Part shown: piece by piece, positions 1-57,725 of the stretch | How positions within the stretch are numbered: the stretch's first letter is position 1 | How the letters are laid out: every line of letters starts with the position of its first letter | Assembly: GCA_902517275.1 (NCBI GenBank) | Contig: CABYBQ010000005.1 | Span: forward strand, 1 to 57,725 | Reading direction: 5' to 3' | Source of the DNA: an uncultured SAR116 cluster alpha proteobacterium | GTDB lineage: Bacteria > Pseudomonadota > Alphaproteobacteria > Puniceispirillales > Marisalimonadaceae | DNA length: 57,725 nucleotides | Notes under the pieces: generated by a model | The model's database searches: none | Seen by the model: the letters and a program-made list of their open reading frames with translations, nothing else | Told to the model about the DNA's origin: nothing | Program-made: the position numbers and the translations under genes

Positions 1-524
1 ATGATATAAAAAAACTTAATACGCCTTCACCCTACAATGGACCAAAACCTCAGGGTGCGATACCTGATATATTTATTCAAGATAGCTTTTCGAAAGATGA
101 TGAAAGATTATGGGTTCCTTTAGCTCCGGGTAGATGGTCTAGACCTCTATGCTTTAATATAAGTCAAGGATACTGGGTTCATTTGACTAAAGTAATTGGA
201 GGAGGTTTTTTATCTCGACATAGGCATCCAGCCCCAGTTCATGGATTTGTCATCAAAGGGTCTTGGCGATACCTCGAACATGATTGGGTTGCTACTGAAG
301 GATCATATTTATTTGAACCACCAGGTGAAATTCATACTCTCGTAGTAGATGAAGATTGTGAAGAAATGATAACATTATTTCATAATTCTGGAGCCTTACT
401 TTATTGTGATGAGAATGGAAAAACTATTAATTCAACTGACGTTTTTGATAGAGTTGATGCCGCTAGAAAACATTTTATTGCTGTAGGATTAGGCGCTGAT
501 TATGTAAATAATTTTATTAGATAG
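1..524 (+). CDS. Cupin-fold dioxygenase-like protein (2,4'-dihydroxyacetophenone dioxygenase family), 5' partial
   Basis: The reading frame is open from nucleotide 3 to the stop at 522-524, so the gene starts before the window; the TTG at 183 is an internal leucine, not the start. About 173 residues are visible. The central part has the cupin metal-site pattern SRHRHPAPVHGF (histidines near nt 219-242) followed by EPPGEIHTLVV with a further histidine near nt 333, as in small Fe(II) or Zn cupins. The segment IPDIFIQDSF...PLAPGRWSRPL before the barrel resembles proteins annotated as the dihydroxyacetophenone dioxygenase family. The family match is from memory and the real substrate is unknown. 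The 3' end overlaps the convergent tctA gene by 8 bases. Confidence 0.7.
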   Translation, partial: DIKKLNTPSPYNGPKPQGAIPDIFIQDSFSKDDERLWVPLAPGRWSRPLCFNISQGYWVHLTKVIGGGFLSRHRHPAPVHGFVIKGSWRYLEHDWVATEGSYLFEPPGEIHTLVVDEDCEEMITLFHNSGALLYCDENGKTINSTDVFDRVDAARKHFIAVGLGADYVNNFIR

Positions 525-2163
525 TCTTAAGTATAGAAGATCTTTTATAAATGAAATAGCATCCCGCTGAAAGTAATATACCTCCCACAACCATTCTGAC
601 AGGGCTTCCCATCAAAAATAATGGTAAGGCAAGTAAAATCATGCTTATTGGAACATACATTTTTGTAAATAAAGTATCTTTTTTAGCATTTTGGTAAAAT
701 GGAAATAATACTGAAACTATTGCCATTATTAAGAAAAATAATGACCAAGGTCTAGTTACAAATAAGGAGTAATCATCACTTATTCCAATTGCTCTTGCTA
801 TATTCAATTCAGCCAACTTTCCTAAAACAACACCTAAAATCATTGGTGCCAGTGGAAAACCTAGTTTTCTCATAAAATAACCAATAACACCAAAACCAAA
901 CATGACCCAAATATCAAACGTTATATTATGAAGAGCGAAAACCCCAATTGCACAATAGGCTAGAATAACAGAAGCAAGTATATACATTGGAATTCTAGTT
1001 ACTAACAAAAATAATCTCAAGGCAAATGCTTGCAAACCAACCATAAAAAAATGAGCAGCAAAAAACGCTATAAAAACACCATAAGCTAAAAGTGGTTCAT
1101 CTTGTATAAATGATGGACCCGGAATAATATTGTGAATCATCAACGCGCCAATCATTATAGCGGTAACAATATCACCTGGAATTCCAAGAGCCATCATCAT
1201 AATAAGAGCTCCACCTGCTGTAGCGTTGTTTGCAGCTTCAGGCGCAATTATTCCGTTTACAGCTCCTTTTCCAAATTCATTTCTATTATTAGAGGCCTTC
1301 TTTGCTTGATCGTATGCTAGTATATTAGATATTGAGCCACCCGCTGCAGGAAGAATCCCAGTAAAAATCCCTATAAAACTAGACCTAATCAAGTTTATCC
1401 AGTTCATTAAAACTGTTGCAATTGCTTTTCTATGTTCTACTCGTATAGCTTCAGCTGAATTTTTCATAAGCGGTGCTTTAGCTTTTGCACTATCCTCAAC
1501 ATCACTTAACAATTGAGAAAAAGCAAAAAGACCTATTAAAACTGGAAGAAAAGCAAAACCTTGCCTGATATGATCAGATCCAAATGCAAATCGAGCTACA
1601 CCATTAATTTCGTCCTCACCTACACATGCAGCAAACAAACCTAATAAACCAGCAATCAAGCCCTTTATCATATTATCGCCAGATAAGCTCACAGTTATAG
1701 TAAGTGCGAATACTATTAAAGAAAAATAATCCCATGGACCAAACTCTAATCCTAAAAATGCTAATTGAGGAGCTAAAGCTACTAATATTACGGCACTTAT
1801 CATGCCGCCAAAAAATGATGACCAAAGTCCTAAACCTAATGCCAAACCCGGTTTTCCTGATCTAACCATTGGGAAACCGTCAAACGTGGTCGCAACAGAG
1901 GAAGGTGTTCCAGGAATTCCGGTTAACATGCAAGACATCAAACCACCTGAGAATCCTCCAACAAAAACACCCATCATGGTAGCAAGTCCTTGAATTGGAC
2001 TCATACCAAAGGTAAAAGGAAGAGTTAAAATTACCCCCATTGCAATTGTAAATCCTGGAATAGCTCCTGCCAAAAGTCCTGCCAAGGTTCCTATACCCAT
2101 TAACCCTAAAGTTACAGGATCAAGTAATACTGACGCACCAGCTTGTAAAATAACATCAAACAT
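517..2163 (-). CDS. tctA: Tripartite tricarboxylate transporter, large permease subunit TctA
   Basis: This is the large integral membrane subunit of a TTT-family secondary transporter, which imports carboxylates together with a periplasmic binding protein. The 548-residue protein is hydrophobic throughout with roughly a dozen membrane segments. It has the family's glycine/proline-rich repeats: GTLAGLLAGAIPGF near residue 25 and MLTGIPGTPSSVATTFDGFP near residue 80, with related motifs after residue 270 (ILPAAGGSISNILAYDQAKK and ALGIPGDIVTAIMIGAL). It starts 9 bases after tctB ends and clearly belongs to the tctCBA operon. It is somewhat longer than the usual 500 residues, the extra being at the C-terminal membrane part. 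The substrate is not predictable. Confidence 0.93.
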   Translation of the reverse strand: MFDVILQAGASVLLDPVTLGLMGIGTLAGLLAGAIPGFTIAMGVILTLPFTFGMSPIQGLATMMGVFVGGFSGGLMSCMLTGIPGTPSSVATTFDGFPMVRSGKPGLALGLGLWSSFFGGMISAVILVALAPQLAFLGLEFGPWDYFSLIVFALTITVSLSGDNMIKGLIAGLLGLFAACVGEDEINGVARFAFGSDHIRQGFAFLPVLIGLFAFSQLLSDVEDSAKAKAPLMKNSAEAIRVEHRKAIATVLMNWINLIRSSFIGIFTGILPAAGGSISNILAYDQAKKASNNRNEFGKGAVNGIIAPEAANNATAGGALIMMMALGIPGDIVTAIMIGALMIHNIIPGPSFIQDEPLLAYGVFIAFFAAHFFMVGLQAFALRLFLLVTRIPMYILASVILAYCAIGVFALHNITFDIWVMFGFGVIGYFMRKLGFPLAPMILGVVLGKLAELNIARAIGISDDYSLFVTRPWSLFFLIMAIVSVLFPFYQNAKKDTLFTKMYVPISMILLALPLFLMGSPVRMVVGGILLSAGCYFIYKRSSILKTI

Positions 2164-2172
2164 TAGAGGTAC

Positions 2173-2661
2173 TTACCAAACACGTAGAATTTCTCCTTCG
2201 GGCAATATAACTCGCAAACCAAAAGTAAAAACCATCCACATAAATCCAATACTTAGTATTGAAACTAAAAGATGCTTAACGATCAATTTATGAGAAAATC
2301 CACCTAACAAAGTCAATAGGCCAAAAACAAATAAAATCCCACCAATAAGCATTCCTAAATAATCCAAAGTAGATAGGAAAAGCATGAACATACCAAAGCA
2401 GATTAAAGCATTTTTAAACTTTGCCAGATTAATGCTAAAATTTTCATTATCTTTGTCGCTCACTGTTTTAAATTTAAGATAGGATTTTCCAAGCATTACT
2501 GAAGACATTACCACCAAAAGCCACAAAACAACTCTTGGCCATGCGTCTGCTTTCATTCCCTCAAAACCAAGGTCTCTGATATTAGATGCATCATTTATCA
2601 TAACGCCTGAGAAGCACAGCAAAAAAATTGCAATGATTATGTCTGATTTGTTGTTTGTCAT
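2173..2661 (-). CDS. tctB: Tripartite tricarboxylate transporter, small permease subunit TctB
   Basis: This 162-residue protein has four predicted membrane helices (around residues 8-25, 42-60, 85-120 and 130-155), the size and layout of TctB, the poorly conserved small subunit of TTT transporters. The N-terminal half contains the FEGMKADAWPRVVLWLL stretch, resembling the 'ADAWPRxV' pattern often seen after helix 1 in TctB. The call rests on this and on its place between tctC and tctA. It is separated from tctC by a 51-base gap that carries a strong stem-loop, and from tctA by 9 bases. Confidence 0.88.
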   Translation of the reverse strand: MTNNKSDIIIAIFLLCFSGVMINDASNIRDLGFEGMKADAWPRVVLWLLVVMSSVMLGKSYLKFKTVSDKDNENFSINLAKFKNALICFGMFMLFLSTLDYLGMLIGGILFVFGLLTLLGGFSHKLIVKHLLVSILSIGFMWMVFTFGLRVILPEGEILRVW

Positions 2662-2678
2662 TTTATATCCGATAAATA

Positions 2679-2704
2679 GTTCAGAGAGAAAAGTCTCTCT
2701 GAAC
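2679..2704 (-). promoter_or_regulatory. Intercistronic stem-loop between tctC and tctB
   Basis: A perfect inverted repeat with arms GTTCAGAGAGA and TCTCTCTGAAC and a 4-base loop lies in the gap between tctC and tctB; two more flanking A-T pairs extend the stem to 13 bp (2677-2706). Read along the minus-strand transcript it is followed by only a weak U stretch, so it is more likely a 3'-end stabiliser or partial terminator for tctC than a full stop. Such an element would let the binding protein be made in excess over the two permease subunits. The structure is seen directly; the role is inferred. Confidence 0.75.
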
Positions 2705-2712
2705 TAAAATTT

Positions 2713-3684
2713 TTATCTTTTGTAGACACCAACTTTTTTTGCAATTGGTAACCATTTATCATAAGTTGCTTGAAAATGATCTTTATAATCACTAGCACCC
2801 TTATAAGTTATTAAAATACCTTTTTTATGCATAGCAGCTTTAAAATCTTCGTCTGCAGCAGCACCCTTTAACATTGCCGCATAGTGATCAATTATCGCTT
2901 TTGAGGTTCCTTTAGGAGCAACAACGCCTCTTTCAACTGCATAAATAACGTCTACACCCTGTTCTTTGGCTGTTTCCATGTCAGGAATTTGATCTAATCT
3001 AGCAGGATTTGTAACACCAAGTGCTTTTAACTTTCCAGCTTTAATAAATTTTATAGCAGCCGCTAAATTGATTTCACCTAGTTTAATATTATCCGCTAAA
3101 AGAGCAGTCATTCTTTGTTTGGTTCCGTCATAGGAAACATGCTTAAATTTTACTCCAGCAGCATCTTCTAATAATAAAAACACAAATTGACTTGTTGACC
3201 CAAATGTTCCTCCAGCAGTAATAGTTCCTGGATTTTTCTTCGCAGCAGCCACTAAGTCAGTTAGATTATTAAATGGAGTATTAATATTTGCCCCAATAAT
3301 TGAAGGGGTAGATGTCACCATAGATACTGGCTCGAAAGCATCCCATGTTATGTCAATTCTTCCAGTAAAGTAACTAGTAATAGCACTTTGGTGAATTGCA
3401 AATAAAGTGCAACCGTCAGGTTTTGCCTTAGCCGCTTGCTTTGCACCTTTGTTTCCACCTTGACCACCTACGTTAACGACTTGTAGTTGGGGTTTTGCTC
3501 CATTCTTATTCACTTTATCGACTATTTGACGAAAGATGATGTCTGTTCCACCACCAGCTCCCCAAGGAACAATGAGTTTTGCTGTTCCACAAGGGATATC
3601 AGGCGCGGCTGAAGCACCTGTTACAGATAAAGCAAACAAAGCAGCGCCAGCTAAACTTGCTTTAAATAAATTTTTAATTGGCAT
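2713..3684 (-). CDS. tctC: Tripartite tricarboxylate transporter substrate-binding protein TctC (Bug family)
   Basis: This is a periplasmic binding protein of the Bug/TctC family. I choose the ATG at 3684 because GGAG lies just upstream at good spacing; the frame can be extended four codons to a GTG at 3696, but that would place the ribosome site inside the gene. Residues 1-26 form a clean signal peptide ending ASA before APDIPCGTAK. The mature part starts with LIVPWGAGGGTDIIFR, the typical Bug ligand-binding loop, and contains GTFGSTSQF and the KALGVTNPARLDQIPDM segment of domain 2. It is visibly richer in Ala and G/C than its neighbours, as expected for a highly expressed exported protein. 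It is the first gene of tctCBA and diverges from the ggt-like gene at 3791. Confidence 0.93.
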   Translation of the reverse strand: MPIKNLFKASLAGAALFALSVTGASAAPDIPCGTAKLIVPWGAGGGTDIIFRQIVDKVNKNGAKPQLQVVNVGGQGGNKGAKQAAKAKPDGCTLFAIHQSAITSYFTGRIDITWDAFEPVSMVTSTPSIIGANINTPFNNLTDLVAAAKKNPGTITAGGTFGSTSQFVFLLLEDAAGVKFKHVSYDGTKQRMTALLADNIKLGEINLAAAIKFIKAGKLKALGVTNPARLDQIPDMETAKEQGVDVIYAVERGVVAPKGTSKAIIDHYAAMLKGAAADEDFKAAMHKKGILITYKGASDYKDHFQATYDKWLPIAKKVGVYKR

Positions 3685-3790
3685 TGTTATCTCCACAAAT
3701 TAGTTTATTTATTATTGATTAATTATCGAAATCATAATTGCTTAGATACAAGCGCAGAGTCAATTTTTTTATATTTTTAATGGGCTTTAA

Positions 3791-5599
3791 ATGAAAAACT
3801 TTACTACAAGACCTGAGATTGTTGGAAATTTTGGCATTGTAACATCTACTCATTGGGTTGCTTCAGCAGTTGGAATGTCAATATTAGAAAAAGGAGGTAA
3901 TGCATTTGATGCGGCAGTTGCTACAGGATTCACTCTTCAAGTTGTCGAACCTCATCTAAATGGTCCTGGTGGTGAGGTACCATTGATCTTAGCTCCGAAT
4001 AATAAAGATCCAATTGTTATATGTGGTCAAGGAGTAGCTCCAGAGCAAGCAACGTTAGAGAGTTTCAATGATCTTGGATTAAATATAGTCCCAGGTAGTG
4101 GTTTGTTACCAGCTGTTGTCCCAGGTGCTTTTGATGCTTGGATGTTATTATTATTAAATTTTGGAACCATGTCATTAAGAGATGTCTTGGAACCATCTAT
4201 TGACATTGCAACGAAAGGTTATCACTTAGTCCCAAATATAATTAATACTATAAAGTCTGTTGAAGAATTATTTAGAAATGAATGGACAAGCTCTGCAGAA
4301 ATATATCTTCCAGGAGGAAGGTTGCCTCAAGAGGATGATTTTTTTACTAATAAAAAAATGGCCGAAACTTATTTAAAAATCATTAAAGAAGCAGAAGGAA
4401 AGTCAAGAGATGAAAAAGAACAGATAAATCAAGCTAGAGAAATATGGAGCAAAGGTTTCGTTGCAGAAGAAATTGAAAACTATTGTAAAAATAATCATGT
4501 AATGGATACAACAGAAAGTAAACATAAAGGCTTACTTACTGCCAATGACATAGCCAATTGGTCTGCAACAATTGAAAAACCATTATCCTATGATTACAAA
4601 AACTATACCGTTTGTAAGACTGGTCCGTGGGGACAAGGACCAACTTTCCTTCAACAATTAGCATTATTAAAAAAATTTGATTTGGATGCTCTAGATGAAA
4701 AATCACCAGAGTTTGTTCACTTAGTTGTTGAGGCAACCAAATTAGCTTTTGCAGATAGAGAAGCTTTTTATGGGGATACTAACTTTAATGAAATACCGAT
4801 GGATACATTACTGAGTGAACAGTATAATATTCATCGTAGAAGTTTAATCTCTGAAAAAGCATCAATGGAAGTTAGGCCTGGAACTATTCCTGGCTTTGGA
4901 GGAGAAGTGTCGGTAAGACCAAAGGGTACAACTCCAGAATCTTTTTCTAAATTTGACATAGGCGAACCAACAGTAGCTCGTTTTGATGAACCAAATCCAA
5001 ACAGCCTTGGGGATACCAAAGGAGATACCACTCATTTTGACATAATAGACAAATGGGGCAACATGATCGCAGGAACACCTAGTGGTGGATGGTTACAAAG
5101 TTCTCCTATTATACCAGAACTAGGTTTTTGTTTGTCTAATAGAGGTCAAATGTTTTGGTTAGATGATAAATCACCTGCCTGCATAGGACCTAAGAGGAGA
5201 CCCAGAACGACTTTGTCTCCGAGCTTAGCATTAAAAGATGGTGTTCCATATATGGTTTTTGGAACACCAGGTGGCGATCAGCAAGATCAGTGGTCACTTC
5301 ATTTATTTTTGAGACACGTTCACTTTGGATTGAACCTTCAGGAGGCTATTGATGCCCCAGGTTTTAGTACAGCTCACTTTCCAAATTCCTTTTATCCAAG
5401 AGAAACCGATATAGGTCACTTAGCCGTTGAAGGAAGGTTTCCTTCAAAGACTATTGATGAACTTAAGAAAAAGGGTCATAAAATTTCTGTTGATACTGAA
5501 TGGAGCCTTGGGAGAATGACAGCCGCCTCTAAGGAAAATGGAATTTTAAAAGGCGCAGCAAATCCAAGATTTATGCAAGGATATGCAATTGGAAGATGA
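3791..5599 (+). CDS. Gamma-glutamyltransferase family hydrolase (no signal peptide)
   Basis: This 602-residue N-terminal nucleophile hydrolase belongs to the gamma-glutamyltransferase superfamily. The N-terminal block carries the family signature KGGNAFDAAVATGFTLQVVEPH (residues 35-56) and NGPGGE. The autocleavage and nucleophile site is GDTTHFDIIDKWGN with Thr413 expected to become the new N-terminus, and SGGW and the GTPGGDQQDQ blocks follow. There is no signal peptide, so the enzyme is probably cytoplasmic, unlike glutathione-degrading periplasmic GGT. It could therefore be an amide or oxamate-type hydrolase or an acylase rather than a true glutathione hydrolase. It is followed after 18 bases by an aspartate dehydrogenase gene, suggesting co-transcription, and diverges from tctC. 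Confidence 0.88.
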   Translation: MKNFTTRPEIVGNFGIVTSTHWVASAVGMSILEKGGNAFDAAVATGFTLQVVEPHLNGPGGEVPLILAPNNKDPIVICGQGVAPEQATLESFNDLGLNIVPGSGLLPAVVPGAFDAWMLLLLNFGTMSLRDVLEPSIDIATKGYHLVPNIINTIKSVEELFRNEWTSSAEIYLPGGRLPQEDDFFTNKKMAETYLKIIKEAEGKSRDEKEQINQAREIWSKGFVAEEIENYCKNNHVMDTTESKHKGLLTANDIANWSATIEKPLSYDYKNYTVCKTGPWGQGPTFLQQLALLKKFDLDALDEKSPEFVHLVVEATKLAFADREAFYGDTNFNEIPMDTLLSEQYNIHRRSLISEKASMEVRPGTIPGFGGEVSVRPKGTTPESFSKFDIGEPTVARFDEPNPNSLGDTKGDTTHFDIIDKWGNMIAGTPSGGWLQSSPIIPELGFCLSNRGQMFWLDDKSPACIGPKRRPRTTLSPSLALKDGVPYMVFGTPGGDQQDQWSLHLFLRHVHFGLNLQEAIDAPGFSTAHFPNSFYPRETDIGHLAVEGRFPSKTIDELKKKGHKISVDTEWSLGRMTAASKENGILKGAANPRFMQGYAIGR

Positions 5600-5617
5600 A
5601 AAAAATAGGATAAAATC

Positions 5618-6418
5618 ATGAATGTCGGGATTGTTGGATTTGGGTCCATAGGAACAGAAGTTGGTAAAGCACTTATTAATGGGGTAGAAGATTTTTCTTT
5701 ATATGGTATCACATCAAGAAGTAAAGCTAACGCTCAAGAAAGAATTGATAAATTAGATAAAAATATAGAAATTTATGATTTAGATAACCTTGTTGATAAT
5801 TGTGAGATAATTATTGACTGCGCTCCCAAAGAGGCTTTTAGAGAAATTGCTACTAAATGTATTAATAAACAAAGAAAATTGATAACAGTAAGTGGCTCAG
5901 GAATGCTTGATAATTTGGACCTAGAGAAATTAGCGAAGAATAACAACTCTCAAATTATTTTAGCCACAGGAGCAATTTTAGGCTTAGATGCCCTAAGAGC
6001 AGCTTCAGAATCTAACATTAATTCTGTCACAATGATTACACGTAAACCGCCTAATGCTCTGACTAATGCTCCATATGTTATTAATAATAATATTCAAATA
6101 AATAATTTATTAGAACCAAAATTAATATTCAAAGGGTCTGCAACCGATGGTGCAAAATCTTTTCCAGCTAATGTAAATGTTGCTGCAGCGGTAGGTCTAG
6201 CTGGAATTGGTGCAGATAAAACAAACCTTGAAATATGGGCGGACCCTAATTTGAAGAGAAATACCCATAAAGTTCAAGTTAATTCAGACAGCGCTGTTTT
6301 TGAAATGTCTATTCAAAATGTTCAAACACCTGAGAACCCAGGAACAGGCAAAATTACTGGTTTAAGTGTTATAGCTTGTTTAAGAGGATTAAAATCTTCA
6401 TTTAAAATTGGAACATAA
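5618..6418 (+). CDS. L-aspartate dehydrogenase (NadX-like)
   Basis: This 266-residue NAD(P)-dependent amino acid dehydrogenase converts aspartate to iminoaspartate/oxaloacetate plus ammonia. The N-terminal Rossmann motif is VGIVGFGSIGTEVGKAL (residues 3-19). Family blocks follow in order: ATGAILGLDALRAA, ITRKPPNAL, FPANVNVAAAVGLAGIGADKT, WADPNLKRNTHKVQV with the catalytic-type histidine, and the C-terminal NPGTGKITGLSVIACLRGL. A TAGGAT ribosome site precedes the ATG. It lies 18 bases after the ggt-like gene and is likely in the same transcript. It may serve catabolism of the product of that hydrolase; a role in NAD synthesis in place of NadB is possible, but nadA and nadC are not in the window. 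Confidence 0.88.
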   Translation: MNVGIVGFGSIGTEVGKALINGVEDFSLYGITSRSKANAQERIDKLDKNIEIYDLDNLVDNCEIIIDCAPKEAFREIATKCINKQRKLITVSGSGMLDNLDLEKLAKNNNSQIILATGAILGLDALRAASESNINSVTMITRKPPNALTNAPYVINNNIQINNLLEPKLIFKGSATDGAKSFPANVNVAAAVGLAGIGADKTNLEIWADPNLKRNTHKVQVNSDSAVFEMSIQNVQTPENPGTGKITGLSVIACLRGLKSSFKIGT

Positions 6419-6420
6419 AA

Positions 6421-7335
6421 CTAAGTTAATTTTTCTTTGTATAGTTTCATTTTTAAGTAACATGAAGTCAATATAGGACTATCAAAATTATAATTTTGCG
6501 CTTTAGAGATCAAATGCCCAAATATTTCCTCATGCTCTGTAAAGGCATTTTTTTCAACATCTCTTTGCATAGACGCTTTAATGGGGGAATCTCTCAATGT
6601 AATATTTTTCAAGACATTATTTGATTCATTATCATCAAGTGTATAACCATTAAATTCAGCAATTGATCTACATTCTTTATACAAATCCATTAAAGTTTTT
6701 TTACCAACTTCATAATTACTAATCTCTCCCAAAGTTGAACCGAAAAGAGTTGTTGCTCCCGCAACAGTAGCAATAAAAATCCATTTTTTCCATAAGTCTA
6801 GTGTTATATCTTCACTAATAACAGCATCAAATTTAGTTTTTTTACACATATCTAAAAATGGTTTTAAAAGATAATTTTTGCTAGGTATTCTGTTTCCAAA
6901 AGTAAGTTTTTTAAATTCACTAAAGTGTTCTATTGTTCCATCTTTGTTAATAGTTGAACTTATATGAGCAACACCACCCATAACGTTTTCACTTTGAAAC
7001 GCTTCATCTAATTTTTTTAAGTGAGTCATACCGTTTAAAAAAGGTATAATAATACCTTTGCCTTTGGTAAGTTTTAAATCAAGTATAGCTTGATCTAAAT
7101 CATATGTTTTACAAGAAATTAATATTATGTCGTAGATTGGCTTTAGTTCATTTGCTATAACTAGATTTGGTTTAAGTTTAAGGTTTCCAAGCGGACTAAT
7201 TACTTTTAAACAATTTTTTAATAATAAATCTTTTCTTTTAGGTCTTACTAAAAAAGTGACATTTGCACCAGTTTGTTGAAGGTAACCTCCAAAAAACCCT
7301 CCGATTCCACCTACTCCTAAAATTAATATTTTCAT
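6421..7335 (-). CDS. 2-dehydropantoate 2-reductase family protein (PanE/ApbA)
   Basis: This 304-residue NADPH-dependent reductase of the ketopantoate reductase family has the dinucleotide-binding glycine motif ILGVGGIGGFFGGYL at residues 4-18. It continues with the family's central blocks: FLNGMTHLKKL near residue 100, the LDLWKKWIFIATVAGATTLF helix in the middle (WKK with the catalytic-type lysine) and SPIKASMQRDVEKN near the C-terminus. The ATG is preceded by GAGGT. It ends 2 bases after the convergent aspartate dehydrogenase gene. It may be the pantothenate-pathway enzyme or a 2-oxoacid reductase belonging to the nearby catabolic cluster; sequence alone does not settle this. Confidence 0.85.
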   Translation of the reverse strand: MKILILGVGGIGGFFGGYLQQTGANVTFLVRPKRKDLLLKNCLKVISPLGNLKLKPNLVIANELKPIYDIILISCKTYDLDQAILDLKLTKGKGIIIPFLNGMTHLKKLDEAFQSENVMGGVAHISSTINKDGTIEHFSEFKKLTFGNRIPSKNYLLKPFLDMCKKTKFDAVISEDITLDLWKKWIFIATVAGATTLFGSTLGEISNYEVGKKTLMDLYKECRSIAEFNGYTLDDNESNNVLKNITLRDSPIKASMQRDVEKNAFTEHEEIFGHLISKAQNYNFDSPILTSCYLKMKLYKEKLT

Positions 7336-7372
7336 TAAGACCTCTATCTTCTTAAATTCAATTAAATCTTAC

Positions 7373-8353
7373 TCAAATAAAATTTGTTTTTTGTAGTTTT
7401 AAAATTTCCTCTAAAACATCTTTAGGTAATTGCCCCATTTCAATTGCTTGAATTGAGTTTTCAAGATGGTCTAATGATGCTAAACCTAATACAACAGAAT
7501 GCAAATTATTAGTAGATAATCCATACCTTAGAGAAAATTGGGCCCTATTACCATGAGCTTCACCTACAAGTTCAAATATTTTTTTAACTCGTTTTTCTTG
7601 TTCACTTGTATCAATAACATGTGTAACAGGAATTTCTCTCCCATGTCTTATATCAGTTGCAAGTAGACCAGCGGCAAAAATTCTTATACCAATTATACCC
7701 ATATTTTGTTTTTGACAATCTGATATCAAGCCAGAAAAGTCATGATCATTCCACAAACCTTTATCATCAAAATTAGCTGTTGGATTTAAAAGATTATAGT
7801 ATATTTGGACGGTATCAAAAGAGCCTGTATTGACTACATCTTTAATGGAAACAGTATCACCCAAAGCAGTAAAGCCAATACTATCTACCCTACCGTCCTC
7901 TTTGATTTTTTCCATAATTTCAGAGACACTTTTAGTCTTTAAAATTTGAGCAGATGTTAAAGTTTCATCACTTTCTTCAAGTGTTATTTTATTATGTAAC
8001 TGATATAATTCTAGTTTGTCTAATTTTAATCTTTTAAGACTGTTATCTAATTTTCTATCAAGTTGAGATTCAAATGTTTCTGAACTTGTGGGATCTAGTC
8101 TTGCTTTTGATGAGACTTGTAGCTTGTTATCACCTGAGAGGGAACTTAACAAATCACCAATATTTTTTTCTGATTGGCCATCACTATAACTTTCTGCTGT
8201 ATCAATCCAGTTGATCCCTGACTCAATTGAAAATTCTATAGCTTTTTCCATAGTTTCATATTTTTGGTCAATAAAAAGTCCACCTACCCATCCTCCTCCA
8301 AGTATAACCTGCGAAATATCTAATCCTGTTCTTCCTAATTTATTTTTTTTCAT
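7373..8353 (-). CDS. Aldo/keto reductase
   Basis: This 326-residue TIM-barrel oxidoreductase begins with the family pattern KLGRTGLDISQVILGGGWVGG. The catalytic tetrad is visible: Asp51 and Tyr56 in WIDTAESYSDG, Lys84 in VSSKARLD and His121 in ELYQLHNK. The C-terminal part has QFSLRYGLSTNNLHSVVLGLASLDHLENSI, the region that binds the NADPH phosphate in this family. It is most like the bacterial group that includes D-threo-aldose 1-dehydrogenases and YghZ-type enzymes, but the substrate cannot be fixed. It lies 37 bases upstream of the ketopantoate reductase-like gene on the same strand and probably shares its transcript. Confidence 0.88.
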   Translation of the reverse strand: MKKNKLGRTGLDISQVILGGGWVGGLFIDQKYETMEKAIEFSIESGINWIDTAESYSDGQSEKNIGDLLSSLSGDNKLQVSSKARLDPTSSETFESQLDRKLDNSLKRLKLDKLELYQLHNKITLEESDETLTSAQILKTKSVSEIMEKIKEDGRVDSIGFTALGDTVSIKDVVNTGSFDTVQIYYNLLNPTANFDDKGLWNDHDFSGLISDCQKQNMGIIGIRIFAAGLLATDIRHGREIPVTHVIDTSEQEKRVKKIFELVGEAHGNRAQFSLRYGLSTNNLHSVVLGLASLDHLENSIQAIEMGQLPKDVLEEILKLQKTNFI

Positions 8354-8404
8354 AATCTTATTATCTTTAATTGTTAAATGTTGTATTAGGTTAATTTTAA
8401 AGTT

Positions 8405-9349
8405 ATGTCCTTACTACAACTTATTAGAAAATCTATAATGAATAAAGACAAAATAATCCTCAAAACTTTACTGCTAGGGTCATTTTTTGCTTCTTTATCT
8501 GCGATGTTAGGAGGAACCACATTTGTATTTACAAGATATGTTGTTGATAGCATAGATCCATTCACATTAAGTTTTTTGCGTTATGGTTTAATTGGTTTAA
8601 TTCTATTTTTACTATCCATGTCAATCTATATGAAAAAGAGGTTTTTCAAGACAGATTTAATTCCTATGAGTTTACTTGGTTTAGCTATGATTACTCTTTT
8701 TCCAAATTTTATGGCTTTAGGTCTAGAACATACAACTGCTGCAAGAGCAGGATTACTTTATGCAACAATGCCTTTATGTACAATAATTATTGCTTATTTT
8801 TTTAGTATTGAAAAAATTACGATTAACAAATCTATCGCTGTCCTACTTGCGATTGCAGGAGTATCATTTTGTATGTCTGAAAAAGTAGATGAGAACTTTG
8901 CATCTACATTAAAAGGTGACTTTATTATGATGATTGGTGTTTTATCAGCATCATGCTTTACAGTATTTTCAGGAAAATATTTAAAGAAATATGGGAACAT
9001 ACCTGTAATGATCTATGTTATTTTAATTGGTACAATATTTAATTTTTTCATATCTATAATTTTTGGTAACTCTATTAAAAATCTTTTAGAAATCAATGAA
9101 TTTGAAGTTGCAGCTTTATTGATGTTAATTATACCTGGGGGAGTTCTAATGATGTATTGCTGGGGAAAAGCACTTCAATTAATTTCACCAACTCAAGCCG
9201 CTATATCTCTTGGATTTAATCCTTTATCAGCTATTTTACTTGGATCAATAATACTTAATGAAAAAATAACTTTCAAGTTAATTATAGGGTTTGTCTCAAT
9301 AGTGATAGCTATAATATTAGCAAATTGGAAACCAAAAAATATAGATTAA
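8405..9349 (+). CDS. EamA/DMT-family transporter
   Basis: This 314-residue membrane protein has about ten hydrophobic helices arranged as two EamA repeats (roughly residues 20-150 and 165-305). The conserved 'FTLSFLRYGLIGLILFLL' type segment lies in repeat 1 and SPTQAAISLGFNPLSAILLG in repeat 2. DMT exporters of this class move amino acids, metabolites or drugs out of the cell. The start is uncertain: neither the ATG at 8405 nor the in-frame ATG at 8438 has a good ribosome site, and the latter would give a more typical short N-terminus. It diverges from the aldo/keto reductase and converges on gatB. Confidence 0.88.
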   Translation: MSLLQLIRKSIMNKDKIILKTLLLGSFFASLSAMLGGTTFVFTRYVVDSIDPFTLSFLRYGLIGLILFLLSMSIYMKKRFFKTDLIPMSLLGLAMITLFPNFMALGLEHTTAARAGLLYATMPLCTIIIAYFFSIEKITINKSIAVLLAIAGVSFCMSEKVDENFASTLKGDFIMMIGVLSASCFTVFSGKYLKKYGNIPVMIYVILIGTIFNFFISIIFGNSIKNLLEINEFEVAALLMLIIPGGVLMMYCWGKALQLISPTQAAISLGFNPLSAILLGSIILNEKITFKLIIGFVSIVIAIILANWKPKNID

Positions 9350-9356
9350 AAATAAA

Positions 9357-10829
9357 TTATTTAAGTTTTTCCTTAAGTAATTTGTTGACTATCCCCGGAT
9401 TTGCTTTTCCTTGTGACAATTTCATAACCTGACCTACAAAGAAACCAAAAAGCTTATCCTTACCACCCAGATAATCTTTAACCTTATCTTCATTCTCTGA
9501 AATAACTTTATCTATTAATTTTAAAATTTCTGTATCATCTGAAACTTGCTCAAGACCTTTTTCTTTAACGATATCTGATGGAGATTTTTTACTTATCATC
9601 ATTTCTGCAAATACATCTTTTGCTATTTTGCCAGAAATTGTGCCATCAGAAATTAAAGCAACCAATTGACCAAGGTTCTCTGGCGAAATAGGACTGTTGG
9701 ATAATAATATATTTTCTTTTTTTAAAGCACCAAATAGCTCTGTAATCATCCAATTAGCAGTTAACTTTCCATCTTTACCGTTTGCAGCTTTTTCGTAAAA
9801 ATCTACATAATCTTTTTCTTCAACTAAAATGGAAGCGTCATAAGGAGTAATACCAAAATCAGTGACTAATCTTTTTTTGAGCAAATCAGGAAGTTCAGGG
9901 AGTTTTTCTCTAATTTTTTGAACCCAACTATCACTAAATTCAAGAGGCAAAAGGTCTGGGTCTGGAAAATATCTATAATCATGAGCATCCTCTTTACTTC
10001 TCATAGATCTGGTTTCACCCGTAGAAGTGTCAAAAAGCCTAGTTTCTTGATTTATCTTACCACCTTCTTCTAGAATTTCTACTTGTCTTTCGGCTTCAGA
10101 TTGAATTGCCTGAATTATAAATCTAACAGAGTTTAAATTTTTTATTTCACACCTTGTTCCAAACTTTTCACCTGATTTTCTTACTGAGACGTTACAGTCA
10201 GCTCTTAGTGAGCCTTCTTCCATATTTCCATCACAGGCCCCAACATATCTCAAAATAGATCTGATTTTCTTAACATAAGCACCTGCTTCCTGAGGTGATC
10301 TAATATCAGGTTTAGATACAATTTCCATTAATGCAACACCTGTTCTATTTAAATCAATATAAGATTTACTAGGATGCTGATCGTGTAGAGATTTTCCTGC
10401 ATCTTGTTCAAGATGCAAACGTTCTATCCCAATGGTAGTTTGCAAACCGTCATCTAAATCAATTATAATTTCACCTTCTCCAACAATTGGTTTTGTAAAC
10501 TGACTTATCTGATACCCTTGTGGTAGATCTGCATAAAAGTAATTTTTTCTATCAAAAATCGAAACATTATTAATTTTTGCATTAAGCGCTAATCCAGTTT
10601 TTACAGCCTGCTCAACACAAAACTCATTAATAACAGGTAACATTCCTGGCATTGCCGCATCAACCAACGAAACATTAGAATTCGCTTCTGCTCCAAAAGA
10701 AGCAGACGCCCCAGAAAAAAGTTTGGATTTACTTGAAATTTGTGCATGAATTTCAAGACCAATAACCATTTCCCAAATACCTGTCTCCCCATTTATTTGA
10801 CCAGGCTTTAAATTAAAAAATTCATTCAT
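9357..10829 (-). CDS. gatB: Aspartyl/glutamyl-tRNA amidotransferase subunit B
   Basis: This is the kinase/amidating subunit of the GatCAB complex, which converts Glu-tRNA(Gln) and/or Asp-tRNA(Asn) into the amidated forms. The 490-residue length is normal. Signature blocks are [23 protein letters not shown] (residues 19-41), [15 protein letters not shown], the PROSITE-type [16 protein letters not shown] and [14 protein letters not shown]. The C-terminal YqeY-like tail ends [26 protein letters not shown], the tRNA-binding domain. The gene starts inside gatA's end with a 4-base overlap, completing the gatC-gatA-gatB operon. Its presence implies the organism lacks a glutaminyl-tRNA or asparaginyl-tRNA synthetase. 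Confidence 0.97.
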
Positions 10830-12289
10830 TTTGCAGCTCCATCGGCTATAAAATTAAATTCAGCACTTCTTTCTAAAACTCTTGCTGTACTAATTAAACC
10901 CGGTTCATCAAACGAGTTTGCAATTAATTGTATACCAATAGGTAAACCTGATTTATCTAAACCTACCGGTAAGGATATACCTGGCAAACCAGCCAAGCTC
11001 GCTGGTACGGTAAAAATATCATTCAAGTACATAGTTAAAGGGTCTTGTTTTTTACCTAATTCAAAAGAAGTTGTTGGTGTTGACGGAGTTAAAATATAAT
11101 CAACCTCTTTAAAAACATTATCGAAATCTTCTTTTATTAATCTCCTAACTTTTTGAGCTTTAAGGTAATATGCATCATAGTATCCAGAGGATAGAACATA
11201 TGTTCCAATCATTATTCTTCTTTTTACTTCTTCACCAAAACCATTTCCGCGTGTAACTTCGTACATCTCATCTAGACTTGCAGCTTCATTTCTTTTTCCA
11301 TACCTTACGCCATCATATCTAGCAAGATTACTAGAGGCTTCAGCAGGAGCTATTATATAATAAACAGGTAAAGCATACTTTGTATGCGGTAAAGAAACTG
11401 GCAAAATCTCTGCACCAGATTCTTTTAACCAATTGATTGATTTTTCGTAGAACGTAACAATATCGTCTGAAATACCATCTTGAGTATATTCTTTAGGTAT
11501 ACCTATTTTTTTTCCTCTTATTCCTTTATCTAAGTAATTCATTAAATCAGGCATTTCTAAATTCGCGGACGTTGAATCTTTTTTGTCGTGACCAGCCATA
11601 GAATTAAGCATAAGAGCAGCATCACTTACTGTCCTCGTCAGCGGTCCTGCTTGATCTAAAGAAGAAGAAAAAGCAACTATCCCCCATCTTGAGCATCGAC
11701 CATAAGTTGGTTTCAAACCAGTGATCCCACAAAATGCCGCTGGTTGTCGGATTGATCCACCTGTATCTGTACCAGTAGCAGCAAGTGCTGACCTTGCAGC
11801 TACTGCTGAAGCTGATCCGCCTGATGATCCTCCTGGCGACATTTTACTATTTTTTAGCCATGGGTTAACAACATTTCCTTTAGCAGCTGTTTCGTTACTA
11901 GATCCCATTGCAAATTCATCGCAAGATAATTTACCTAGCATAACTGCTCCATCATCCCAAAGATTTTGAGTAACAGTACTTTCATAAGTAGGACAAAAGT
12001 TTTCAAGTATTTTTGAAGATGCAGTAGTTTTAATATCTTTGGTACAAAACATATCTTTTACACCAATCGGGAGACCCTCTAGTGGCCTTAAAGTTCCATT
12101 TTTAAAATTTTTGTCAGATGCTTTTGCCATATTTAAAGAATGATCTTTTACAATTTCTAAATAAGCTCCTAATGCTGATGTCTGTTCAATTGCTTCAAAG
12201 TAAGCATTAGTTAATTCTAATGAAGAAAATTCTTTATTCTTAAGAGCAATAGACGCACTTAATAAATCAAATTTGAGTAAATCAGACAT
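10826..12289 (-). CDS. gatA: Aspartyl/glutamyl-tRNA amidotransferase subunit A
   Basis: This glutaminase subunit of GatCAB is an amidase-signature enzyme that releases ammonia from glutamine for transfer to tRNA. All three catalytic residues are visible: Lys78 in [12 protein letters not shown], Ser155 in [15 protein letters not shown] and the nucleophile Ser179 in [17 protein letters not shown]. The 487-residue length is typical. Its ATG overlaps the stop codon of gatC by one base and its own end overlaps gatB by 4 bases, so the three subunits should be translationally coupled and made in equal amounts. Confidence 0.98.
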
Positions 12290-12591
12290 TATTCAATAAC
12301 CTTTGGAACAACAAAAAATCCACTAGAACTTTCAGGAGCATTTTTCAAAACTAAATCTTCAATATTTCCATCCGTTACTTTATCGCTTCTTAGAGGTAAC
12401 TTATGTCCTGTTACTGAAGCTAAAGGTTTTACGTCTGAAGTATTAACTTCGTCTAATTGTGCTACAAAACCTAATATATTATTTAAATCATTAGTAAGAT
12501 TTTGTTTACTATCTTCTGGAATATTTAAACGAGATAATCTAGCTATTTTGTTTACAGTAGGAATATCAACCATTGTTTCTTTGTTGGACAT
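12289..12591 (-). CDS. gatC: Aspartyl/glutamyl-tRNA amidotransferase subunit C
   Basis: This 100-residue stabilising subunit wraps around GatA. Family features are [50 protein letters not shown] (residues 14-63, here the core helices and the linker into GatA) and the C-terminal [11 protein letters not shown] and FFVVPKVIE. An AAGGA ribosome site precedes the ATG by about 8 bases. It is the first gene of gatCAB and diverges from ruvX; the promoters for both must lie in the 60 bases 12592-12651. Confidence 0.96.
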
Positions 12592-12651
12592 TTTTGATCC
12601 TTCATTTCACTGATAATTTTTAATTAATAAGGAAATCTGTTAGCATCAATT

Positions 12652-13119
12652 ATGCCTATCTTCAAGCTTGATGAATTTTTGTTAAATATTTTGCCAGAAA
12701 AAAGGCTTATAGGCATTGATCCAGGAACAAAAACACTAGGAATTGCCGTTAGTAACACTGATCTAACTGTTGCTTCACCAATTAAAACAATTAAGCGGAA
12801 AAACCTTGCATCTGACATAAATGAACTATTGTCAGTATTTAATTATTACGATATTGCAGGTTTAATTATGGGTTGGCCATTAAATATGGATGGAAGTCTG
12901 GGGCCAAGATGTGATTCTGTTCGTGATTTCACAAAAAATATCTTGAGAGTTAAGGATTTACCAATTTTTTTTCAAGACGAAAGAATGTCTACTATGGCAA
13001 TTGAAAGACCAATGATCATGGAAGATATGACTAGGAAGAAAAGAAGTGTTAGAACAGATCAACTTGCTGCATGTTGGATATTACAAACTGCACTAGACGG
13101 ATTACAAAAAAAGATGTAG
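12652..13119 (+). CDS. ruvX: Putative pre-16S rRNA nuclease / Holliday junction resolvase YqgF
   Basis: This 155-residue RNase H-fold nuclease has the family signature [25 protein letters not shown] (residues 19-43) with the first catalytic aspartate, the [24 protein letters not shown] block in the middle, FFQDERMST with a conserved acidic pair, and a C-terminal [16 protein letters not shown] block with the last aspartate. Members process the 5' end of 16S rRNA, and have also been proposed as resolvases. It lies 13 bases before pyrB, probably in one transcript running through pyrB, pyrC', plsY and perhaps topA. Confidence 0.95.
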
Positions 13120-13132
13120 TAAGATATTTTTA

Positions 13133-14116
13133 ATGAATGAATTAAAAAAAAATAAGAACAAAGTCTTCTTTTCTTCTCCTATAAAATTATCATCAAATCA
13201 TCTATTAGCCATTGAAGGAATGGAAAAGTCTGAAATCCAGAAATTGATTGAAAGAGCTGATTATTTTGCAAATTTAGATAGACATACTAATACAAAAGTA
13301 CTTCAAGGTTACGTGGTACTTAATGTATTTTTTGAGAACTCAACTCGTACAAGAGTATCATTTGAACTTGCTGCAAGAAGACTTGGTGCTGAAGTTATTA
13401 ATATATCACTTATAAATTCATCTATTAAAAAGGGAGAAAGTTTGCTGGATACTGCAAGCACATTAAATGCTATGAGGCCAGATTTATTAATAGTCAGACA
13501 TCCTCATAGTGGTGCCCCACTATTATTTGCAGATTATTTAAATTGTAGCATTATAAATGCTGGTGATGGTAGACACGAACATCCTACACAAGCTCTGTTA
13601 GACGCCCTAACCATAAAAAGAAGAGTAGGTTATTTAGAGGGATTAAAAATTAGTATATGCGGAGATATAGCTAATAGTAGAGTGGCAAGGTCAAATATAC
13701 ATTTACTAACAACGATGGGAGCAGAGGTAAGATGTGTTGCTCCTTCCACATTAATGCCCTCAAATTTAGAAAATTTAGGTGTGAAGTGTTTTAGTAACAT
13801 GAAAATGGGTATTAAAGATGCTGATGTTGTTATGCTTTTACGCTTACAAAATGAAAGAATGACAGGAACTGAAAATCCCTCTGAGAGAGAATATTTTAAG
13901 TTTTTCGGCCTTGATGAAGCAAAGCTTGCTTTAGCCAACCCGAATGCTGTTATTATGCACCCAGGTCCTATGAACCGAGGAGTGGAAATTGCATCTGCAC
14001 TTGCTGATGATACAAATAGAAGTTTAATCAAGACTCAAGTTGAAATGGGCGTTGCAGTAAGAATGTCTATAATTGAAGCTTTAAATCATACAAAAAATAA
14101 TATGAAGAAAAATTAA
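13133..14116 (+). CDS. pyrB: Aspartate carbamoyltransferase catalytic subunit
   Basis: This enzyme condenses carbamoyl phosphate with aspartate, the second step of pyrimidine synthesis. Binding motifs are [22 protein letters not shown] for carbamoyl phosphate (near residues 67-88), [22 protein letters not shown] and the aspartate-site [12 protein letters not shown] near residue 280. Length 327 is slightly above the usual 310 because of an N-terminal Lys-rich stretch. The next gene is a dihydroorotase homologue without metal ligands, the arrangement in which PyrB forms a large complex with its noncatalytic partner. No regulatory pyrI subunit is present. Confidence 0.97.
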
Positions 14117-14118
14117 AA

Positions 14119-15444
14119 ATGACCTTTACAGTTTTAAAATCAATCAAAGTTTTAAATCCTAAGACATATTTCAATGACATCTCAGATGTTGTCATTTGTA
14201 ATGACAAAATTTTTTCAATTTGTAAGGATTTTAAAACTGAAGTTTCACATCAAGATGGACAAATTAATATCTATGATTGTAATGGTTTGACTATGTCGCC
14301 TGGACTAATAGACATGCGAGTTAATATTGGAAAAACTGAAAATTTGACAGCTATTCAAAAAATTGCTGCTGAAAATGGTATTACTTCGATGGTAATCCTT
14401 CCAAATCAAACTCCTAAATTAAATAACCCGTCAATAATAGATCATATTAAAAGACAGTCTGAAACCCCTAACCTTACTAAAGTAAATATCTATGGTGCTG
14501 CCACTAAAGACGATCATGGTTTAGAAATGAGTGAAATAGGTCTTATGTCAGAAATGGGGGCCATTGGTTTTACAAATGGAAATAAAAGTATAAAAAATAG
14601 TTTAGTTATGAGACGTTTAATGAGTTATGCAGCGATGATTAATCGTCCAATTATTCAACATGCAGAAGATGAAGATTTATCTGGCTTAAACAAAGCATCA
14701 ACTACATTAATTAACGGTGAAATGAATGAAGGCGAAATTTCCACTCGTCTTGGGTTAATTGGTATACCTTCATGTGCAGAAGTTATTATTGTTGAAAGAG
14801 ATATAAGATTAGCTAAATTAACAGGGGCTAGTTATCATGTTGCTCATATATCAACACGCGATTCAATCAATGTAATCAGAGAAGCGAAGAAAATAGGTCT
14901 TAAAGTAACATGTGATACCGCTCCACCTTATTTTGCTTTAAATGAAACTTCTTTATTAAGTTATAACACTGCATTTAAATTGTCTCCTCCACTAAGAAAA
15001 GAAGATGACAGATTAGCAGTAATTGAAGGCATTCAAGATGGAACAATTGATGCCATTGCTTCCGATCATAGAGCTCGATCAAAAGATACAAAAGCACAAC
15101 CTTTTTCAGCTGCATCCGTTGGAGCATCTGGAATAGAAACTTTATTTTTGATGACGCTAGAGTTAGTACATAAAAAAATTATAGACTTAAACAAGGCAAT
15201 TTCATTATTAACTATTAATCCAGCAAATGTACTCAAAATGGAAAAACCAAGTTTAGAAAAAGACGGACTGGCTGATTTTATAATTTTTGATGAAAATTGT
15301 CATGATGTTATAAATCAAAATAATTTAAAAACAAGTCCTACACCCTTTGATCAAAGGAAAATAAAAGGAAAAATTCTGGGCACATTCATAAATGGTCAAT
15401 TAGCACATATAAACCAAATGCTTAAAAATAGAATTATAAAATGA
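14119..15444 (+). CDS. pyrX: Noncatalytic dihydroorotase-like protein (PyrC'/PyrX), partner of PyrB
   Basis: This 441-residue amidohydrolase-fold protein aligns with type I dihydroorotases along its length: SPGLIDM near residue 60, IIQHAEDEDLSG, YHVAHISTRDS, and AIASDHRARSKDTK. The first metal-binding motif HxH is replaced: after LIDM the residues are Arg67-Val68-Asn69. The usual SDHAPH is SDHRAR. It is therefore unlikely to bind the zinc pair and should be inactive. In bacteria such as Pseudomonas an inactive dihydroorotase next to pyrB is needed for assembly of aspartate carbamoyltransferase; that role is inferred here from the 2-base spacing to pyrB. An active PyrC would have to be encoded elsewhere. 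Confidence 0.85.
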   Translation: MTFTVLKSIKVLNPKTYFNDISDVVICNDKIFSICKDFKTEVSHQDGQINIYDCNGLTMSPGLIDMRVNIGKTENLTAIQKIAAENGITSMVILPNQTPKLNNPSIIDHIKRQSETPNLTKVNIYGAATKDDHGLEMSEIGLMSEMGAIGFTNGNKSIKNSLVMRRLMSYAAMINRPIIQHAEDEDLSGLNKASTTLINGEMNEGEISTRLGLIGIPSCAEVIIVERDIRLAKLTGASYHVAHISTRDSINVIREAKKIGLKVTCDTAPPYFALNETSLLSYNTAFKLSPPLRKEDDRLAVIEGIQDGTIDAIASDHRARSKDTKAQPFSAASVGASGIETLFLMTLELVHKKIIDLNKAISLLTINPANVLKMEKPSLEKDGLADFIIFDENCHDVINQNNLKTSPTPFDQRKIKGKILGTFINGQLAHINQMLKNRIIK

Positions 15445-16067
15445 TTTTTGATCATAGTCATTTACTTTTTTTAAGTGTTTTCCTTTTTGGATATTTTATG
15501 GGATCAATACCATTTGGTTTATTACTTTCTAAACTATCTGGTTTGGGTGATATAAGAAAAATTGGAAGTGGAAATATTGGTGCCACAAATGTATTAAGAA
15601 CTGGTAATAAAAAAACAGCACTCTTGACTCTAATTTTAGACGGCACCAAAGGTGCGCTTGCTATCTATGTTGTAAGTATTTCTCCAAGTTTTATAGAATT
15701 TCATTTGACTAACAATATTAATCTTTTTCAATCTTTAGTTGCTGTATCTGCTGTAATTGGACATTGTTTCCCTATATGGTTAAATTTCAAAGGTGGTAAA
15801 GGTGTTGCAACTGGTTTTGGCACTATAATTTTTCTTAACATATATGTTGGAGTGATAGCACTTTTGATATGGGTGTCAATTGCAAAATTATTTAGAATAA
15901 GCTCTTTGTCGGCATTGGTCTCATATTTATTTATTCCAATTTCAATGTTTTTCTTCACTTCTGAAAAATCATTTTTTATAGCATCTGTTTTGATTTCATT
16001 AATTTGTTACTTACAACATAGAGAAAATATAAAGAGATTACTAAATGGATCAGAAGCTAAGATATAA
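15441..16067 (+). CDS. plsY: Acyl-phosphate glycerol-3-phosphate acyltransferase
   Basis: This integral membrane enzyme transfers an acyl group from acyl-phosphate to glycerol-3-phosphate, the first step in phospholipid synthesis. The 208-residue protein shows the three family motifs: GYFMGSIPFGLLLSK near residue 17, the glycine-rich RKIGSGNIGATNVLR at residues 39-53, and GHCFPIWLNFKGGKGVATGFG near residue 110, then a terminal LQHRENIKRLLNGSE. Five or more hydrophobic helices are visible. It overlaps the preceding gene by 4 bases (ATGA). The acyl-phosphate maker PlsX is not in the window. Confidence 0.96.
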   Translation: MIFDHSHLLFLSVFLFGYFMGSIPFGLLLSKLSGLGDIRKIGSGNIGATNVLRTGNKKTALLTLILDGTKGALAIYVVSISPSFIEFHLTNNINLFQSLVAVSAVIGHCFPIWLNFKGGKGVATGFGTIIFLNIYVGVIALLIWVSIAKLFRISSLSALVSYLFIPISMFFFTSEKSFFIASVLISLICYLQHRENIKRLLNGSEAKI

Positions 16068-16155
16068 AAACATAATTATTGTTATTTTATAAAAGTAGTG
16101 TTATCTGCACTTAAATAATATAATTTAGAATTTTAATATTTTAGGCTAAAAACAA

Positions 16156-18669
16156 ATGAAGTTAGTAATAGTTGAATCTCCAGCAAAAGCTCAGACTATT
16201 AATAAATATCTTGGAAATGACTACAAGGTAATTGCATCTGTTGGCCACATACGAGATTTACCATCTAAGGATGGAGCAGTTCTTCCTGACGATAATTTTA
16301 AAATGTCATGGGAAATGCATAAAGATAAAGAAAAAGTTGTTAAAGAAATTATTGGGGAGTTAAAATCTGCTGATAGATTGATTTTAGCTACAGATCCTGA
16401 CAGAGAGGGAGAAGCTATTAGTTGGCATTTAAAAGAAATTTTAGATTCAAAAAAAACTATTTTGGATAAACCAGTTGAACGAGTTGTTTTTAATGAAATA
16501 ACAAAAAATGCTGTTTTAGACGCAATGAAAAAACCAAGAAAAATTAATTCAGAGTTGGTTGAAGCATATTTGGCAAGGAGAGCTTTAGATCATTTGATTG
16601 GCTTTTCAATTTCTCCAATATTATGGAGAAAGCTTCCAGGCTCAAAATCTGCAGGCCGAGTTCAATCGGTTGCATTGAAACTTATCTGTGAAAGAGAAAT
16701 TGAGATTGAAAAATTTAATATTGAAGAATATTGGTCGATATCTTCGATTTTTTTAAACAATAATAATGAAAATTTCCTAGCAAGGCTGTTTATACTTGAT
16801 GGTAAAAAATTAGCCAAAATGGATATTAAAAATGAAGACGAAGCTAATAATGCTTTAGATAAAGTTAGAAAATCTTCATTTAATATAACTAAAATTGTTA
16901 GTAAGCGAGTTAAACGGAATCCTTTAGCACCATTCACTACTTCAACACTTCAGCAAGAAGCTTCAAACAAATTAGGTTTTGGTGCGTCAAGAACAATGAG
17001 AATAGCCCAAAAATTATATGAAGGTGTAAATATTGGGAGTGAAACGACTGGTTTAATAACTTATATGAGAACAGATGGTGTCCAATTAAGTTCTCAGGCT
17101 ATTGAGGAATTACGAGAAGAAATAATAAACCGTCATGGTAAAGATTATATTCCTCAAATACCAAGAGTATATAAATCTAAAGCGGCTAATGCCCAAGAAG
17201 CTCATGAAGCAATTAGACCAACATCAATTTCACGTGATCCAGAGGATATGTCGCAATACTTAGATACAGAGCAATTAAAACTTTATGAATTGATTTGGAA
17301 AAGAACTATTTCAAGTCAAATGCAATCAGCTGAGTTAGATGAAACTTCAGCTGATATTTCAAATAAAGATATGAGTATTGTTTTTCGAGCAAATGGATCA
17401 CAAGTATATTTCCCAGGTTTTTTTATTTATAGGGATAGAGAAGATGATAAAATATTACCAAAATTATTAGAAAATGATAAAGTTGATCTACAAAAGGCTG
17501 ATGGTGAACAACATTTCACACAACCTCCTCCTAGATATACAGATGCAAGCCTTATAAAAAAAATGGAAGAGTTAGGTATTGGAAGACCTTCTACGTACGC
17601 ATCTATTTTACAAGTTCTTATAAATAGAAGTTATGTTGAAAAAGAAAAAGGTAAACATTTACCTCAAGAACGAGGAAGAATTCTCACTGCCTTTTTAAAT
17701 AATTTCTTTGGACAATATATAGAATATGATTTTACCGCTGATTTAGAAAAAAAGTTAGATAAAGTGTCAGATGGAAAATTAAATTACAAAAAATTGTTGA
17801 AAGAGTTTTGGGATGGATTTAAGCCACATTTGAATAAAATGTCGGACTTAGAAAGAGACAAAATTCTTGAGGCTCTTGAAAACGAACTATCAGATTTATT
17901 TTTTCCTAATGAAGATTTAAATAATGATGGCCAACCAAACAAAATATGTCCTACTTGCTCTAATGGAAAATTAGGTTTAGAGCTTGGAAAATATGGCGCT
18001 TTTATTGGATGTTCAAATTATCCTGAATGTAAATTCACTAAACAAATTGCAAGTAATCAAAGTAAAGAGGAGAATGATGCCAACAACACGTTTATGCCAG
18101 AAAATGACGGTGTATTAGGTGTTGACCCTGAAAGTGGTTTAAACGCCATAATCAAAAAAGGTCCCTATGGTATTTATCTTCAATTAGGTGAAGAGAAAAA
18201 ACCCAAAAGAACTAGTATTCCAAAATTGGTAGACGCCCAGGGAATTGATCTTCAAAAAGCTCTTGCATTCCTTTCTTTACCAAGACTAATAGGTAAACAT
18301 CCAGAAACAGGTAAAGATATCTCTGCAGGAATTGGAAGATATGGCCCTTATTTAAAATATGATATAAATTTTATAAGTATACCGGCCGATGAAACTGTAA
18401 TAAATATTGGTTTAAATCATGCTGTGGTTTTGATAGGTGAAAACAGTGACAAGCTAGGCAAAGTTTTAGGTGACCATCCTGACGGTAACGGTAAAGTACT
18501 AGCAAAATCAGGAAGGTTTGGACCATATGTTGAATATAATAAAATTAGGGCTACTTTGCCAAAATCTGTATCTCTCGAAGAGATTAAACTTGAACAAGCA
18601 ATAGAATTAATAATTGCAAAAGCAGCAAAACCTCCTAGACCAAAAAAGAAACTCACTAAGAAAAAATAA
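16156..18669 (+). CDS. topA: DNA topoisomerase I
   Basis: This type IA topoisomerase relaxes negative supercoils. The 837-residue protein has the TOPRIM domain at residues 1-115 (KLVIVESPAKA with Glu7, and ATDPDREGE with Asp80 and Asp82) and the catalytic tyrosine Tyr303 in TGLITYMRTDG. EAHEAIRPT follows near residue 350 and one four-cysteine zinc element, CPTCSNGK...CSNYPEC, lies near residues 598-625. The C-terminal part carries three repeats containing PYGIYL, RYGPYLKY and RFGPYVEY, the TopA C-terminal repeat domain found in alphaproteobacteria, then a lysine-rich tail. The gene lies 88 bases after plsY; dprA, often found between them, is missing. Confidence 0.98.
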   Translation: MKLVIVESPAKAQTINKYLGNDYKVIASVGHIRDLPSKDGAVLPDDNFKMSWEMHKDKEKVVKEIIGELKSADRLILATDPDREGEAISWHLKEILDSKKTILDKPVERVVFNEITKNAVLDAMKKPRKINSELVEAYLARRALDHLIGFSISPILWRKLPGSKSAGRVQSVALKLICEREIEIEKFNIEEYWSISSIFLNNNNENFLARLFILDGKKLAKMDIKNEDEANNALDKVRKSSFNITKIVSKRVKRNPLAPFTTSTLQQEASNKLGFGASRTMRIAQKLYEGVNIGSETTGLITYMRTDGVQLSSQAIEELREEIINRHGKDYIPQIPRVYKSKAANAQEAHEAIRPTSISRDPEDMSQYLDTEQLKLYELIWKRTISSQMQSAELDETSADISNKDMSIVFRANGSQVYFPGFFIYRDREDDKILPKLLENDKVDLQKADGEQHFTQPPPRYTDASLIKKMEELGIGRPSTYASILQVLINRSYVEKEKGKHLPQERGRILTAFLNNFFGQYIEYDFTADLEKKLDKVSDGKLNYKKLLKEFWDGFKPHLNKMSDLERDKILEALENELSDLFFPNEDLNNDGQPNKICPTCSNGKLGLELGKYGAFIGCSNYPECKFTKQIASNQSKEENDANNTFMPENDGVLGVDPESGLNAIIKKGPYGIYLQLGEEKKPKRTSIPKLVDAQGIDLQKALAFLSLPRLIGKHPETGKDISAGIGRYGPYLKYDINFISIPADETVINIGLNHAVVLIGENSDKLGKVLGDHPDGNGKVLAKSGRFGPYVEYNKIRATLPKSVSLEEIKLEQAIELIIAKAAKPPRPKKKLTKKK

Positions 18670-18720
18670 TGTTAAATTTTGGTAATTTTTTAATAATGAT
18701 TATAAATATATATTAATAAC

Positions 18721-20751
18721 TTGGAATTAACTAACAAAGAAATTTTATCTTTAAAAGTAATAACATTGGATTATGATGGCTATGCAGTTGGCAAAATTTC
18801 TGAAAGCAATCATCCATCAAAAACAATACAGATACCTTTTAATAAAAACAACATAAGCTTTAACGTTAACGATCATCTATTAGTAGAATTAGAATCAAAA
18901 AATAAAAAATATAAATTAATCAAAATAATAAAAAAAATTGAAATTGATAGAAAATATTTTTTTGCGAAAGTAAAATTGAGTTCAAAAAACAAGTTTATTC
19001 TTCAAGTTTTAGAAAGAGGAATTCAAAGTAAAGAAGTTATTGAACCAATAATACCTGAAGACCTTTTAATTAAAAAAGGAGATGTAGTTAAAGCTCAGAT
19101 TGCTTCTGGACAAGCTTTAAAAAAATTAAAAATAAAAAAAATTAAAACCAACAAAAGGCTTAAATTTAAAACTAGAGTTCAAAAAACTTATGCTGAAATT
19201 TTAGAAGTTATTGGGTCATCTTTAGATCCTAGAGTTTTTTCTTATCTTGCTATAAAAGAACACGACTTCAGTAATAATTTTGATATTAATATAAAAGATG
19301 AAGTTAAAAAACTAGATATCATTGATACAAATTCACGAACGGACTTAAGAGAAATGTCCTTTGTTACAATAGACGGAGAAGATGCAAAAGATTTTGATGA
19401 TGCTGTTTATGCTGAACAATTAAGTCCAAAAAAAGGATGGCGTGTTCTAGTATCTATTGCTGACGTGTCACATTTTGTCAAAGAAAACTCTTATATAGAC
19501 AAAGAAGCAAGACTTAGAGGAAATTCAGTATATCTCCCCAATTATGTGATTCCAATGCTCCCTGAGGAGCTATCAAACAACCTATGCTCTCTTAAACCCA
19601 ATCTTGATCGAGCATGCTTAACAGTTGAAATTATTCTTGATAAGAATGGATTAAAAAAGTCTCATTCTTTTTATAGATCTATAATTAATTCAAAAAAACG
19701 CCTGACCTATAATGAAGTTGAAAATATTATCAATAATAAATTTATAGATCAAAGTATTGAACCAAATATTTTAAAAGTAATTAAGTCTCTTCAAGATGTT
19801 TATAAAATTTTGGAAAATATTAGAGAAAAAAGAGGTGCTTTAAATCTAGAATTACCTGAAAAGAAAATTTTATTTGATGAGGATGGTTGGCCTCAAGATA
19901 TCAAAAATACTTATGGAGTAACAAGTAATAAAATCATTGAAGAATTAATGATATTGGCAAACGTAGCTGCTGCTGAAGAAATAAATAAGGCAACAAATCA
20001 ATCAATTTACCGATCTCACGAACCTCCAAGCCCAGAAAAATATAAATCATTGATAGATTTGGTGGGACAGCCTTTATCAAAAATCTTAATTGGTAAAGTA
20101 CCTCATCCTTCATTGATGAATAAAATTTTAGATGAAAGTAAAGGTTCTCCTGAATATGAGTCTGTAAATCAGTCAATCTTGCGAAGTCAATCTCAAGCAA
20201 AATACGAAAATAAAAACAAATCACATTTCGGTTTAGCTCTTAAAAACTATGTTCATTTCACCTCACCTATAAGAAGGTATGCTGATTTATTAGTTCATAG
20301 ACAAATAATTTCAATAATTAATAAAACGTTAATTCAAAAAGATGAAAATAATGACCTAAAATCAATATGTGATCATATTTCAAACACCGAAAGGAAATCA
20401 ATCGTTGCCGAAAGAAAAACTGTTGATAGATATATCTCATTATTATACCAAAGAAAAATAAATGAAATTGTCGATTGCTCAATAATATCAATACATAAAT
20501 TTGGTGTTTTTGTGTCTATAGATAATGGCATTGCTGACGCATTACTTCCTATAAGAGAGCTTCCCAATGACTGGTATGATTTTGACCAAATAAAACAAAC
20601 ATTAGTTGGAGAACGAAGTGGTAATAAATTTAATGTCGGAATGCAATTAAGGGTAAAAATTGTAGAAGTTGTTCCTTTAACCGGAAGCATTACTGTTAAA
20701 TGGATAAGTAATAAGATTGGAAAACAAAAGAAAGAAAAGAAATCAAATTAA
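18721..20751 (+). CDS. rnr: Ribonuclease R family 3'-5' exoribonuclease
   Basis: This RNB-domain enzyme degrades structured RNA. The catalytic motif TIDGEDAKDFDDAVYAE sits at residues 216-232 with Asp218, Asp224, Asp226 and Asp227; SHFVKENSYIDKEARLRGNSVYLPN and HFTSPIRRYADLLVHR follow. An S1 RNA-binding domain lies near residues 580-665 (HKFGVFVSIDNGIADALLP). The start is a TTG at 18721: an in-frame stop sits at 18703 and there is no ATG until residue 212, so a non-ATG start is forced. At 676 residues it is shorter than typical RNase R; the N-terminal winged-helix part seems reduced, but two cold-shock-like segments precede the RNB domain. Confidence 0.93.
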   Translation: MELTNKEILSLKVITLDYDGYAVGKISESNHPSKTIQIPFNKNNISFNVNDHLLVELESKNKKYKLIKIIKKIEIDRKYFFAKVKLSSKNKFILQVLERGIQSKEVIEPIIPEDLLIKKGDVVKAQIASGQALKKLKIKKIKTNKRLKFKTRVQKTYAEILEVIGSSLDPRVFSYLAIKEHDFSNNFDINIKDEVKKLDIIDTNSRTDLREMSFVTIDGEDAKDFDDAVYAEQLSPKKGWRVLVSIADVSHFVKENSYIDKEARLRGNSVYLPNYVIPMLPEELSNNLCSLKPNLDRACLTVEIILDKNGLKKSHSFYRSIINSKKRLTYNEVENIINNKFIDQSIEPNILKVIKSLQDVYKILENIREKRGALNLELPEKKILFDEDGWPQDIKNTYGVTSNKIIEELMILANVAAAEEINKATNQSIYRSHEPPSPEKYKSLIDLVGQPLSKILIGKVPHPSLMNKILDESKGSPEYESVNQSILRSQSQAKYENKNKSHFGLALKNYVHFTSPIRRYADLLVHRQIISIINKTLIQKDENNDLKSICDHISNTERKSIVAERKTVDRYISLLYQRKINEIVDCSIISIHKFGVFVSIDNGIADALLPIRELPNDWYDFDQIKQTLVGERSGNKFNVGMQLRVKIVEVVPLTGSITVKWISNKIGKQKKEKKSN

Positions 20752-20768
20752 AAATAAAATTCAACACC

Positions 20769-20796
20769 TTGACTTTATAAAAAAAAAAGCTAAATT
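20769..20796 (+). promoter_or_regulatory. Candidate sigma-70 promoter for rpmG
   Basis: TTGACT (20769-20774), a 16-base spacer and TAAATT (20791-20796) form a plausible housekeeping promoter. Transcription would begin near 20803, leaving a leader of roughly 17 bases that holds TAGGAG just before the rpmG ATG. The region is very AT-rich, so the -10 match has limited weight; the -35 match is the stronger part. Confidence 0.45.
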
Positions 20797-20819
20797 TCAT
20801 TTATAAATAGGAGTTATTG

Positions 20820-20987
20820 ATGGCTAAACCAGCTACTTTACAAATAAAGCTACTAAGTACTGCAGACACAGGTTTTTTTTATGTTACCAAAAAAAATCCT
20901 CGGACCAAGCCAGAAAAATTAGAACTTATGAAATATGATCCTAAAGTCCGCAAGCATGTATTGTTTAAAGAAGCTAAAATTAAGTAA
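20820..20987 (+). CDS. rpmG: 50S ribosomal protein L33
   Basis: The 55-residue product begins [20 protein letters not shown] and continues [20 protein letters not shown] then [15 protein letters not shown], a full-length L33. It lacks the two CxxC zinc pairs, so it is the zinc-independent (C-minus) form, which is usual in alphaproteobacteria. TAGGAG at 20808-20813 is a good ribosome site at proper spacing from the ATG. It is short, and stands as its own unit between rnr and the convergent eipB. Confidence 0.97.
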
Positions 20988-20994
20988 AAATGTA

Positions 20995-21786
20995 TCAATT
21001 ACAGCTCTTCTTTTTCATAATATTAAAATCTTTTAAAACTGCCCTAATTTTAAAATTTCCATAATTTACATCATAAGAATGAACAACGCCAAATTCATCT
21101 AACTCTAAGCTAATTTCATAGTCAGGGTTTTCCGATTTAGAATTTTCCTTGTAAAAAGCTATTTTCATTGGCCAAACAATTTTATTTTTAAAATAGTCAA
21201 AATCTTTGAATGTAGAATTTCTTTTTGTACCTATAAATGCAGAAACAATTTTTATATATTCTTTGTCCTCATTCCCAAAAAAAACTTTTTGTGTGAATAT
21301 TTTTTTTTCATTTTTTGCAGCTTCAATAAGTTTTTTTAAATGTTCTATAGGTAATAAAATATCTTTTTTGAACGATAATTTTTTGATGGAATTGTTAATT
21401 ACTGAACCAGAAATATTAATATTATTTTTTTCAACAAAACCTTGATATGAATTGTCTCCATTTAATTCACTTTTTTCATTTAATTCAAAACTATGTTTTG
21501 TACCTGAAAAATTTTCAAATGTTGAATAGCTTGAATAACTATTAGTCATTTTTTTATTAGGTAACTCATATATAAGGACATAATCTTCTTTGACATTCCA
21601 ACCTTCACAATTTTCTATGATTTCAAAATAAGTTTGCCCCTGCCCACCTTCAAGAAAACTGTTTTCTTCTATATCCTCTACATTAAGTGTATAAGTAGCT
21701 TTATGAGATAAAAGCTTAATACCAAAAGATGGGCTAGAAATAATTAAAAAAATAGACAGAAGATATAGATAATTTTTAAAAAACAT
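20995..21786 (-). CDS. eipB: EipB-family (DUF1849) periplasmic cell-envelope integrity protein
   Basis: The N-terminus (MFFKNYLYLLSIFLIISSPSFG) is a signal peptide, and the mature part starts with LLSHKATYTLNV, matching the 'SHrAvYdL' opening of EipB. Other family landmarks are ENCEGWNV with one cysteine, PIEHLKKLIEAAKNE, VSAFIGTKR, IVWPMKIAFYKE, PDYEISLELDEFGVVHSYDVNYGNF and a terminal second cysteine in KKKSCN; EipB carries a conserved disulfide between such positions. In Brucella this lipid-pocket barrel protein is needed for envelope integrity. I use the ATG at 21786, preceded by GGGGT; the frame extends eight codons further to 21810 without a better site. Family call is from memory but several blocks fit. 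Confidence 0.8.
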   Translation of the reverse strand: MFFKNYLYLLSIFLIISSPSFGIKLLSHKATYTLNVEDIEENSFLEGGQGQTYFEIIENCEGWNVKEDYVLIYELPNKKMTNSYSSYSTFENFSGTKHSFELNEKSELNGDNSYQGFVEKNNINISGSVINNSIKKLSFKKDILLPIEHLKKLIEAAKNEKKIFTQKVFFGNEDKEYIKIVSAFIGTKRNSTFKDFDYFKNKIVWPMKIAFYKENSKSENPDYEISLELDEFGVVHSYDVNYGNFKIRAVLKDFNIMKKKSCN

Positions 21787-21816
21787 TTTACACCCCGTTA
21801 TTAATATCATGTTATT

Positions 21817-21848
21817 AATATTTTAATATTTTAATATTTTAATATTTT
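21817..21848. repeat. Four tandem copies of an 8-bp unit (AATATTTT)
   Basis: Four exact head-to-tail copies of AATATTTT occupy 21817-21848 in the 89-base divergent gap between eipB and rnd. Exact 8-bp tandem repeats are prone to slipped-strand changes, and here a change in copy number would alter promoter spacing for one or both genes by 8 bp per unit. The repeat is seen directly; any effect on expression is speculation. Confidence 0.9.
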
Positions 21849-21875
21849 CAGAAGAAATAAGTTAGATTGTTAAGT

Positions 21876-23030
21876 ATGGTCAAAATAAATAAAATAATTG
21901 TAGATAATGATACATTAAAAGAATTTATTAATAAATGTTTAAAACAAAAAGTATTAGCAATCGATACTGAATTTATTAGAGATAACACTTACTATCCTAT
22001 ATTATGTTTGGTTCAAATCGCAGGTGAAGACTTTGCAGCTGCAATTGATCCACTTTCTGGAATTGATATGAATCCAATATGGGATTTACTTTCAAATGAA
22101 AAAATTTTAAAAATTTTTCACTCTGGAAGGCAAGATATAGAAATTTTTTTGAATTTAACTGGTAAAATACCCAAGCCAATTTATGACACTCAAATAGCTG
22201 CAATGTTTTGTGGATTAGGTGACCAAGTTGGTTATGAGAAGTTAGTGGACAAGTTTTTAAACTTATCAATTAATAAAGAAAATCAATTTACAAATTGGTT
22301 ACAAAGGCCACTGACAAAAAGTCAATTAGATTATGCAATTTCAGATGTTACTCATTTGATGAAAATATTTCCATCAGTTAATAAATTAATTCTTGACGCT
22401 GGCAGACAAGAATGGGTTAGTAAAGAGATTGAAAAACTTTACAAAAAAGATTTATACAATGTAAATCCAGAAGAAGCTTGGAAAAGAATTAAAATAAAAT
22501 ACTCTAAATCTGAAACATTAAATATACTTAAAATTTTAGCAAAGTGGCGAGAAAATAAATGTAAAGAAAGAAACATTCCTAGAAATAGATTGATTAGAGA
22601 TGAAACTTTAGTAAATATATCTCTATTTAAACCTAATAAAATCGATTTGTTTAATAAAATTAGAGGTATGTCTAAAAATGTCTCTGTAAGTGATTTAAAT
22701 GAAATAGTGAAAATAATTAAAGATGCAGAAAAGATCCATCCTAATACTTGGCCAAAAGCTACTAAATTTAATAAAAAATCTAACGTAAATAAATGTAGTT
22801 TAGATTTTTTAAAACTTTTACTCGTATACTGCTCTGAAGAAAGTGGATTAGCTGAAAAGTTAATTGCTGACACAGATGATCTTAAATCTATCTTAGATGG
22901 TAAAAGAGAAGGACTAAAGGTTTTTGAAGGATGGCGGTATGATGTTTTTGGTAAAGTTGTTGATTTATTATTAGAAGGTAAATTAGGATTTACAATTGAA
23001 AATTATAAAGTAAAAAAAATAAGTTTTTAG
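21876..23030 (+). CDS. rnd: Ribonuclease D
   Basis: This 3'-5' exoribonuclease of the DEDD family is involved in tRNA 3' maturation. I use the ATG at 21876; a TTG three codons earlier (21867) is possible. The exonuclease domain begins with VLAIDTEFIRDNTYYP (Asp30 and Glu32), then KIFHSGRQDIEIF (second Asp) and QLDYAISDVTHLMKI (Tyr and final Asp of ExoIII). An HRDC domain follows near residues 205-290, with LAKWRENKCKERNIPRNRLIRDETLVNI as its hallmark. The 384-residue length is typical for alphaproteobacterial Rnd. It diverges from eipB and converges on hdaA. Confidence 0.96.
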   Translation: MVKINKIIVDNDTLKEFINKCLKQKVLAIDTEFIRDNTYYPILCLVQIAGEDFAAAIDPLSGIDMNPIWDLLSNEKILKIFHSGRQDIEIFLNLTGKIPKPIYDTQIAAMFCGLGDQVGYEKLVDKFLNLSINKENQFTNWLQRPLTKSQLDYAISDVTHLMKIFPSVNKLILDAGRQEWVSKEIEKLYKKDLYNVNPEEAWKRIKIKYSKSETLNILKILAKWRENKCKERNIPRNRLIRDETLVNISLFKPNKIDLFNKIRGMSKNVSVSDLNEIVKIIKDAEKIHPNTWPKATKFNKKSNVNKCSLDFLKLLLVYCSEESGLAEKLIADTDDLKSILDGKREGLKVFEGWRYDVFGKVVDLLLEGKLGFTIENYKVKKISF

Positions 23031-23036
23031 TTATAA

Positions 23037-23753
23037 TTAAATTTCGCTTAATATAGACTTTATGATTTTATAGCTAATTTTTTTTTTCGTTTCTAAAGAA
23101 TGATTATCAAGTTTATCAATTACTTTAATAACACTATCAAAATTTCTGTTTATCCTTTCTAATATATATATAAGTTGTTTGTCATCAATAAATAATTTTT
23201 TATCGTTAGAATATTTAACCATAAAGGAATACAAGAGCACATCATCTGGTAACTTTATTTCACTACAAATTAAACTACGTATTCTTGAATTTAAATCATC
23301 AAGTTTCCAATCCATCTTTGAAGGTGATAAATTTGATAAAAATAAAACTGAACCGTCTTGATATGTGACTCTATTTAAAAAATGCATAACTAATTTTGAT
23401 GGATATTTTTCACCAGGAATAAAATCATCTACTATAAATTTTTTACCTTCTTCTATTCTATCTAAATTAAAACTAGATAAAGAAGATAAATATTCACACC
23501 GGTTACGTTCTTTAAATATATGGGATAAATGTGTTTTACCTGAACCTTTTGGTCCAAAGATAATAGCTGCTGGAATAGAATTAATTTTTCTTTTGTTTTG
23601 CCAAAAAGATGAATTTTCTATAAACGTAACAGCTTCTTCATTACATTTTGAAATAATGAAATTTCCTCTATTCTTTATTGTTTTAAAAGTTAATGGCAGT
23701 GCCATTTGTTTATTAAAAGTATATTTATTGATATTTCTTATTTTTGAAGTCAT
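23037..23753 (-). CDS. hdaA: HdaA, DnaA-related regulatory inactivator
   Basis: This 238-residue AAA+ protein resembles the ATPase region of DnaA but lacks the DNA-binding domain IV. Walker A is FGPKGSGKTHLSHIF (residues 66-80), Walker B is KFIVDDF near residue 105, and sensor-1-like LFLSNLSPSKM and LNSRIRSL (arginine-finger region) follow. An N-terminal MALPLTF segment resembles the clamp-binding QL[SP]LPL/F motif of Hda, here NKQMALPLTF at residues 14-23. Hda-type proteins work with the sliding clamp to promote ATP hydrolysis by DnaA. It sits downstream of the AI-2E family gene and DUF2066 gene, an order common in Rhodospirillales. Confidence 0.9.
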   Translation of the reverse strand: MTSKIRNINKYTFNKQMALPLTFKTIKNRGNFIISKCNEEAVTFIENSSFWQNKRKINSIPAAIIFGPKGSGKTHLSHIFKERNRCEYLSSLSSFNLDRIEEGKKFIVDDFIPGEKYPSKLVMHFLNRVTYQDGSVLFLSNLSPSKMDWKLDDLNSRIRSLICSEIKLPDDVLLYSFMVKYSNDKKLFIDDKQLIYILERINRNFDSVIKVIDKLDNHSLETKKKISYKIIKSILSEI

Positions 23754-23766
23754 ACAACTAATGTTA

Positions 23767-24780
23767 TTAAGATAATTTTATAAAGTAGTATCTAACTATA
23801 ACACCTAAAACTGCTGCAACAGGCAGAGATACCAACACTCCAACAAAACCTGACAAAAAAGCCCCTGTTGACAAGGCAAATATAATCCAAATTGGACTCA
23901 AATTTATCGCATCTCCAACTAATTTTGGTATTAAGTAATAACTCTCAAGTAATTGTCCAAATACGAAAATTAATAATAATGTTGTTAACTCAAATGATAA
24001 CCCAAATTGTGAAAAACCCAAAATTATAGTAAGCCCTCCTCCTAAAAAAGCACCTATAAAAGGTACGAAAGATATAATCCCTGCAAAAATACCAAGTAAA
24101 ATTCCAAATTTCATACCTACCAAAAATAATGCTATTCCATAAAAAATTGATAAAGTAAGACATACTAAACCTTGTCCACGTATAAATTTTGATAAAACTT
24201 CATCTATCTCTTTTATTAAAATTGGGAAATCTTCAAAATGAGATTTATCTGCAAAATCATATAAGAAAAGTTTTATTTTATTAAATTGCAAACTCATATA
24301 AAAGGTTATGATAAATATTAATACAATATTGAACACACCATTAAAAACTTCTATTCCATTAGTTATTAAATTATTACCAGAGGTAATAATATTACTAGAT
24401 AATGGTTTAAAAAAACTTATAAAATCTATATTTTTAATTTTTTCACTAAATAAATATTTATCATTAATTTCTATTATAAGATCTTTAGCATAACTAACGT
24501 ATTCCGGTAAAACAGTAATAAAATTATGTATTTGATGTAAAATAATTGGTAAAATTAAAATTAAAACAGAGAGAAAACCTAAAACAAAAATTATTACAGA
24601 TAAAAAACTTGAAAATGTTTTATTCATGTATTTATCAAATATTATTTTCAATGGATTTATTAAATAAGCAATTATAAAAGCTATTACAAATGGAGTTAAA
24701 ACCTCGAATAAGTATATCGTTATAAATAATAATAAGATTATAAATATATAAAGATAATTTTTTTTAAAAAAGTCATACAT
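23767..24780 (-). CDS. AI-2E family transporter (PerM/TqsA-like)
   Basis: This 337-residue membrane protein has paired N-terminal helices (residues 8-40 and 55-80), a polar middle region near 85-140, and five or more C-terminal helices. The C-terminal half has GQGLVCLTLSIFYGIALFLVGMKFGILLGIFAGIISFVPFIGAFLGGG, the family's core pattern ending FVPFIG, and LVGDAINLSPIWIIFALSTGAFL. Family members have been linked to quorum-signal or sodium/proton transport, but most have no assigned substrate. A GAGGT site precedes the ATG. It lies between the DUF2066 gene (21 bases upstream) and hdaA, on one strand. Confidence 0.9.
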   Translation of the reverse strand: MYDFFKKNYLYIFIILLLFITIYLFEVLTPFVIAFIIAYLINPLKIIFDKYMNKTFSSFLSVIIFVLGFLSVLILILPIILHQIHNFITVLPEYVSYAKDLIIEINDKYLFSEKIKNIDFISFFKPLSSNIITSGNNLITNGIEVFNGVFNIVLIFIITFYMSLQFNKIKLFLYDFADKSHFEDFPILIKEIDEVLSKFIRGQGLVCLTLSIFYGIALFLVGMKFGILLGIFAGIISFVPFIGAFLGGGLTIILGFSQFGLSFELTTLLLIFVFGQLLESYYLIPKLVGDAINLSPIWIIFALSTGAFLSGFVGVLVSLPVAAVLGVIVRYYFIKLS

Positions 24781-24800
24781 ATTGTAAACCTCAGTCTTGC

Positions 24801-26141
24801 TTAATAAACAAGCGTATATTGTCTAGAATTTAAATTCTTGAATGTTAATTTTTTTTCATTTGCAGCCTGAAAAAATGTTTTTTTATTTCCCATGAATTTA
24901 ACTATAATTCTACCTCGTTTGTCTGTGATAGAAACTACCATAACTTCAATAACAAATGGTAAATTTTCTAATTTTTTTAGAACCATAGGCCAAATACTTA
25001 TATCTTTCTGATTAACAGCAATATTCTTTTCATATTTCAATTGCTTTGAAGAGCTAAACATACTTCTTGTAATATTTTGAAAACTGTTAAATGTTTTATT
25101 TTTATAAAAAATAATTTCATTTTCTATTTCAAGTAGTCCTGTATCAAGAAATCCTTCAGTTGATTTCACATATACTTTTTTATCGTTAAATAATAATTCA
25201 TTTTGAAGTTTAGAAGACAATATAGAAGTAATTGGTATTATTAAATCTACTTCATTTAAAATGCTAGTATCAATTAAATTATTTTGTTTCCAGTTTTTTT
25301 CAATTGAACTAATTATTTTTAGTATCTCTTTTGTAATTAGAATTGGATCGATATTATATATAGAAGAGATTTTTTTAAGAGGAGTTTTATTTCTATAAAC
25401 TGTGTTGACTAATTTTCCATTAAGATTGTAATATTTGGCATAGGTATTTAAATAAGTTTTTCCATTTGTTTGCAAAATAGGTTCAGCTATTACAAGTAAT
25501 AAAGAATTAGTTTTTTCATTTTCAATCAATTTGTTAATAAGATTTTTGTTAGAATTTAATAGAAGATTAGCGCTTAAAATTCTATTTAACTGAAAGTTAC
25601 CTTGGGCAAGTTTAAATTTGACTAATCCGTCAACTAATTTTAGATTTTTTTTCCACTTTTTATACCATTCATCTTTTTCGTCCCACATTACAAATCCTCT
25701 AGGCCCTTTAAATATTGGGAGAATAGAAATAGGTTCTCTGTAAGTTTCAGAATATTTTAGCTTATTTTTACGAAAAAAATTAATTACAAAGTTTCTATTA
25801 AAACAAATGTCAAAATTGGCTAAATATCTCTTATCACTATTAGCTTCATTATTAATTTTTAAATAATCAACTAAAGTAGAAATTTCATTTTTTTTAAATT
25901 TTACATTATTATTGTCTAAAATCAGTCTATTAATCAGCCTTCCTATACCTAATAATTTTGCTTTATTTTCGGCTTGAAACCTAGCTTCATTAATTGATGC
26001 TTTTGTTAAATCAACGTTTATATTTCTTACATAAAACGATGAATTCTGACAATCTTCATTTGTTGAGGCAAAAGGTGTAGAAACAAAAAAAAATGATTTT
26101 AATATTATAGTAAGAATTGTTTTTAAGTAGATAGGCGGCAT
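24801..26141 (-). CDS. DUF2066 domain-containing exported protein
   Basis: This 446-residue protein starts with a hydrophobic export segment (residues 6-26) followed by STNEDCQ. The N-terminal domain fits DUF2066: FYVRNINVDLTKASINEARFQAENKAKLLGIGRLINRLI (residues 36-74) is the alternating strand-helix block, and KRYLANFDICFNRNFVINFFRKNKLKYSE near residue 105-130 is the second. The rest is Asn/Lys-rich and poorly conserved. Function is unknown. Its position between purM (divergent) and the AI-2E family gene matches an arrangement known in several alphaproteobacteria, which supports the family call. Confidence 0.75.
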   Translation of the reverse strand: MPPIYLKTILTIILKSFFFVSTPFASTNEDCQNSSFYVRNINVDLTKASINEARFQAENKAKLLGIGRLINRLILDNNNVKFKKNEISTLVDYLKINNEANSDKRYLANFDICFNRNFVINFFRKNKLKYSETYREPISILPIFKGPRGFVMWDEKDEWYKKWKKNLKLVDGLVKFKLAQGNFQLNRILSANLLLNSNKNLINKLIENEKTNSLLLVIAEPILQTNGKTYLNTYAKYYNLNGKLVNTVYRNKTPLKKISSIYNIDPILITKEILKIISSIEKNWKQNNLIDTSILNEVDLIIPITSILSSKLQNELLFNDKKVYVKSTEGFLDTGLLEIENEIIFYKNKTFNSFQNITRSMFSSSKQLKYEKNIAVNQKDISIWPMVLKKLENLPFVIEVMVVSITDKRGRIIVKFMGNKKTFFQAANEKKLTFKNLNSRQYTLVY

Positions 26142-26288
26142 TAAATTAGTACCTGACTTTTTTGATTGATATGTAAGTATAACATCGATATATCAATATA
26201 TAAATCTAAGAATAATTTTTCATTAAGTATTATTTGTAATGACTTCTTACACCAAAATGACATTAAAATGGTAAAAAAACCAAATAAC

Positions 26289-27344
26289 ATGACCAATAAA
26301 TCAATAACTTACTTGGACTCAGGTGTGAATATCGATGAAGGAAATAATCTTATTTCTGAAATTTCTCATATAACAAAAGGTACTGCAATAAACGGAACTA
26401 CAGGTGAATTAGGAGGATTTGGTGGATTATTTGATTTAAAAAAAACTGGTTTTCAAGATCCCATTCTTGTTTCCAGTACAGATGGAGTTGGAACTAAATT
26501 AAAATTAGCTATTAAGACTAAGTCATATTTTAATATTGGGATTGATTTAGTAGCCATGTGTGCAAATGATGTATTAGCACAAGGCGCCATACCACTTTTT
26601 TTCATGGATTACTATGCTACAGGTAAATTAGATAAAAATATAGCTATAGAAGTTATTAAAGGAATAGCAGAAGGCTGCAAGCAATCTAAATGTGCTCTTA
26701 TTGGAGGTGAGACTGCTGAAATGCCTGGGCATTATGAAAATAACAATTTTGACTTAGCTGGCTTTTGTGTCGGTGCTGTAGAAAGAAATAACCTTTTTAA
26801 AAAAAGCTCAGTTGAGAGTGGTGATTATGTTATTGGCTTGTCAAGTAGTGGGATTCATTCTAATGGGTATTCACTAGTCAGAAAAATACTAAAAGCTTAT
26901 TCAATTGATATATTTCAAGAAGCTGAATTTGATAAAACAAAAATACTTGCTGATATATTGATGGAGCCTACAATGTTATATACTAAGGCATTTTTAGCAG
27001 GAAATAAAAACCATGAGATAAAGTCTATAAGTCATATAACTGGTGGAGGCTTGATAGAAAATCCTCCAAGAGCATTTAACTCCAATCTATCAATAAAATT
27101 TGATATGAAGAATTATAAACTTCCTCCGTTATTTAAATGGCTCCAAAGCAAAGCTAATATCTCGCTTTTTGAGTTAGCAAAAACTTTCAACTGCGGAATT
27201 GGACTTTTAATTTTTGTAAATAAAAAAGACAAAGAGACAGTAATGACGAACTTAAACGAGGCTGGTTATAATTCATTTATAATTGGTAGAATGATAGAAA
27301 ACATATCGAATAGAAGTGTTTTATTTGATGGATGGAAACTTTAA
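26289..27344 (+). CDS. purM: Phosphoribosylformylglycinamidine cyclo-ligase (AIR synthetase)
   Basis: This enzyme makes aminoimidazole ribotide, the fifth step of purine synthesis. I start at the ATG at 26289, giving MTNKSITYLDSGVNIDEGNN, which matches the usual PurM N-terminus and a normal length of 351 residues. The frame extends upstream to 26166, but those residues do not look like PurM and the DNA there is as AT-rich as the neighbouring spacer. Motifs: VSSTDGVGTKLKLA, GIDLVAMCANDVLAQGAIPLFFMDY, IGGETAEMPGHY, GLSSSGIHSNGYSLVR and HITGGGLIENPPR. The gene purN, usually directly downstream, is absent. Confidence 0.96.
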   Translation: MTNKSITYLDSGVNIDEGNNLISEISHITKGTAINGTTGELGGFGGLFDLKKTGFQDPILVSSTDGVGTKLKLAIKTKSYFNIGIDLVAMCANDVLAQGAIPLFFMDYYATGKLDKNIAIEVIKGIAEGCKQSKCALIGGETAEMPGHYENNNFDLAGFCVGAVERNNLFKKSSVESGDYVIGLSSSGIHSNGYSLVRKILKAYSIDIFQEAEFDKTKILADILMEPTMLYTKAFLAGNKNHEIKSISHITGGGLIENPPRAFNSNLSIKFDMKNYKLPPLFKWLQSKANISLFELAKTFNCGIGLLIFVNKKDKETVMTNLNEAGYNSFIIGRMIENISNRSVLFDGWKL

Positions 27345-27451
27345 TTTTTGTTAAAATGCATTTAAATTATTAATATTTTTAAGCAATTTTATATTATATA
27401 AATTAATCAGGTTGCTTTATGACTAATATTTATAAACTTAAGGAGTGAGTT

Positions 27452-27580
27452 GTGAGTAATAAAATTGACAAAGAAACAGAAGAACATAAATTATTTTACG
27501 AAAATTTTTTAAAATATACTACTTATAGCACAGTAATTGTGATTGCGATTGTTGCATTAATGGCAATTTTTTTAGTTTAA
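27452..27580 (+). CDS. aa3-type cytochrome c oxidase subunit IV (small)
   Basis: This 42-residue protein starts at a GTG preceded by AGGAGTG (27441-27447). The sequence is MSNKIDKETEEHKLFYENFL then KYTTYSTVIVIAIVALMAIF and LV: a short charged N-terminus, the 'TYxxFxKxTTYST' type segment and one membrane helix (residues 25-42). It fits the small alphaproteobacterial subunit IV of aa3 oxidases, which packs against subunits I and III. Only the hydrophobic pattern, the size and the E-x(4)-Y/F-x2-F-x-K-x-T spacing support this. It converges on ndk, 3 bases away. Confidence 0.7.
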   Translation: MSNKIDKETEEHKLFYENFLKYTTYSTVIVIAIVALMAIFLV

Positions 27581-27583
27581 AAA

Positions 27584-28006
27584 TTAATAGATTAACTCAA
27601 TCTCTGCAAAAAAAAATGATATTTCACATTTTGCATTTTCAAGACTATCAGAGCCATGAACAGAATTTGCTTCTATGCTCTCTGCAAACTCTTTTCTGAT
27701 TGTACCTTTTTCTGCGTCTTTTGGATTAGTTGCTCCCATAACTTCTCTGTTCACCTTTACAGCATTTTCACCTCTAAGTACCTGAGTAACAACAGGTCCA
27801 GAAATCATAAAATCAACTAAATCATTAAAAAATGGCCTATCTTTGTGAATTTCGTAAAATTTTTGAGCCATATCCTTCGTCAATTGTAATCTTTTTTGTG
27901 CAATTATATTTAGACCAGCTTGTTCAAATTTAGCATTTATAGAACCAGTTAGATTTCGTCTTGTAGCATCTGGTTTAATTATTGATAAGGTATTCTCAAT
28001 TGTCAT
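27584..28006 (-). CDS. ndk: Nucleoside diphosphate kinase
   Basis: This enzyme transfers the gamma phosphate from ATP to other NDPs. I use the ATG at 28006, which has GGAG at ideal spacing; an in-frame TTG four codons upstream overlaps that site. Numbered from this ATG the phosphorylated histidine is His117 in ANSVHGSDS, Lys11 lies in [11 protein letters not shown], and Arg88/Asn/Gly residues of [14 protein letters not shown] follow the family. The 140-residue length is normal. It lies downstream of pepA on the same strand, separated by 90 bases; holC, often between or near these genes, is not present. Confidence 0.98.
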
Positions 28007-28096
28007 ATTATTCTCCAAAAAGGAATTAAGTATATGTATTGGAGAAAAAAATCAATGTCTTTTAAAAAAAATTTTTAATGTTTTACATCAAAATTA

Positions 28097-29563
28097 TTAA
28101 TAAGTTTTAACTAGTTGGTATAACATTTTAACTCCCCATCCCACACCACCAGAAGGAACTGAAGGTGTAGATTTATTTTTCCATGTTACACCAGCAATAT
28201 CTAAATGAGCCCATGGGGTTTTTTCCACATGTCTTTTTAAAAAACAAGCTGCTGTAATAGATCCTGCACCAGCACCTCCAATATTTTTCATATCCGCAAT
28301 CTCTGTTTTTATTAATTGATCATAATCATCATCCATAGGCATTTCCCAAACTTTTTCTCCAGTGATCTCACCAGCATCAAAAATAGCTTTAGAAACATCT
28401 TTATTATTTGAAAACAATCCTGCCCTTGTATTACCTAAAGCAACTATCATAGCTCCAGTTAATGTAGCTAAATCTATCATAAACTTTGGTTTATATTTTT
28501 TTTCAGTCCAAGAAAGTATATCGGCTAATACTAATCTTCCTTCTGCATCTGTGTTCAAAACTTCAATTGTTTGACCTGATAGTGACTTAACAACATCTCC
28601 AGGTCTTTGTGCATCACCATCAGGCATGTTTTCAACAAGTCCTATTACACCAATTAGATTTTGTTTGACTTTAGATAATGCAGCAGCTTCAATTAATCCT
28701 GTTACTGTTGCTGCTCCACCCATATCCCATTTCATGTCCTCCATTGACTTTGATGGTTTTAAAGAGAGTCCACCTGAGTCAAAACACACACCTTTACCAA
28801 CAAAAGCCATAGGAGAGGTTACTTTTTTTGCACCTGACCATTCCATAACAACAACTCTACTATCTTTTCTTGAGCCTCGTCCAACTGCTAATAAAGCTTG
28901 CATACCGAGTTTTTCTAATTGTTTTTCATTATATATAGTAACCTTAACACCAATTTTCTTAAGTTTTTTACATTCATCAGCAAAGCTTGACGGGTAAAGT
29001 ATGTTTGGTGGTTGCCAGACAAGATCTCTAGCGGTAAAAACGCCAGTTGCAATATTTCTAATCTCTTGAATATTTTGAGAATGTTTTTTTGGTTCATTAC
29101 AAATAAATGTAACTTTTTTTATATCAATAATGTCTTTTGAAATGTTTTTTTTATAATTAGCAAATTTGTATGAACCTAATAAAATGCCTAAGGCAATTTG
29201 TTTATTTATGTCCAGACTATTTTCAAAAATTCTAATTTCAGAACATCCTATAGACTTAGTCTTTTGAAATATACTTCCACCAAGGTCTTCTAAATATTTA
29301 TGATTTAAGTCGGTGTTATGATCTTTTCTCTTAATTAAGAGAAACATGCCCTTTTCAGACCTAACCATAAAAATGTTTGCTGAATTATTTTCAATCATTT
29401 TTTGTAAAAAAGTAGCTAGACTTTTATCTTTAGAAAAGTCTTTCGATAATAAAAGATTTGTTTTTGAATAGAATAAAACATTTACAATGTTATTGTTATT
29501 GAATTTCAAATTATCATTTTTATTTTCACATTTAAATTTAATAAACCTACTATTAACAGACAT
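28097..29563 (-). CDS. pepA: Leucyl aminopeptidase (M17 family)
   Basis: This dizinc/manganese aminopeptidase has the signature NTDAEGRLVLAD at residues 337-348 and metal-site residues Lys257 and Asp262 in VGKGVCFDSGGLSLKPS, Asp280, Asp339 and Glu341. The N-terminal 150 residues form the less conserved macro-like domain. I choose the ATG at 29563, preceded by AAAGGA; the frame runs six codons further to a TTG at 29581 that would include the ribosome site. At 488 residues it is standard. It diverges from lptF, the usual neighbour in proteobacteria. Confidence 0.97.
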   Translation of the reverse strand: MSVNSRFIKFKCENKNDNLKFNNNNIVNVLFYSKTNLLLSKDFSKDKSLATFLQKMIENNSANIFMVRSEKGMFLLIKRKDHNTDLNHKYLEDLGGSIFQKTKSIGCSEIRIFENSLDINKQIALGILLGSYKFANYKKNISKDIIDIKKVTFICNEPKKHSQNIQEIRNIATGVFTARDLVWQPPNILYPSSFADECKKLKKIGVKVTIYNEKQLEKLGMQALLAVGRGSRKDSRVVVMEWSGAKKVTSPMAFVGKGVCFDSGGLSLKPSKSMEDMKWDMGGAATVTGLIEAAALSKVKQNLIGVIGLVENMPDGDAQRPGDVVKSLSGQTIEVLNTDAEGRLVLADILSWTEKKYKPKFMIDLATLTGAMIVALGNTRAGLFSNNKDVSKAIFDAGEITGEKVWEMPMDDDYDQLIKTEIADMKNIGGAGAGSITAACFLKRHVEKTPWAHLDIAGVTWKNKSTPSVPSGGVGWGVKMLYQLVKTY

Positions 29564-29669
29564 ATTTTTTCCTTTAATCAAAACAGAACTTTCGTATTAA
29601 CATAAACAAGATATATTAATAAAAATATTTTAAAATAATTAATTATAATTTTTCTGATAATATTTATTT

Positions 29670-30761
29670 ATGATTTTAACAAGCTATATATTTAAACAAA
29701 CTTCTAAAAGTGTTTTTGTTTCAACATTTGTGCTTTTAGGAGTGATTTGGTTAAGTCAATCATTCAGAAGCATAAATTTAATAATTGAAAAAGGAGCCAA
29801 TCTTTCAGATTTCTTCATTTTATCATTATATAGTATGCCCAGTTGGTTAATAATAGCTTTACCTTTTGGTACTTTCGCTGGTTGTATGATTTCTTATTTA
29901 AGACTGCAAAACGATAAAGAAATTATTGTAATGAAATCAGCCGGAATAAGTCCTTTAAATATAACTAAACCAGCACTTTTGGTAGCTATAGTTTCATCTG
30001 TAACTTTACTAACAATATCCCATTTTATTCTACCAAATACCTATACAAACTTTAAGTTGTTACAGAATAAAATCAGAAATAGTAGTCAGGAAGTTATTTT
30101 TAAGGATAATGTTTTTATTAATCTTAATAAAAATCAAACAATATTTATAGGTAAAATTACTAAAAGTAATTTATTTGAAGAAATATTTATCCAAGATAAA
30201 ACTGATAGTTCAAATATAGTCGAATATTTTTCGAAAAGTGGGAGTGTGTTAATTGACGATGGTATAAATTTGAGAATGATCAATGGAACTAGAATTTCAA
30301 CTGATAAAAAGGGTCGGTCAACAATTTTAAATTTTGACAATTATAATTTAACAGTGCAAGAAGATAAAAATAAATCCATAAGTAATAGAGTTGTTGAGTA
30401 TAATGAATTTAGTTTTTTCGAATTATTAAAAAAAGCAGAAAAAAAGCTTGCAAATCAAGGAAAATTATTAGCAGAAGCTCATACAAGAAACACTGTATTT
30501 TTTATGCCTATTATTTTCACTTTAATTGTAATGTTAACAATACTTAATAATAATTATTCAAGATTGGTTAATACATATAAAAAGACTTTTGCGATTGGAT
30601 TAGTTTTCATAGTACAAAGTTTGAGTATTATTTTGAAAAATGCAGTTCACAATGATATATCTCTATTACCATTAATGTATTTATATCCAATTTCTGTTAT
30701 ATTTTTCTGCTTTATTTCATTGAGCAAAAAAATAAATACTAATAAAAATCAACCTAATTAA
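29670..30761 (+). CDS. lptF: LPS export ABC transporter permease LptF
   Basis: This inner-membrane permease extracts lipopolysaccharide from the inner membrane together with LptG and the ATPase LptB. The 363-residue protein has three N-terminal helices (around 10-35, 50-75, 100-120), a periplasmic beta-jellyroll region (residues 130-255) and three C-terminal helices (275-355). Family blocks are SFRSINLIIEKGANLSDFFILSLYSMPSWL, KEIIVMKSAGISPLNI and AEAHTRNTVFFMPIIFTLIVML. It is followed by lptG after 14 bases. Confidence 0.95.
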   Translation: MILTSYIFKQTSKSVFVSTFVLLGVIWLSQSFRSINLIIEKGANLSDFFILSLYSMPSWLIIALPFGTFAGCMISYLRLQNDKEIIVMKSAGISPLNITKPALLVAIVSSVTLLTISHFILPNTYTNFKLLQNKIRNSSQEVIFKDNVFINLNKNQTIFIGKITKSNLFEEIFIQDKTDSSNIVEYFSKSGSVLIDDGINLRMINGTRISTDKKGRSTILNFDNYNLTVQEDKNKSISNRVVEYNEFSFFELLKKAEKKLANQGKLLAEAHTRNTVFFMPIIFTLIVMLTILNNNYSRLVNTYKKTFAIGLVFIVQSLSIILKNAVHNDISLLPLMYLYPISVIFFCFISLSKKINTNKNQPN

Positions 30762-30775
30762 ATGGTTAATATTCG

Positions 30776-31918
30776 ATGTTTATAACAAATAATCAACCTA
30801 TAATTCTTTATAAATATTTAACTAAGGATATATTAAAATATTTTTTATTTGCTTTGTTTGCTCTTGTAATATTAATCTTTTTTATTGATTTTATAGAATT
30901 ATTTAGACGATCTTCGAACAAAGCAGCTGTTAGACATCTTGTTAAAGCTGAGGTCTTCGACATAATAAATATGGCTTTATTAAAGATAAGTGGGAATATT
31001 CAAAAAATCTTACCATTTGCTGCTTTGATAGGATCAATAGCTTGTTTTTATCAATGGCGAAAAAAAAACTATTACATTGTTTGTAAAACGTCTGGGATTT
31101 CTCTTTGGAAAATACTTTTTCCAATATTAGTCTCTTTTTTTTTAATAGGCCTAGCTTCTATTGTAATATTAAATCCTTTTGCAACTCTCTTAAGTAAAAA
31201 ATATGATAATCTACAAACCATTTTCTTTGGCACAAAAAATTTAAAATCATTATCTTTTGATACAAAAGGTTTTTGGATTAAACAAATTTCAAAGGATTCA
31301 TACTTACTAATAAATGCAAGTAAAATAAACGAAAATTTAAACACTTTATTAGATGTAAATATATTTGTTTATGACCATAATAAAAATTTTGAAAAAAGAA
31401 TCTTTGCAAATAGAGCAGTATTTTCTGAACAAAAGCTAGATTTGTTTGAAGGTCGTTTAACAAATAATAATTCAAGATTAGAAATATTTAACAGACTAAC
31501 ATTTTATATAAAATCGAATCCAAAAAACTTAAACGTTGCAACTATAGAACCTGAAAAAATTTTTGTATTTGATTTTCCAGGTTACCTAAAACAATTGCAA
31601 CAATATGGATTAAATACGTCAAAATATTTATTACACTTTTTTAAATTAATATGCCAACCTTTTTTGATTATATCAATGATTTTACTTTCGGCATCCTTAA
31701 TGTTAAGGAGTAGTGAAAGAAAAATCGAAGTTGGTATTGTTTCACTTTCACTAGTTGCTGGATTTAGTTTATATTTTATTGGAGATTTCATCTTTGCTTT
31801 AGGTTCCTCAGAAAAACTACCGCCATTACTGTCGGGATTTGGACCGACTCTAATTGGCTTGTTCGCAGGTTGTTATTTAACCAGTGATATCGATGAAGCC
31901 AAAATGAAAAATAAGTAA
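30776..31918 (+). CDS. lptG: LPS export ABC transporter permease LptG
   Basis: This is the partner of LptF in the LptB2FG complex. The 380-residue protein shares the permease layout: N-terminal helices with IDFIELFRRSSNK near residue 40, LPFAALIGSIACFYQWRKKNYYIVCKTSGISLWKILFP (residues 78-115), a periplasmic jellyroll (150-270), and C-terminal helices with FLIISMILLSASLMLRSSERK and SGFGPTLIGLFAGCYL. Two forms of the conserved cytoplasmic coupling segment can be seen. Instead of lptD, the usual next gene in alphaproteobacteria, surA follows after only 11 bases. Confidence 0.95.
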   Translation: MFITNNQPIILYKYLTKDILKYFLFALFALVILIFFIDFIELFRRSSNKAAVRHLVKAEVFDIINMALLKISGNIQKILPFAALIGSIACFYQWRKKNYYIVCKTSGISLWKILFPILVSFFLIGLASIVILNPFATLLSKKYDNLQTIFFGTKNLKSLSFDTKGFWIKQISKDSYLLINASKINENLNTLLDVNIFVYDHNKNFEKRIFANRAVFSEQKLDLFEGRLTNNNSRLEIFNRLTFYIKSNPKNLNVATIEPEKIFVFDFPGYLKQLQQYGLNTSKYLLHFFKLICQPFLIISMILLSASLMLRSSERKIEVGIVSLSLVAGFSLYFIGDFIFALGSSEKLPPLLSGFGPTLIGLFAGCYLTSDIDEAKMKNK

Positions 31919-31929
31919 AAGGATTAAAA

Positions 31930-33201
31930 TTGAACAAGATCATTAAACAATTTTTAAAATTGAAATTATTAATAATCATAAATATTATTTTTTGTAATAT
32001 TTTTCTTAACAACGCATTTGGCAGCGAAAATTTTGTAGTAACTACTGTTAATAAAATACCAATTACAAAAAATGACATTATTAATCGTGCAAAAATGATT
32101 TCATTTTCAATTGAAAAAAATACTGATTTTAAAAAGCTACAAAACTATTATAGTCAAGCATTGAATTCTCTAATTAACGAAAAAATTATTTTATCTGCTG
32201 GTCTTAAAATAAATAACAATATTATTGAAATTGTTACCCCTAAAGCCAATCAAATACTTTTAAGTGAATTTAACAATTCTAAAGATAAGTTAAACAAATT
32301 TATAAACTATTTATCTATACCAAAAGCTAAATTATTAGAAAAATACGAATCTCAATTAGTGTGGGGTATTGTTCTAAAAAATAAATTTAAGGATCAATTA
32401 TTAAAACTTAACAATATAGTTGAAAATGATATTGAAGATCGAAAAAATAGAAAAACTGAAGATCTTTATGATTTAGCAGAAATAGTAATAAATAGAAATA
32501 ATAATCTAAATTTATTAAATCAAATTAAATCTGCTTTGAAGAGTGGGGTTAATTTTTTAGATTTAGCAAAGCAAGTTTCTATAAGTAGCTCAGCAAAGTT
32601 TAAAGGAAAAGTCGGATGGAAAAATTATCAAAATTTACCAAGATATATAAGATCAAAAAAATTTGATTTAAATGAAGGTGATGTTATTAGTTTTCCAACA
32701 AAAGATAAAATTAAAATTATTAAAATACTTGCTAAAAGAGTAGACGGGAAAATTAGCGAAAATGAGTCAAATGTTATACTCGGGCAAATAAAATTTCCCA
32801 TAAACTTTCAAAGAAAAGATGTCGCTTATAACAAAATAAAGTATGCAGTTAAAGATTTGTTAACAAGTAAAAAAAGCTGTAAAAATTTAAACACAATTAA
32901 AAACCAAAATACAAATTACAGAATAAATATTATCAAATCAAGAATAGCAGACATAAGCACAAAAATACAAAATGTTATTAAAAACATTGAATTATATAAA
33001 ATATCACAACCAATATTTTTTGGTAATTATGGATATACCTACATTATATGTGATGTTATAAAACCTCAGCCAGAAAAAGAAACAATTCTAGAGTCGAAAA
33101 ATAAAATGATGCAAAAACATTATTTAATCATAAGTGAAAGATATTTAAAACGTCTACATAAGGAAGCAACAATATCTCACAAAAAAAAATTGAATAAATA
33201 A
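31930..33201 (+). CDS. surA: Periplasmic chaperone / peptidyl-prolyl isomerase SurA
   Basis: SurA-type chaperones escort outer-membrane proteins through the periplasm. The start is TTG at 31930 with AAGGA just upstream; no ATG occurs before the signal peptide, so TTG is forced. Residues 1-31 form the signal peptide (LLIIINIIFCNIFLNNAFG). The N-terminal domain opens VVTTVNKIPITKNDIINRAK, typical of SurA. A parvulin-like domain lies around residues 176-275 (AEIVINRNN...GWKNYQNLPRYIRSKKFDLNEGDVISFP), but the sequence is divergent and isomerase activity is doubtful. The following pdxA and ksgA genes support the call, as the surA-pdxA-ksgA order is widely conserved. Confidence 0.85.
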   Translation: MNKIIKQFLKLKLLIIINIIFCNIFLNNAFGSENFVVTTVNKIPITKNDIINRAKMISFSIEKNTDFKKLQNYYSQALNSLINEKIILSAGLKINNNIIEIVTPKANQILLSEFNNSKDKLNKFINYLSIPKAKLLEKYESQLVWGIVLKNKFKDQLLKLNNIVENDIEDRKNRKTEDLYDLAEIVINRNNNLNLLNQIKSALKSGVNFLDLAKQVSISSSAKFKGKVGWKNYQNLPRYIRSKKFDLNEGDVISFPTKDKIKIIKILAKRVDGKISENESNVILGQIKFPINFQRKDVAYNKIKYAVKDLLTSKKSCKNLNTIKNQNTNYRINIIKSRIADISTKIQNVIKNIELYKISQPIFFGNYGYTYIICDVIKPQPEKETILESKNKMMQKHYLIISERYLKRLHKEATISHKKKLNK

Positions 33202-33210
33202 ATAGTTTAA

Positions 33211-34224
33211 ATGAAACATATAACAAAAGTAATCCTTATCTCCGCAGGTGATCCCAACAGTATTTCAACTGAAATTACTATTAAAGCAATTCAACACTCT
33301 AAAATGAATAAAAACGTAAAACCCGTTATTGTAAGTAATTCAAAAATAATTGAGGATTGTAAAAAAAGTATTGGAAGTAAAATTCAATTAAATGAAATTA
33401 AAGACAAAGTTAACTTCTCTGACTTTAAGGAAAATTTTTTAAACATCCTTTCTATAAAATTACCAGATGATAATATATTTGGAAATCGTAATACTAAATA
33501 TGCTTCTTTTATAAAAGATTCAATTATTACATGTGTTAAAACTGAAATGAATAGTGTTGCTTCTGCTATTGTTACAAATCCTATAAGTAAAAATATGATG
33601 CACAGGTCAGGATTTAATTTTCAAGGACATACAGATTTTCTAGCTTCACTATCAAAATACAAAAAAAATCCAGTTATGATGTTAGTCATCAAAGATCTAA
33701 AAACAATCCCATTAACAATTCACGTTCCTCTGAAAAATGTTCCAAAGCTTATTTCAAAAAATCTTCTTGAGCTTACAATTAGTATAGCACAAGAAAGCTT
33801 GGTTTCTCTATTTAATATATCTAAACCTAGAATAATTATTACGGGATTAAATCCTCATGCAGGTGAAAATGGAGATATAGGTGATGAGGAAAAAAAAATA
33901 ATTGTTCCAGCAATTAGTGAAGCCAAAAAAAAGCAAAATTGTTTTTTAGAAGGACCTATTTCGGCAGACACTGCTTTCTCATCTGAAAAAAGAAAAGTTT
34001 ATGATGTTGCTATTTGTATGTACCATGATCAGGCTCTTATACCTATCAAAACCTTAGATTTTTTTAATGGAGTAAATGTTACTCTGGGCTTAGATTTCAT
34101 TCGAACTTCACCTGATCATGGTACTGGATTTGATATTGCAGGTAAGAATATTGCTAACCCTGATAGTTTAATAGCAGCAATAAACCTTGCGTATGAAATG
34201 AGTATAAATAAAAATAATGGATGA
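33211..34224 (+). CDS. pdxA: 4-hydroxythreonine-4-phosphate dehydrogenase
   Basis: This enzyme of the DXP-dependent vitamin B6 pathway oxidises 4-phosphohydroxythreonine. Of 337 residues, the N-terminal ISAGDPNSISTEITIKA is a diverged form of the 'GDPAGIGPE' start of PdxA. The metal-binding histidines appear in NFQGHTDFLASL, the mid-protein ITGLNPHAGENGDIGDEE and AICMYHDQALIPIKTL, and the C-terminal RTSPDHGTGFDIAGKNIANPDSLI completes the family pattern. It overlaps ksgA by 8 bases, implying translational coupling. Confidence 0.96.
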   Translation: MKHITKVILISAGDPNSISTEITIKAIQHSKMNKNVKPVIVSNSKIIEDCKKSIGSKIQLNEIKDKVNFSDFKENFLNILSIKLPDDNIFGNRNTKYASFIKDSIITCVKTEMNSVASAIVTNPISKNMMHRSGFNFQGHTDFLASLSKYKKNPVMMLVIKDLKTIPLTIHVPLKNVPKLISKNLLELTISIAQESLVSLFNISKPRIIITGLNPHAGENGDIGDEEKKIIVPAISEAKKKQNCFLEGPISADTAFSSEKRKVYDVAICMYHDQALIPIKTLDFFNGVNVTLGLDFIRTSPDHGTGFDIAGKNIANPDSLIAAINLAYEMSINKNNG

Positions 34225-35038
34225 TAATGATTTAAAATTACCTACTATAAAGGAGACTTTAAAAAAAAATAATGTAAGAATTAATAAATCTCTTGGCCAA
34301 AACTTTTTATTTGATTTGAACCTTACCGACAAGATTGTAAAAAACTCTGAACCAATTTGTCCTACTGTGATTGAAATTGGCCCAGGTCCAGGAGGTTTAA
34401 CTAGATCAATTTTAAAGAAAAAACCAACTGTTCTTTATACCATTGATAAAGATAGACAATCAGAAAAAATGTTAAATGACATTAAGAAAATATATAAAGA
34501 TAATCTCATCATAATTACTGATGATGCTCTTCATTATCCTATATGGGAGTTAGGTGAATCACCAAGACAGGTCATAGCAAACCTACCTTACAATTCTGGA
34601 ACAAAAATGTTAACGTTATGGTTGAAACATATTCGACATTTTGATTTGCTTACTTTAATGTTTCAAAAAGAAGTTGCAGATAGAATTATAGCTAAACAGG
34701 GATCTAAAAATTATGGTAGATTATCAATTTTAACGAATTGGTTGACAAAAAGTAAAAAATTATTTGATATCCCAAGCGAGGCTTTTATACCTAGACCAAA
34801 AATTACATCAAGTGTAATACAATTAAAACCATTACATAAACCCTTGTATGATGTATCTTTCGAATCCATTGAAAAAATCACACAGATGGCCTTCAGTCAA
34901 AGGCGTAAGATGATTAAAACTAGTTTAAAGAAAATCAATGGGCAAATAATTTTAAAGGAGCTAAATATTTCACCAAATCTAAGGCCCGAAAACTTATCTA
35001 TTATAGATTTTTGTAAAATAGCTAAAAAATCATATTAA
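34217..35038 (+). CDS. rsmA: 16S rRNA dimethyladenosine transferase
   Basis: KsgA/RsmA dimethylates two adjacent adenosines near the 3' end of 16S rRNA during 30S maturation. The N-terminal KSLGQNFLFDLNLTDKIV (residues 24-41) is the classic start of the domain, followed by the AdoMet motif VIEIGPGPGGLTRSILKK and the catalytic IANLPYNSGTKML (NLPY) near residue 116. PSEAFIPRPKITSSVI and the C-terminal AFSQRRKMIKTSLK complete the family. At 273 residues the length is normal. It ends 14 bases from the convergent gmk. Confidence 0.97.
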   Translation: MDDNDLKLPTIKETLKKNNVRINKSLGQNFLFDLNLTDKIVKNSEPICPTVIEIGPGPGGLTRSILKKKPTVLYTIDKDRQSEKMLNDIKKIYKDNLIIITDDALHYPIWELGESPRQVIANLPYNSGTKMLTLWLKHIRHFDLLTLMFQKEVADRIIAKQGSKNYGRLSILTNWLTKSKKLFDIPSEAFIPRPKITSSVIQLKPLHKPLYDVSFESIEKITQMAFSQRRKMIKTSLKKINGQIILKELNISPNLRPENLSIIDFCKIAKKSY

Positions 35039-35052
35039 AATAATAGAAAATT

Positions 35053-35676
35053 TCATTTAAGATTATCAACTACTTTATTTAAATTTAATTGTCTAAATCT
35101 TCGTAATCTTTCAGAAAACAAAATTGATTTAATCTGACTAACAGATTTCTCTATTTCATTGTTTATAATAACAAAATCATATTCAGTATAGTGGCTTATT
35201 TCTTTTCTAGCCTCTGACATTCTTTTTAAAAAATTTTTTTTATCTTCGCTTGCCCTTTTACCAAGTCTATTTTCAAGTTCCTTAATTGATGGTGGTAAAA
35301 TAAATACTTTGACGATATCATTAGATAAATTTTTTTGTATCTGTCTTGTGCCCTGCCAATCTATATCTACAATAATATCAATTCCTTTTTCAATTTTTGA
35401 AACAACCTCTTCTTTTAGGGTTCCATAAGAAAAACCAAAAACATTGGCACTTTCCAAAAATTCCTCATTCTTTTCCAAGATTTTAAATTCTTTTTCACTT
35501 CTAAAAAAATAGTCTTTACCATTAATTTCATCTTTTCTTTTTTGACGAGTGGTTACTGAAACAGAAAGGTCAATACCATCAACCTCTTCAATGATTTTTT
35601 TACAAATAGTTGTTTTACCTGCACCCGAGGGCGAAGAAATTACTAATACAAAACCTCTTCGGATATTGTTACTCAT
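35053..35676 (-). CDS. gmk: Guanylate kinase
   Basis: This enzyme phosphorylates GMP and dGMP to the diphosphates. The P-loop is SSPSGAGKTTICKKI (residues 14-28), followed by SVSVTTRQKRKDEINGKDYFF (GMP binding, residues 38-58), the FGFSYGTLKEEV block and DIIVDIDWQGTRQIQ. The 207-residue length is normal. AAGGA within the last codons of mltG provides its ribosome site; the gap to mltG is 2 bases. The gene yicC, which commonly lies between mltG and gmk in alphaproteobacteria, is not here. Confidence 0.97.
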   Translation of the reverse strand: MSNNIRRGFVLVISSPSGAGKTTICKKIIEEVDGIDLSVSVTTRQKRKDEINGKDYFFRSEKEFKILEKNEEFLESANVFGFSYGTLKEEVVSKIEKGIDIIVDIDWQGTRQIQKNLSNDIVKVFILPPSIKELENRLGKRASEDKKNFLKRMSEARKEISHYTEYDFVIINNEIEKSVSQIKSILFSERLRRFRQLNLNKVVDNLK

Positions 35677-35678
35677 TA

Positions 35679-36644
35679 TTAATCCTTAATAGTAATATTT
35701 TTCCATAACTTAATATTTTTCTTATGTAAACCATATGTTTTAGAAAATCTATGCCCTCCCCTACCATTACTTACAAAATAAAAAAAATCTGTTTTTTCAA
35801 CAAACTTTAGAGAGTTCAATGCGTTCTCACCTGGGTATGATATAGGGGTTGGGGGTAAACCCTTGTGAAAATATGTGTTAAAAGGATTATCTGATTTCAA
35901 CATGTTTTTTGTAATTTTTTGACCGTTTATATTAAAGCCATACGCCAAAGTTACATCAGATTGTAGCTTCATATTTTTTTTTAGCCTATTAATAAATACA
36001 CTTGCAACAAGTCTACTATCATTTAAATTACTAGTCTCACTTTGTATAATTGATGCTAAAATTAGGAATTCTTCTTTATTTTTTAAAATAAAATTTTTAG
36101 GTTTGTTTTTCCAAATATTATCTAAAATTTTGTCTTGAGCTAACTTCATACGTTCTAATAATTTATTTCTAGAATACCCATATTTAAAATAATATGTATC
36201 CGGTTTATATATACCTTCCTTTAAAGACTTTATTTTTCCCGACAAATATGGATTTTCAAGTAAACTTTTCTTTAAATTGTCTGAAGTTGTTCCCTCAATA
36301 AGTTTAAAATTTCTTATAATTGTTTTTTCATTTTGAAAAATGTCTTGTATGTCTTGTATTGTAGAGTTTTTTTTAATTAAATATTCGCCAGCTTTAGGTA
36401 CAAAATGATCATCTCGAATTAAAGATATAATTCTCCATTTAAAATACTCTATGTTAATTTTTTTAAGCTTAAGCTGTTTTAAAATTTTTTCCTGATTTGT
36501 GTTTTTTTTAAGAAAATAATAGGTATCTTGAAACACTATTTTTTGTATTTTTACTTTTTCTACATAGAAATAACTAATATATATCAAAAAAACTTTAAAA
36601 ATTATTAAAAGAAGAAGTTTATTTCTTAATATCAATCTGAACAA
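35679..36644 (-). CDS. mltG: Endolytic murein transglycosylase MltG
   Basis: MltG cuts nascent peptidoglycan strands in the inner membrane and helps set glycan chain length. One membrane anchor lies at residues 8-27, then a LysM-like region near 30-95 and the YceG catalytic domain to the end. The catalytic glutamate is Glu203 in ILASIIQSETSN, and LQSDVTLAYG, DNPFNTYFHKGLPPTPISYPG and FYFVSNGRGGHRFSKTYGLH are all intact. The start is a TTG: either 36644, overlapping fabF by 13 bases, or 36635, where TTGA would overlap the fabF stop by 4. The gene is translated from the fabF transcript in either case. Confidence 0.94.
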   Translation of the reverse strand: MFRLILRNKLLLLIIFKVFLIYISYFYVEKVKIQKIVFQDTYYFLKKNTNQEKILKQLKLKKINIEYFKWRIISLIRDDHFVPKAGEYLIKKNSTIQDIQDIFQNEKTIIRNFKLIEGTTSDNLKKSLLENPYLSGKIKSLKEGIYKPDTYYFKYGYSRNKLLERMKLAQDKILDNIWKNKPKNFILKNKEEFLILASIIQSETSNLNDSRLVASVFINRLKKNMKLQSDVTLAYGFNINGQKITKNMLKSDNPFNTYFHKGLPPTPISYPGENALNSLKFVEKTDFFYFVSNGRGGHRFSKTYGLHKKNIKLWKNITIKD

Positions 36645-37900
36645 CTGATTACTAAGCTAGCATTTGTACCACCAAAGCCAAATGAATTAGATAATACGTT
36701 TTTAATATTTCTTTTTTTTGAATGGATTGGAACCAAATCAAACCCTGTTGCTTCTTTATCAGGCGATATCAAATTATTAGTAGGTGGTACAGTTTGATTT
36801 ATAATTGACAATATTGAATATATGGCCTCTATCGCGCCTGCAGCACCTAAAAGATGTCCAGTTGCTGATTTAGTTGAGCTAATACTTATATTTTCTATTT
36901 TTTGATTAAGCAATCTTCCTATTGCTTTTAATTCAATCATATCTCCAAGTGGAGTAGAAGTTCCGTGAGCATTGATATAATCAAGCTCTGAACTATTTAT
37001 TTTAGCATCACTTAAAGCTAATTTCATTGCTCTAAATCCCCCATCACCATTTTCAGCGGGAGCAGTAATATGGTGAGCATCTCCTGACATACCATAGCCT
37101 TTTATTTCAGCATATATTTTAGCTCCTCTGGCAATAGCATGTTCTCTTTCTTCTAAAACCACAACACCGGAACCTTCTCCCATAACGAAACCATCTCTAT
37201 CTTGATCCCATGGTCTTGAACTGGATATAGGGTCATTATTAAATTTAGTGCTTAAAGCTCGTGCCGCAGCAAATCCTGCCATACCAATACGGCAACAAGC
37301 CGCTTCTGCTCCTCCTGCAACCATTACGTCAGCATCACCGTATTTTATTATTCTTGATGCATCTCCTATAGCATGAGCACCCGTTGAGCAAGCTGTCACA
37401 ACCGAATGATTTGGTCCTTTAAAACCATACCTAATACTTACTTGACCTGAAAGTAAATTAATCAGCGCAGAGGGTATGAAAAATGGACTAACTTTTCTGG
37501 GCCCCTTTAGATTAAGTAATTCAGTAGTTTTAGCTATTGTCTCAAGACCACCTATACCAGAACCTAGAATTACACCTGTTCTATTTTTTTCATTTTCATT
37601 TTTAGGTTTCCAACCTGAATCTTCCACTGCCTGCATAGCTGCAATTATTCCGTATGCTATAAACCTGTCAATACGTTTATATTCTCTTGGTTCTATCCAA
37701 TTATCTAGATTTAAACCACCTTCCTTATCGTCTAGGTTCGTTGGAATTTGTCCAGCTATTTTGCAAGGTAGGTCTAAAACGTCAAAATCATTTATTTTAT
37801 TGATGCCAACTATGCCTGAAATAAGTCTATTCCAGTTAAGCTCTACACCAACGCCTAAAGGCGTTAGCAAGCCTAATCCAGTAACAACGACTCGACGCAT
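36632..37900 (-). CDS. fabF: Beta-ketoacyl-ACP synthase II
   Basis: This enzyme elongates fatty acids by condensing malonyl-ACP with acyl-ACP. The catalytic triad is visible: Cys in VTACSTGAHAIG, His in NAHGTSTPLGD and His in SATGHLLGAAGA. The first residues RRVVVTGLGLLTPLGVGV and the last SNSFGFGGTNASLV are typical. I start at the ATG at 37900 with AGGAG six bases upstream; a TTG one codon earlier is in frame. It follows acpP by 43 bases and overlaps mltG at its 3' end. Length 422 is slightly above average. Confidence 0.97.
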   Translation of the reverse strand: MRRVVVTGLGLLTPLGVGVELNWNRLISGIVGINKINDFDVLDLPCKIAGQIPTNLDDKEGGLNLDNWIEPREYKRIDRFIAYGIIAAMQAVEDSGWKPKNENEKNRTGVILGSGIGGLETIAKTTELLNLKGPRKVSPFFIPSALINLLSGQVSIRYGFKGPNHSVVTACSTGAHAIGDASRIIKYGDADVMVAGGAEAACCRIGMAGFAAARALSTKFNNDPISSSRPWDQDRDGFVMGEGSGVVVLEEREHAIARGAKIYAEIKGYGMSGDAHHITAPAENGDGGFRAMKLALSDAKINSSELDYINAHGTSTPLGDMIELKAIGRLLNQKIENISISSTKSATGHLLGAAGAIEAIYSILSIINQTVPPTNNLISPDKEATGFDLVPIHSKKRNIKNVLSNSFGFGGTNASLVISCSD

Positions 37901-37943
37901 CAAAAACTCCTAATATTTAATCGAGTAAGAAACTTTAATTATA

Positions 37944-38177
37944 TTAACTATTTGAGGAAATAAAGTCTATTGCATCTTTTACTGTTTGAATTTTTTCAGC
38001 TGCGTCATCAGGTATCTCGCACTCAAACTCTTCTTCGAAAGCCATAACTAGTTCAACAGTATCTAGGCTATCTGCACCTAAATCATCTATGAAACTCGCA
38101 CTATCTACAACCTTAGATTCTTCAACTCCAAGATGCTCAACTACAATTTTTGTAACTCTGCCAGCTATGTCGCTCAT
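37944..38177 (-). CDS. acpP: Acyl carrier protein
   Basis: This 77-residue protein carries acyl chains during fatty acid and lipid A synthesis. The phosphopantetheine attachment serine is Ser37 in [20 protein letters not shown]. The protein is strongly acidic and of standard length. AAAGGGGA precedes the ATG. A 103-base gap separates it from fabG upstream, long for this cluster, so it may have its own promoter to reach its high level. Confidence 0.98.
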
Positions 38178-38280
38178 TAAATTCCCCTTTAGTTTAATAT
38201 AAATTCTGAATAATTATGCGTTTCGAGTAACATAAATATTTATTCATGCCAAGCATATTATCATGTTAGTATGAAAAATG

Positions 38281-39018
38281 CTAAATCATATTCATTCCAC
38301 CGTTAATATGTAATGTAGTACCAGTTATAAAACTTGCTTCATCACTAGCTAAGTAAACACAACCATGTGAAATATCATCAACATTTCCTAATCTATTAGT
38401 AGGAATATTTATAACTATATTTTGTTTTTGATCATCAGAAAGTTTATCAGTCATCGCAGTGGAAATAAAACCTGGTGCAATCAGATTACAAGTAATCCCT
38501 CGGCTTGCAACTTCTAAAGCTATTGATTTAGTAAAACCTGCTAAAGCAGATTTTGAAGCTGCATAATTACTTTGGCCTGCATTTCCAGTATAGCCAACAA
38601 TGGAACTTATAAATATTATTCTTCCAGATCTTCTTTTCAACATTCCTTTAATAACTTGTCTTGTTAATCTCATTGGCGCTGATAAATTAATGTTTATTAC
38701 CTTATCCCATTCCTCATCTCTCATTCTTAAAAAAAGATTATCCGATGTTATGCCAGCATTATTTATCAATATATCAATTTGACCAAAACTATCTTCAGCT
38801 TGTTGTGCTAAATTTAATATTCCATCTTTACAATTTAGGTCAGTAACAATGGTTTTAATATCATCACCTAATTCTGATGCTAAATCATTTAGAACATTTT
38901 GTTTTGTCCCTGAGAGAATTAGTTTAGCTCCACTCAGTTTCATTTTTTTTGCTATCGACATTCCAATACCACCTGTAGCACCTGTTATTAATGCAACTTT
39001 ACCTGTTAATTCAAACAT
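38281..39018 (-). CDS. fabG: 3-oxoacyl-ACP reductase
   Basis: FabG is the NADPH-dependent reductase of fatty acid synthesis in the short-chain dehydrogenase family. The cofactor motif is VALITGATGGIGMSIAKK (residues 8-25), NNAGIT stands near residue 86, and the catalytic Ser and Tyr-Lys pair appear in FISSIVGYTGNAGQSNYAASKSAL. The C-terminal AMTDKLSDDQKQNIVINIPTNRLGNVDDI and GTTLHINGGMNMI are diagnostic for FabG over generic SDRs. GGAG precedes the ATG. It lies between fabD and acpP, 17 bases after fabD. Confidence 0.97.
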   Translation of the reverse strand: MFELTGKVALITGATGGIGMSIAKKMKLSGAKLILSGTKQNVLNDLASELGDDIKTIVTDLNCKDGILNLAQQAEDSFGQIDILINNAGITSDNLFLRMRDEEWDKVININLSAPMRLTRQVIKGMLKRRSGRIIFISSIVGYTGNAGQSNYAASKSALAGFTKSIALEVASRGITCNLIAPGFISTAMTDKLSDDQKQNIVINIPTNRLGNVDDISHGCVYLASDEASFITGTTLHINGGMNMI

Positions 39019-39035
39019 TCAATTCTCCATCATAA

Positions 39036-39965
39036 TTATGTAAAATTTTTGAAATCTTCTGTATTTTCAATATTAATAGTTTCAATGTTTTTAATCATTC
39101 TTTTAGCAATACCTGTCAGAACTTTTCCACTACCTAATTCTATGATTTTTTTAATACCTTTCTTTTCTGCAAATTCCATAGTCTCTCGCCATCTTACAGT
39201 TCCAGTAACTTGATCAATTAAATTTTTTCTTAAGTTATCTGGATTATTTTCAGGTAAAACATTTACATTCGATATAATTGGTACAAGAGGTGTTTCAAAA
39301 TTTAATTTATTAAGAGCTCCTTCCATAATTATTTGAGCAGGCCTCATCAATCCACAATGAAATGGAGCGCTTACTGGAAGAATAATTGCTTTTTTGATTC
39401 CAAAATCTTTGGAAAATTTCATTGCGTTTTCAACTGCTAATATATCGCCACTGATAACGACTTGACCTTGAGAATTATCATTAGCAATGTCACAAACTCC
39501 ATAACATTTTACCTTATTTATAACTTTTTTAGCAGTGTCAATATTTGCACCAATCAATGCAGCCATGGCTCCTTTTCCAATTGGAACTGCTTTTTGCATT
39601 GCATCGCCTCTTAATTTTAATAAAATGGCACATTGATTTAGAGAAAAAACTTCTGCAGCAGTCATAGCTGAATATTCTCCAAGAGAATGTCCACAAACGT
39701 AGGATGCTAAATCTGATATATTTTTATTAGTAATTTTATTTAAAACTCTTAGAGCAGCTATACTACATGCCATCAATGCAGGTTGTGCATTAGAAGTTAA
39801 GGCAATTTCTTTATCTGTGCCTTCCCACATAACTCTTGTTAAGTTGAAGTTTAAAGCATCGTTTACCTCTTCAAAAACTTGTTTAGCTTCAGTAAAGTTA
39901 TCTGATAATTCTTTACCCATTCCAATCTTTTGGGATCCTTGCCCCGGAAAAACAATAATATTCAT
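39036..39965 (-). CDS. fabD: Malonyl-CoA:ACP transacylase
   Basis: FabD loads malonyl groups onto acyl carrier protein. Motifs: IIVFPGQGSQKIGMG (residues 3-17), the nucleophile serine in VCGHSLGEYSAM near residue 92, and the catalytic histidine in PVSAPFHCGLMRPA near residue 200. The length of 309 is normal. It is the first gene of fabD-fabG-acpP-fabF-mltG-gmk on the minus strand, and its promoter must lie in the 184-base divergent gap shared with rpsF. Confidence 0.97.
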   Translation of the reverse strand: MNIIVFPGQGSQKIGMGKELSDNFTEAKQVFEEVNDALNFNLTRVMWEGTDKEIALTSNAQPALMACSIAALRVLNKITNKNISDLASYVCGHSLGEYSAMTAAEVFSLNQCAILLKLRGDAMQKAVPIGKGAMAALIGANIDTAKKVINKVKCYGVCDIANDNSQGQVVISGDILAVENAMKFSKDFGIKKAIILPVSAPFHCGLMRPAQIIMEGALNKLNFETPLVPIISNVNVLPENNPDNLRKNLIDQVTGTVRWRETMEFAEKKGIKKIIELGSGKVLTGIAKRMIKNIETINIENTEDFKNFT

Positions 39966-40113
39966 TTTGAATCTCTACTAAACCTTGAAATTTGTTTATT
40001 TATTTATTGCATATTTATAATAAACATTTATGTTGCACATTAATTTAAATTACCAGCATAAAATATATTATTTATGCACTCCTTGCCAGTTAATCTAACT
40101 TAACTGACTAATC

Positions 40114-40129
40114 TTGGGATTAATCCCAA
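40114..40129. promoter_or_regulatory. Perfect 16-bp palindrome in the rpsF leader
   Basis: TTGGGATTAATCCCAA is a perfect palindrome 20 bases before the rpsF start. As RNA it could fold into a 6-bp stem with a TTAA loop next to the ribosome site. Ribosomal operons beginning with rpsF are often controlled by S6 or the S6:S18 pair binding their own leader, so this hairpin is a candidate for that. The conserved bulge of the known leader motif is not clearly recognisable. The palindrome could also be a DNA operator, since it lies in the fabD/rpsF divergent gap. That gap (39966-40149) otherwise holds no gene. Confidence 0.55.
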
Positions 40130-40149
40130 AAAGCCATAAGGAGATAAAG

Positions 40150-40536
40150 ATGGCATTATACGAAAGTGTTATAATAGGAAGACAAGACTTGACACCCAAT
40201 CAATTTGAAGAATTAGTTGAAGGGTTCACAAAAATAATTGAAAATTTAAAGGGTGTTATTAAAAAACGAGAAGTTTGGGGTCTTAGAAATCTCGCTTATA
40301 AGATTAATAAAAATAGAAAAGGCCATTACATACTTTTAAATATCGATGGTTCTTCTGATGCTATTGCTGAGTATGAAAGACTAATGAGATTAAATGAAGA
40401 TATTATTAGATTTTTAACAATTCGTATAAATTCAGTCGATGGAAAACCTTCGCCTTTAATGAATAATAAATCTGATCGTTCTAGAAATGAGTTAGTTAAT
40501 TCAGAAACAGTTAAAACAGCTAATGAAGAAGTATAA
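40150..40536 (+). CDS. rpsF: 30S ribosomal protein S6
   Basis: The start at 40150 gives MALYESVIIGRQDLTPNQFE, the typical S6 N-terminus, with AAGGAG at correct spacing; the frame can be extended 12 codons upstream, but that would include the ribosome site. The blocks IENLKGVIKKREVWGLRNLAYKINKNRKGHYILLNID and LNEDIIRFLTIRI are standard. The 128-residue length includes a short polar tail common in alphaproteobacteria. First gene of rpsF-rpsR-rplI. Confidence 0.98.
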   Translation: MALYESVIIGRQDLTPNQFEELVEGFTKIIENLKGVIKKREVWGLRNLAYKINKNRKGHYILLNIDGSSDAIAEYERLMRLNEDIIRFLTIRINSVDGKPSPLMNNKSDRSRNELVNSETVKTANEEV

Positions 40537-40547
40537 GGAAGGTTTAA

Positions 40548-40802
40548 ATGACACAACTTAATATTAAACGAGAAGCTTTGAGAAAACCTAATCAGAAAAA
40601 AAGAAAATCATGCCCTTTTTCTGATCCTAATACTCCAGCAATAGATTATAAAGATCTAAAAGTTCTTACTAGATATGTATCTGAAAGAGGTAAAATAATA
40701 CCATCTAGGATTTCTGCTGTTTCAGCAAAAAAACAACGTGAACTCTCTAAGGCTATTAAAAGAGCAAGATTTTTAGCATTAATGCCTTATGTAGTTGGTT
40801 AG
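40548..40802 (+). CDS. rpsR: 30S ribosomal protein S18
   Basis: This 84-residue protein binds S6 in the platform of the 30S subunit. The core [65 protein letters not shown] is diagnostic. It has only one cysteine (Cys22), not the zinc-type pair. AAGGAAGG lies upstream of the ATG. Twelve bases separate it from rpsF and 14 from rplI. Confidence 0.98.
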
Positions 40803-40816
40803 ACTAGGAGAATAAA

Positions 40817-41458
40817 ATGAATATTATTTTGTTAGAACGTATTGAGAAGTTAGGGCAAATGGGTGAATTGGTTTCAGTTAAATCAGGCTATGCCAGAAAT
40901 TTTTTACTCCCCAAAGGAAAAGCTGTATTTGCTTCAAAACAAAATATTAAAATGTTTGAAGAAAGAAAATCTCAATTAGAAGGCGAAAATATTACTAGAA
41001 AAAAAGAAGCCCAAAGTTTAGCTGATAATGTCAGTTTTAAAGAAGTTGTTCTCATTAGAGCGGCAAGCGAATCAGGTCAATTATATGGTTCAGTGTCTGC
41101 AAAGGATATATCCAATGCCGTTACTGAATCCGGTCTTTCAATTAACAAATCTCAAGTTGTTTTAAATAAGGCTATTAAAACATTGTCGTATGAGGATATA
41201 TCTATCAAATTACATCCTGAAATCTCTATAAATTTGAAATTAAATATAGCAAGGTCTATCGAGGAATCCAAAGAACAATCCAAATCTAAAAAAGCCATAA
41301 TAACTACTGAAATATCTGGTGGAGATATTAGATCAGAGCGAGCTCAGAAAGATGCCAAAAGGTTTGATAAAAAAGATGATCTAATAAAAATAAAAAAAGA
41401 AAATAGTGAATCAATAGAAACATCAAAAGTAAGTTTGAATAATGAACAAACCAAGTAA
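40817..41458 (+). CDS. rplI: 50S ribosomal protein L9 with extended C-terminus
   Basis: Residues 1-150 are a normal L9: MNIILLERIEKLGQMGELVSVKSGYARNFLLPKGKAVFAS is the N-terminal domain, a connecting helix follows, and ESGQLYGSVSAKDIS and KTLSYEDISIKLHPEISINLKL form the C-terminal domain. The protein continues for about 60 further residues that are charged and low in complexity (SGGDIRSERAQKDAKRFDKK and a Ser/Asn/Lys tail). Extended L9 tails occur in alphaproteobacteria, and this one is on the long side. AGGAG precedes the ATG. Confidence 0.97.
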   Translation: MNIILLERIEKLGQMGELVSVKSGYARNFLLPKGKAVFASKQNIKMFEERKSQLEGENITRKKEAQSLADNVSFKEVVLIRAASESGQLYGSVSAKDISNAVTESGLSINKSQVVLNKAIKTLSYEDISIKLHPEISINLKLNIARSIEESKEQSKSKKAIITTEISGGDIRSERAQKDAKRFDKKDDLIKIKKENSESIETSKVSLNNEQTK

Positions 41459-41543
41459 TAAAAGTTAAAATTAATTAATTATTAACATTAAAACAAATTC
41501 AGATTTTACGTTATTGAAACTAAAGTAAATTAGAAAAAGGTTT

Positions 41544-43052
41544 ATGGTTGACAGTTTAATCGAAAATTATACTAATTCTGAAAATCTATATTCAGACAAA
41601 ATTAATAATCCTGAAAAAAAGATGCCTCAAAATCTTGAGGCTGAGCAAAGTCTCCTGGGTTCAATTTTATTTGATAACAAAATTTTAGAAGTTCTTCCTA
41701 CAAATTTTAATAGTCAATATTTTTTTGATCCATTACATGCAAATATTTATGATGCTTGTATATCGCTAAACGATGTAAGTCGATTGGCAGATCCCCTAAC
41801 TCTCAAAAATTATTTAAACGATACTTACTTAAATAAAGATCTTGATATTGAAAAATATCTTTTGGATCTAAGAGAGGGAGTATTATCACTTAGTAAAGCA
41901 AAATTTTATGCTGAAGAAATAAAAAATTGTTATATCAGGAGATCTTTAATAAGAATTGCTGATGAATTGATTGATAAATCAATAAACCCTAAAATTGATG
42001 TAAATCCCGATCAAGAAATATCTGAAACTGAAGAAAAGTTATATAATTTAGCCGAGAAAGATAAAATTAATTCAGGTCCAATAGATTTTAAATCTGTTTT
42101 AACTAGTGCTACTAACCAAATAAATGAAGCTTTCATTAGAAAAGGTAAATTGTCTGGTGTTGATACAGGTTTTTCAGGCCTAAATCGTCAGTTAGGAGGC
42201 TTAAATAAATCTGATTTAATAGTATTAGCTGGCAGACCAGCAATGGGGAAAACTGCCTTAGCGACAAACATAGGCTTTAATGCTGCTAAAAGTAACAATA
42301 CTAGTCAAAATGAATCTATTTTAATTTTTTCTTTAGAAATGTCAGCTGAACAATTAGCTCAAAGAATATTAGCCGAACAAACTACAATAGACTCACATAA
42401 ATTGAGAAGTGGAGATATTGATGAAAAAGAATTCGCAAAGCTTGTTGCAACACAGAATGATATTTATAACTTGCCTTTCTTTATTGATGACACTCCAGCG
42501 ATATCTGTTGGTCAAATTGCGTCAAGAGCAAGAAGATTAAAAAGAACTAGTGGATTAGGCTTGATTATTATTGACTATATTCAGTTAATCCAAGGTTCTA
42601 AAGCTAGTGAAGCTCAAGGAAGAGTTCAAGAAGTATCAAACATTACTAGAGGATTAAAATCAATAGCCAAAGAGTTAGATGTTCCTATTCTTGCTTTATC
42701 ACAACTAAGCAGGGCTGTTGAACAAAGAGAGGACAAAAGACCTATTCTTGCTGACTTAAGAGAGTCTGGCTCAATAGAGCAGGATGCTGATGTAGTAATG
42801 TTTGTTTATAGAGAAGAATATTACCTAGATAAAAGTGAACCATCTCAAAGAGATAATGAAAATCAAGAAAGTTTTAATGAACGTTTTACAAAATGGCAGG
42901 ATAGAAGAAATGCAGCCGAAGGAAAGGCTGAAATAATCATTTCAAAACAAAGACATGGTCCAACTGGTATAATACAAGTTCAATTCGAAGCTAAATTCAC
43001 TAGATTTATGGATTTAGCTCAAGATAATAGATTACCACATCAAATTTATTAG
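41544..43052 (+). CDS. dnaB: Replicative DNA helicase
   Basis: DnaB unwinds DNA at the replication fork as a hexameric ring. The N-terminal domain starts KMPQNLEAEQSLLGSILFDN (residues 26-45). The helicase domain has Walker A AGRPAMGKTALATN (residues 229-242), the FSLEMSAEQLAQR block, Walker B LGLIIIDYIQLIQG, and LSQLSRAVEQREDKRPILADLRESGSIEQDADVVMFVYRE. Length 502 is normal and there is no intein. An 85-base AT-rich gap separates it from rplI. Confidence 0.98.
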   Translation: MVDSLIENYTNSENLYSDKINNPEKKMPQNLEAEQSLLGSILFDNKILEVLPTNFNSQYFFDPLHANIYDACISLNDVSRLADPLTLKNYLNDTYLNKDLDIEKYLLDLREGVLSLSKAKFYAEEIKNCYIRRSLIRIADELIDKSINPKIDVNPDQEISETEEKLYNLAEKDKINSGPIDFKSVLTSATNQINEAFIRKGKLSGVDTGFSGLNRQLGGLNKSDLIVLAGRPAMGKTALATNIGFNAAKSNNTSQNESILIFSLEMSAEQLAQRILAEQTTIDSHKLRSGDIDEKEFAKLVATQNDIYNLPFFIDDTPAISVGQIASRARRLKRTSGLGLIIIDYIQLIQGSKASEAQGRVQEVSNITRGLKSIAKELDVPILALSQLSRAVEQREDKRPILADLRESGSIEQDADVVMFVYREEYYLDKSEPSQRDNENQESFNERFTKWQDRRNAAEGKAEIIISKQRHGPTGIIQVQFEAKFTRFMDLAQDNRLPHQIY

Positions 43053-43084
43053 TAAAATTGTTTAAAAATATATAATCTTTTATT

Positions 43085-44170
43085 ATGCAAGCTATTCTAA
43101 ATATTTCTCTAAAAGATATTAAATCAAATTGGGTTGCACTTAATAACGCGTCTAATGGAAAAGCTGCAGCTGTAATTAAGGCTAATTCATATGGTGTGGG
43201 TATGATAAAAGTGGCCAAGACTTTGATGAAAGCAGGATGTAATTATTTTTATGTTGCAAACCTTAATGAGGGGATCCAACTAAGAGAAGAAATTAAATGT
43301 AAAGACATTAAAATAGCTATTTTTGAAGGCTTTTTTAAAGGTGGTGAACAAACATATGTAAAATATAAGCTAACTCCCATAATTAATAATTTAGATCAAT
43401 TAGTTAATTTAAAAAAACTTATTGCTCAAGGGTACAAAATCAAAGCAATATTAAATATTGATACAGGGATGAATAGATTAGGTTTTAGTCAAAGTGAAAT
43501 TAGCTTATTACTAAGTAACAAAGAATTATTAAATTTTATTGAATGGGATTTTATAATGTCCCACCTTGCTAACGCCCATCAAATTAAAGATAAAGAAAAC
43601 TTTAAACAATTAGATAAAATTTTACAATTTTCTAAAATTATACCAAATATTAAATTAAGCTTGGCAAATAGTGGTGGAATATTGCTTGGATCAAAGTTTT
43701 GCCTTGATCAAACAAGGCCAGGCATTGGATTGTATGGGATTGATAATTTTGGTAACAATATTGAATTAAATTCTAAGAGTTTAAAATTTCCCTTAAGTTT
43801 ATATGGACCTGTTATTCAAGTAAGAGACGTTAATGTTGATGAAAAAGTGTCTTATGGAGGTATTGATATAACAAAAAGAAAATCTAAATTAGCTACAATT
43901 GGTATTGGTTATGCAGATGGTTGGTTAAGATTATTAAAGCCTAATAGTTCCTTCTTAATAAAGAGAAAAAAATGTAGTATTATAGGTAATGTAACAATGG
44001 ATAGCTTCGTTTTAGATGTCACTAACTTAAAAGAAAAACAATTAAAAGAAGGTGAATATTTATGTTTATTGGATAACACTAACATTAAAAATATTCTTAA
44101 TAAATTAGATTTAATAAGCTATGAACTCTTAACACTTATGGGTAGCCGCTTATTGAGAAAATATAATTAG
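43085..44170 (+). CDS. alr: Alanine racemase
   Basis: This PLP enzyme makes D-alanine for peptidoglycan. The cofactor lysine is Lys32 in AAVIKANSYGVGM; the catalytic tyrosine is in KVSYGGIDITKRK near residue 260, and IGIGYADGWLR and IIGNVTMDSFVLDVT complete the C-terminal beta domain. MNRLGF and MSHLANAH are conserved barrel motifs. Length 361 is typical. It lies after dnaB, as in many alphaproteobacteria. Confidence 0.96.
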   Translation: MQAILNISLKDIKSNWVALNNASNGKAAAVIKANSYGVGMIKVAKTLMKAGCNYFYVANLNEGIQLREEIKCKDIKIAIFEGFFKGGEQTYVKYKLTPIINNLDQLVNLKKLIAQGYKIKAILNIDTGMNRLGFSQSEISLLLSNKELLNFIEWDFIMSHLANAHQIKDKENFKQLDKILQFSKIIPNIKLSLANSGGILLGSKFCLDQTRPGIGLYGIDNFGNNIELNSKSLKFPLSLYGPVIQVRDVNVDEKVSYGGIDITKRKSKLATIGIGYADGWLRLLKPNSSFLIKRKKCSIIGNVTMDSFVLDVTNLKEKQLKEGEYLCLLDNTNIKNILNKLDLISYELLTLMGSRLLRKYN

Positions 44171-44201
44171 AAAATAATTTGACAAAACTAGGTTAGTAAA
44201 T

Positions 44202-44987
44202 TTGATTAATTCGACATTTAAAATTTGTGGTACTATAGGTCAAAAGTTTTTAAAATTTTTATCTAACATTGGTCATTTCTTTATTTTTTTTATAACTGCC
44301 GTTTTTTGGATATTTAGACCACCGTGGTATTTCAAGAAAATACTTTATCAAATCATAGATATTGGTTATTTCTCTCTACCTGTAGTGGGTCTAACCACAT
44401 TTTTCTCTGGTATGGTTCTAGCTCTCCAAACTTATAATGGTTTTAGTGAATTAAATAATGAAACAACAGTGGCAAGAGTTGTATTAACCTCAATAACAAG
44501 AGAATTAGGACCTGTATTAACAGGTCTGATGGTTGCTGGACGAATTGGAGCTAAAATGGCAGCCGAAATAGCTACAATGAGGGTCACAGAGCAAATAGAC
44601 GCATTGGGCACTCTTGGCACAAGGCCCATGCAATACTTAATTGCGCCAAAAATTATTGCATCATTAATTTGTATTCCAGTTTTAGTACTATTAGGTAACA
44701 CAATTGGTATTTTAGGAGGATATATAATCGCAATTTTTAAATTAGGATTTAATCCAAGTATATACCTATATGCTACTGTAGAATATTTACAATTGATAGA
44801 TATTGTTCAAGGTACAGTTAAAGCGGCAATCTTTGGATTAATAATATCGATGGTAAGCTGCTATTTTGGTTTTAATGCTACCAAAGGAGCTGAAGGAGTT
44901 GGGTATGCTACTACTGCATCTGTAGTAATTTCATCGGTAATGATTTTAACAAGTACTTATATCATAACAGCTTTATTTTTTGGTTAA
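44202..44987 (+). CDS. mlaE: ABC transporter permease MlaE family
   Basis: This is the membrane subunit of an Mla-type phospholipid transporter. The 261-residue protein has five or six helices and the family blocks TTFFSGMVLALQTYNGF, VVLTSITRELGPVLTGLMVAGRIGAKMAAEIATMRVTEQIDALGTLGTRPMQYLIAPKIIA (residues 88-147), and SCYFGFNATKGAEGVGYATTASVV. The start is TTG at 44202; the next in-frame ATG would remove the first two helices. The nucleotide-binding subunit follows after 2 bases, but mlaD, the usual third gene, does not. Confidence 0.93.
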   Translation: MINSTFKICGTIGQKFLKFLSNIGHFFIFFITAVFWIFRPPWYFKKILYQIIDIGYFSLPVVGLTTFFSGMVLALQTYNGFSELNNETTVARVVLTSITRELGPVLTGLMVAGRIGAKMAAEIATMRVTEQIDALGTLGTRPMQYLIAPKIIASLICIPVLVLLGNTIGILGGYIIAIFKLGFNPSIYLYATVEYLQLIDIVQGTVKAAIFGLIISMVSCYFGFNATKGAEGVGYATTASVVISSVMILTSTYIITALFFG

Positions 44988-44989
44988 GA

Positions 44990-45760
44990 ATGGAAAATAA
45001 ATTAAACAATAAAACAATAATTGAAGTTACAAACCTTTCTAAAAGTTTTAATCAAACTATGGTTTTGAATGATATTAATTTTAAACTTTTTGAAGGTGAA
45101 TCTCTGGCTATAATAGGTGCCTCAGGATCTGGTAAGTCGGTACTTCTAAAAAATATTATTGGTTTATTATCACCAGACAAAGGTTCTATTAAAATAAATA
45201 ATGAAGAAATGGTAAATTTAAAAAGGTCTATCAAAGAAAAAATTTTACTTGATTTAGGAATAACGTTTCAACACGGTGCGTTATTTGATTCTTTACAAAA
45301 TTGGGAAAATATTGTTTTCAAAGTTAGAAATAAAGAGAAACTTTCTAACAAAAATGCTAAAGAATTAGCATTTTCAATAATAAAACATTTAGGCTTAAAT
45401 TCTGACATTTTAGACCTTTATCCCTCAGAAATTTCAGGAGGAATGCAGAAAAGAGTTGCAATAGCTAGAGCTATATGTGGAAATCCAAAAGTACTATTAT
45501 TTGATGAACCCACATCCGGCTTGGATCCAGTAACCGGTAGCTTAATTGATAAATTAATAAAATCTGCTGTTAAAACGGTTGGAGGAAGTGCAATTACAAT
45601 TACTCATGATATGGCATCAGTGTGTAGAATAGCGGATAAGGTAATTTTAATTGATAAGCAAACTATTTCATGGTCAGGAACACCCAAAGAAATGTTAAAG
45701 TCTGATAATGCAAAAATTAAAGACTTTATTAAATCAACAAATCCTAAGCTATTCATTTAA
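44990..45760 (+). CDS. mlaF: ABC transporter ATP-binding protein MlaF family
   Basis: This 256-residue ATPase partners with MlaE. Walker A is GASGSGKSVLLKNI (residues 38-51), followed by the Q-loop TFQHGALFDSL, in which the GALFDSL pattern is characteristic of MlaF. Then come the signature ISGGMQKRVAIARAI and Walker B KVLLFDEPTSGLDPV. The D-loop and the histidine of ITHDM are intact. The gene lies between mlaE (2 bases) and radA (1-base overlap). Confidence 0.94.
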   Translation: MENKLNNKTIIEVTNLSKSFNQTMVLNDINFKLFEGESLAIIGASGSGKSVLLKNIIGLLSPDKGSIKINNEEMVNLKRSIKEKILLDLGITFQHGALFDSLQNWENIVFKVRNKEKLSNKNAKELAFSIIKHLGLNSDILDLYPSEISGGMQKRVAIARAICGNPKVLLFDEPTSGLDPVTGSLIDKLIKSAVKTVGGSAITITHDMASVCRIADKVILIDKQTISWSGTPKEMLKSDNAKIKDFIKSTNPKLFI

Positions 45761-47136
45761 TGGCAAAGTCAAATAAACAATATATTTGTCAATCATGTGG
45801 TTCAGTTTATCCGAAATGGATAGGTAAATGTGAACAATGTAACGAATGGAACACTTTATTAGAAGAAAGAAGCACAAAACCATCTGGTATTTTATCTAAG
45901 TCAAATGGACAAACTATTAGCTTTGAATATTTGGAGGATGAAAAATATGATCATTCAAGAATTACGTCAAATATAAGTGAGGTAGATCGAGTTATTGGAG
46001 GTGGATTTGTACCTGGATCAGTAACCTTAATTGGAGGCGACCCTGGTATTGGAAAATCAACATTATTGTTACAACTAGTTGGTAATTTATCAAAGCTTAA
46101 ACAGGAATGCATATACGTTTCTGGTGAAGAAAGTTTATCTCAAATAAAAATGCGGGCAGATAGACTAGGTATAAAAAACAATGAAATTAGATTTGCTTCT
46201 GTAACAAATGCCTCTGATATTGCAGCAACAATAAGTTCTGTTGGCAAAAAACATGTATTAGTAATTGATTCTATTCAAACTATGTACCTACCTCAATTAG
46301 ACAACTCCCCAGGAACTGTGTCACAGGTAAGAGCAAGCACCCAAGAATTAATTATTGCTGCAAAAAAAACGAACTCTATTCTAATTTTAATAGGACATGT
46401 AACTAAAGATGGTTCAATTGCTGGACCTCGTGTTTTAGAACATATGGTCGATACAGTTTTATATTTTGATGGAGATAATAACTTTCAATATAGAATTTTA
46501 AGAAGTATTAAAAATAGATTTGGACCTACAAATGAAATAGGGGTTTTTGAAATGTTGAGAGATGGCCTTAAAGAAATTAAAAACCCTTCAGCTTTATTTT
46601 TATCAGATAGACAAAAAAATATATCTGGAACTGCAATTTTTGCTGGTTTGGAAGGAACCAGACCACTTCTGGTAGAAGTACAAGCCTTGGTAACTCCATC
46701 AACACTCGCCTCTCCAAGAAGAACTATTGTTGGATGGGATATATCCAGACTCTCAATGTTATGTGCGGTTCTAGAGGCAAGATGTAAAATTCACTTATCA
46801 AATATGGATATTTTTCTAAATATTGCTGGTGGAATTAGAATATTTGAACCAGCAGCTGATTTAGCTGTCGCAGCAGCAATTATTTCATCTGTAAAAAATG
46901 TGCCTTTATCTTTTTCTGGTATTTTTTTTGGAGAAGTTGGTCTTTCAGGTGAAATCAGAAAAGTTAATCAGCCAGAAGTGCGAATCAAAGAAGCATTAAA
47001 ACTAGGGTTTAATCAAATTTACTTACCTAATAAACAAAAAGTTATAATAGAAAAAAATATGAAATATAACTCTATTAGTCTATTAAGTGATTTGGTTAAT
47101 TTAATTTATAAAAATACTATAAATGATTTGAACTAA
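45760..47136 (+). CDS. radA: DNA repair protein RadA
   Basis: This RecA-like helicase aids branch migration in recombination. An N-terminal zinc finger has Cys10, Cys13, Cys24 and Cys27 (YICQSCGSVYPKWIGKCEQC). Walker A is GGDPGIGKSTLLLQ (residues 92-105), HVLVIDSIQTMY is Walker B, and the RadA-specific IKNRFGPTNEIGVFEM lies near residue 253. The C-terminal Lon-like domain (SPRRTIVGWDISRLSMLCAVLEARC and ADLAVAAAIISS) is complete. The 458 residues are normal length, overlapping one base with mlaF and one with cvpA. Confidence 0.97.
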   Translation: MAKSNKQYICQSCGSVYPKWIGKCEQCNEWNTLLEERSTKPSGILSKSNGQTISFEYLEDEKYDHSRITSNISEVDRVIGGGFVPGSVTLIGGDPGIGKSTLLLQLVGNLSKLKQECIYVSGEESLSQIKMRADRLGIKNNEIRFASVTNASDIAATISSVGKKHVLVIDSIQTMYLPQLDNSPGTVSQVRASTQELIIAAKKTNSILILIGHVTKDGSIAGPRVLEHMVDTVLYFDGDNNFQYRILRSIKNRFGPTNEIGVFEMLRDGLKEIKNPSALFLSDRQKNISGTAIFAGLEGTRPLLVEVQALVTPSTLASPRRTIVGWDISRLSMLCAVLEARCKIHLSNMDIFLNIAGGIRIFEPAADLAVAAAIISSVKNVPLSFSGIFFGEVGLSGEIRKVNQPEVRIKEALKLGFNQIYLPNKQKVIIEKNMKYNSISLLSDLVNLIYKNTINDLN

Positions 47137-47690
47137 TGGAATTTTTACATAACATCTACTTTAATATAATCGATATATTAATTTTAATAATTATTCTTAC
47201 TTCTTGCATAGTAGCTACATTTAGAGGTTTTATAAAAGAAACTTTTAGTATAATTTCCTGGATCTTTTCGTTATTTGTAGCATATAATTTATTTGAAAGG
47301 TTTAAATTAGAGTTAGTTGAGTATATATCTCAAAAGATTGTAGTTGACGTCATTGCATTTAGCTTTCCTTTTTTAGCAACCTTATTTATATCACACCTGA
47401 TTTCAAAATGGTTGTCACCAAAATTCAATTTTTCTGAGATATTATTTTTAGACAAAGTTTTTGGTTTCCTATTTGGTGCTTTAAGAGGTGCATTAATAGT
47501 TGTTTTATTTTATCTAGGATTTATTTACTTAATAGGCAAAGAAAGAGAATTACCAGATTTAATTTTAGAAGCTTATACTTATCAATATTTAAAGAATACT
47601 ACTGATGCTTTAAGTGATTATTTTGTTGAACAAGTTGAGCCGGAAGATAGTCAGAATAAAAAAGAAAATTTACAAGAAAATAAACTTTAA
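47136..47690 (+). CDS. cvpA: CvpA family membrane protein
   Basis: CvpA homologues were named for colicin V production and have been linked to envelope stress and purF expression. The 184-residue protein has four membrane helices (residues 5-27, 33-52, 65-85, 100-125). The family pattern IIILTSCIVATFRGFIKETFSIISWIFSLFVAY is present in the first two, and DKVFGFLFGALRGALIVVLFYL in the fourth. It has a highly charged C-terminal tail. It sits directly before purF, as in most proteobacteria. Confidence 0.95.
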   Translation: MEFLHNIYFNIIDILILIIILTSCIVATFRGFIKETFSIISWIFSLFVAYNLFERFKLELVEYISQKIVVDVIAFSFPFLATLFISHLISKWLSPKFNFSEILFLDKVFGFLFGALRGALIVVLFYLGFIYLIGKERELPDLILEAYTYQYLKNTTDALSDYFVEQVEPEDSQNKKENLQENKL

Positions 47691-47699
47691 GGATTTTTA

Positions 47700-49124
47700 A
47701 TGTATTGTAAAGATACCGATCGATATATGGATGAATGTGGCGTATTTGGTATATTTGGAACCGAGGAAGCTTCTGTATTAACAACTTTAGGACTACATTC
47801 TCTTCAACATAGAGGCCAAGAAGGTGCTGGTATAGTTAGTTTTGACGGTAATAACTTTCACTCAGTACGCAAACAAGGATTAGTTGGAGATAACTTCAAT
47901 AATACCAATATATTATCTCAACTTCCAGGAAAAACAGCAATTGGTCATGTAAGATATTCTACGACTGGTGAATCTAAGCCCGAAAATTTGCAACCATTAT
48001 TTGCAAATTTAGCAATTGGTGGTTTTGCATGTGCACATAATGGAAATTTAACTAATACATATTCGATTAAAAAAAAATTAGTTGAAAGTGGGTCTATTTT
48101 TCAAACATCGTCTGATACAGAAATTATTTTACAATTAGTTGCGAGGTCTAAGAAGAAAAAACTTGTTGATAAGCTAATAGATGCCCTCAAACAAATTAAA
48201 GGTGCTTATTCTCTTATAATACTTACCAACAAAAAGCTGATTGGAGTAAGAGATCCATTTGGAATAAGGCCTTTAGTTTTAGGTGAAAAAGATGGTTCTC
48301 CTGTTCTAGCCTCAGAAACTTGTGCTCTTGATATGATTGGAGCCAAATACACAAGAGATGTAGAAAATGGTGAGATTATTATAATCACAGAAAATAGTAC
48401 TGAATCAATCAAACCTTTTAAAAGAGTTCCTGAAAGACCTTGTATTTTTGAAAGAATTTATTTTGCAAGTCCAGATAGCATGGTCGGGAAAAAGACAGTT
48501 TACACTTACAGAAAATCTCTAGGAGAACAACTAGCAAATGAAAATAGTGTTGCAGCAGACGTAGTTGTTCCTATCCCTGACTCAGGTGTTTCTGCTGCAA
48601 TAGGTTTTTCACAAAAATCTTCTATACCATTTGAACTAGGCATTATAAGAAGCCATTATGTAGGGCGAACATTTATAGAGCCTTCACAAACAATACGACA
48701 ATTTGGTGTTAAACTTAAACATAGTGTTAATAAATCTTGCATAGAAAATAAAAAAGTAATTCTAATTGATGACTCAATAGTTAGAGGGACTACTGCGAGC
48801 AAAATTGTAAAAATGGTTTATGAAGCTGGAGCAAAAGAAGTTCATTTAGGAATTTCATGCCCCCCTATTATGCATCCTGATTTCTATGGAATTGATACAC
48901 CAAACTATAATGAATTAATTGCATCACAGTCTGATTTAAATGAAATGACTAAACTTGTTGGAGCAAAATCTTTGTTTTTTTTATCTTTGGCTGGAACTTA
49001 TAAAGCGATGGGATTTGACACAAGAAACCCTATAACACCTCAATTCACAGATCATTGTTTTACAGGAGAGTATCCTATAGATGTTTCTGAAATTCTAGAA
49101 ATAAATAAAAAAATCAATGAGTAA
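47700..49124 (+). CDS. purF: Amidophosphoribosyltransferase
   Basis: PurF carries out the first committed step of purine synthesis, transferring ammonia from glutamine onto PRPP. Glutaminase catalysis needs an N-terminal cysteine: Cys13 in DRYMDECGVFGIFG, which implies removal of a 12-residue propeptide. LHSLQHRGQEGAGI, GHVRYSTTG and the AHNGNLTN block are in the glutaminase domain. The PRPP motif VILIDDSIVRGTTASKIV lies near residue 355. AAGGA precedes the ATG. It follows cvpA by 9 bases and overlaps the next gene by 8. Confidence 0.97.
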   Translation: MYCKDTDRYMDECGVFGIFGTEEASVLTTLGLHSLQHRGQEGAGIVSFDGNNFHSVRKQGLVGDNFNNTNILSQLPGKTAIGHVRYSTTGESKPENLQPLFANLAIGGFACAHNGNLTNTYSIKKKLVESGSIFQTSSDTEIILQLVARSKKKKLVDKLIDALKQIKGAYSLIILTNKKLIGVRDPFGIRPLVLGEKDGSPVLASETCALDMIGAKYTRDVENGEIIIITENSTESIKPFKRVPERPCIFERIYFASPDSMVGKKTVYTYRKSLGEQLANENSVAADVVVPIPDSGVSAAIGFSQKSSIPFELGIIRSHYVGRTFIEPSQTIRQFGVKLKHSVNKSCIENKKVILIDDSIVRGTTASKIVKMVYEAGAKEVHLGISCPPIMHPDFYGIDTPNYNELIASQSDLNEMTKLVGAKSLFFLSLAGTYKAMGFDTRNPITPQFTDHCFTGEYPIDVSEILEINKKINE

Positions 49125-49821
49125 AGATAAACAAATTGCCTTGATAACCGGTGCCAGTAGTGGGATTGGTACTGAGATTGCAAAACAGCTGGCAAAGAAA
49201 AATGTTCACACTATAATAACTGCTAGATCTGCCTCAAGACTAATGAAAACTGAGAAATCTATTATTGATAATGGAGGCACTTGTACTTTAGTTGAATTAG
49301 ATATGAAGGACTTGAAAGGTTTAGATAATCTAGGAATAGAGATATTTAAACGTTGGGGGAGATTAGATATTTTGATTGCTAACGCTGCCGTTCTAGGTAC
49401 TTTGGGACCTATACACCATCAAAGTAGTGATGAATTCTTAGAAGTAATGATGGTAAATACAATAAGCAATCATCGACTAATCCGTTCATTTGACGCACTT
49501 TTAAAAAAAAGCCATAAACCCAAAGCTTGTTTTTTAACTTCAAGTGTTGCTATTGAACCTAGACCATTTTGGGGAGCATATGCAGTGTCTAAAGCTTCTC
49601 TAGAACATATGATTAAAATATGGTCAGCTGAAAATAAACATAATAAATTGTCTATATTCATAATTAATCCAGGTAAAACTAATACAAAAATGAGAAATCA
49701 AGCAATGCCTGGGGAAGATACAAGAAAACTTCAAAAGCCAAGTGAGGTAGCAAAAAATATTATAGAAATAGTTTTTTTAGATAAACTCTATAAGGGTGAT
49801 ACGATTGACATAATGAAATGA
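49117..49821 (+). CDS. Short-chain dehydrogenase/reductase
   Basis: This 234-residue NAD(P)-dependent oxidoreductase has the cofactor motif LITGASSGIGTEIAKQL (residues 9-25), NAAVLG near residue 88, the catalytic serine in CFLTSSVAIEP and the Tyr-x3-Lys in WGAYAVSKASLEHM. IINPGKTNTKMR follows. It resembles the YciK-like group, often found after purF in alphaproteobacteria, whose substrates are unknown. It overlaps purF by 8 bases and converges on the PDZ-like gene after 2 bases. Confidence 0.92.
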   Translation: MSKDKQIALITGASSGIGTEIAKQLAKKNVHTIITARSASRLMKTEKSIIDNGGTCTLVELDMKDLKGLDNLGIEIFKRWGRLDILIANAAVLGTLGPIHHQSSDEFLEVMMVNTISNHRLIRSFDALLKKSHKPKACFLTSSVAIEPRPFWGAYAVSKASLEHMIKIWSAENKHNKLSIFIINPGKTNTKMRNQAMPGEDTRKLQKPSEVAKNIIEIVFLDKLYKGDTIDIMK

Positions 49822-49823
49822 AA

Positions 49824-50531
49824 TCAATCCTCTAATGCAACAGGTTCAAGATAGGAATAATAAAAATCAACCTTATCATCAAATCGCCTTGCTGTCTGTT
49901 GAGCTTCTTTTTCATTTGTTGCACAAAAACTCAAGCTCAATCTGTAATTATGCATCCTATAAAAAAATCTTAAAATGTCGATCTGACTATTCCCAACGTG
50001 CCATGACTTTAATATCCAACCAATAAAAAACAACCACGGGGAAATCATTAAAAGGAACCAATAAAAAACTAAAGAAATACATAAAAAAGTCCATAATCTA
50101 TTTTGTAACATCCATAATGGTGGGGCAAGACTTGCAAGAATTGTAGGAAAAGTATTTAGAAGAATAGCTGTTTTTTGGGGTTTTTTATAAACTTCAAATT
50201 GAAAATAAAATTCGTCTTGATTAAAATAGTCATTAGGATCTAATTTTTTTAAATCAGGTATTGTATCAGAATTGACACTTTCACATATAACGCCTAAAGA
50301 ACCATAAACAAAAGTATTAAAAAAAACTCCATCTCTATACAAAGTAAGAATTTTTTTGTCTTCGATTTCATTCAATTCTTTTGTTAAATCATCATAACTT
50401 TTATTAACTATTAATCCATCAAGAGCTATTATAATATCCCCTTCAGCTAACTTCATAACAAATGCATTGGAAGAAGTTCTTATAGCCTTAATTTGTAAAA
50501 AGTTTTTTTCAGTTTCAATTTCTTCATTCAT
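49824..50531 (-). CDS. Hypothetical membrane protein with N-terminal PDZ-like domain
   Basis: I do not recognise this 235-residue protein. Residues 10-75 look like part of a PDZ domain: FVMKLAEGDIIIALDGLIVN carries the 'GDxIlaldG' core and ILTLYRDGVFF the closing strand. Residues 121-175 are hydrophobic, with one or two membrane helices (PPLWMLQNRLW and FLCISLVFYWFLLMISPWLFFIGWIL), a layout resembling DUF2628-type proteins. The tail (NYRLSLSFCATNEKEAQQTARRFDDKVDFYYSYLEP) is polar. It is the last gene of the minus-strand run that begins with the flagellar genes, 33 bases after the coiled-coil gene, and may be co-transcribed with them. Confidence 0.65.
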   Translation of the reverse strand: MNEEIETEKNFLQIKAIRTSSNAFVMKLAEGDIIIALDGLIVNKSYDDLTKELNEIEDKKILTLYRDGVFFNTFVYGSLGVICESVNSDTIPDLKKLDPNDYFNQDEFYFQFEVYKKPQKTAILLNTFPTILASLAPPLWMLQNRLWTFLCISLVFYWFLLMISPWLFFIGWILKSWHVGNSQIDILRFFYRMHNYRLSLSFCATNEKEAQQTARRFDDKVDFYYSYLEPVALED

Positions 50532-50564
50532 ATAATCAAACTCACAAAAACAAATTTTATAGTA

Positions 50565-51278
50565 TTATGGATATTTAATTCTACTAGTTTTATCTGCAAT
50601 CTTTCCTAAAACATTATTATTTTGCTTAACAAGTTTAGAAATTTGTTGAGCTTGTATAGCCTGATTAGCTACTATCTGTTTATATATGGCTTTGTTGCTT
50701 ATTTGCTGAATAGCTTTAGATATAGTTTTACTATTGGAACGATTAAGTTTTGCTAAGTCTGCACTTAGTTTTTTGTTGTTTTCAACACTAATTTTTGAAT
50801 TTTTACTCAATTCATTTATCAAGGTAGTTGTGATTAATTGTAGCTCACCAATAGTATTTTCATTAGATTTTTCGACACGCTTTTCAATTTTATCAAGATT
50901 AGCTACCATTTTTTCATTAACAGCTAACAAATCACCTTGTTTTTTTATAGCTTCATCAAGATTTTTTAATGATGCATTAACGCCATCTACATTTTCTGCA
51001 AAAACAACTAAAGCCTCTCTACTTGTTTCAGTCATATTAGTTAATTTGTCAGATGACTGCATAAATAAAAATGCACTTACAGTTATAACAACTAACCCTG
51101 AAATAATAGATGATAAAAAAACAACAGTAGTGTATTTATGAATTTGTTTCACTTTAGCCTCCAATAATGCGTGAGCTTTTTTAACTTTATTATATTCTGA
51201 GGTTACATCAGTAGCCGCATCAGCTGCATCTAAAGCTAATTTAATACTTTCTTGTACAGCTTCCATTTTAGTATCCAT
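50565..51278 (-). CDS. Hypothetical membrane-anchored coiled-coil protein
   Basis: The 237-residue product has no family I can name. A helical, charged N-terminal segment (residues 1-48) is followed by one membrane helix (residues 50-73, TVVFLSSIISGLVVITVSAF). Residues 75-225 are long, Lys/Asn/Gln/Ser-rich helices with heptad-like Leu, Ile and Val positions; this is compatible with a periplasmic coiled coil similar in shape to a chemoreceptor or to the stalk of a flagella-linked protein. There is no cysteine. Clean start with AGGA before the ATG. It lies downstream of the flhB gene group on the same strand. Confidence 0.7.
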   Translation of the reverse strand: MDTKMEAVQESIKLALDAADAATDVTSEYNKVKKAHALLEAKVKQIHKYTTVVFLSSIISGLVVITVSAFLFMQSSDKLTNMTETSREALVVFAENVDGVNASLKNLDEAIKKQGDLLAVNEKMVANLDKIEKRVEKSNENTIGELQLITTTLINELSKNSKISVENNKKLSADLAKLNRSNSKTISKAIQQISNKAIYKQIVANQAIQAQQISKLVKQNNNVLGKIADKTSRIKYP

Positions 51279-51322
51279 TATATAAATCCTATAAAACCAT
51301 TAAAATTGTCTAAACATGATAA

Positions 51323-51511
51323 TTATATATTCTTTTCTTTTCTATATGCACATTCTATACCAGTTGTACTAAAAACTTCAATCGCAGGAATAGATTTAGA
51401 AATAAAACCAAATTTCTTACAGCCCCATGGACGTTCCTTCTTATAAGTAATAAAGAAATAATAACACCCACTACATTTAACTATTTTCTTTTCATTTTTA
51501 TTGTTAATCAT
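51323..51511 (-). CDS. Small four-cysteine protein of flagellar neighbourhoods
   Basis: This 62-residue protein has Cys13, Cys16, Cys31 and Cys54 in KCSGCYYFFITYKKERPWGC then KKFGFISKSIPAIEV and GIECAYRK, a pattern that fits a small zinc-binding protein. Similar small proteins occur next to flagellar genes in other proteobacteria and are sometimes mislabelled uracil-DNA glycosylase. That comparison is from memory. It starts 5 bases after the previous gene, with no strong ribosome site, so it is probably coupled to it. Function is unknown. Confidence 0.7.
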   Translation of the reverse strand: MINNKNEKKIVKCSGCYYFFITYKKERPWGCKKFGFISKSIPAIEVFSTTGIECAYRKEKNI

Positions 51512-51516
51512 TAATT

Positions 51517-51747
51517 TTATTCTTTATTTTTATTTTTATTTATTAACTCAAGTAACCCATATATTAATTCAGCAATTTTAAATCTTAATGCTCCCATGAC
51601 CGCAGTAAAACCAAAAAACCAATATAATATTGCGTTTGATAAATCGCCCTCTTCTCTGAGCGAACTTGCTTCAAAATGGCATAAAAGTGCTGACCATAAA
51701 AACATTGCCGTAATAATTATCTGTCCAAAAGTTTTTCTTTTTTTCAC
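51517..51747 (-). CDS. Small membrane protein overlapping flhB
   Basis: This 76-residue protein starts at a GTG (GTGA) that overlaps the flhB stop by 4 bases, with GGAG placed properly in the last flhB codons; this supports translation coupled to flhB. It has two membrane helices (residues 7-27 and 40-60: IIITAMFLWSALLCHFEASS and NAILYWFFGFTAVMGALRF) and a charged Lys/Asn tail. No known family. The antisense frame across the region is not coding-like. Confidence 0.6.
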   Translation of the reverse strand: MKKRKTFGQIIITAMFLWSALLCHFEASSLREEGDLSNAILYWFFGFTAVMGALRFKIAELIYGLLELINKNKNKE

Positions 51748-52907
51748 TTTCTCTCCATATTTTCAGTTACTGTTTTACCATATTCGTCAAAACTCATATC
51801 ATCTGGTAATTCAAAATTAGGATAGTCAGATTCCTCACCTCTTTCAATTTTAAAGATATATGCTAAAACTGAAGCAACTGCTGAATATAAATTTTCTGAA
51901 ATTTCCTTGCCTATTTCCCCAGTAAAATAAAGGGCTCTAGCTAGTAAAGGACTTTGAAAAACAGTTACTTGATTTTCATTAGCCAATTTTATTATTTTTT
52001 CAGCCATCATTCCTCTACCCATTGCTAAAATTGTTGGTGCTCCAGTCTCACCTACATCATATTTTATGGCTACTGCAAAGTGTGTAGGATTAGTTATTAT
52101 TGCAGAAGCATCTTTAACATTGTCAAGAGCAGCTGATTGGGTTGCAGCTCTATTAGAAATTTCATTTTGTAATCTTCTTATTTTTTGTTTAACTTCTGGC
52201 GATCCGTCAGTATCTTTATGTTCGTCTTTAACTTCCTTGATTGTCATTTTTAATTTTTCTACATGTATGTATTTTTGCCAAATAAAGTCAAAAATAGCTA
52301 TGAAACCTAGAGCTATTAGTAAGGCAATTGTTAATTGAGGAAAATTATTAAGAAGGTTTGACAAAGCACTGTATAGGTTACGTTCTGACAAATTAATAAT
52401 ATCTTTAATGTTAACGTATATGACACCATAGGTGATTCCACCTAGCAACCCGACTTTAAATAAAGACTTAATTAATTCAACTAGGCCTTTTGATGAAAAT
52501 ATTCTTTTTAAACCCGATAAAAGATTAATTCTATTAGATTTGAAATGAAAACCCTTAGGAGCAAAGTTAATACCTCCTACAGCCATTTGGGTAAATAGAA
52601 TTGTAAGTATTAGAGGAATGCCTATGATTAAAGTTATATATATTACATATTTAATCAATTTCTCCATTCCTGAAATTGGAGATACGTTAATAATATAATT
52701 TAAGTCAAATAAGAAAAACATTTTCCAAAGACTTAAAAAGTCTCTAGCAAAAAAAGGTATTGATGTTAATACCATCAAGCCCATTATTAAAGTTGTAAAT
52801 ACGAACATTTCTTTTGAGGATAGTACTTGGCCGTCCTCAGCTGCTTTATCTAGTTTTCGTTGAGACGGTTCTTCGGTTTTATCTTGTGAATTATCTTCTT
52901 CAGCCAT
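51744..52907 (-). CDS. flhB: Flagellar biosynthesis protein FlhB
   Basis: FlhB is the substrate-specificity switch of the flagellar type III export gate. The N-terminal part has the EEPSQRKLDKAAEDGQV opening (residues 12-28) and four membrane helices; the cytoplasmic domain begins near residue 215. Autocleavage occurs at Asn273-Pro274 in ITNPTHFAVAIKYD, intact here. PLLARALYFTGEIGKEI follows. Length 387 is normal. It starts 1 base after fliR ends, and its 3' end overlaps the small membrane protein gene by 4 bases. Confidence 0.97.
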   Translation of the reverse strand: MAEEDNSQDKTEEPSQRKLDKAAEDGQVLSSKEMFVFTTLIMGLMVLTSIPFFARDFLSLWKMFFLFDLNYIINVSPISGMEKLIKYVIYITLIIGIPLILTILFTQMAVGGINFAPKGFHFKSNRINLLSGLKRIFSSKGLVELIKSLFKVGLLGGITYGVIYVNIKDIINLSERNLYSALSNLLNNFPQLTIALLIALGFIAIFDFIWQKYIHVEKLKMTIKEVKDEHKDTDGSPEVKQKIRRLQNEISNRAATQSAALDNVKDASAIITNPTHFAVAIKYDVGETGAPTILAMGRGMMAEKIIKLANENQVTVFQSPLLARALYFTGEIGKEISENLYSAVASVLAYIFKIERGEESDYPNFELPDDMSFDEYGKTVTENMERK

Positions 52908-53723
52908 TTATAAACTTCCATTATCAGATGATTGAAGTACTTCGTAAATCAAGTTTATAGCTGTTCCTGTTAAATCAGAAAATGCATCTGAAATAGGACC
53001 TACTCCTGCATACAAAAATATAAAGACACTTATTAGAGCTATTGGAAAACCAAAGGAAAAAAGGTTAAGAGAAGGAGCAGATCTCGTAATAATACCAATA
53101 GAACATTGTATTAATAATAATCCACCTACAACCGGTAAGCTAATAAGTGCTGCCAAATAAAGCATATTTCCAAAAGTATTAACGGCAATTTCACTTACTT
53201 GGGAAAAATTTAAAAATATACCAATTGGTAAATATGTATAACTTTCTAATAACATTTTGATTATAAACAAGTGTCCATCTAAGGATAAAAAGCACGAAAT
53301 TAAAAATAAAGTTAAAACGGTGCTTAGAACCAACGTTTGTCCGCCTGATTGTGGGTCAATCATACTAGACATTGAAAGTCCTGCAGTAGAAGCAATCTTT
53401 TCACCAGCAACAGCTGCGGCTGAAAATATAATATTTAAAATTAATCCTACAGATAAACCTATTCCTATTTCTGATAAAATTAGTATGAACAGGTTAAAAC
53501 CTAGCATATTTTGAATATCAGGTACTTTAATAACTGGAAATAAAAAGGCTGTAAGGCTAATGCTAGCAACAATTCTTACTTGCAATGGAATACCACCTAA
53601 GGAGAAAAATGGTGCACTTATTAAAAATGACGAAATACGTAATGATGCTACAAAAAAGATTACTAGATACTGGTATAAGTTGAATAAATTCACTCCAGGT
53701 AGACTTAATTCTGATCCATACAT
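52908..53723 (-). CDS. fliR: Flagellar biosynthesis protein FliR
   Basis: FliR is part of the export gate with FliP and FliQ. The 271-residue protein has six or more hydrophobic segments. RISSFLISAPFFSLGGIPLQVRIVASISLTAFLFPV (residues 32-67), the EIGIGLSVGLILNIIFSAAAVAGEKIASTAGLSMSSMIDPQSGG block near residue 85-128, and GIITRSAPSLNLFSFGFPIAL are typical of the family. It lies between fliQ (18 bases) and flhB. Confidence 0.96.
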   Translation of the reverse strand: MYGSELSLPGVNLFNLYQYLVIFFVASLRISSFLISAPFFSLGGIPLQVRIVASISLTAFLFPVIKVPDIQNMLGFNLFILILSEIGIGLSVGLILNIIFSAAAVAGEKIASTAGLSMSSMIDPQSGGQTLVLSTVLTLFLISCFLSLDGHLFIIKMLLESYTYLPIGIFLNFSQVSEIAVNTFGNMLYLAALISLPVVGGLLLIQCSIGIITRSAPSLNLFSFGFPIALISVFIFLYAGVGPISDAFSDLTGTAINLIYEVLQSSDNGSL

Positions 53724-53741
53724 AATAAATTTCTTTCAAAT

Positions 53742-54014
53742 TTAATTTTGTCCTACACCAGCAACTTGGTCAAAAATAAAGTTAAAGTAATCAACTAACC
53801 CCATCATAAAAAAATTACCTAACAACCCTATGCCTAACATTACAACTACAACTTTTGGAACAAAACTTAACGTCATTTCATTAATAGAAGTTGCAGCCTG
53901 AATAATTCCTATAAAAAGACCAATACCTAGAGCTAAAGCTAATATGGGACCTGATACCAGTAAAACTTGGTAAAAGGCCATACTTAACATACTAATATTT
54001 TCATCAAAATTCAT
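53742..54014 (-). CDS. fliQ: Flagellar biosynthesis protein FliQ
   Basis: This 90-residue protein has two membrane helices (residues 12-36 and 52-75), as usual for FliQ. LVSGPILALALGIGLFIGIIQAATSINEMTLSFVPKVVVV is the diagnostic core. The gene starts 3 bases after fliP ends. Confidence 0.96.
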   Translation of the reverse strand: MNFDENISMLSMAFYQVLLVSGPILALALGIGLFIGIIQAATSINEMTLSFVPKVVVVMLGIGLLGNFFMMGLVDYFNFIFDQVAGVGQN

Positions 54015-54017
54015 TTT

Positions 54018-54860
54018 TTATCCCGCAGCAAATGTACTTACTAAAGAACCAACCGTCATACTCCAACCGTCAACTAAGACAAATAGTAATAATTTAAAAG
54101 GAAGAGCAACTAACATTGGAGAAAGCATCATCATTCCAAGTGACATCAAAATAGAAGAAATGACCATATCAATTACAAGGAATGGCAAAAATAATAAAAA
54201 ACCTATTTGAAATGCAGTTTTAAGCTCACTCGTCATAAATGCTGGTAACGCAATTCGAAATGGGATATCTGATACTTCGTCAAATTTTTCTAGACCAGCT
54301 AATTCTGAAAACATAATTAAATCAGTCTTTCTGGTATTTTTGACCATGAAACGTTTCATTTCAGAACTAGCTGTTTCGAGGGCTTTTTCTGCTGGCAGAG
54401 TTTTATCCATATAAGGGACTGCTGCATTTTCATAAACTTTATTAAAAGTTGGTGCCATTATAAAAAATGTTAAAAACAGGGAAATTGCTATTAACACTTG
54501 ATTTGGTGGTGTCTGTTGAGTTCCCAAAGCTTGACGAAGTATGGACATTACAATTATAATTCTTGTAAAGCTGGTCATTCCTAATACTAGAGAAGGAAGA
54601 ACAGTTAAAGCTGTCATCAATAGCAAAATTTGTAAGGGGAAAGAATATTCCGTAGTATCCCCATTAGTTGATACATTCAATGCTGGGAAACCAGAAGATA
54701 TTGTCTCCCCAAAAGCTTGAACTGGTAGACCGCTAATTAAAAAAATAGTGACTAAAAAAGATACGATTTTACAAAAATTTTTGAATTTATTAATAATTTC
54801 TTCTCCCCTATTATAAAAATAAATTCTTTTAATTGGTTGAGGACAAATTGCTTTACGCAT
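54018..54860 (-). CDS. fliP: Flagellar biosynthesis protein FliP
   Basis: FliP forms the central pore of the export gate. The mature core begins SFPLQILLLMTALTVLPSLVLGMTSFTRIIIVMSILRQALGTQQTPPNQVLIAISLFLTFFIMAP and ends GMMMLSPMLVALPFKLLLFVLVDGW, with conserved FMTSELKTAFQIGFLLFLPFLVIDMVI between. From the ATG at 54860, which overlaps fliO by 8 bases, the N-terminus has an unusually long polar leader of about 27 residues before the signal peptide (FCKIVSFLVTIFLISGLPVQAFG). A strong AGGGGAG lies inside it at 54803-54809, before an ATT at 54797, so the real start may be later. Confidence 0.94.
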   Translation of the reverse strand: MRKAICPQPIKRIYFYNRGEEIINKFKNFCKIVSFLVTIFLISGLPVQAFGETISSGFPALNVSTNGDTTEYSFPLQILLLMTALTVLPSLVLGMTSFTRIIIVMSILRQALGTQQTPPNQVLIAISLFLTFFIMAPTFNKVYENAAVPYMDKTLPAEKALETASSEMKRFMVKNTRKTDLIMFSELAGLEKFDEVSDIPFRIALPAFMTSELKTAFQIGFLLFLPFLVIDMVISSILMSLGMMMLSPMLVALPFKLLLFVLVDGWSMTVGSLVSTFAAG

Positions 54861-55284
54861 CTCTACCACCTTTTTTATGAGCAGTTAATAAATCAGATAT
54901 ATTTACGTGTTGTAGAGGTTTTGACTCATTGATTTTTTCCGGAAGTGAAGTTTTATTATGAACAATATTTTTTGATAATAATTTATCAATTTTTTTGTTT
55001 TTGGTATTTTCTTCGTTTAATATGTTAGTATTTATTTGAGTTAAAGAACCTCTTCCAGACTTATGCCCAACAAAGAAAAAGTTTTCTTCTCCAACCTTAA
55101 GAACATATGCCAAATAACCATTCCTGAGTGATAATTGATTTAACACTTCAAGATTATTTTGATTTTTAATTATTTTTTTTAAGGGACCACTTTTTTTCTT
55201 TATAACAAACGCTATAATACCTAGGGTTAATAAAAATAAAATAGTAACTATTGCAGTTGTAAAGTCTGGAACTGTTTGCGACAT
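54853..55284 (-). CDS. fliO: Flagellar biosynthesis protein FliO
   Basis: This 143-residue protein has one membrane helix (residues 10-28, AIVTILFLLTLGIIAFVI) and a cytoplasmic domain, as in FliO, which stabilises FliP during assembly of the export gate. LEVLNQLSLRNGYLAYVLKVGEENFFFVGHKSGR is a FliO-type block (usually '...LDPRrrLvlVRvgdrelLlgv...'). The sequence is weakly conserved and the call leans on its position between fliN and fliP. AAAGGAAAG precedes the ATG. A sigma-54 motif lies 32 bases upstream. Confidence 0.88.
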   Translation of the reverse strand: MSQTVPDFTTAIVTILFLLTLGIIAFVIKKKSGPLKKIIKNQNNLEVLNQLSLRNGYLAYVLKVGEENFFFVGHKSGRGSLTQINTNILNEENTKNKKIDKLLSKNIVHNKTSLPEKINESKPLQHVNISDLLTAHKKGGRDA

Positions 55285-55315
55285 TTTAGCTTTCCTTTAT
55301 ATTTGTATAAAAGAA

Positions 55316-55330
55316 GCAAAAAAGGTGCCA
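55316..55330 (-). promoter_or_regulatory. Candidate sigma-54 promoter upstream of fliO
   Basis: On the minus strand TGGCACCTTTTTTGC matches the sigma-54 consensus TGGCAC-N5-TTGC with the required 12-base offset between GG and GC. The match lies in the 116-base fliN-fliO gap (55285-55400). Transcription would start near 55304, 20 bases before the fliO ATG, with AAAGGA in between. All ten conserved bases are matched, which is unlikely by chance in so short a region. It would allow fliO-P-Q-R-flhB and the downstream unknown genes to be controlled separately from fliK-fliN. Sigma-54 (rpoN) and a flagellar activator are not in the window. Confidence 0.75.
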
Positions 55331-55400
55331 ATTCCTTAAAAAGATAAACCACTGATTTATATAAATATTTTGTTATTATAAGTTGTCAAAATTTTGAAGA

Positions 55401-55715
55401 TTAAAGTTTTTGCACTCGATTTTCAGGATTAGTTACTTCTGTAAATCTTATACCAAACCTTTCTCCAACCATAACAACTTCCCCTTTAGCAATTTTAACA
55501 CCGTTAGCTAATATATCTAAAGGATCACCTGCTAGTCTCTCTAATTCAACCACAGAACCTTCATTTAGTCTTAAGAGATCTCTAATTTTCAGTTCTGTAG
55601 AACCGACTTCTACTGTGAGTTTGACCTCAATATTTTCTAAAACCTTAAGATTATCTATCCCAGCACCCTCTAAAGAGGTTTCTTCGTTTGTTGGTGCTGT
55701 TTCATTTTCTGCCAT
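55401..55715 (-). CDS. fliN: Flagellar motor switch protein FliN
   Basis: FliN forms part of the C-ring that binds phospho-CheY and sets rotation direction. Of 104 residues, the first 25 are acidic and flexible; the SpoA domain covers residues 28-104: LENIEVKLTVEVGSTELKIRDLLRLNEGSVVELERLAGDPLDILANGVKIAKGEVVMVGERFGIRFTEV is a textbook match. It follows fliM by 19 bases and precedes the 116-base gap before fliO. Confidence 0.98.
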   Translation of the reverse strand: MAENETAPTNEETSLEGAGIDNLKVLENIEVKLTVEVGSTELKIRDLLRLNEGSVVELERLAGDPLDILANGVKIAKGEVVMVGERFGIRFTEVTNPENRVQKL

Positions 55716-55734
55716 TTATATAACTCCTGCTAAA

Positions 55735-56703
55735 TTATAATCTGTTTTTCAAACTAACTGCAACTTGACCGTTTGTTTCTCCAATTTCAGCCTTAAATAA
55801 TAACTTTTCATTTACAAAAAAATCAACCCCATCAACTGGAGGAAGGTTAATGACATCTCCTTCTTTATATTTGACTAAATTTGATAAAGATACTGAAGGT
55901 TCACTTAAGATAGCTGATACAGGAAGAGGTACATTTAACACTGATTTTTCTAATCGCTCTCTCCAACTAGTATCATCATCAATAACATCAGACTGAACTC
56001 TTGAACGTAATAGTGATGCAATTGGCTTCAATGTTTGCAAAGGATATATTATGTCAAATGAAGCAGAGTCAATATTAGGTAATTGTACAACAAAAGAGCA
56101 AATAATAACTGAATCGGTTGATTCAACTAGAGTAGCAAACTGAGGATTTATTTCCCTGGCTTGGTGCCTGATTGTAATGGGCATAAGATCTTTCCAAGCT
56201 GCTTGTAAACATTGCCCCATCCCGTCTGAAACTATTTCAATTATTCTGTCTTCAGTAGCTGTAAACTCAGCTTTTGTAGTTGGAAAATTTGCTAATTTTC
56301 CACCATAATAACAATTTGTTAAAACACTAATAAAAGAGGGTTCAAGAACAAGCAACATTGAACCTCTTAACTCGTCTATCCTGCTAGTAGTTAAACTCAT
56401 AAAACTGTTGAGGCCAGCACTATATTCATCATAAGTTTTAACTTCAGGAGGAAATGGATTAATCTTAGGTTGCATTCTGATCATTGGCAAAAAAATACTT
56501 CTTACTAATCTTGCAAATCTTTCATTTATTAGTCTTAAGGCATAATAATCTCCAAGAAGTTCTAGATTGTCTGATCCAAATGTAAATTCTGTAACCTCAA
56601 CCTCGTTATTGATACCTGAATTTGCTGTTATTTCACCAGATTGGAGACCCTCCATCAATGCAGAAACTTCATCAGATGATAATTTTCGAGATGTATTTGA
56701 CAT
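55735..56703 (-). CDS. fliM: Flagellar motor switch protein FliM
   Basis: FliM links FliG and FliN in the switch complex. The N-terminal KLSSDEVSALMEGL (residues 7-20) is the phospho-CheY binding helix. The middle domain (residues 45-230) has RLINERFARLVRSIFLPMIRMQPKI and SFISVLTNCYYGGKL, and the C-terminal SpoA-type domain (residues 250-322) ends FKAEIGETNGQVAVSLKNRL. The 322-residue length is normal. It lies 17 bases after fliL. Confidence 0.97.
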   Translation of the reverse strand: MSNTSRKLSSDEVSALMEGLQSGEITANSGINNEVEVTEFTFGSDNLELLGDYYALRLINERFARLVRSIFLPMIRMQPKINPFPPEVKTYDEYSAGLNSFMSLTTSRIDELRGSMLLVLEPSFISVLTNCYYGGKLANFPTTKAEFTATEDRIIEIVSDGMGQCLQAAWKDLMPITIRHQAREINPQFATLVESTDSVIICSFVVQLPNIDSASFDIIYPLQTLKPIASLLRSRVQSDVIDDDTSWRERLEKSVLNVPLPVSAILSEPSVSLSNLVKYKEGDVINLPPVDGVDFFVNEKLLFKAEIGETNGQVAVSLKNRL

Positions 56704-56720
56704 AATTCTACAACCTTTTT

Positions 56721-57323
56721 TTATTGTAATATGAAAGCAGTAAAATACACATCTTCTATACCAGGAAACTCATTAAGTGTTTCTAACTTCTTGTTGAGAA
56801 CAACCATTAGCCTTTCTGAAAGTTTTTTCTTTCCGTCACTTCCAGAAATATCTTCTTCTGTAAAATCACTTATAGTCGACAATATTTCTGAACGAAGTGC
56901 TAACTGGTGAGAGTCTACAACTTCCATGACCTTTTCATCATATTGAGTAGAAACTCCTACACTAACTTGTAAAAACTTTCTACTACCCTTTAAATTTGTT
57001 GTAAAATCTCCAGGAAATTCAAAATATGTTGTTTCATAACTATCAACTTCTGGTATTGCTTTGACATTCTTCTTTATAATTCCATCTTCCCCAACTTCTT
57101 CACCTTCTTCGTTATTTTCACTTTTTTCTTTTTCTTTTTTTTCAGTTTCTTTACCTTCAATGATTTGATTTACTTCTGCAGAAGGATCCGGCTCTGGCTC
57201 ACCACCAAAAATCAAGTAACCAATACCTAGCCCAACTACTATCAGTAGTAGACCTGCAACTACAAAAATAATTATTTTTAATAAATTACTCTTTTTTGGT
57301 TCTTCTTCAACTTCTTCTGCCAT
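56721..57323 (-). CDS. fliL: Flagellar basal body-associated protein FliL
   Basis: FliL supports stator engagement and motor torque. It has a short cytoplasmic N-terminus, one membrane helix (residues 14-39, LLKIIIFVVAGLLLIVVGLGIGYLIFG) and a periplasmic domain. Between them sits an unusually acidic, repetitive linker of Glu and Lys (around residues 50-80). The periplasmic domain has YFEFPGDFTTNLKGSRKFLQVSVGVSTQYDEKVMEVVDSHQLALRSEILSTISDFTEEDI, the family core. It lies between fliK and fliM. Confidence 0.95.
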   Translation of the reverse strand: MAEEVEEEPKKSNLLKIIIFVVAGLLLIVVGLGIGYLIFGGEPEPDPSAEVNQIIEGKETEKKEKEKSENNEEGEEVGEDGIIKKNVKAIPEVDSYETTYFEFPGDFTTNLKGSRKFLQVSVGVSTQYDEKVMEVVDSHQLALRSEILSTISDFTEEDISGSDGKKKLSERLMVVLNKKLETLNEFPGIEDVYFTAFILQ

Positions 57324-57350
57324 TTTTCTCTCACTACTATATTGTTTATA

Positions 57351-57725
57351 TTATGCAATCACGTTTATCATATGTCTAGATGAATTGTTTTTAGCTATGA
57401 TATCACTTTCATCTTCACTATTTTTTATATTAATGTCAGATTGTGTAGAATTTTTTTTATCATTATTTTGTGAATTTTGGTTCGAATTATTTCTAGAATC
57501 AAATTTTTTACCCTCACTTTGTGCTGAAAAGTCTAAATTTATACCCTGCTCGTTAAAAAGTTTTTGAAGGTAATTTTCATTCTGATTTAAAGCACTGGTA
57601 ACAAAACTATTTTCAGTAACAATTTTAACATTACCAACGCCATTTTTAAATTTAACTGATACCTTTAACAAACCAAGGTTTTTAGGTTTGAGATTAAATT
57701 CGATTTCCTCTCCGCCATTTTGAAT
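57351..57725 (-). CDS. fliK: Flagellar hook-length control protein FliK, C-terminal part (gene runs off the window)
   Basis: The frame is open to the right edge, so only the last 124 residues are visible; the TTG at 57671 is an internal codon. IEFNLKPKNLGLLKVSVKFKNGVGNVKIVTENSFVTSALNQNENYLQKLFNEQGINLDFSAQSE matches the FliK C-terminal (Flg_hook) domain, whose pattern is 'L.P..LG.v.v......' then a helix-rich end that contacts FlhB. The tail after it is an Asn/Ser/Asp/Lys-rich disordered stretch. Adjacent fliL supports the call. Confidence 0.85.
   Translation of the reverse strand: MQNGGEEIEFNLKPKNLGLLKVSVKFKNGVGNVKIVTENSFVTSALNQNENYLQKLFNEQGINLDFSAQSEGKKFDSRNNSNQNSQNNDKKNSTQSDINIKNSEDESDIIAKNNSSRHMINVIA

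Follow-up and report, generated by a model that had tools for sequence, protein, structure and literature searches.

A four-gene accessory module following flhB in a horizontally transferred flagellum type found in SAR116 bacteria

The four genes that follow flhB in an uncultured alphaproteobacterium of the SAR116 cluster, here called A, B, C and D, are strongly supported as a dedicated accessory module of one horizontally transferred flagellum type. SAR116 is an abundant group of marine bacteria, and its flagellum bears four conserved proteins for which we found no assigned role. We regard A-D as a previously unrecognised accessory module of an otherwise known machine, and a search of the open-licence PMC literature returned no published account of them. 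We give a probability of about one in two to the fuller reading, in which the products of this dedicated module act at the inner-membrane motor of the horizontally transferred flagellum, with C in a role resembling that of MotF of Rhodobacter sphaeroides. The genes were studied in a stretch of 57,725 nucleotides, referred to as the window (contig CABYBQ010000005.1), from a host assembly of 1.21 Mb with a completeness of 53%.

The gene run after flhB

The original prediction described four same-strand genes lying directly after flhB at the tail of a flagellar operon, and all four are present on the minus strand (Table 1). The spacings it gave for flhB/A (-4), A/B (5) and C/D (33) were reproduced, whereas the B/C gap of 53 was recomputed as 44. 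The flhB/A junction reads GGAGAGAAAGTGA, the GTG start of A overlapping the TGA stop of flhB by 4 nt. GGAGA lies immediately upstream of this GTG, so a built-in ribosome site is present at the junction, as had been claimed. The FlhB protein of the window matches TIGR00328 in NCBIfam at 2.4e-102 with 342.7 bits, slightly below the cut-off of 349.25. At the other end of the run, a converging SDR-type gene stops 2 nt from the stop of D (49821/49824). Sigma-70-like sites are not in excess (19 found against 19.6 expected in shuffles), a count that covers one promoter type and is silent on the number of transcripts.

Table 1. Positions in the window of genes A-D and of the flagellar genes beside them
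Gene	Coordinates	Strand	Remarks
gene D	49824-50531	-	235 aa; PDZ N-terminus and DUF2628-like hairpin
gene C	50565-51278	-	237 aa; bitopic membrane protein
gene B	51323-51511	-	62 aa; soluble; Cys 13, 16, 31, 54
gene A	51517-51747	-	76 aa; GTG start; membrane protein with basic N-terminus
flhB	51744-52907	-	flagellar export switch protein; PF01312 4e-101; adjoins the module upstream
fliR	52908-53723	-	Pfam name
fliQ	53742-54014	-	Pfam name
fliP	54018-54869	-	Pfam name
fliO-like gene	54853-55284	-	by position alone; without Pfam match
fliN	55401-55715	-	Pfam name
fliM	55735-56703	-	Pfam name
fliL	56721-57323	-	Pfam name
fliK, C-terminal end	57351-57725	-	Pfam name

Comparison with three relatives (L007, L010 and L028) gave pN/pS ratios of 0.11-0.32 for A, 0.14-0.34 for B, 0.07-0.15 for C and 0.15-0.30 for D. 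All four genes are thus under purifying selection. The low ratios, together with the recurrence of all four genes across the order, argue that these small open reading frames are not chance occurrences.

Co-occurrence with FlhB and conserved gene order

FlhB (PF01312) was found in 96 of 136 genomes of the order, in 95 of them over the cut-off. C is found in 96 genomes, the same 96 as FlhB when the lists are compared by eye. A and B each occur in 95 of the 136, in both cases the FlhB set minus genome G113, and D occurs in 96, the FlhB set minus G046 plus G067. In all three mismatched genomes a contig ends at the site. G113 carries FlhB as a below-cut-off fragment on one contig and C beginning at base 5 of another; the G046 contig (7448 bases, by its coordinates that of locus L009) stops 53 bases past C. 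G067, which has D only, was considered as a D-bearing genome without a flagellum. This was rejected because its D contig bears motA and motB (Pfam) and breaks off within the 5' part of D, which points to a contig break with the flhB side left unassembled. Among the 43 near-complete genomes (completeness at least 90%, contamination at most 5%), the count is 29 for each of FlhB, A, B and C and 30 for D, the additional genome being G067.

The genes also keep their order. Iterated profiles matched A in 65, B in 65, C in 66, D in 64 and FlhB in 65 of 66 loci, one of which (L001) is the window's own copy. The missing genes are explained by a locus that starts inside C (L031), one that ends just past C (L009) and one that ends inside C (L044). 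FliR-FlhB-A-B-C-D is the order in 20/20 distant loci, drawn from 19 genomes in other families of the order. With start codons chosen by a fixed rule, flhB and A overlap in 17/27 loci, A and B in 20/26, and B and C in 11/26. C and D overlap in none of 26, with gaps from 2 to 195 nt, which suggests that D is coupled less tightly. The prediction that the four genes stay together beside flhB in relatives withstood a search for scattering across the 136 genomes. Co-occurrence and conserved gene order with flhB likewise support the further claim of one functional unit tied to flagella.

Beyond D, motA is present in 20 of 35 loci, accompanied by motB and often rpoN (MotB named by Pfam in L065 and L137 and by the annotation of a plasmid record, RpoN by Pfam). 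In five of the 35 the stretch does not extend past D (L048, L061, L063, L064 and L141), and one, L032, ends in motB. The remaining nine have other genes beyond D (L049, L050, L057, L058, L142, L002, L007, L010 and L030). Four of these nine, L002, L007, L010 and L030, share with the window a run of SDR-purF-cvpA-radA in place of motAB, an arrangement of the window's own genus. A two-transmembrane gene beside motA (u5) was compared with A as a possible member of one family; the relation was poorly supported (hhalign probability 12%).

We also searched 385 genomes of the class. The C profile matched 11 of them, one of which was set aside as a weak chance match to a coiled coil (G365, E 2.3e-4, in a 494-aa frame), and B matched the same 10. 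The D profile matched 55 class genomes, 10 strongly (8.3e-39 or better) and 45 weakly; the weak matches were discounted, most lying in the PDZ region of frames some 300-700 aa long and a few (G405, G254, G375) on the membrane part. In six genomes outside the order, from three families (f12, f22 and f108), FlhB-A-B-C is present in 6/6 and D in 5/6, the sixth being cut inside C. FlhB itself was found in 50 of 81 class genomes, in some only as a C-terminal piece, and among these 81 only G000 and G143 belong to the ten module holders. Since the 81 are apparently a subset of the 385 and contain just two holders, most sampled flagellated alphaproteobacteria are without the module.

A further copy lies on a Roseobacteraceae plasmid, pOA238_118 of Octadecabacter arcticus 238, where A (1e-19), B (4e-21), C (1e-22) and D (4e-36) follow flhB with rpoN and motAB near them. 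In the incomplete PLSDB gene table of this plasmid, C and D appear as hypothetical proteins and entries for A and B are lacking. When the Octadecabacter C and D were used as queries against plasmids, no further plasmid copy turned up.

We then placed the FlhB proteins in a tree of 52 FlhB/SctU rows, built by a quick method and containing three long-branched rows without the module. The 19 module holders (18 loci and the window) form one side of a single branch with support 100. Of the other alphaproteobacterial rows, 23/27 form one clade (support 99) separate from the module holders, which are also separate from the gamma- and betaproteobacterial references. The four rows outside the 23-row clade are L195, L196, L198 and L199, the first of them grouping with Pseudomonas.

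Mirror-tree comparisons with FlhB over 18 taxa, from which L141 was excluded as cut inside C, gave correlations of 0.64 for A, 0.84 for B, 0.84 for C and 0.85 for D. The flagellar proteins set beside them gave 0.85 (FliP), 0.85 (FliR), 0.90 (FliM) and 0.83 (FliL), and 0 of 1000 permutations reached the observed values. A tracks FlhB least well of the four. Taken together, the FlhB clade, the matching distances and the plasmid copy indicate that the module moves and evolves together with this type of flagellum. The presence of A-D also flags a horizontally transferred flagellar type in genomes.

B, C and D co-diverge with FlhB about as strongly as the export components FliP and FliR do. This would also suit a role of A-D as export-gate accessories, assisting the assembly or gating of FliPQR-FlhB-FlhA and not the stator, with the PDZ domain of D binding a C-terminal tail. 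The position of the module directly after flhB, the frequent overlap of A with flhB and the nature of A as a small membrane protein agree with such a role, which we nevertheless regard as doubtful. A Pseudomonas record has the same fliN-O-P-Q-R-flhB order, and there flhB is followed by genes with a YgcG family annotation and not by export genes, so place alone tells little. The properties of C, given below, also speak against it.

Predicted properties of the four proteins

We aligned each protein family (alignments A1-A4) using eight loci of a 45-locus set and the 20 distant loci of the order, leaving out X-containing proteins (A of L061; B, C and D of L042; C of L066). A profile search of each protein, as originally proposed, gave nothing over the curated cut-offs of Pfam and NCBIfam for the window's own A-D and nothing below E 0.1 in PHROGs. 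NCBIfam likewise returned no match over cut-off for five B relatives or for four proteins of the A, C and D families from other genomes.

By hydropathy, A has one to three hydrophobic segments in 26/28 rows of alignment A1 and one in the window protein. B has no hydrophobic segment in any of 28 sequences, and its four cysteines are invariant in 28/28, with the spacing CxxC-x14-C-x22-C in the window. Against PDB profiles B retrieved nothing credible (best E 0.86). The B family is wider than the module: 34 of 62 non-alphaproteobacterial genomes carry a relative, in a phylum sample heavy in a few families. In 33 of these 34 loci (up to 8 kb on each side; G528 omitted) phmmer found no match to FliL, FliM, FliN, FliO, FliP, FliQ, FliR or FlhB at E 1e-5. 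We therefore rejected B as a flagellar-specific family; its relatives in non-flagellar contexts suggest that B may do something general. A Rieske gene stands immediately upstream of the B relative in 10 of the 33 loci, and SUF and other genes are also found nearby. A FliG_C match in a recurrent neighbour of B (5 loci) scored 16.7 bits, below the cut-off of 23.3, and was not counted. One relative, from Rossellomorea, is labelled a uracil-DNA glycosylase, a label that we distrust for a 71-aa protein.

D combines a region resembling a PDZ domain (about residues 9-87), a DUF2628-like helical hairpin (about 147-193) and a short C-terminal tail. At E values up to 1, PDZ_6 (PF17820) matches 22 of 28 family members (best 1.8e-5) and DUF2628 (PF10947) matches 19 of 28 (best 4.9e-4); the D of the window, searched alone in Pfam over the same range, has no PDZ match. 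A PDB profile search with D retrieves PDZ chains. The AlphaFold model (pLDDT 86) superimposes residues 8-93 on the PDZ domain of GRASP55 (Z 9.8, rmsd 3.1 Å, 86 aligned residues), and it also matches the second PDZ domain of RseP (Z 9.0, rmsd 1.8, 76 aligned). Judged by profiles and predicted fold, the N-terminus of D is a PDZ domain. It would face the cytoplasm, because D has no evident signal peptide and several relatives have a basic tail. We know of no described flagellar protein with a pair of PDZ and DUF2628 domains.

The common domains of D and the relatives of B outside flagellar contexts would both fit a set of unrelated membrane genes riding as passengers in a stable operon. We consider this very improbable: the same four genes occur in the same order in four families of the order, in three other families of the class and on one plasmid. 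In addition, of the 40 genomes of the order without an FlhB match, G067 alone keeps any of the four, on its contig with motA and motB, and no complete relative was seen to have lost the four while keeping the ability to swim.

In C, a single hydrophobic segment is present in 27/27 sequences, at residues 52-70 in the window protein. The net charge is +4 to +5 before this segment and -1 to +2 after it, a bias consistent with a cytoplasmic N-terminus, and the long helical C-terminal part is predicted to be periplasmic. The cytoplasmic part contains an LDAADAA motif, invariant at positions 16-22 within a conserved helix preceding the transmembrane segment, and the protein ends in [KST][YF]P in 27/27. 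AlphaFold models C as a nearly continuous helix (pLDDT 83, pTM 0.27). Matches of C to PDB profiles were to coiled coils and were taken as chance, the best (3.8e-5) being to a designed protein; a match to the RcGTA tape-measure protein (E 0.011) was interpreted in the same way. Pfam, searched at E values up to 1, gives no FliL match for the C of the window. The nearest C proteins are in SAR116 records, with identity up to 100%.

A landmark function would be in keeping with a PDZ scaffold combined with a periplasmic coiled coil; the module would then mark or anchor the flagellated pole or set how many flagella are made, C bridging the periplasm and D serving as scaffold. The best matches of the D model, to the PDZ domains of GRASP membrane-tethering proteins, lean the same way as a resemblance of fold only, and RseP matches D nearly as well. 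No peptidoglycan-binding or cell-pole domain is among the matches listed for A-D (for the C alignment, 25 of 90 families), and we regard placement or envelope anchoring as improbable.

A proposed role at the motor and comparison with known systems

The flagellum type considered here has the order fliKLMNOPQR-flhB-A-B-C-D, followed in many lineages by motB-motA and rpoN beyond D. In the reading that we prefer, a motor role, the products of A-D would work in that portion of the motor which lies at the inner membrane. The cytoplasmic helix of C may dock on the motor base, and its periplasmic coiled coil with the [KST][YF]P end may reach the stator or the periplasmic rings, so that C would help to seat or unplug the stator, as has been reported for R. 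sphaeroides MotF. D would be a membrane-bound PDZ adaptor at the cytoplasmic face, holding C or a motor or export protein. A would be a small membrane partner produced by translational coupling to FlhB, and B a soluble Cys4 factor, probably binding metal.

Two observations lead us to favour the motor role: C is laid out like MotF, and motAB lie beyond D in 20 of the 35 loci. Their absence from that place in the window's own genus and in L049, L050, L057, L058 and L142 counts against it. The role most likely for C, by analogy, is one at the stator similar to that of MotF, since its layout is the same as that of the R. sphaeroides protein and its place nearly so; such likeness in layout and place carries little weight, since many proteins are bitopic with a coiled coil. 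That the layout matches a known rotation protein, and that it is hard to see what a long periplasmic helix would do at a cytoplasmic gate, both count against export-gate accessories. Neighbouring genes that are transferred together need not touch the motor.

A broader proposal, which we put forward tentatively, is that A-D are the signature of a distinct mobile motor type centred on SAR116, with Rhodobacter MotF as its sole member noticed earlier. They would then form an added stator-gating complex that the textbook flagellum lacks. Such a complex would consist of C as the membrane-spanning coiled-coil protein, D as a cytoplasmic PDZ scaffold, A as the small membrane component coupled to FlhB and B as a Cys4 protein.

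Rhodobacterales fla2 and fla3 clusters are described, in portions of Tomasch et al., as horizontally spread and in some cases plasmid-borne (PMC11974857), and the Octadecabacter plasmid cluster with A-D is of the same mobile sort. The main text of that paper contains no mention of Octadecabacter and does not name the cluster type of the plasmid, and the portions concerned with three flagellar cluster types do not describe the A-D genes (PMC11974857). A Sulfitobacter plasmid flhB locus with 28% FlhB identity differs in that its annotated genes following flhB include none of A-D.

Two described proteins bear the name MotF. That of Sinorhizobium and Agrobacterium is a FliL paralogue according to the title of Sobe et al. 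2022, as cited in PMC9812332. Like this protein, which is needed for swimming, C is a proposed motor accessory. Unlike it, C is predicted to be all helical, and fliL is a separate gene in the window.

The motF gene of R. sphaeroides is the closer parallel, and we take it, from a 2012 J Bacteriol paper, to be RSP_0067. In the locus tags quoted in part of PMC9779115, the R. sphaeroides genes run from fliK (0058) to flhB (RSP_0066), and RSP_0067 is a hypothetical gene of the motility cluster. R. sphaeroides motF would thus probably stand beside flhB in a fliKLMNOPQR-flhB run, where C is the third gene after flhB. PMC7277832 describes the MotF of the Fla1 flagellum as a 24 kDa protein with a transmembrane segment at residues 54-74 and a large periplasmic part, reported mainly in Rhodobacteraceae. 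Compared by description, C is like it in size class, in its single transmembrane segment (52-70 against 54-74) and in its large, predicted periplasmic C-terminal part. The same paper states that MotF is required for rotation and stator activation, that its loss is suppressed by plug mutations in MotB and that its recruitment depends on FlgT, an H-ring protein (PMC7277832). Should C and MotF prove to be related, a comparison of two lineages that share this part could test how a motor switches on its stators.

Genes near D or motAB in relatives

Near motAB, relatives of the locus (L137, L065, L215 and 22 others) encode a small membrane protein that carries a CxxC motif close to its N-terminus; on the Octadecabacter arcticus plasmid pOA238_118 its gene is found directly 3' of D. 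The protein has a weak DsbB-like match, below the cut-off, and may represent a fifth member of the A-D set; its gene was not found in the window. Also recurrent near motA is a gene with an Lcl_C domain (u2), represented by the L138 copy (match 4.7e-22) and 19 other genes.

In several relatives D is adjoined by a diverged homologue of ribosome recycling factor, which in L138 follows D on the same strand. There are 21 locus entries of this kind, some of them duplicates of one genome, and none was found in the window. The L040 and L138 genes match the Pfam model over the cut-off (7.7e-8 and 6.3e-12, respectively). The homologue is probably a paralogue of frr.

Features located in relatives of the locus
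Feature	Position	Strand	Basis
Small membrane protein, N-terminal CxxC	L137:663-911		weak DsbB-like match
Small membrane protein, N-terminal CxxC	L065:663-977		weak DsbB-like match
Small membrane protein, N-terminal CxxC	L215:7109-7369	-	weak DsbB-like match
Lcl_C-domain gene (u2)	L138:2985-3482	-	PF07603
Diverged ribosome recycling factor homologue	L040:9534-10241	-	PF01765
Diverged ribosome recycling factor homologue	L138:6471-7067	-	PF01765
flhB-D region with broken flhB	G017:C23:10891-13946		frame reading, profile matches
Two flhB-A-B-C-D sets	G129:C36 and G129:C100 (L066, L048)

A genome with two sets and one with a broken flhB frame

One genome of the window's order, G129, carries two complete flhB-A-B-C-D sets of differing divergence. 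These may come from two strains or species, because the genome is listed as 3% contaminated. In another genome, G017, the flhB frame is broken by internal stops and the profile match to D falls in two pieces; the A, B and C frames look open. The locus may be in the first stages of decay, or the sequence may be misassembled.

The B family in other proteobacteria

B belongs to a widespread family of small four-cysteine proteins, encoded in 33 stretches of other proteobacteria (L162-L194), for which searches of Pfam and NCBIfam returned no matching model. A Rieske [2Fe-2S] gene is located just upstream of the B relative in 10 of these 33 loci, and SUF-type genes are found nearby in some.
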